Shown: positions 1 to 22,289 of the stretch, piece after piece
Position numbering within the stretch: position 1 is the first letter of the stretch
Layout: each line of letters begins with the position of its first letter
Virus record (IMG/VR): IMGVR_UViG_3300017767_000157
Location: 1-22,289 of that record
Source: a virus
Direction: 5' to 3' (one strand)
DNA: 22,289 nt
Position numbers and translations under genes: made by a program
Notes under the pieces: model-generated
The model's input: the letters and a program-made list of their open reading frames with translations, nothing else
Told to the model about the DNA's origin: nothing
Databases searched by the model: none

Positions 1-1
1 C

Positions 2-1111
2 AGTTTATTCATACCAATGGAGTGGAACTACGAGGGATTTATTGATGAATATGGTATACCTGTTTTTGATACACCTGAAGAAGAAGTAAAAGGACCTTAC
101 GGTGATTATATTGATATAGGTGTCGTTGATCATTGGCAAAACGAAGCTGATGGATTAAAAAATGACCAAGACGCTTTAAATGAGTTTTACAGACAGTTTC
201 CAAGAACTACTGAACACGCTTTTAGAGATGAAACAAAAAATAGTATATTTAATTTAGTTAGAATATACGAGCAAATAGATTTTAATGAAGAAACAGATCA
301 GGGTATATCAACTGGTAATTTTCAATGGGTTAATGGTGTAAAAGATTCTACAGTAATATTTTACCCAAATGCAAAAGGTAGATTTAAAATAACTTGGACA
401 CCACCTCTTCATTTACAAAATAATATAAAATTAAAAAATCATTTAAAGTTTCCTGGAAACGAGCACATGGGTGCACTTGGTTGTGATAGTTACGATATAT
501 CAGGTACTGTAGATGGTTTAGGTTCTAAAGGATCTCTTCACGGCTTAACAAAATTTAGCATGGAAGATTGTCCACCTAATCACTTCTTTTTAGAATACAT
601 AGCTCGTCCACAAACAGCTGAGATATTCTTTGAAGATGTTTTAATGGCTTGTGTATTTTATGGCATGCCTTTATTATGTGAGAATAACAAACCTAGATTA
701 TTGTATTATTTTAAACGTAGAGGTTATAGAGGTTACTCAATGAATAGACCTGATAAAACGTGGAATAAACTATCAGTTGCTGAAAAAGAAATAGGTGGTA
801 TACCTAATTCAAGTGAAGATATTAAACAAGCTCATGCTGCTGCTATTGAAATGTATATACAAAGTAATGTAGGTAAAAAACAAGACGGATCACACGGTAG
901 TTTGTATTTTACAGAAACATTAAACGATTGGGCTAAGTTTGATATAAACAATAGGACCAAATTTGATGCTACTATAAGTAGCGGATTAGCTATAATGGCT
1001 TGTAATAGACATCTATACAACCCTAACGCTAAGGTAGAAAAACAAAAACTAAACATAAATTTCGCTAGATACAAACAATCTGGCATGAGATCAACAATAA
1101 TAGAAAATTAA
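2..1111 (+). CDS. terL: Terminase large subunit, C-terminal part (nuclease domain), 5' truncated
   Basis: This is the C-terminal part of the DNA-packaging motor's large subunit, which cuts concatemeric phage DNA and drives it into the prohead. The frame is open to the left edge, so the Met at position 17 is probably internal and the N-terminal ATPase domain lies outside the window. Counting from that Met, an RNase H-like nuclease is visible: GCDSYD with Asp157, LLCENNK with Glu222, and TKFDATIS with Asp317. These are spaced like the three metal-binding acidic residues of terminase nucleases. The preceding segment around NEFYRQFPRTTEHAF is a linker motif I recall from terminases of crAss-like and marine phages. 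The stop codon is one base from the portal start (TAATATG), so the two genes are probably co-translated. The terminase assignment is firm; the exact family is recalled from motifs. Confidence 0.9.
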   Translation, partial: SLFIPMEWNYEGFIDEYGIPVFDTPEEEVKGPYGDYIDIGVVDHWQNEADGLKNDQDALNEFYRQFPRTTEHAFRDETKNSIFNLVRIYEQIDFNEETDQGISTGNFQWVNGVKDSTVIFYPNAKGRFKITWTPPLHLQNNIKLKNHLKFPGNEHMGALGCDSYDISGTVDGLGSKGSLHGLTKFSMEDCPPNHFFLEYIARPQTAEIFFEDVLMACVFYGMPLLCENNKPRLLYYFKRRGYRGYSMNRPDKTWNKLSVAEKEIGGIPNSSEDIKQAHAAAIEMYIQSNVGKKQDGSHGSLYFTETLNDWAKFDINNRTKFDATISSGLAIMACNRHLYNPNAKVEKQKLNINFARYKQSGMRSTIIEN

Positions 1112-1112
1112 T

Positions 1113-3545
1113 ATGGGAACTCGAAACGATTCAAATATAAAAGCAAATTTTCCTAGCCAAACGGTTAGCGATGCTGAAAAGCTGAGCGAAGACTATGGTA
1201 TTGAAATAGGAAAAGCTATTGAAAGAGAATGGTTTGATGTTGGTACTGGATTTAATAAGTTTCATACTAATGAAAGCAGCTTTCATAAATTGAGACTATA
1301 TGCTAGAGGCGAACAATCAATACAAAAATATAAAGACGAGTTATCAATTAATGGTGACTTAAGCTACTTAAACTTAGACTGGAAACCCGTTCCTATTATA
1401 CCTAAGTTTGTAGATATAGTAGTAAATGGTATATCAGAAAGAGTTTTTGATGTAAAAGCTTTTTCACAAGATCCATACGGTGTTAGTAAAAGAACAAAAT
1501 ACATGGAAACTTTACTAGCTGACATGAGAACTAGAGAGTTAGATGAAATGTCAAGAGAAGCTTTTGGTATTAGTTTATCAGCTACACCACCAGAAAAATT
1601 ACCACAAGACGAAGAAGAATTAGAATTACATATGCAGCTTACATATAAACAAGCTGTTGAATTAGCTGAAGAACAAGCTATAAATGTTTTACTTGAAGGT
1701 AATAGATACGATTTAACTAGAAAAAGAGTTAACTATGACTTAGTAACACTAGGTATTGGAGCTGTAAAACATACGTTTAATCAAGCTGAAGGTGTAAAGA
1801 TACAATATGTTGATCCAGCTAACTTAGTTTATTCTTATACTGAATCACCATACTTTGATGATTTATACTACGTTGGTGAGGTAAAAACATTACCAATAAA
1901 TGAAATTAAAAAAGAATTTCCAAATTTAACACCTCAAGAACTAGAAGATATATCAGGTCAATCTTACAAAAGTAATAGAGTACATGATAAAGCATCTTAT
2001 TTAGGTGAAGATATTGATAGAAACCAAATTAGAGTTTTATATTTTAATTATAAAACATATATGAATGAGGTTTACAAAGTAAAAGAAATGTCATCAGGTG
2101 CTGAAAAAATAATAATGCGTGATGATACTTTTGATCCACCTGTAGCTGTTTTAGAGGCTAGATTTGGTAAACTAGAAAGAGTACTAGAAGTTTTATACGA
2201 AGGAGCAATGATTCTAGGTACTGACAAGTTATTAAAATGGGAGATCGCTAAAAATATGATTAGGCCTAAAAGTGATTACACTAAGGTAAAAATGAATTAT
2301 AGTATTTGTGCTCCACGTTTATACAAGGGTAAAATAGAATCACTTGTAGGACGTATTACTGGTTTTGCTGATATGATACAGCTTACTCATTTAAAACTGC
2401 AACAGGTGATGTCTAGAATGGTTCCTGATGGTGTTTATTTAGACGCTGATGGACTAGCTGAAATAGATTTAGGTAATGGAACAAATTATAGCCCACAAGA
2501 AGCATTAAATATGTTCTTCCAAACTGGTTCTGTTATAGGTAGATCATTTACTGGTGATGGAGATATGAATCCAGGTAAAATACCTATTCAAGAAATAACC
2601 AGTGGAAATGGTGGTGGTAAAATACAAAGTTTAATTGGAACATATAATTATTATTTACAAATGATAAGAGATGTTACAGGTTTAAACGAAGCTAGAGATG
2701 CTAGCGCTCCAGCAAAAGACGCTTTAGTAGGTGTTCAAAAAATAGCTGCAGCAAATAGTAATACAGCTACAAGACATATATTACAAGCTGGATTATTTAT
2801 AACATCTGATCTATGTGAAGGTGTTTCGTTAAGAATATCTGATATTATAGAATATTCTCCAGCAAGAGAAGCTTTTGTACAAAAAATAGGTGCTCATAAT
2901 GTGGCTACGCTAGATGAAATGACTAATCTACATTTATATGATTTTGGTATTTACATTGAGTTAGCTCCTGATGAAGAAGAAAAACAATTACTTGAAAACA
3001 ATATTCAAGCAGCATTACAACAACAGAGTATACATCTTGAAGATGCTATTGACGTTAGAGATATTAAAAACTTAAAATTAGCTAATCAAGTTTTAAAACT
3101 ACGTAGAAAAGCAAAATCAAAAGAGGACCAACAAATAGCTCAACAAAATATTCAATCACAAGCTCAAGCTAATGCACAAGCTCAACAAGTTGCTGCTCAA
3201 GCAGAAGTACAAAAGCAAGGTGCTATAACACAACAAAAATCTTCATTATTACAACTTCAATCGCAAATAGACGGACAGAAATTAATGCTAGAAATTAAAG
3301 CAAAAAAAGAGTTAATGGCATTAGAATTTCAGTACAACATGCAATTAAAGAATATGGAGAATGATGGAGTGAAAAATAAAGAAAAAGAAAAAGAAGATCG
3401 TAAAGATGAAAGAACTAGAATTCAAGCATCTCAACAATCTGAATTAATCGATCAAAGAAATACGGGTAAACCGCCCAAAAAATTTGAATCAGCAGGAAAT
3501 GATAATCTTGGTGGTTTAGACCTAGGTATGTTCGAGCCTAGGTAA
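1113..3545 (+). CDS. Portal protein
   Basis: This 810 aa protein is the probable portal, the dodecameric ring at one capsid vertex through which DNA enters and leaves and on which the neck is built. The call rests on position (directly after terminase, before scaffold and capsid), length, and a central region at about residues 207-260 with LGIGAVKHTF and YVDPANLVYSY, which I recall from large portals of Bacteroidota phages. Residues about 620-780 form a long helical, Gln/Ala- and Lys/Glu-rich tail containing runs such as SQAQANAQAQQVAAQAE. This tail is probably a coiled coil, either a barrel or crown reaching into the capsid or a flexible extension. The start follows the terminase stop by one base, with an A/T leader and no Shine-Dalgarno sequence. 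No catalytic motif is expected. An alternative structural role is possible but unlikely. Confidence 0.85.
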   Translation: MGTRNDSNIKANFPSQTVSDAEKLSEDYGIEIGKAIEREWFDVGTGFNKFHTNESSFHKLRLYARGEQSIQKYKDELSINGDLSYLNLDWKPVPIIPKFVDIVVNGISERVFDVKAFSQDPYGVSKRTKYMETLLADMRTRELDEMSREAFGISLSATPPEKLPQDEEELELHMQLTYKQAVELAEEQAINVLLEGNRYDLTRKRVNYDLVTLGIGAVKHTFNQAEGVKIQYVDPANLVYSYTESPYFDDLYYVGEVKTLPINEIKKEFPNLTPQELEDISGQSYKSNRVHDKASYLGEDIDRNQIRVLYFNYKTYMNEVYKVKEMSSGAEKIIMRDDTFDPPVAVLEARFGKLERVLEVLYEGAMILGTDKLLKWEIAKNMIRPKSDYTKVKMNYSICAPRLYKGKIESLVGRITGFADMIQLTHLKLQQVMSRMVPDGVYLDADGLAEIDLGNGTNYSPQEALNMFFQTGSVIGRSFTGDGDMNPGKIPIQEITSGNGGGKIQSLIGTYNYYLQMIRDVTGLNEARDASAPAKDALVGVQKIAAANSNTATRHILQAGLFITSDLCEGVSLRISDIIEYSPAREAFVQKIGAHNVATLDEMTNLHLYDFGIYIELAPDEEEKQLLENNIQAALQQQSIHLEDAIDVRDIKNLKLANQVLKLRRKAKSKEDQQIAQQNIQSQAQANAQAQQVAAQAEVQKQGAITQQKSSLLQLQSQIDGQKLMLEIKAKKELMALEFQYNMQLKNMENDGVKNKEKEKEDRKDERTRIQASQQSELIDQRNTGKPPKKFESAGNDNLGGLDLGMFEPR
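3521..3542 (+). other. Short inverted repeat at the 3' end of the portal gene
   Basis: CCTAGG occurs twice, 10 bases apart. Because it is its own reverse complement, the copies can form a stem, extended to 7 bp by a flanking A-T pair. The second copy ends next to the portal stop codon. There is no T-run after it, so it is not a standard terminator. It could be an mRNA-stabilising hairpin or chance. Confidence 0.3.
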
Positions 3546-3571
3546 TTTGTTTAATTATATAATATTATATT

Positions 3572-4825
3572 ATGGCTAAAAAAAATGTAAAAGTAGTTGA
3601 AGAACTACAACAAGAAGTACCTGTGGTCAAACCACAAGGTTCTGACGAAAAAGTTGAAGATAAACCGTTAAAGGTTAAAGATCAACCAAAACGTAAAATG
3701 AAAAATCTAGGTAATCCTGGTGACAACATTATAAAAGTTGACATGTCTAAACAACAAGCTGAAGAAGTCGTTAAAGACGATAATGTGGCTAAAGTTGATT
3801 TAAGTAAAGAGGAAGAACCTAAAGAAGAAGTTGTTCAAGAAATTAAAGAAGAACAAACGGAAGATAAAATAGAAGAAAAGGTTGAAGAAGAAGCACCAGT
3901 TGTTGAAGAAATAACTGATGAAGAAGTTGAAGAAAAAGTTGAAGAAGTAGCTGATGAAGTTGAAGAAGCTATTGAAGAAGCTAAAGAAACTGGAAAACCT
4001 TTACCAGAAAATATTCAAAAAGTTGTAGACTTTATGGAAGACACTGGTGGATCTTTAGAAGATTATGTAAGGTTAAATCAAGATTATAGTAAGTTTGATG
4101 ATAAAACCTTATTACGAGAATATTTAAAACAAACTAAACCTCATCTTGATGATGATGAAATTAGTTTTGTTATGGAAGATCTCTACTCATGGGATGATGA
4201 AGTCGATGAGGAAAGAGATGTTCGTAGAAAAAAATTAGCGTTTAAAGAGCAAGTTGCCAACGCTAAAAGCCACTTGGACGGGCAAAAGTCCAAATATTAC
4301 GAGGAAATCAAAAGTGGAGTTAAGTTAACACCCGATCAGCAAAACGCTGTGGATTTTTTCAACAGATATAACAAAGAGTCTGAACAAAGCACTAAGGTAG
4401 CTAAAGAACAAAGACAAGTATTTGAAAATAAAACTAACCAATTGTTTAATAATGAATTCAAAGGTTTTGAATACAAGATTGGTGAAAAAAGATTTAGATA
4501 TAATGTCAAAGACGCTGCTAAGGTAAAAGAGGCCCAAAGCAATATTAATAATTTTGCATCTAAATTTTTAGATAAAAAAAATCAATTAGTAGACCCACAA
4601 GGTTATCATAAAGCTTTGTTTACGGCGAGTAACCCAGATGCTGTAGCAAACCACTTTTATCAACAAGGTAAAGCTGATGCTATGAAAGATAGCATGGCTA
4701 AAGCTAAAAACGTTGATATGTCCGCTAGACAAACACACTCCGGTGTTGTTGAAGCTGGTGGGATTAAAGTAAGAGCTATTACTGGAGATGATTCGTCAAA
4801 ACTCAGAGTTAAAATGAGAAAATAA
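3572..4825 (+). CDS. Acidic scaffold-like head assembly protein
   Basis: This 417 aa, highly charged protein lies between portal and major capsid protein, the usual place of the scaffold that guides prohead assembly. It has no enzymatic motif. Residues about 1-150 are low-complexity and rich in Glu, Lys and Val, with repeated EEV/EKVEE units that suggest disordered or coiled-coil structure. Residues about 150-350 are predicted helical and charged. The C-terminus ends in a short basic segment (GDDSSKLRVKMRK). A helical, acidic body with a basic tail fits scaffolds that contact the capsid protein through their C-terminus. The start lies in an A/T-rich leader and the gene ends 29 bases before the capsid gene. 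No prohead protease is recognisable in this gene or elsewhere in the window. A permanent minor head protein is the main alternative. Confidence 0.6.
   Translation: MAKKNVKVVEELQQEVPVVKPQGSDEKVEDKPLKVKDQPKRKMKNLGNPGDNIIKVDMSKQQAEEVVKDDNVAKVDLSKEEEPKEEVVQEIKEEQTEDKIEEKVEEEAPVVEEITDEEVEEKVEEVADEVEEAIEEAKETGKPLPENIQKVVDFMEDTGGSLEDYVRLNQDYSKFDDKTLLREYLKQTKPHLDDDEISFVMEDLYSWDDEVDEERDVRRKKLAFKEQVANAKSHLDGQKSKYYEEIKSGVKLTPDQQNAVDFFNRYNKESEQSTKVAKEQRQVFENKTNQLFNNEFKGFEYKIGEKRFRYNVKDAAKVKEAQSNINNFASKFLDKKNQLVDPQGYHKALFTASNPDAVANHFYQQGKADAMKDSMAKAKNVDMSARQTHSGVVEAGGIKVRAITGDDSSKLRVKMRK
3811..3990 (+). repeat. Low-complexity GAAGAA-rich tract inside the scaffold-like gene
   Basis: A purine-rich tract of imperfect GAAGAAGTTGAAGAA-type units encodes the Glu/Val/Lys-rich part of the scaffold-like protein. 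The units are irregular in length and codon choice, so this is a compositionally biased coding region, not an exact tandem array. Confidence 0.55.
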
Positions 4826-4854
4826 GTTTAACAATAAATTAAAAATTAAAAATT
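4826..4854 (+). promoter_or_regulatory. A/T-only leader upstream of the major capsid gene
   Basis: The bases before the capsid start are almost entirely A and T, including three overlapping copies of an AATTAAAA-like unit and no G close to the ATG. Bacteroidota and their phages commonly lack Shine-Dalgarno sites, and A-rich, unstructured leaders favour initiation there. This is therefore a likely strong translation-initiation region for the most abundant virion protein. No clear Bacteroidota-type promoter (TTG plus TAnnTTTG) was seen in it. Confidence 0.4.
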
Positions 4855-6336
4855 ATGAGTTTTTTAACGTCGCCAGGTTCACTGGCAAATTTAGCTCATG
4901 TCACTCCAAGACCTACTCAAACATTATGGGGAGATAATTATTTATCTTTCGATAGTGCATCTGGTGGTGGAACTTTTGCTGCGCAATTCCTACCTGAGAT
5001 TTACGAGAAAGAAGTGGAGAGATATGGTAAAAGAACTATATCTGGATTTCTAGGTATGGTTGGGGCAGAAATGCCATTAGCCTCTGATCAAGTAATTTGG
5101 TCTGAGCAAGGTAGAATTCACACTACTTATGAAGGTGTGGATATTACAGATGCAAACAACGCTTCTGGAGCATTAAGCTCTACGGCTGGTAGTGGTGGTC
5201 ACATCGCAGGATTACCTACTGGACACTTACTAAATGTTGGTGATTCAGTAATTTTCGCTGCACCTGATACTGCTAACATCCTAAAATGTTACGTTGTTGC
5301 TGTAGGAACAAACGACGCGGTTGTTCAACCATATACTCAACAGTGTTTAGATAACACAGCGAGTGGTGCAATCACGTTTTTAGATAACCAAGATAACTGT
5401 AGATTATTTGTTTACGGTACTGAGTTTGCAAAAGGATCTGAAATGGCTGCTTCATATAAGTCAAAAGATGCTTCTTTCACTCAGTTCTCAAACAGACCAG
5501 TTATTATCAGAGATCAGTACCAAGTTAATGGTTCTGATACTGCTCAAATTGGTTGGGTTGAAGTTACTTCTGAAAACGGAGCTGGCGGTTACCTATGGTA
5601 CATTAAGTCTGAAGCTGAAGCAAGACTAAGATTTAATGATTACTTAGAGATGGTTGTAATTGAAGGCGAGGAAGCTGGTTCACAGCTAACTGGTATCAAT
5701 ATCAACGGTACTCAAGGTTTATTCGCTGCTTTATCAGAAAGAGGTTTGGTATTTAACCAACCTGATTTTGATCCCGCAGGTGGTGGAGGTCTAGTAGAAT
5801 TTGATGAAATCCTACAGGAGTTAGATAAGCAAGGTGGTATTGAAGAGAACATGATGTTCTTAGATAGAGTTACTAGCTTAGAAATTGACAATATGTTAGC
5901 CGCTCAGAACTCTTATGGTTCAGGTGGTACTTCTTATGGTGTATTCAATCAATCTGAAGACATGGCGCTTAACCTAGGTTTCAGTGGTTTTAGAAGAGGT
6001 TCTTATGACTTCTACAAAACTGACTGGAAATATTTAAACGATTCAGTTACAAGAGGTGGTTTTACCGACATTGAAGGTGTTATAGTTCCTGCTGGAACTT
6101 CAACAGTTTACGATGAGAATATGGGTAAAAACATTTCAAGACCTTTCTTACATGTAAGATATAGAGCGTCTGAAGCTGATGACAGAAAAATGAAGTCTTG
6201 GATCACAGGATCTGTAGGTGGAAATTATACTTCGACATTAGATAAAATGCAAGTAAATTTCTTATCTGAAAGATGTTTATGTGTACAAGCTGCTAACAAC
6301 TTCGTGTTACTTAAAAATAACGCTGACGTTGCATAA
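4855..6336 (+). CDS. Major capsid protein (probable HK97 fold)
   Basis: This 493 aa protein is the likely shell-forming capsid subunit. Its place after the scaffold-like gene, its size, and an N-terminal region with FLPEIYEKEVERYGKRTISG fit the capsid proteins I recall from marine Bacteroidota phages. Residues about 110-180 look like a beta-rich insertion (LLNVGDSVIFAAPD onward), as capsid proteins of this type often carry. The C-terminal part (PFLHVRYRASEADDRKMKSW, then YTSTLDKMQVNFLSE) resembles the last strands of the fold. Codon use differs from its neighbours: by eye about half of Phe codons are TTC, against roughly 3 of 21 in the terminase part, and AAC and ATC are also more frequent. 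This fits selection for high expression. A strong terminator follows 11 bases after the stop. No cleaved N-terminal delta domain is evident. Confidence 0.88.
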   Translation: MSFLTSPGSLANLAHVTPRPTQTLWGDNYLSFDSASGGGTFAAQFLPEIYEKEVERYGKRTISGFLGMVGAEMPLASDQVIWSEQGRIHTTYEGVDITDANNASGALSSTAGSGGHIAGLPTGHLLNVGDSVIFAAPDTANILKCYVVAVGTNDAVVQPYTQQCLDNTASGAITFLDNQDNCRLFVYGTEFAKGSEMAASYKSKDASFTQFSNRPVIIRDQYQVNGSDTAQIGWVEVTSENGAGGYLWYIKSEAEARLRFNDYLEMVVIEGEEAGSQLTGININGTQGLFAALSERGLVFNQPDFDPAGGGGLVEFDEILQELDKQGGIEENMMFLDRVTSLEIDNMLAAQNSYGSGGTSYGVFNQSEDMALNLGFSGFRRGSYDFYKTDWKYLNDSVTRGGFTDIEGVIVPAGTSTVYDENMGKNISRPFLHVRYRASEADDRKMKSWITGSVGGNYTSTLDKMQVNFLSERCLCVQAANNFVLLKNNADVA

Positions 6337-6347
6337 GTAAGTTAATT

Positions 6348-6387
6348 AAAAGCAAAGGGAGCTTCGGCTCCCTCGGCTTTTATTTTT
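6348..6387 (+). terminator. Rho-independent terminator after the major capsid gene
   Basis: A 7 bp stem AGGGAGC/GCTCCCT closes a TTCG loop in the C(UUCG)G context, one of the most stable RNA tetraloops. After a 2-base internal mismatch it is extended by AAAAGC/GCTTTT and followed by TTTTATTTTTATT. This is a textbook intrinsic terminator and the only strong one in the window. It separates the capsid transcript from the genes downstream, probably by partial read-through, since no obvious promoter was found between it and position 6416. Confidence 0.9.
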
Positions 6388-6415
6388 ATTATAAACTTTT
6401 TAATTATATTATATC

Positions 6416-7171
6416 ATGGAAAAAAATAAAAATGCCGAATGGCAAATAAAAGATAGGTTATACATCTTAAAAGGAAAAAGACAACCTATAGTATATAAAA
6501 TCCCTAGTAGACACTCAACAAGAAATACTTTATTGTATTTTGATACAGAGAACGGTATACAAAGAGAATTGAAATACGCAACTAATCAAAACTCCCCTTT
6601 TGTAGATGAGCAAAAAGGAGCAGCAACACTTGGTCAAATAGTTTTTAGGAACGGAGTATTAAAAGTTCCTGGTAGACAAGTAGCTTTACAGAAAATGTTA
6701 TCATTATATCACCCTATGAAAGATAGGATATATTATGAAGATGATCCACAAGCTGTAGCTACAAGTGATGTTGACTGGATTGAATTAGAGTTTGAAGCAG
6801 TTAAAATGGCTATGGAACTTGACATCGATCAAGCAGAGGGTATTCTGAGAATGGAAAAAGGTAGTAGCGTTTCTAAAATGTCTTCGAAAGAAATTAAAAG
6901 AGACACTTTAGTTATGGCTAAACAAAACCCACAAGGTTTTATACAACTAGCTCAAGATGACAATGTTCAATTAAGAAACATAGGAATTAAAGCTGTTGAA
7001 GCAAATGTTATTAAGTTATCACCAGATAGACGAAGTTTTTCTTGGTCTAGTAACGGTAAAAAACTTATGACAGTACCTTTTAATGAACATCCTTATTCAG
7101 CATTAGCCGCATGGTTTAAAACTGATGAAGGCTTAGAAGTTTTAGGTGCGATTGAGAAAAAAATGAAATAA
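6416..7171 (+). CDS. Capsid-proximal protein of unknown function
   Basis: This 251 aa protein is encoded directly after the capsid gene and its terminator. I do not recognise a named function. Residues about 10-100 are beta-rich with IVYKIPSRHSTRNTLLYFD and NSPFVDEQKGA, a pattern I recall from unannotated proteins next to capsid genes in environmental phages. Residues about 125-250 appear mainly helical (SKMSSKEIKRDTLVMAKQNP) and end in a short segment with MTVPFNEHPYSALAAWF. There is no signal peptide, membrane segment or catalytic signature. The start follows an A/T leader without a Shine-Dalgarno sequence. Position suggests a head-completion, decoration or head-neck protein, but a non-virion role in assembly cannot be excluded. 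Confidence 0.6.
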   Translation: MEKNKNAEWQIKDRLYILKGKRQPIVYKIPSRHSTRNTLLYFDTENGIQRELKYATNQNSPFVDEQKGAATLGQIVFRNGVLKVPGRQVALQKMLSLYHPMKDRIYYEDDPQAVATSDVDWIELEFEAVKMAMELDIDQAEGILRMEKGSSVSKMSSKEIKRDTLVMAKQNPQGFIQLAQDDNVQLRNIGIKAVEANVIKLSPDRRSFSWSSNGKKLMTVPFNEHPYSALAAWFKTDEGLEVLGAIEKKMK

Positions 7172-7184
7172 CAAAACTTTATAG

Positions 7185-7213
7185 AGGTAACCATCTTTAT
7201 AAGGTGGTTACTT
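7185..7213 (+). promoter_or_regulatory. Intergenic hairpin upstream of the first connector gene
   Basis: AGGTAACCATC can pair with GGTGGTTACTT to form an 11 bp stem that includes G-U wobbles, around a 7-base TTTATAA loop. It fills much of the 60-base gap before the next start at 7232. No T-run follows, so it is not a standard intrinsic terminator. An RNA-processing, stabilising or attenuation hairpin is possible. Its function is inferred only from structure and position. Confidence 0.45.
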
Positions 7214-7231
7214 ACTATAAATAAAGAAAAT

Positions 7232-8011
7232 ATGGCAGTAAATATAGATACAGTTTATCAAAGAGTTTTGGCAATAGCTAACAAAGAGCAAAGAGGATAT
7301 ATTACGCCTCAAGAGTATAATCTATATGCCAACCAAGCTCAAATGGATATTTTTGAGCAATATTTCTATGACTTGAATCAATTTATGAGAATACCTGGTA
7401 ATGATACTAGGTACGCTGATCAAGTAAATATATTACAAGAAAAAATAGATATATTTGAAAATTACAGAGTTGCTTTAACAGCCTCTAATGATCAATCAGC
7501 TCAACCTGGTATTTGGCAATTGCCAGATTACTACAGGTTAGGTGAATTATATTATAAACATAAAGGTGGTTACGTTGAAATAGAAAAAGCTACACAAAAC
7601 GAAATACACCATTTACAAAACTCCCCGTTGACAGCTCCATCGTTGTCAAGACCTATGTACGTTAGAGAATCACAAACCTTAGTTGGTGGTCAAACAACTA
7701 ATGTATTAACAGGTATACCTTCTGATAGAACGGTGCAAATTTATCCAATAACTATAACAAGTGGCACAGTTGTGTGTAACTATATATCAAGACCTCAAAC
7801 AGTAGAATGGACTTATATTGTAAATTCATCTAATAGTAGAGCTTTATTTGATAGATCTGCTCTTACAAGAGACTTTGAGTTACATCAATCAGAAGAAACA
7901 GAGTTAGTAGTAAAAATACTAGAGTTAGCAGGAATAACTATAAAAGATCCTCAATTATATCAAGTAGCAGCTACGGAAGAAGCACAGAACGTTCAACAAG
8001 AAAATAAATAA
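7232..8011 (+). CDS. Probable connector/neck virion protein
   Basis: This 259 aa protein begins with TVYQRVLAIANKEQRGYITP followed by a stretch with NLYANQAQMDIFEQYF. I recall this N-terminal signature from structural proteins of crAss-like and other Bacteroidota phages. The N-terminal half is helical; residues about 95-190 look beta-rich (WQLPDYYRLGELYY and a Thr-rich segment). Near the C-terminus, a stretch with LHQSEETELVVKILELAGI resembles the ends of small helical connector proteins. It lies two bases before another probable connector, and both precede the nozzle gene, which suggests a ring between portal and tail. There is no catalytic motif. A virion role is likely, but its exact ring position is inferred. 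Confidence 0.65.
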   Translation: MAVNIDTVYQRVLAIANKEQRGYITPQEYNLYANQAQMDIFEQYFYDLNQFMRIPGNDTRYADQVNILQEKIDIFENYRVALTASNDQSAQPGIWQLPDYYRLGELYYKHKGGYVEIEKATQNEIHHLQNSPLTAPSLSRPMYVRESQTLVGGQTTNVLTGIPSDRTVQIYPITITSGTVVCNYISRPQTVEWTYIVNSSNSRALFDRSALTRDFELHQSEETELVVKILELAGITIKDPQLYQVAATEEAQNVQQENK

Positions 8012-8013
8012 TT

Positions 8014-9150
8014 ATGCCACTATTTGAAGGAAACCAACAGCAATATTACGGACAAGAACAATTTACTACAGTTTCAGCCAATGCAACAGGCGGTGCGGAT
8101 GCTGGTGAGTATATATTAACTTTTCCTGTAAATGAAACTCTACTAAACAATAGAGCCACTATGCCTACATCAAGTGGTGAAATGAGAGTAGATACAATAG
8201 TAGGTGGCACAACAACAACTGGTGTAACATTTACTTTTAATGCAACAACATATACTATAACCTTATCAACCCCAATAGCGGTTGGATCATCTGTTATAGT
8301 AACCTTATTAAATCCACAATTAGGTAATTATCAATATATATCCATGCAGCAGTTAATAAACAACTTCATAATACAATATGTAGGTGAAGGTAAGTTATTA
8401 AGTAAATGCAAAAGATCAGACATTTCTTTTCATGCTCAAAGAGGTATGCAAGAATTTAGTTATGATATAATGAGGTGTCAAAAAAGTCAAGAAATTGAAT
8501 TAGGACCTTCATTAAAAATGATGTTACCACATGATTATGTTAACTATGTTAAATTATGTTACGTAGATTCTGGAGGTGTAGAAAGAATGATATACCCTGC
8601 TATAAAAACAAGTAACCCAACAGCTTTGTTACAAGATGCTGATTTTGAATATATATATGATACCGATGGTAATATTATAAATGCTAGTGACTCAGATACA
8701 TGGGCAAACTTTCAAAACAACAGTAACCCAAATAGTGTTACTAGAAGTATAGCTGATGATGAAGTTGACGAATGGTATGCAACGGGTGGTAGATATGGTT
8801 TAGAACCTTCAAGAGCTCACACTAATGGCTCTTATTATATAGATAATGCAAAGGGTAATATACATTTTAGCTCTGATCTAAACGGAAAAACTATTTCGTT
8901 AAAATATATTAGCGATGGCTTAGGAACTGAAGAGGACATGGTTATACATAAGTTAACTGAAGAAGCTATGTATAAACATATAGCATACGCTGTATTATGT
9001 GCTAAAGTAGGTATACCTGAGTATATTGTAGCTAGATTTAAAAGAGATAGATTTGCAGCTGTAAGAAACGCTAAGTTAAGATTATCTAATTATAAAATGG
9101 AAGAGCTTACTGCTCAAATGAGAAACAAGTCGAAGATTATAAAACACTAA
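8014..9150 (+). CDS. Head-to-tail adaptor / tail tubular A-like protein with N-terminal beta insertion
   Basis: This 378 aa protein is a likely adaptor between portal and tail nozzle. Residues about 104-200 carry GNYQYISMQQLINNF, SDISFHAQRGMQEFSYD and LPHDYVNYVKL. I recall these as a conserved pattern in neck proteins of crAss-like and marine phages, functionally comparable to T7 gp11 or P22 gp4. The helical C-terminus (EEAMYKHIAYAVLCAKVGIP, then a basic region) fits a connector core. Between YYGQEQF near the N-terminus and the conserved GNYQY motif sits a Thr/Val-rich, beta-looking block of about 85 residues (about 17-103), probably an added Ig-like or jelly-roll decoration. The gene starts two bases after the previous stop and ends three bases before the nozzle start, indicating one operon. 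The family role is moderately sure; the insertion's role is unknown. Confidence 0.65.
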   Translation: MPLFEGNQQQYYGQEQFTTVSANATGGADAGEYILTFPVNETLLNNRATMPTSSGEMRVDTIVGGTTTTGVTFTFNATTYTITLSTPIAVGSSVIVTLLNPQLGNYQYISMQQLINNFIIQYVGEGKLLSKCKRSDISFHAQRGMQEFSYDIMRCQKSQEIELGPSLKMMLPHDYVNYVKLCYVDSGGVERMIYPAIKTSNPTALLQDADFEYIYDTDGNIINASDSDTWANFQNNSNPNSVTRSIADDEVDEWYATGGRYGLEPSRAHTNGSYYIDNAKGNIHFSSDLNGKTISLKYISDGLGTEEDMVIHKLTEEAMYKHIAYAVLCAKVGIPEYIVARFKRDRFAAVRNAKLRLSNYKMEELTAQMRNKSKIIKH

Positions 9151-9153
9151 TAA

Positions 9154-12100
9154 ATGGCTGAAATTAAACACGTTTTTCAATCAGGTCGTATGAATAAAGA
9201 CCTTGACGAAAGGTTATTACCTAATGGTGAATATAGAGACGCTATGAACATAGAAGTCTCTGGTTCTGATGGTAGTAACGTAGGGTCTGTTCAAAACATT
9301 AGAGGTAATAGAAAAAGAAGTTTAGTTGGTATAGCCGGTGGTAAATGTATTGGTAGTATTGCTGATACAGAAAATGAAAAAATATATTGGTTTATATGTG
9401 GTAACAATATAGACGCTATTGCTGAATATGATCAAGTAGCAAATAATACTAAACCCGTATTAGTTGATGCTGGTTCTACACCAGCTGATCAATTTTTGTT
9501 TTTTGATAAAACAAAACTTATAACAGGTATAAACTTAATAGATGGTTTATTGTTTTGGACAGACGATAATAGTGAACCTAAAGTTATTAATATACAAAGA
9601 TCAAAAGACGGTTCTACAAATTTTGCAACATCAACATTATATACAACTCCGCAAGGTGTTGATTACAATGTAGCAGAAGAAGATATTACTGTTGTTAAAA
9701 AAGGACCAACAATCGCGCCAACAATAACTATGGCCAACACTAAAAGGGTAACAGCTGGTGGTAGCACAGGTATTATATCAACTAGTGGTAGTGCTAACTT
9801 TTACGATTCTTCTAATAGTGAGCCAATGGAACCTGGAGAAAATGTTACTGTAACAATAACAGGTCCTAATCCGACATATCAAGCTGGTGATTTTCTTATA
9901 TTTACAAATGGTGAAGATCCAGATATAAATGGTTATGATCCAGATTTTACTATTAGAGCTCAAGTACTCACATACTCAGGTGGTAGTACTATGACAATTA
10001 ACATAACTAGTATACCAGAACTAGTACCAACATCATCTGTTGTTTGGACTATAGAGTTAGAACAAGAAGATCCTATGTTTGAGGATAAGTTTATAAGATT
10101 TGCTCATAGATATAAGTTTAAAGATGGTGAATATTCAACAATAGGCCCTTTTTCCGAGTTAGCCTTCTTACCAAAAGAGTACGAATACAATCCTAAAAAA
10201 GGTTACAACTTAGCAATGGAAAGCGATATGAGATATTTAAAAATATCTGGATTTGCAAGTAGCGTACCTAAAGGTGTTATAGAAATAGACGTATTATATA
10301 AAGACGATTCAAATAACAATATATATACTGTAAAAACATTTAAACACAACGATCCTGAATATGTAGCTAATAATTTTGAAATAGAGTCTGAAATAATATA
10401 CAAGACAATAGAATCAAACCAATTATTAAGACCTTTTGATAGTGTTCCGTTAAAAGCTAAATCACAAGAGTTAATAGCTAATAGGATAGTTTATGGTAAC
10501 TATGTACATAACTTTGACATGAATGATGTTAGTGGTGAAGATGTTAAACCAAATTTTGATGTTAATGTACAACCTAGATCTGGTTTTTCACAAACAACAT
10601 TATACAAATCACCTGGTAAATCAATAAAAAGTCAAAGAACATATCAACTAGGCGTTGTATACAGAGACGAGTATGGTAGAGAAACACCTGTATTTACAGA
10701 TCCTACTGGTTCTAAATCAATAAGTAAAAATGCATCAAAAGCTTTTAATCAGTTTAAAGTAAAGATGAACCATGAGAAACCATTGTTTGCTAAATCATTT
10801 AAGTTTTTTATAAAGGAAACTTCTAATGAATATTACAACATGGCTATGGATCGTTGGTACGATGCAGAAGATGATAATATATGGTTAAGCTTTCCGTCCG
10901 CAGAAAGAAATAAGGTTGATGACGAAAGTTTTTTAATATTAAAAAAGAAACACGATAGTGATATATGTGTGTCAAATGAGGCTAAATATAAGGTAATTGC
11001 AATATCAAATGAAGCACCATTATATTTAAAACAAACAAAAACTTCACAAGGTAGAGCCACTATAGGTTCAAGCACAATTGGCCTTGGAGCTTCAAACTTT
11101 CCAGCTATAGATGGTAGTGTATTTAGAATTACAAAAACAGACTTTATAGATAACGCAGGTTTTTCAGATGATCCTAATGGTATAACTGGTAAATCAGGTT
11201 TAATGGTAAGGTTTTTAGCTGGTTCTGGTAAAAGTGACTTTTATAATATAACAAGTATAGCGTTTACAGCTGGCTCACCAGGCTTTTATGATATATCAAT
11301 AGAAGGTAAGTTTGGTACTGATATGTCTATAGTTGGTACACACAGTAGTCCAGGTGCTGGTCTAGCATTTGAAATATTTCAAGAAGAAGTAAAAAATAAA
11401 GCTGAATTTTCAGGTAGATTTTTTGTTAAGGTGTTTAGAGATCAATTCTTAACAAATGCAATATTACAACCAAATGAAGTAAGTTATAAAGTAGATTCAA
11501 CAGCTGGTGTAATGAGAAGGGATGGTAGTTGTAGTACAAGCAGCTCAGGACATTGGAAAGATGATATATTTGATAATAAATTTAGATGGGTTTTTGATAG
11601 ATGTAAAGAAGACGATCACTGGAACCCAGATCATGTTCATGGTAACTCAGCTTTATGGTACGGAAACATATCTGGTGTAAATAAACCACCTGGTGTTCGT
11701 ACTGGTAAAGATTATATAAGCATTTCTATATTAGGTACTAGAAATGAATTTACTGGTGAGTATGCACAGTATAATGCCTTTGCACAAAAAATTAAATCTG
11801 TAGGTACTAAGTTTAGATTTAGAAACGATAGTAGTAATGGTATAACAGGTGAGCCTGAAATATACACAATAACCGACTCGCTTGTTACAAATGTTTGTAA
11901 TTATAGCGGTGGAAGTGGTCACTGGGGATCAAACAAAAGAACTATATTTACTTTAAAATTAGATAAACCAATAGTTGATTTTCATCAAAATGATTATACC
12001 AATAGAGATCCTAATGATTTAGCTACTATAGAGGTTTTAACTGTTGACTTAGGTGAAAATACTTTTTCTACAGATAACCCAGCTATATGGGAAACTCAAC

Positions 12101-13395
12101 CTAAAGAAGCTATAGATGTAGATTTATATTATGAAGCTAGTAACGCAATACCAATAGCACAACATGCAAATGAGCATGAATTAGAATATACAAACTGTTA
12201 TAGCTTTGGTAATGGTGTAGAGTCAAATAGAATAAGAGATGATTTTAACGCGCCTAAAATTTCTAAAGGTGTTAAAGCCTCAACAGTTTTAGCTGAACAG
12301 TATAAACAAGAAAGAAAGAAAAATGGATTAATATTTTCTCAAATATATAATTCAACTTCTGGTATAAATAGAACTAATCAGTTTATTATAGCTGAAGCAA
12401 TAACAAAAGATTTAAACCCTGAGTATGGTAGCATACAAAAACTACATCAGAGAGATACTGATCTAGTTATTTTATGTGAAGATAAGATATTAAGAGTATT
12501 AGCTAATAAAGATGCTTTATTTAACGCTGACGGCAATGCTCAGATAACATCAAACCAAGCTGTTCTAGGTCAGACAGTACCCTATGTTGGTGATTATGGT
12601 ATAAGTAAAAATCCAGAGTCATTTGCAACATATGGTTTTAGAGCTTATTTTTCTGACAAAGCAAGAGGAGCTATATTGAGATTATCAAGAGATGGTTTAA
12701 CAGCTATATCAGATGCTGGCATGAAAGACTACTTTAATGATAAACTATCTGTATGTGACACCGTTGTTGGTAGTTACAATGATAATAAAGGCTGCTACAA
12801 CATAACGTTAAGCCATCTTTATATAAGAGGTGATGAAGATACATTAACTTACAAAGAGCAAGTAAAAGGTTGGCCAAGTAGAAAAAGCTATTTAATGGAA
12901 AATGGTATATCATTAAATAACATGTATTACACATTTAAAAATGGTGAAATATATTCCCATGATGCTCCTGAAAGAAATACTTTTTATGGCGCTTCTGGGT
13001 TCACACCTTCTTCATTAACATTAATATTAAATGACGCCCCAGGTAGTATTAAGAGTTTTAAAACATTAAACTACGAAGGAACAAGAAGTAGAATTGTTAA
13101 ATCAGTTTCAGCAAATGTAGATGAATCTCATTATGACTATGCTGATATAAAAGGTTGGTATTGTCCTTCAATAATAACAGATCAACAGAGTGGTAATGTT
13201 CCAAGTTTTATAGATAAAGAAAACAAGTGGTTTAATTATATAAAAGGAGATAAAACTACTTATGATAACTTAGATACAAAAGAGTTTAGCGTTCAAGGTA
13301 TCGGTAGACAGCACGGTAATGTTACTGGTGATGTAAGCGTACCTAATGTAACTATAAGAATTATAGAAAATAATGATGAAAATCCAGGATATTAA
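9154..13395 (+). CDS. Large tail nozzle / stabilization protein (gp10/gp12-like)
   Basis: This 1413 aa protein is the largest complete gene in the window. It opens with FQSGRMNKDLDERLLPNGEY, then RDAMNIEVS and VQNIRGN, a signature I recall from the tail 'stabilization' or nozzle proteins of crAss-like phages. These are functional counterparts of P22 gp10 and T7 gp12, which form the hexameric tube that extends the neck and carries fibres. A second conserved block lies at residues 315-337 (RFAHRYKFKDGEYSTIGPF). The body is beta-rich throughout, as expected for a beta-propeller nozzle. Residues about 185-305 look like an inserted Ig-like domain. A segment near residues 785-930 is rich in Cys, His and Trp (for example FDRCKEDDHWNPDHVHGN). 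No enzymatic motif is evident. The three-base gap upstream and four-base gap downstream place it in the tail operon. Confidence 0.75.
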   Translation: MAEIKHVFQSGRMNKDLDERLLPNGEYRDAMNIEVSGSDGSNVGSVQNIRGNRKRSLVGIAGGKCIGSIADTENEKIYWFICGNNIDAIAEYDQVANNTKPVLVDAGSTPADQFLFFDKTKLITGINLIDGLLFWTDDNSEPKVINIQRSKDGSTNFATSTLYTTPQGVDYNVAEEDITVVKKGPTIAPTITMANTKRVTAGGSTGIISTSGSANFYDSSNSEPMEPGENVTVTITGPNPTYQAGDFLIFTNGEDPDINGYDPDFTIRAQVLTYSGGSTMTINITSIPELVPTSSVVWTIELEQEDPMFEDKFIRFAHRYKFKDGEYSTIGPFSELAFLPKEYEYNPKKGYNLAMESDMRYLKISGFASSVPKGVIEIDVLYKDDSNNNIYTVKTFKHNDPEYVANNFEIESEIIYKTIESNQLLRPFDSVPLKAKSQELIANRIVYGNYVHNFDMNDVSGEDVKPNFDVNVQPRSGFSQTTLYKSPGKSIKSQRTYQLGVVYRDEYGRETPVFTDPTGSKSISKNASKAFNQFKVKMNHEKPLFAKSFKFFIKETSNEYYNMAMDRWYDAEDDNIWLSFPSAERNKVDDESFLILKKKHDSDICVSNEAKYKVIAISNEAPLYLKQTKTSQGRATIGSSTIGLGASNFPAIDGSVFRITKTDFIDNAGFSDDPNGITGKSGLMVRFLAGSGKSDFYNITSIAFTAGSPGFYDISIEGKFGTDMSIVGTHSSPGAGLAFEIFQEEVKNKAEFSGRFFVKVFRDQFLTNAILQPNEVSYKVDSTAGVMRRDGSCSTSSSGHWKDDIFDNKFRWVFDRCKEDDHWNPDHVHGNSALWYGNISGVNKPPGVRTGKDYISISILGTRNEFTGEYAQYNAFAQKIKSVGTKFRFRNDSSNGITGEPEIYTITDSLVTNVCNYSGGSGHWGSNKRTIFTLKLDKPIVDFHQNDYTNRDPNDLATIEVLTVDLGENTFSTDNPAIWETQPKEAIDVDLYYEASNAIPIAQHANEHELEYTNCYSFGNGVESNRIRDDFNAPKISKGVKASTVLAEQYKQERKKNGLIFSQIYNSTSGINRTNQFIIAEAITKDLNPEYGSIQKLHQRDTDLVILCEDKILRVLANKDALFNADGNAQITSNQAVLGQTVPYVGDYGISKNPESFATYGFRAYFSDKARGAILRLSRDGLTAISDAGMKDYFNDKLSVCDTVVGSYNDNKGCYNITLSHLYIRGDEDTLTYKEQVKGWPSRKSYLMENGISLNNMYYTFKNGEIYSHDAPERNTFYGASGFTPSSLTLILNDAPGSIKSFKTLNYEGTRSRIVKSVSANVDESHYDYADIKGWYCPSIITDQQSGNVPSFIDKENKWFNYIKGDKTTYDNLDTKEFSVQGIGRQHGNVTGDVSVPNVTIRIIENNDENPGY

Positions 13396-13398
13396 GAT

Positions 13399-15711
13399 AT
13401 GGCACTAAATAATTGTACAATAAATTCATCTTCAGTAAACGTAACCCAAGGTCAGGCTTTAGGATCTACGGCTAGCCAAGTGTTAACTATAACACCAAGC
13501 GTTGGTTATGTAGTTGCCGCGTCAGATTTCACAAATAATACTGGTAGTTTGTCTGGTTCGCCAATAGCGTCTATAACTTTTAAAGATGTAACTTCTGGTT
13601 TAGCAACAGCAATACCATACCACGACGACAATGTTGTTCAAGTTATTTGTGATCTTGATAATAGCTATGTTGCTAATGCTAGCATAGATTATATAATAGA
13701 TATTGATGGTGATGCGCTAGATAAAAAAGGTAGAGAGTATACAATTTCTGGAACTCATGATGCTGCTGTTTCTAATGCTACTCCAGCTAGTTATACTGGT
13801 CAAACGTATACTGGTAGTGGTGTAGAAGGTAGTATTGTTACTTTGTTTACAAAAACATTTACAGCAAGCACTAACTTTTGTTTTTTAGATGCAGCTTCTT
13901 TTCCATCAGCAACTATCACAACTGGTACAGCTAGTAATTATATAATAGAATACGAAGATACACATAATGGAACTTTTTTTAATAGACTAATTTCAAGAAA
14001 GTTTATAGTAAAATATAAGTTTCCAGCAGCTATGGTTAGTGGAGATAATATAGATTTTTCAGCACAAGCAAAAGGTATACCGTCTACGGACACAGAAAAT
14101 TCAGACGCTATAATTAGAAGTTTGGTTATGGATCAAACAGGTATAATTAAAAGTGGTGAAGAAAGAGTATTAAGTATATTTGGAACACCTACCGCTAACT
14201 TTGAACTAACTGTAACAAAAAACAGTGATAATAAAACTTATGATTTTGCTTCAGAAGAAGAAGATAAGTTTACAACAACAGCAACCAAGCTAGATAATGT
14301 TAACATAGGTAGTGATGGTAAGCATGAGGTTGTAATAGTTTTTCCAGCTACAGGGTTAAGTAGTGAGCAATATAAAATAAAAGTAACAGCTGAATCAGGA
14401 ACTTCAATTTCTAGTGTTATAACTAATTATAACAATGCTAATCCAAATATCACATTAACGCAACAGAATGATGTGACAATAACGTTAACAACAGTAAACG
14501 GAAGCAATATTTCAAGTAGAACTACATCCGCTATAACTGGTGGTTATGAGCAAGTTGGTATAGCAGATGCACCAGCGGCTAGTAAAGAATCTATAAGTTA
14601 CACGGTTGTATCTACCTCAAATATGTTTGTTGCTAGGCAACCTATTTTTCCAGATGATTTTAGCAACGTAGATGCTACAAGTAGTGAATTTTATTTATCA
14701 AAACCTATAGTAAGTGGTAGTGGTGGTAAAACATTAACTATAACCTCACCTATACTTAGAGTTTATGATTTTGGAACAGCAAATATAACATCTGCTTTAA
14801 ATTTAACTAACATATTAAGCGCAGCACCTACGACATCTAATTTCACCTCTACAGGTAACGAAGATACAACACAAAATATAACGTTAGCGTCTCATATATC
14901 AAACCCATCTGGTGGAACGTTAACATACTCAATAGTTGCTGATAATACAGGTTCTAACGGTACCTTAACATTAACAAGTGCAGCGAATGGTACTGTAACA
15001 TATGTGCCAGCTTCAAACAATAACACAAATGTTAGCTTTACATACAAGGTTAATAACGGTGTTCAAGATAGTAACACATCAACAGCGACTGTAAATGTAA
15101 CGGCTGTTGCTGATGCACCTACAAATATAATATTATCCGCTGTATCTATTGAAGAGGGTAATAGCATAGGTGATGCAGTTGGTTCAATGCAAGCTACAGA
15201 TGCTGATGGTTCTTCACATACATTTGCTTTAGTAACAGGTACTGGATCTACAAATAACAGTAGTTTTAGTATAACTGGAACATCTCTTAAAGCAGCTGAA
15301 GTGTTTGACTTTAGTGTTAAGAGCTCTTATAGTATTAGATTAAGAGCAACAGATCCTGATGGTGGTTATTTTGAAAAAGCATTTACAATATCTATTACAG
15401 AAACTTCTGTTAGTAGATTCCAAATGGATGTATTCAACGCTGCAGGTCAATACCAAATGACTCACTTTATAAATGGAACACAAACATGTAGTAGTGGTAA
15501 TTTAGCTGTAACCTGTATGAACTTCGGTAGTTTAACAAACAAATGGGTTAGATGGAGAGCTGGTTCAAACTCATGTGGCGGAACAGAATATGGTAGAGGA
15601 AAAATAATTGGTGGAGCAGCAAATGGAGCTCCTACAGCTATAGTTTCTGGTGATACTTACTATAATAGTATGGCTGATTCGCAAAATAGTAACAATGGAG
15701 TAACATGTTAA
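13399..15711 (+). CDS. Cadherin-like adhesin / probable tail fibre
   Basis: This 770 aa, Ser/Thr/Asn-rich, almost entirely beta protein is probably the receptor-binding adhesin. Residues 487-570 form a cadherin-like or Big_9-type repeat starting NEDTTQNI. Residues 571-668 form a cadherin-type repeat with DADG at 601-604, a stretch with FDFSVKSSYSIRLRATDPDGG, and the final strand ending ITE. These acidic turns resemble calcium-binding cadherin loops. The C-terminal domain (about 670-770) has four Cys at 697, 706, 726 and 770, including the last residue, together with Trp, Gly and Tyr; it may be the binding tip. The N-terminal part, with SQVLTITPSVGYVVAASDF, resembles stalk or attachment domains I recall in cyanophage and marine phage virion proteins. 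The gene directly follows the nozzle. No chaperone or peptidase motif was seen. Confidence 0.65.
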   Translation: MALNNCTINSSSVNVTQGQALGSTASQVLTITPSVGYVVAASDFTNNTGSLSGSPIASITFKDVTSGLATAIPYHDDNVVQVICDLDNSYVANASIDYIIDIDGDALDKKGREYTISGTHDAAVSNATPASYTGQTYTGSGVEGSIVTLFTKTFTASTNFCFLDAASFPSATITTGTASNYIIEYEDTHNGTFFNRLISRKFIVKYKFPAAMVSGDNIDFSAQAKGIPSTDTENSDAIIRSLVMDQTGIIKSGEERVLSIFGTPTANFELTVTKNSDNKTYDFASEEEDKFTTTATKLDNVNIGSDGKHEVVIVFPATGLSSEQYKIKVTAESGTSISSVITNYNNANPNITLTQQNDVTITLTTVNGSNISSRTTSAITGGYEQVGIADAPAASKESISYTVVSTSNMFVARQPIFPDDFSNVDATSSEFYLSKPIVSGSGGKTLTITSPILRVYDFGTANITSALNLTNILSAAPTTSNFTSTGNEDTTQNITLASHISNPSGGTLTYSIVADNTGSNGTLTLTSAANGTVTYVPASNNNTNVSFTYKVNNGVQDSNTSTATVNVTAVADAPTNIILSAVSIEEGNSIGDAVGSMQATDADGSSHTFALVTGTGSTNNSSFSITGTSLKAAEVFDFSVKSSYSIRLRATDPDGGYFEKAFTISITETSVSRFQMDVFNAAGQYQMTHFINGTQTCSSGNLAVTCMNFGSLTNKWVRWRAGSNSCGGTEYGRGKIIGGAANGAPTAIVSGDTYYNSMADSQNSNNGVTC

Positions 15712-15721
15712 ATAAATAAAT

Positions 15722-16081
15722 ATGCCTAGTATAACAATAACTTTTGAATATCCTATAAATGAATCTGTAAGCGTAAATGATACTGCTTATTATCTACCAA
15801 CAACTAGTGCTGGTGCACCAAACGCTCACGGTCCACAAACTGATATAGTTGAAATGGGTACAATAACAGCAATGGATAGAGTAAATAATACAATAACTTG
15901 TAATATTGGTACGTATGTAGCAAGACCAGTTAATGATAGTTTTATACTGTTCAGTAAAGATAATAGGGCAAACATGTCTAGTTTAGCAGGCTACTATGCT
16001 GAAGTTAAGATGGAAAACACAGACAACACTTCTGTTGAATTGTATTCTGTTGGTAGTGAAATAGTTGAAAGTAGCAAATAA
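15722..16081 (+). CDS. Small conserved virion protein of unknown function
   Basis: This 119 aa beta-rich protein lies between the adhesin and the ejection-protein genes. Residues about 75-119 contain FILFSKDNRANMSSLAGYYA and end EVKMENTDNTSVELYSVGSE. I recall this as a widespread motif in small virion proteins of marine phages, including cyanophages with contractile tails, so the family may cross morphotypes. There is no membrane segment or catalytic motif. The start is preceded by AAATAAATAAAT with no Shine-Dalgarno site. A tail, fibre-attachment or head-surface role is plausible; the sequence does not distinguish them. Confidence 0.55.
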   Translation: MPSITITFEYPINESVSVNDTAYYLPTTSAGAPNAHGPQTDIVEMGTITAMDRVNNTITCNIGTYVARPVNDSFILFSKDNRANMSSLAGYYAEVKMENTDNTSVELYSVGSEIVESSK

Positions 16082-16116
16082 TGTGTGATAATAATAATAA
16101 CTTAATATAAAAAAAT

Positions 16117-16752
16117 ATGGATCCGTTTAGTGCAGTAAAAATGGGTGGAGCCGCTTTAGGTGGAATAGCTAATATAGCTGGAGGCCTTATTGGTGGTAGA
16201 GCCCGAAGAAAAGAGCAAAGAGCAGCTCAAAATGAGCTTAATCAAATGAAGCAACAGTATAATAACTTAGATACTTCTAATTTAATGGCTAATTTAGAAA
16301 ATACAGCTGAAGACCTAACTGTTAACCAGCAAGCTTCACAGTTTCAAGCTCAACAAAATCAAGCTTCACAAGCTAATATTATGGGTAGTATGTCTGGAGC
16401 AGCGGGTGGATCCGGTATAGCTGCACTAGCTCAATCTATGGCTAATACAGCTTCACAACAAAATCAAGCTGCATCTGCAGATATTGCTAGACAAGAATCT
16501 GGTAATCAAGCTATGGCTGCTCAACAAGCTGGGGCTAATCAAATGGCTGAAAGACAAGGCGCTTCTGCAGCTAGAGGTTTACAATATGAAAAAACAGGTA
16601 CTATGTTAGGTATGGCACAACAAAGAAAAGGAGCAGCAGATGCTGCAAGAGAAGCCGCAAAGCAACAGGTTATTGGTGGTGTTGGTCAAATTGGTGGCGC
16701 AGTAGCTGATTACGGATCTGATCAATTAGACATACAATCTAGTATTGGTTAA
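16117..16752 (+). CDS. Ala/Gly/Gln-rich internal virion protein candidate (gp14-like position)
   Basis: This 211 aa protein has a glycine-zipper-like hydrophobic N-terminus (GGAALGGIANIAGGLIGG, about residues 10-28), a basic patch RARRKEQR, then a long helical region of Gln, Ala, Ser and Asn with repeated motifs such as QQNQASQAN and QQNQAAS. A second Gly-rich stretch lies near the C-terminus (VIGGVGQIGGAVADYG). Short helical, Gly-rich proteins with potentially membrane-inserting segments, encoded before larger internal proteins, are typical of podovirus ejection proteins such as T7 gp14. The identification is by composition, size and position, not by homology. A minor head protein is the alternative. 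Confidence 0.5.
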   Translation: MDPFSAVKMGGAALGGIANIAGGLIGGRARRKEQRAAQNELNQMKQQYNNLDTSNLMANLENTAEDLTVNQQASQFQAQQNQASQANIMGSMSGAAGGSGIAALAQSMANTASQQNQAASADIARQESGNQAMAAQQAGANQMAERQGASAARGLQYEKTGTMLGMAQQRKGAADAAREAAKQQVIGGVGQIGGAVADYGSDQLDIQSSIG

Positions 16753-16770
16753 TAATTAAATAATACAAAA

Positions 16771-18054
16771 ATGGCAAACGAAGCATTAATACAAGGAGCA
16801 AAATACGCATATGGAGCTGGTACACAAGCGGCTGCAGGTATGCGTCAAGCCAATATACAAGCTAAGTACGGTGGGCGAATAAACCAAACAGGTTTAATAC
16901 AGGCTAAAGCTAAGAGAAAAGCTCAAGAAAGAGAGTCAGAAGCTACAATAGCAAAATATGTAGATGGTATACCAGCAGACTTTGATGTATCACAAATACC
17001 TAGTAAATATAGAGGTGTTATAAGTGAAAAACTATTAGCAATGAAACAAGAAGCTGCTCAAGCCGCTCAGGATATAACAAACTATAACCCAGGTGAACAA
17101 GGTTATCAAATGAATGTTGATATTATTAATAACGTTAAAAACGCTATGAATAATATGGAACAACAGTTTACAGGTTTTGGAAATGATAAAGTTGATTTTT
17201 TAAAAGACTCTACTAATAAAAGTTTTTCAGCAGCAAATGATCCTGAAGGAAAAATGTCTTCACTTTCAAAACTATACACAGATAATTTAGATTTAAGAAT
17301 AGGTGATGATGGTAATTTGTTTTTTAGTGGTGATGGTGTTGAAGAATTTAATTTTAACACAGCTAATCAAGATGCTCCATTTGTTAAAGCAAATACACAA
17401 GCTAAACAATTTTTAGAACTAAATAAGTCAATATATAACTCAGGTAAAGATATAAGTAACGCGGAGAAATTAATGCATGGTAACCAAATCAACAACATGT
17501 TAGATGATGGTGGTTGGCAAGTATCTCAATCATTTTTAGCTGATGATTTATTTGGAACTCCTTTGAATCAACAAATAGGTAAAGTGACTATAGAAGGTCA
17601 AGAATACAGCCTTGATGAAGCTATGACTATGGCTAATGACAAAGATTCTAGTTTAAACATGGATGCTAGAGAAGCTATAAATGACGAAATTAAAAACACT
17701 TTAATGGGTCATTTAAACACATCAGCAACAAACGGTAAAACAGCAAAGAACGGTGAAGGCACTGGAGATAATTTTGAATTTGACGGTGAGGGTGGTGCAA
17801 TAACTAATTATCGAGAAACAATAACAGTAGATGCTGTTGATTTAGATAATGACGGAACAATAGACCGAGAAGCATTTGAATATCAAGTTTTTCCTACAGT
17901 AGAACATAGAACTAGTACTAATAAAGAGCTTAGACTGCAAGATAATAGATACGTTGTTTACGATACTTCATTAAAAAGAGGTCAATCTTCAATATCAACG
18001 GAAGCAAGTCAAGAAGAGATTAATAAGTTTTTGAAACGACACTTTAAAGTTTAA
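16771..18054 (+). CDS. Internal virion / ejection protein candidate
   Basis: This 427 aa protein follows the small Gly-rich protein by 18 bases. Residues about 1-60 are Ala/Gly-rich and basic (EALIQGAKYAYGAGTQAAAG, then KAKRKAQERESEATIAKY). Residues about 60-150 are helical (LLAMKQEAAQAAQDI and VKNAMNNMEQQF). The rest is mixed and acidic, with a segment DAVDLDNDGTIDREAFEY at about residues 351-368 that looks like an EF-hand-type calcium loop. I do not recognise a named family. Size and position between the small Gly-rich protein and the giant one match the middle protein of a podovirus ejection set. It could equally be another virion protein packaged in the head. No catalytic signature was found. 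Confidence 0.5.
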   Translation: MANEALIQGAKYAYGAGTQAAAGMRQANIQAKYGGRINQTGLIQAKAKRKAQERESEATIAKYVDGIPADFDVSQIPSKYRGVISEKLLAMKQEAAQAAQDITNYNPGEQGYQMNVDIINNVKNAMNNMEQQFTGFGNDKVDFLKDSTNKSFSAANDPEGKMSSLSKLYTDNLDLRIGDDGNLFFSGDGVEEFNFNTANQDAPFVKANTQAKQFLELNKSIYNSGKDISNAEKLMHGNQINNMLDDGGWQVSQSFLADDLFGTPLNQQIGKVTIEGQEYSLDEAMTMANDKDSSLNMDAREAINDEIKNTLMGHLNTSATNGKTAKNGEGTGDNFEFDGEGGAITNYRETITVDAVDLDNDGTIDREAFEYQVFPTVEHRTSTNKELRLQDNRYVVYDTSLKRGQSSISTEASQEEINKFLKRHFKV

Positions 18055-18058
18055 TAAT

Positions 18059-21000
18059 ATGCCGGAAAAAAATATGATAGGAATTTTCCATGAAGGCGAG
18101 TACAAGCTGATAAAGGAAAAAGACCGAGGTAAATATGGTACTGCAGAAATACTAACAGGTGTAACTGACAAAGCTAGTTTATATAAATATCGAATAGATA
18201 AACAAGGTAAGCTAACTCAAGATGAGATAAAAGCTATAGAAACACAAGCAGATACTAAAATAACTAGAGACATAACAGAACAAAGAAAAATTTGGGATAG
18301 AGGTAATACTCCTAGAGTTGAAAGAGTTGTTGTTGGTCAAGAAGAGGTTTTTCCATGGGAAGATTCAATAGGAAAAGACGGTGATAGAGACAAAGCAAAA
18401 GGCACGTGGATTTATGAGGCCAAGAAAAAAGCTAGAGCTAAAAAAACAAAAGGTCTATTTGATACTATAGAAGATGAAGTACAACCATTTTTTTCGTTAG
18501 ATGGTAGTAATGATGTAGCTGTATTTTTAAGTAAGTATGGACCAGGTACTAAAGTACTAACACCTGTTATGGACGAAGAAGGTAATATAACAGGATATGA
18601 AAGACCTAAAACAGAGTATGAAAAATTAAGGTCTGAAATAAAAGCTAAATACGATGAAGACTATAAAGTTAAAGAAACTGAAATAGTAAATCACATATCA
18701 GGTATTAAGAATAGAAAAACACACATAGAAAACTTGCACGGTCAATTAACTGCGATCGAAAACACTCCGCAAGAACAAATCACACAAGATATAATATTTA
18801 AACACAAAGAGCTACTAGAAGAGTATAGAGGCAACACAGCCGCTTTTCAAGACGAGCTTGATATGTTAGATTCATTACAAGGTCAAGCCGAAGAAATAGC
18901 TGACCTAGGTGATTTATCAAAAAGATCTTACAACGAACTAGAAGTACCTATATTAAAAATACAAAAAACAGCATTAAACTTAGTTAGTGGTTTAAGTCAA
19001 GTTGGTGCTGAATTAACACCATACTCTATAATAAAAAGAAGTACTGGTTTAGATTTAGCAGATGATAGCCAAATAGAAATGATACCAGATGCTTTAAAAG
19101 TATTTGTAAGAGCTAAAACAGGTGTTTATTTAAATAAAGGTTTAGATAAGCTTTCAGACTACACAGCGGATGTTGCTGAAGAAATAGGTGGTCAAGCTAG
19201 AAAAAATATAGCTTTAGGTGAAATACGTGGAGAAACTAAAATGGAAACGCTAGGTAACTTTGGAGTTTTTATGGTAGATTTATTTGCTGAGCAATCTATA
19301 AATACAGCTGTTACATTATCTACTGGTGGTACTGGTTTAATGCTTGTTGCTGCTGGTGCTGCAGGTAATAAAATGTCAGAGCTTAATATGCGTATGGAAA
19401 ATGGTGAAGATATAAGCGCTTTAAATTATTACGCTGGTTCTATGGGGTTTGGTGTTGCAGAATATATAACTGAAAGAATTAGTTTAGGTCAAGCAAAAGG
19501 TATGTTAAAAGCTTTTGGTGGATTTGGTAAAAACAACTTTAAAAAAGCATATGCAAACGCTGCTGCAGGAAGTATGGAGCTTAGTAGAGAGTTACCAAGA
19601 TACACATTAAGACAAATGAACGTTGGTAAAGCCTTAACTAATTACGGTATACAGGTTAACAGTGAAGGTATGGCTGAGGCTGGTGCTAGTATAATTCAAA
19701 ACACTATAGGTAGATATATGCTAGATGAAGATGTTGACATATTTGATGGTGTTGGTGAAGCTTATATAACAGGTGCTTTAATGTCAGGTCTTGGGTTTCA
19801 AGTTCCAGTTGTAGCTAAAGATATGTATCAAAGTTTTACAACTGCTAAAAAGTGGAAAACTTTAAACTCTAATACACTTGAGGTTATTGAAATGCAAACT
19901 GAAATAGACAGATTAGAAAAGCTAAACAAATTAAACCCTGGTTCTCAAAAAGCTGCAATAATACAGCTACGAAAACAACAAGATGCTTTGTTAAGAATGA
20001 ACCTAGACACAAAGTACGAAACAGAAACAAGGGTTAACAATATGAGTAATCCTCAAAAGCGACAAGCTATAGAGTTCATGAGAGATGTAAGAAAGCTAAA
20101 AGGCGAAATAGACAACTTAAACGATAATAGTGATATGTCTATGAAGCAAAAATCAAAAGCTATAAACGAAAAGATTAATGAAATAAGCAACCTAGAATAT
20201 CAACATGAAGTACTTTTAAACAAAGCTCAAATGTTTAAAGATCAATACAGGACTAGTAAGTTGGTTATGAAAGACGCTGTGTTAACTGGTAAAAATATAA
20301 ATGTTGTAAAAGGTAGAGGTATTGACAACTTGTTAAAAGAATCAACTAAAAAAATAGAAGCAAACGAAAGTTTAACACCTGAGCAAAAAAATAATTTAAA
20401 AAGAAAAGTTGCGCAAGTTGTAGCAGATGTTAAAGCTGAAAATGCTGACGTTCATGGTTTTTCTATAAGTGAAGGTAATCAAAACTTTACTTTTCAAGAT
20501 TTAACTATGTCTGAAAGAGGTGGTGGTATGGGTAATGCTAGTGTATTTTCACATGAGCTTAGCCATCAAACATTGTTTAGAGCAATAGTAGAGCAAGGTG
20601 GTGATTTAATATCTATGTCTAATATGTTAGACAAATACTTAAGAGGTAGATATTCCGGTTTATTTGAAGCTGTTCAAGATGATCAAGCTTATAAAGACAT
20701 GAACGAGGCTAAGAGAGCTGAAGAGAAATTAGCTAGAGCTATAGACTTTATGAGAAAGTTTGATTTAAAAGCAGATCAAACTATGCTTAAAGGTGCTTTA
20801 GACTGGTGGCAAGGTACAACTAAAGATACAGATCAGTTTAATGAAATAAAAACTGGTAAAGATGTTTTAGACATGCTTCACAGCTTTGCTGGTAGTTTTG
20901 ACGCTGGTGAAATGTCTGGTGCTGCTGCTGCTGTAATAAGAGGTGAGGTTAAAATGGCTAAAGCTACTGCAGCTGTTCAAGAGATGCAAAAGAAAGACGG

Positions 21001-22289
21001 TATTGATTTTTCTATGGGTAAAGAACAATTGTTTGATCAAACAGAAAGATTATTAAATATAAAACAAGATGCTGACGGTAATTACTCGTGGAGTGGTTTT
21101 GATATTAATAAAGCTATGGAAGCTGGTTTTGGTTGGAAAAATGAAATAGAAAGAAGATTTAAAAAGTATTCTAAGTTTTCAGACTATGGTAAACATATAG
21201 AAGATATGGTTGCTGATGTTGCTTATGGTGATGTTAAAGGCGCTAGAGGTATTGTAGATATAATAAGAAGATGGAATCCAGCTGAAGGTAAAGCTATTAG
21301 TGCTTGGATAAATGGTCAGATAGAACAAAAGATAGACGGTATAAGAAAAAAGTATGGTGTTGGTTTAGACTTTAAAGTTAGCTTAGGTGATTTTACACCA
21401 GGTGAGATAGACAATATAGTAAGTGAAAATAATTTCGATCAAAACAGCTCAGGTAATAATGTAGATTTAGCTAGTAGAGTAAAAATAAAATTAAAAGATG
21501 AACTTGAATCTGATATTGCTAAAGAAATAGATGCCGTTGTTAAAGAATTAAATATAGATATTAAAGGTCAAACTTTTAAAAGCTTAACAGATAAAACACC
21601 TAATCAAACGCAAGAGATGTTTGGTATAAAACCTAAACCAGGTAACCTAACTAGAGGTGATATAAACAACTCACAAGATTTTATAGAAAAAAACGTAGAT
21701 GTTTTAATGTCTATGCTGCCTAACGGTGCCAATGCTAGTGGTACATCTACCGGTGTACAAAAAGTATTATTAGATAAGTTTTATACTAAAGGTGAATCTG
21801 CAAAAATGAAAGACACAGGTAGTAAAGCAGGTCTTGCAATGCAGGTTAAAAATCCTATACCAGAACAGTTTACAATAAGACAAATAACAAACGAAAATGG
21901 TGAGATAGTACAGTCAAAAGTAGAGACTGAAGCTTATAAAGCTTATAAAAAAGATTTTCTAGAATACTTTGGTATTATACAAGACGGTCAAAACTTGTAT
22001 AAAAAAGAAACTAATATTAGTGCTAGAATAAAAGCATTAGTAATGCAAACTGGTAAAATGCTAACAAACCAAGCTGTAAGAGATCAACAGTTGTCAATGG
22101 GACAATCTGTAAACGCTCTTAAGTTTGTAGCTGATGGTAAATCAGAGGTTATGTTTAGTAAAACTATTAGAAAAATAGGTAATAGCGATATTGAAAAGGC
22201 TATGAGAATAATTGACAAGTTGCGTTCATTAGAATTATCACCTAATGATATGAACGATTTAGAAATAATTTTACCTCAACATTTGTCAC
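18059..22289 (+). CDS. Giant internal virion protein with HExxH motif, 3' truncated
   Basis: The frame runs from an ATG four bases after the previous stop to the right edge without a stop codon, giving at least 1410 residues. Residues about 183-280 and 600-726 look like coiled coils. Residues about 401-436, 457-470 and 564-586 are Gly/Ala-rich and hydrophobic (GLMLVAAGAAG; AYITGALMSGLGF) and could insert in a membrane. HELSH at residues 832-836 (nucleotides 20552-20566) matches the HExxH zinc-binding motif of zincin metallopeptidases, in the context ASVFSHELSHQTLFRAIVEQ; the third ligand is not certain. Residues about 1219-1259, with PNGANASGTSTGVQKVLLDK, recall a domain found in giant proteins of uncultured marine phages. 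Placement after two smaller candidates fits a T7 gp16-like ejection protein. A polyvalent protein with several effector domains is the alternative. Confidence 0.6.
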   Translation, partial: MPEKNMIGIFHEGEYKLIKEKDRGKYGTAEILTGVTDKASLYKYRIDKQGKLTQDEIKAIETQADTKITRDITEQRKIWDRGNTPRVERVVVGQEEVFPWEDSIGKDGDRDKAKGTWIYEAKKKARAKKTKGLFDTIEDEVQPFFSLDGSNDVAVFLSKYGPGTKVLTPVMDEEGNITGYERPKTEYEKLRSEIKAKYDEDYKVKETEIVNHISGIKNRKTHIENLHGQLTAIENTPQEQITQDIIFKHKELLEEYRGNTAAFQDELDMLDSLQGQAEEIADLGDLSKRSYNELEVPILKIQKTALNLVSGLSQVGAELTPYSIIKRSTGLDLADDSQIEMIPDALKVFVRAKTGVYLNKGLDKLSDYTADVAEEIGGQARKNIALGEIRGETKMETLGNFGVFMVDLFAEQSINTAVTLSTGGTGLMLVAAGAAGNKMSELNMRMENGEDISALNYYAGSMGFGVAEYITERISLGQAKGMLKAFGGFGKNNFKKAYANAAAGSMELSRELPRYTLRQMNVGKALTNYGIQVNSEGMAEAGASIIQNTIGRYMLDEDVDIFDGVGEAYITGALMSGLGFQVPVVAKDMYQSFTTAKKWKTLNSNTLEVIEMQTEIDRLEKLNKLNPGSQKAAIIQLRKQQDALLRMNLDTKYETETRVNNMSNPQKRQAIEFMRDVRKLKGEIDNLNDNSDMSMKQKSKAINEKINEISNLEYQHEVLLNKAQMFKDQYRTSKLVMKDAVLTGKNINVVKGRGIDNLLKESTKKIEANESLTPEQKNNLKRKVAQVVADVKAENADVHGFSISEGNQNFTFQDLTMSERGGGMGNASVFSHELSHQTLFRAIVEQGGDLISMSNMLDKYLRGRYSGLFEAVQDDQAYKDMNEAKRAEEKLARAIDFMRKFDLKADQTMLKGALDWWQGTTKDTDQFNEIKTGKDVLDMLHSFAGSFDAGEMSGAAAAVIRGEVKMAKATAAVQEMQKKDGIDFSMGKEQLFDQTERLLNIKQDADGNYSWSGFDINKAMEAGFGWKNEIERRFKKYSKFSDYGKHIEDMVADVAYGDVKGARGIVDIIRRWNPAEGKAISAWINGQIEQKIDGIRKKYGVGLDFKVSLGDFTPGEIDNIVSENNFDQNSSGNNVDLASRVKIKLKDELESDIAKEIDAVVKELNIDIKGQTFKSLTDKTPNQTQEMFGIKPKPGNLTRGDINNSQDFIEKNVDVLMSMLPNGANASGTSTGVQKVLLDKFYTKGESAKMKDTGSKAGLAMQVKNPIPEQFTIRQITNENGEIVQSKVETEAYKAYKKDFLEYFGIIQDGQNLYKKETNISARIKALVMQTGKMLTNQAVRDQQLSMGQSVNALKFVADGKSEVMFSKTIRKIGNSDIEKAMRIIDKLRSLELSPNDMNDLEIILPQHLS

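Follow-up and report, generated by a model that had tools for sequence, protein, structure and literature searches.

The window, meaning the whole stretch of DNA analysed here, is a virus record of 22,289 bases and covers some of the structural gene block of a crAss-like phage. This block encodes a portal protein (phrog_6547), virion proteins (phrog_13704, phrog_14543 and phrog_13977) and a muzzle, the tail-tip gate of crAss-like phages. The muzzle gene (9154..13395, plus strand) codes for 1413 aa and was identified by Pfam and PHROGs. Its product scores 41.2 bits against crAss_MUZ (cut-off 27) and 31.4 bits against crAss_MUZ_C (cut-off 27), the families being PF25731 and PF25729, and matches phrog_14478 at 8.5e-140. 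With both curated Pfam cut-offs exceeded, the sequence identifies this gene as a Crassvirus muzzle. The muzzle stop ends at 13395 and the ATG of the adhesin gene follows three bases on, at 13399. The adhesin gene (13399..15711, plus strand) runs from this ATG to a stop, encodes 770 aa and has homologues at the same position in relatives. It is followed on the plus strand by the gene of a 119-aa protein (15722..16081), a homologue of the domain at the C-terminus of the one-piece muzzles of cultured phages. At 13393-13401 the muzzle TAA and the adhesin ATG share one frame, one codon apart, and the junction is also in-frame in L009. Stop read-through giving a fusion in the window was considered and rejected; the frame differs in six relatives (L010, L011, L012, L014, L016 and L020), so the in-frame junction is not conserved.

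The adhesin is composed of four parts, all on the plus strand. The body (residues 1-470, 13399..14808) consists mostly of beta strands, perhaps in four beta-sandwich units, the borders of the four segments being the analyst's choice, and found no Pfam match. It is followed by a Big_9/cadherin-like module (residues 471-570, 14809..15108), a cadherin module (residues 571-667, 15109..15399) and a four-Cys tip (residues 668-770, 15400..15708), which was delimited by alignments. The cysteines of the protein are at 6, 84, 161, 697, 706, 726 and 770. The codons of the last four, with coordinates by arithmetic from residue position, are Cys697 at 15487..15489, Cys706 at 15514..15516, Cys726 at 15574..15576 and Cys770, the last residue, at 15706..15708, all on the plus strand. 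The ORF, the domain order and the positions of the last four cysteines had already been noted in an earlier sequence-only reading, and the ORF call, Pfam and the residue positions confirm them. In the body, Cys6 (window region 13414-13650) is retained in nine of the ten tip-bearing proteins (at position 7 in L011), and a second cysteine at 75-84 is present in seven of the ten, with which it could form a further disulfide.

Both modules in front of the tip, which had been described as two cadherin-like repeats, were recovered by sequence, but the first is better named Big_9/Cadherin_5. Pfam places Big_9 (PF17963) at 476-566 with 35.9 bits (cut-off 23.6), Cadherin_5 at 476-568 with 33.8 bits (cut-off 26.5) and Cadherin_4 with 30.3 bits (cut-off 25.1). 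The second module matches Cadherin (PF00028) at 582-656 (E 2.5e-6). The score is 26.0 bits when the full protein is scanned and 28.2 bits when the module is scanned by itself, slightly short of the 28.8 cut-off. PF00028 recognises each of the six cadherin modules scanned at E<=1, the best at 1.3e-7. The DADG and DPDGG turns ascribed to the repeats are present at 601 and 652, but both belong to the second module and none to the first. The residues D572, E586, D601, D603, D637 and D652 are invariant in the alignment of six cadherin modules and correspond to the calcium-ligand positions of cadherins (linker D, xEx, DxD, D of DRE, xDx). On the basis of these positions, calcium binding by the cadherin module is plausible. 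The calcium-dependent rigidity proposed earlier gains plausibility from the six invariant acidic positions, but the cadherin-to-tip linker is degenerate in the window, as judged by eye, and the glutamate of DRE is lost in the window and L009, which have DFS instead. Calcium may therefore act at the joint between Big_9 and cadherin modules only. Elsewhere, two viral proteins (L092 100-7434 and L096 1-3834) show five and three strong tandem cadherin-profile matches, respectively, without body or tip profile matches. An extra ORF with a Big_9 match lies between muzzle and adhesin in L007 (7995-9263); it contains an FDSSGSM stretch resembling a von Willebrand A metal-site motif.

The full-length adhesin was modelled with a mean pLDDT of 71.9 as a chain of mostly beta-strand units, in which the cadherin part was poor and the tip mixed. 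A model of the cadherin module and tip had a mean pLDDT of 61.8, with the tip blocks mostly at 71-88 and one at 47. Both models were made without the tip members L087, L091, L093 and L115. The Big_9 module reached block-mean pLDDT of 73-88. The cadherin folds expected from the earlier reading are present as modules by sequence, but residues 571-660 show no confident fold, with block-mean pLDDT below 60. In Foldseek, the full model found generic tandem beta-sandwich chains, the best being 9ijj from the sperm axoneme (6e-9), along with N-cadherin 3q2w (1.3e-7, TM about 0.2) and viral Ig-like proteins, while the cadherin-tip model found no match at E<=0.001. VIA-align of the latter model gave flagellar hook domains as best (Z up to 6.7) and 5.2 for the best cadherin chain; these rows span model residues 1-102, which is the cadherin part, and so hardly reach the tip.

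Relatives were collected from IMG/VR by scans with the adhesin (8 loci) and the muzzle (58 loci), some of these loci sharing a record, and later scans added L087, L091, L093 and L115. Full-length relatives in BLASTP are L009 (65%), L010 (55%), L016 and L020 (36-37%) and L014 (33%). L012 (34%) aligns to residues 2-667 and has a different end, as do L017 and L019 (27-30%). When profiles of seven modules were compared with the locus ORFs, a body was seen in many of them and Big_9 in most of the closer relatives; some had the cadherin module, and a smaller number the four-Cys tip. The body, Big9, Cad and tip profiles were built from at most 13 rows of alignment A3 and match those rows by construction. 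Neither the whole adhesin (E<=0.01) nor the body (E<=10) found a match in annotated phage records. In the near-complete relative G001, two long minus-strand ORFs (L099 12619-14682 and 15760-18120) are built nearly throughout from short T/S/N/F repeats (TFNTST-like); neither matches Pfam at E<=0.01, and they are perhaps fibrous shafts. The starts of two ORFs in L103 (8109-10658 and 11768-14008) resemble them. G001 also has a 504-aa fibre-like ORF (18600-20114, L099-L100, minus strand) with repeated ATELNxLDGVTAT-like units.

The window 119-aa protein alone matches the phi38:1 muzzle gp097 (8.3e-5) and phrog_18548 (7.2e-12). A profile of it was made from 30 distinct copies. A copy was chosen either for its size together with an ESSK-like ending or because phmmer matched it; the ending is therefore not an independent finding. 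In a set of 10 sequences this profile matched the muzzle C-termini of elemoA (1.5e-10), elemoF (5.7e-10), phi38:1 (6.3e-10) and Gundel_1 (4.9e-7), in all of which the domain lies within the same chain as the muzzle. Against crAss001 gp44 it gave nothing below E 0.3. The window adhesin gene is located between the two pieces of a split muzzle. Seventy loci were laid out, of which 24 lack the full locus and 46 were scored; some are copies of others, so the counts are of loci and not of independent events. In 33 of the 46, 12 of which supplied profile rows, one or more ORFs matching the body or Big9 profile separate the muzzle from the 119-aa gene. The 119-aa gene directly follows the muzzle in five (L043, L044, L047, L048 and L049). 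Four others (L060, L061, L063 and L065) lack an adhesin and carry the muzzle end on a short ORF, with a small-domain match in three of them. The last four are cultured phages with a one-piece muzzle and no adhesin there; they were examined out of 87 phage records with a matching muzzle. The adhesin is absent at the locus in these four cultured relatives, so this type of tail can do without it. In L047 and L048 an adhesin-like ORF comes after the 119-aa gene and not before it, which counts against the adhesin as a muzzle appendage. A quick tree of muzzles separated the cultured one-piece muzzles and L060 from the split muzzles (SH-aLRT 99) with a very long crAss001 branch, and on such a two-sided tree fission and fusion of the muzzle are indistinguishable.

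Adhesin and muzzle are naturally fused in some relatives. G015 has a single ORF of 2342 aa with an ATG start, comprising muzzle, adhesin and four-Cys tip, and a 119-aa-type gene comes next. This ORF matches the window muzzle over 1-1406 and the window adhesin over 147-762 (34%, 4e-73), and it carries the Big_9 and cadherin modules. The muzzle ORFs of L043, L044 and L049 (2519, 2591 and 2432 aa), which form one clade in the muzzle tree, possess 655-677 extra residues. These extensions match one another at 2e-63 or better and contain no four-Cys tip. Those of L043 and L049 match separate adhesins of other phages (L031 at 1.2e-11 and L034 at 1.1e-18, respectively), and that of L044 matches separate adhesins weakly, at best 0.016. 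On account of its locus between the muzzle and the 119-aa gene and of these natural fusions, the adhesin is probably an appendage of the muzzle, the G015 fusion being the strongest evidence among the sequences. The site next to the muzzle and the fusions also support the earlier identification of the gene product as an adhesin.

Big_9 and cadherin modules strung in a row are a generic adhesive design, and the protein might instead be a particle or surface adhesin which keeps phages near hosts without choosing the host cell. Gut-phage Ig-domain proteins that bind mucus and epithelia serve as a model, and modular Ig-like adhesins of gut phages are described as giving epithelial binding (PMC13370021). 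This explanation is unlikely, as the muzzle site better suits docking on a cell, going by the review in PMC10136315. Replacement of the tip, described below, would moreover act like a specificity switch.

Tail genes are often ordered by assembly, and adjacency to the muzzle might reflect operon order only, with the adhesin being a virion fibre on the tail collar like crAss001 gp22. That protein, a trimeric tail fibre, docks on collar hubs in the structure reported in PMC10172136. We consider a collar fibre rather improbable, given that muzzle and an adhesin form a single polypeptide in four relatives, in one of them with the same kind of tip, and that the body profiles, like those of Big9 and tip, found nothing below E 0.09 among 17 crAss001 proteins, gp21-gp26 included. 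The Cad profile matched crAss001 gp25 with E 0.0058 for the sequence and 0.19 for the best stretch.

Eleven distinct tips were found, in the window, L009, L010, L011, L014, L016, L020, L087, L091, L093 and G015/L115. The L014 tip protein has the same ORF length and cysteine positions in L015 and L025, and the L091 and L093 tips are nearly alike. All four cysteines are retained in 10 of the 11 distinct tips; the exception, L011, has five cysteines with the second of the four missing. On the basis of cysteine spacing the tips fall in two types. Type A (9, 17-20, 43-44) is represented by the window (9, 20, 44), L014, L091 and L093, and type B (12, 16, 44-48) by L009, L010, L016, L020, L087 and G015. 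The tip matches no known family in Pfam (best 0.068) or PHROGs (best 0.11), each with 7 members searched, finds no match among PDB sequences (best 0.85) and gives one chance match to annotated phage records (E 9). GTDB genome contigs, scanned twice by pattern, yielded no relative that could be confirmed. By these searches it is a domain without a match in any of the five collections.

The histories of tip and body/muzzle are incongruent. The muzzle tree contains the clades {window, L009, L010}, {L014, L016, L020} and {L087, L091, L093}, each of which has both tip types, and at least three changes of type are needed on it, as counted by hand. None of the three muzzle/body clades survives an AU test on the tip (p 1.2e-6, 1.7e-5 and 2.0e-4). 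For body, Big9 and muzzle, the tests likewise reject the grouping of window and L014, whether or not L091 and L093 are included. Type A tips group as a single clade (support 85/86, or 100/99 when the long-branched L011 is left out); window and L014 as the closest tip pair were not recovered and not rejected (p 0.21). The window and L009 share 90% identity in Big9 and 90% in the cadherin module and 31% in the tip. L010 and L020 are 86% identical in the cadherin module and 36% in the body. G015 and L016, whose contig names bear one sample number, share 79% in the tip (tip DNA 83%), 68% in Big9, 63% in the cadherin module, 45% in the muzzle, 34% in the body and 42% (48/114) in the 119-aa-type protein. 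The Big9 AU test conflicts for {L087, L091, L093} (p 0.0008) and not for {L014, L016, L020} (p 0.05-0.14); exchange therefore extends beyond the tip. Hypervariability of the terminal domain had been suggested for comparison among relatives; the tip is indeed strongly diverged, but the pattern is that of module exchange. A DGR reverse transcriptase (PF00078) was found in none of 15 records, most of them fragments and the window's included, with controls positive in 3 of 14 genomes. Hypervariation of the tip by a DGR thus found no support in these records.

The large divergence of the tips and the fragmentary state of most contigs would also be compatible with two old alleles sorted by loss of duplicates in place of exchange between lineages. 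This is quite improbable. A single tip match is present in each of the nine tip-bearing records (15 searched), among which L014, L015 and L025 seem to carry the same protein. The tips of G015 and L016 are also far closer than their muzzles, and those of window and L014 share 65% where the bodies share 35%.

The tip cysteines are clustered. Ten tips contain 41 cysteines in 1047 aa, compared with 31 in 4780 aa (0.65%) for ten bodies, 3 in 968 aa for ten Big_9 modules and 0 in 789 aa for eight cadherin modules, and the cluster is not due to chance. No tip has a CxxC, and a metal knuckle was rejected for want of a close cysteine pair. The second cysteine occurs at either of two spacings, 9 or 12 after the first, and the C-terminal residue is a cysteine in 10 of 11 distinct tips, L011 ending in Cys-Leu. 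These three features favor disulfides over metal, and the sequences suggest that the tip cysteines form disulfides. The earlier reading had considered disulfides unusual for a protein folded in a bacterial cytoplasm; this premise is weakened by the crAss001 virion structure, in which proteins of the tail hub, the ring and the portal vertex contain disulfides (PMC10172136). That four conserved cysteines in a cytoplasm-made protein bind a metal ion, as was argued there, is a very slim prospect in view of the missing CxxC, the shifting second cysteine, the terminal position of another and the crAss001 disulfides.

Taken together, the gene quite likely encodes a muzzle-borne adhesin with a Big_9 and cadherin spacer and an exchangeable four-Cys receptor-binding head. 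In the window's own virion the body residues would sit on the muzzle. Big_9 and the cadherin module, probably stiffened by calcium, would be the spacer. The receptor-binding head would be the C-terminal domain, which two disulfides made in the virion probably hold closed. The head would grip a surface receptor and docking would be passed on to the muzzle gate. Heads exchanged between phage lineages would alter binding, with a possible effect on host range. The copy number may be up to six if the arrangement is as in the crAss001 muzzle hexamer. As G001 has further fibre-like genes, the muzzle adhesin need not be the main receptor binder; adsorption could then proceed in two steps, fibres first and muzzle arms second. 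A wider proposal, to which we give slightly less than an even chance, is that in this large crAss-like clade known from metagenomes the muzzle, as DNA exit gate, is a modular receptor-binding platform. Its arm, separate or fused, would be placed between the core and the C-terminal domain, and perhaps six calcium-stiffened arms would bear disulfide-closed heads of a new family, swapped as a host-range switch. According to a review of the Crassvirales (PMC10136315), domains at the tip of the muzzle might be what docks on the host cell and causes the gate to open, the docking mechanisms being unknown. The muzzle-adhesin fusions are a concrete candidate link between receptor grip and gate opening. 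The small exchangeable head can be made and tested on its own, and the two tip types may serve as a marker for tracking possible host-range switching in phage communities.

Modular phage adhesins are already known in kind (PMC6949934, PMC12386605, PMC13370021, PMC10743442). Titles and abstract openings of open-licence PMC articles gave no adhesin in or beside a crass muzzle, no muzzle-adhesin fusion and no such tip. The crAss001 muzzle, gp44, is of the same family as the window neighbour, which in four relatives is fused to the adhesin. Unlike in the window, the next protein after gp44 in crAss001 is the cargo protein gp45, and no adhesin lies between the two. The muzzles of phi38:1 (Cellulophaga), elemoF and elemoA (Flavobacterium) and Gundel_1 (Tenacibaculum) are also of this family; their C-terminus is homologous to the window 119-aa protein, and they form one polypeptide without an adhesin between. 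Like the window adhesin, Tentaclins have an Ig-like chain and a terminal binding head; as described in PMC10743442, their head is an N-terminal, DGR-variable C-type lectin, whereas that of the window adhesin is C-terminal with four cysteines. The N-terminus of the window adhesin is the body, and Pfam at E<=0.05 gave no lectin family in the protein, which sets it apart from Tentaclins. Tandem beta-sandwich modules near structural genes are shared with the BACON-repeat proteins of crAssphage (PMC6949934), some of which have a poorly conserved C-terminus, and with the modular Ig adhesins of gut phages (PMC13370021). The window adhesin differs from both in its modules, with no BACON or PKD match in Pfam at E<=0.05, in its muzzle locus and in its cysteine tip. 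The DGR-varied tail fibres of zeta crAss-like phages (PMC12386605) are likewise crAss-like, with an Ig-like spacer in some and a variable C-terminal head. As reported there, that head is a C-type lectin changed by a DGR, whereas the window group varies its head by swaps of the whole domain.
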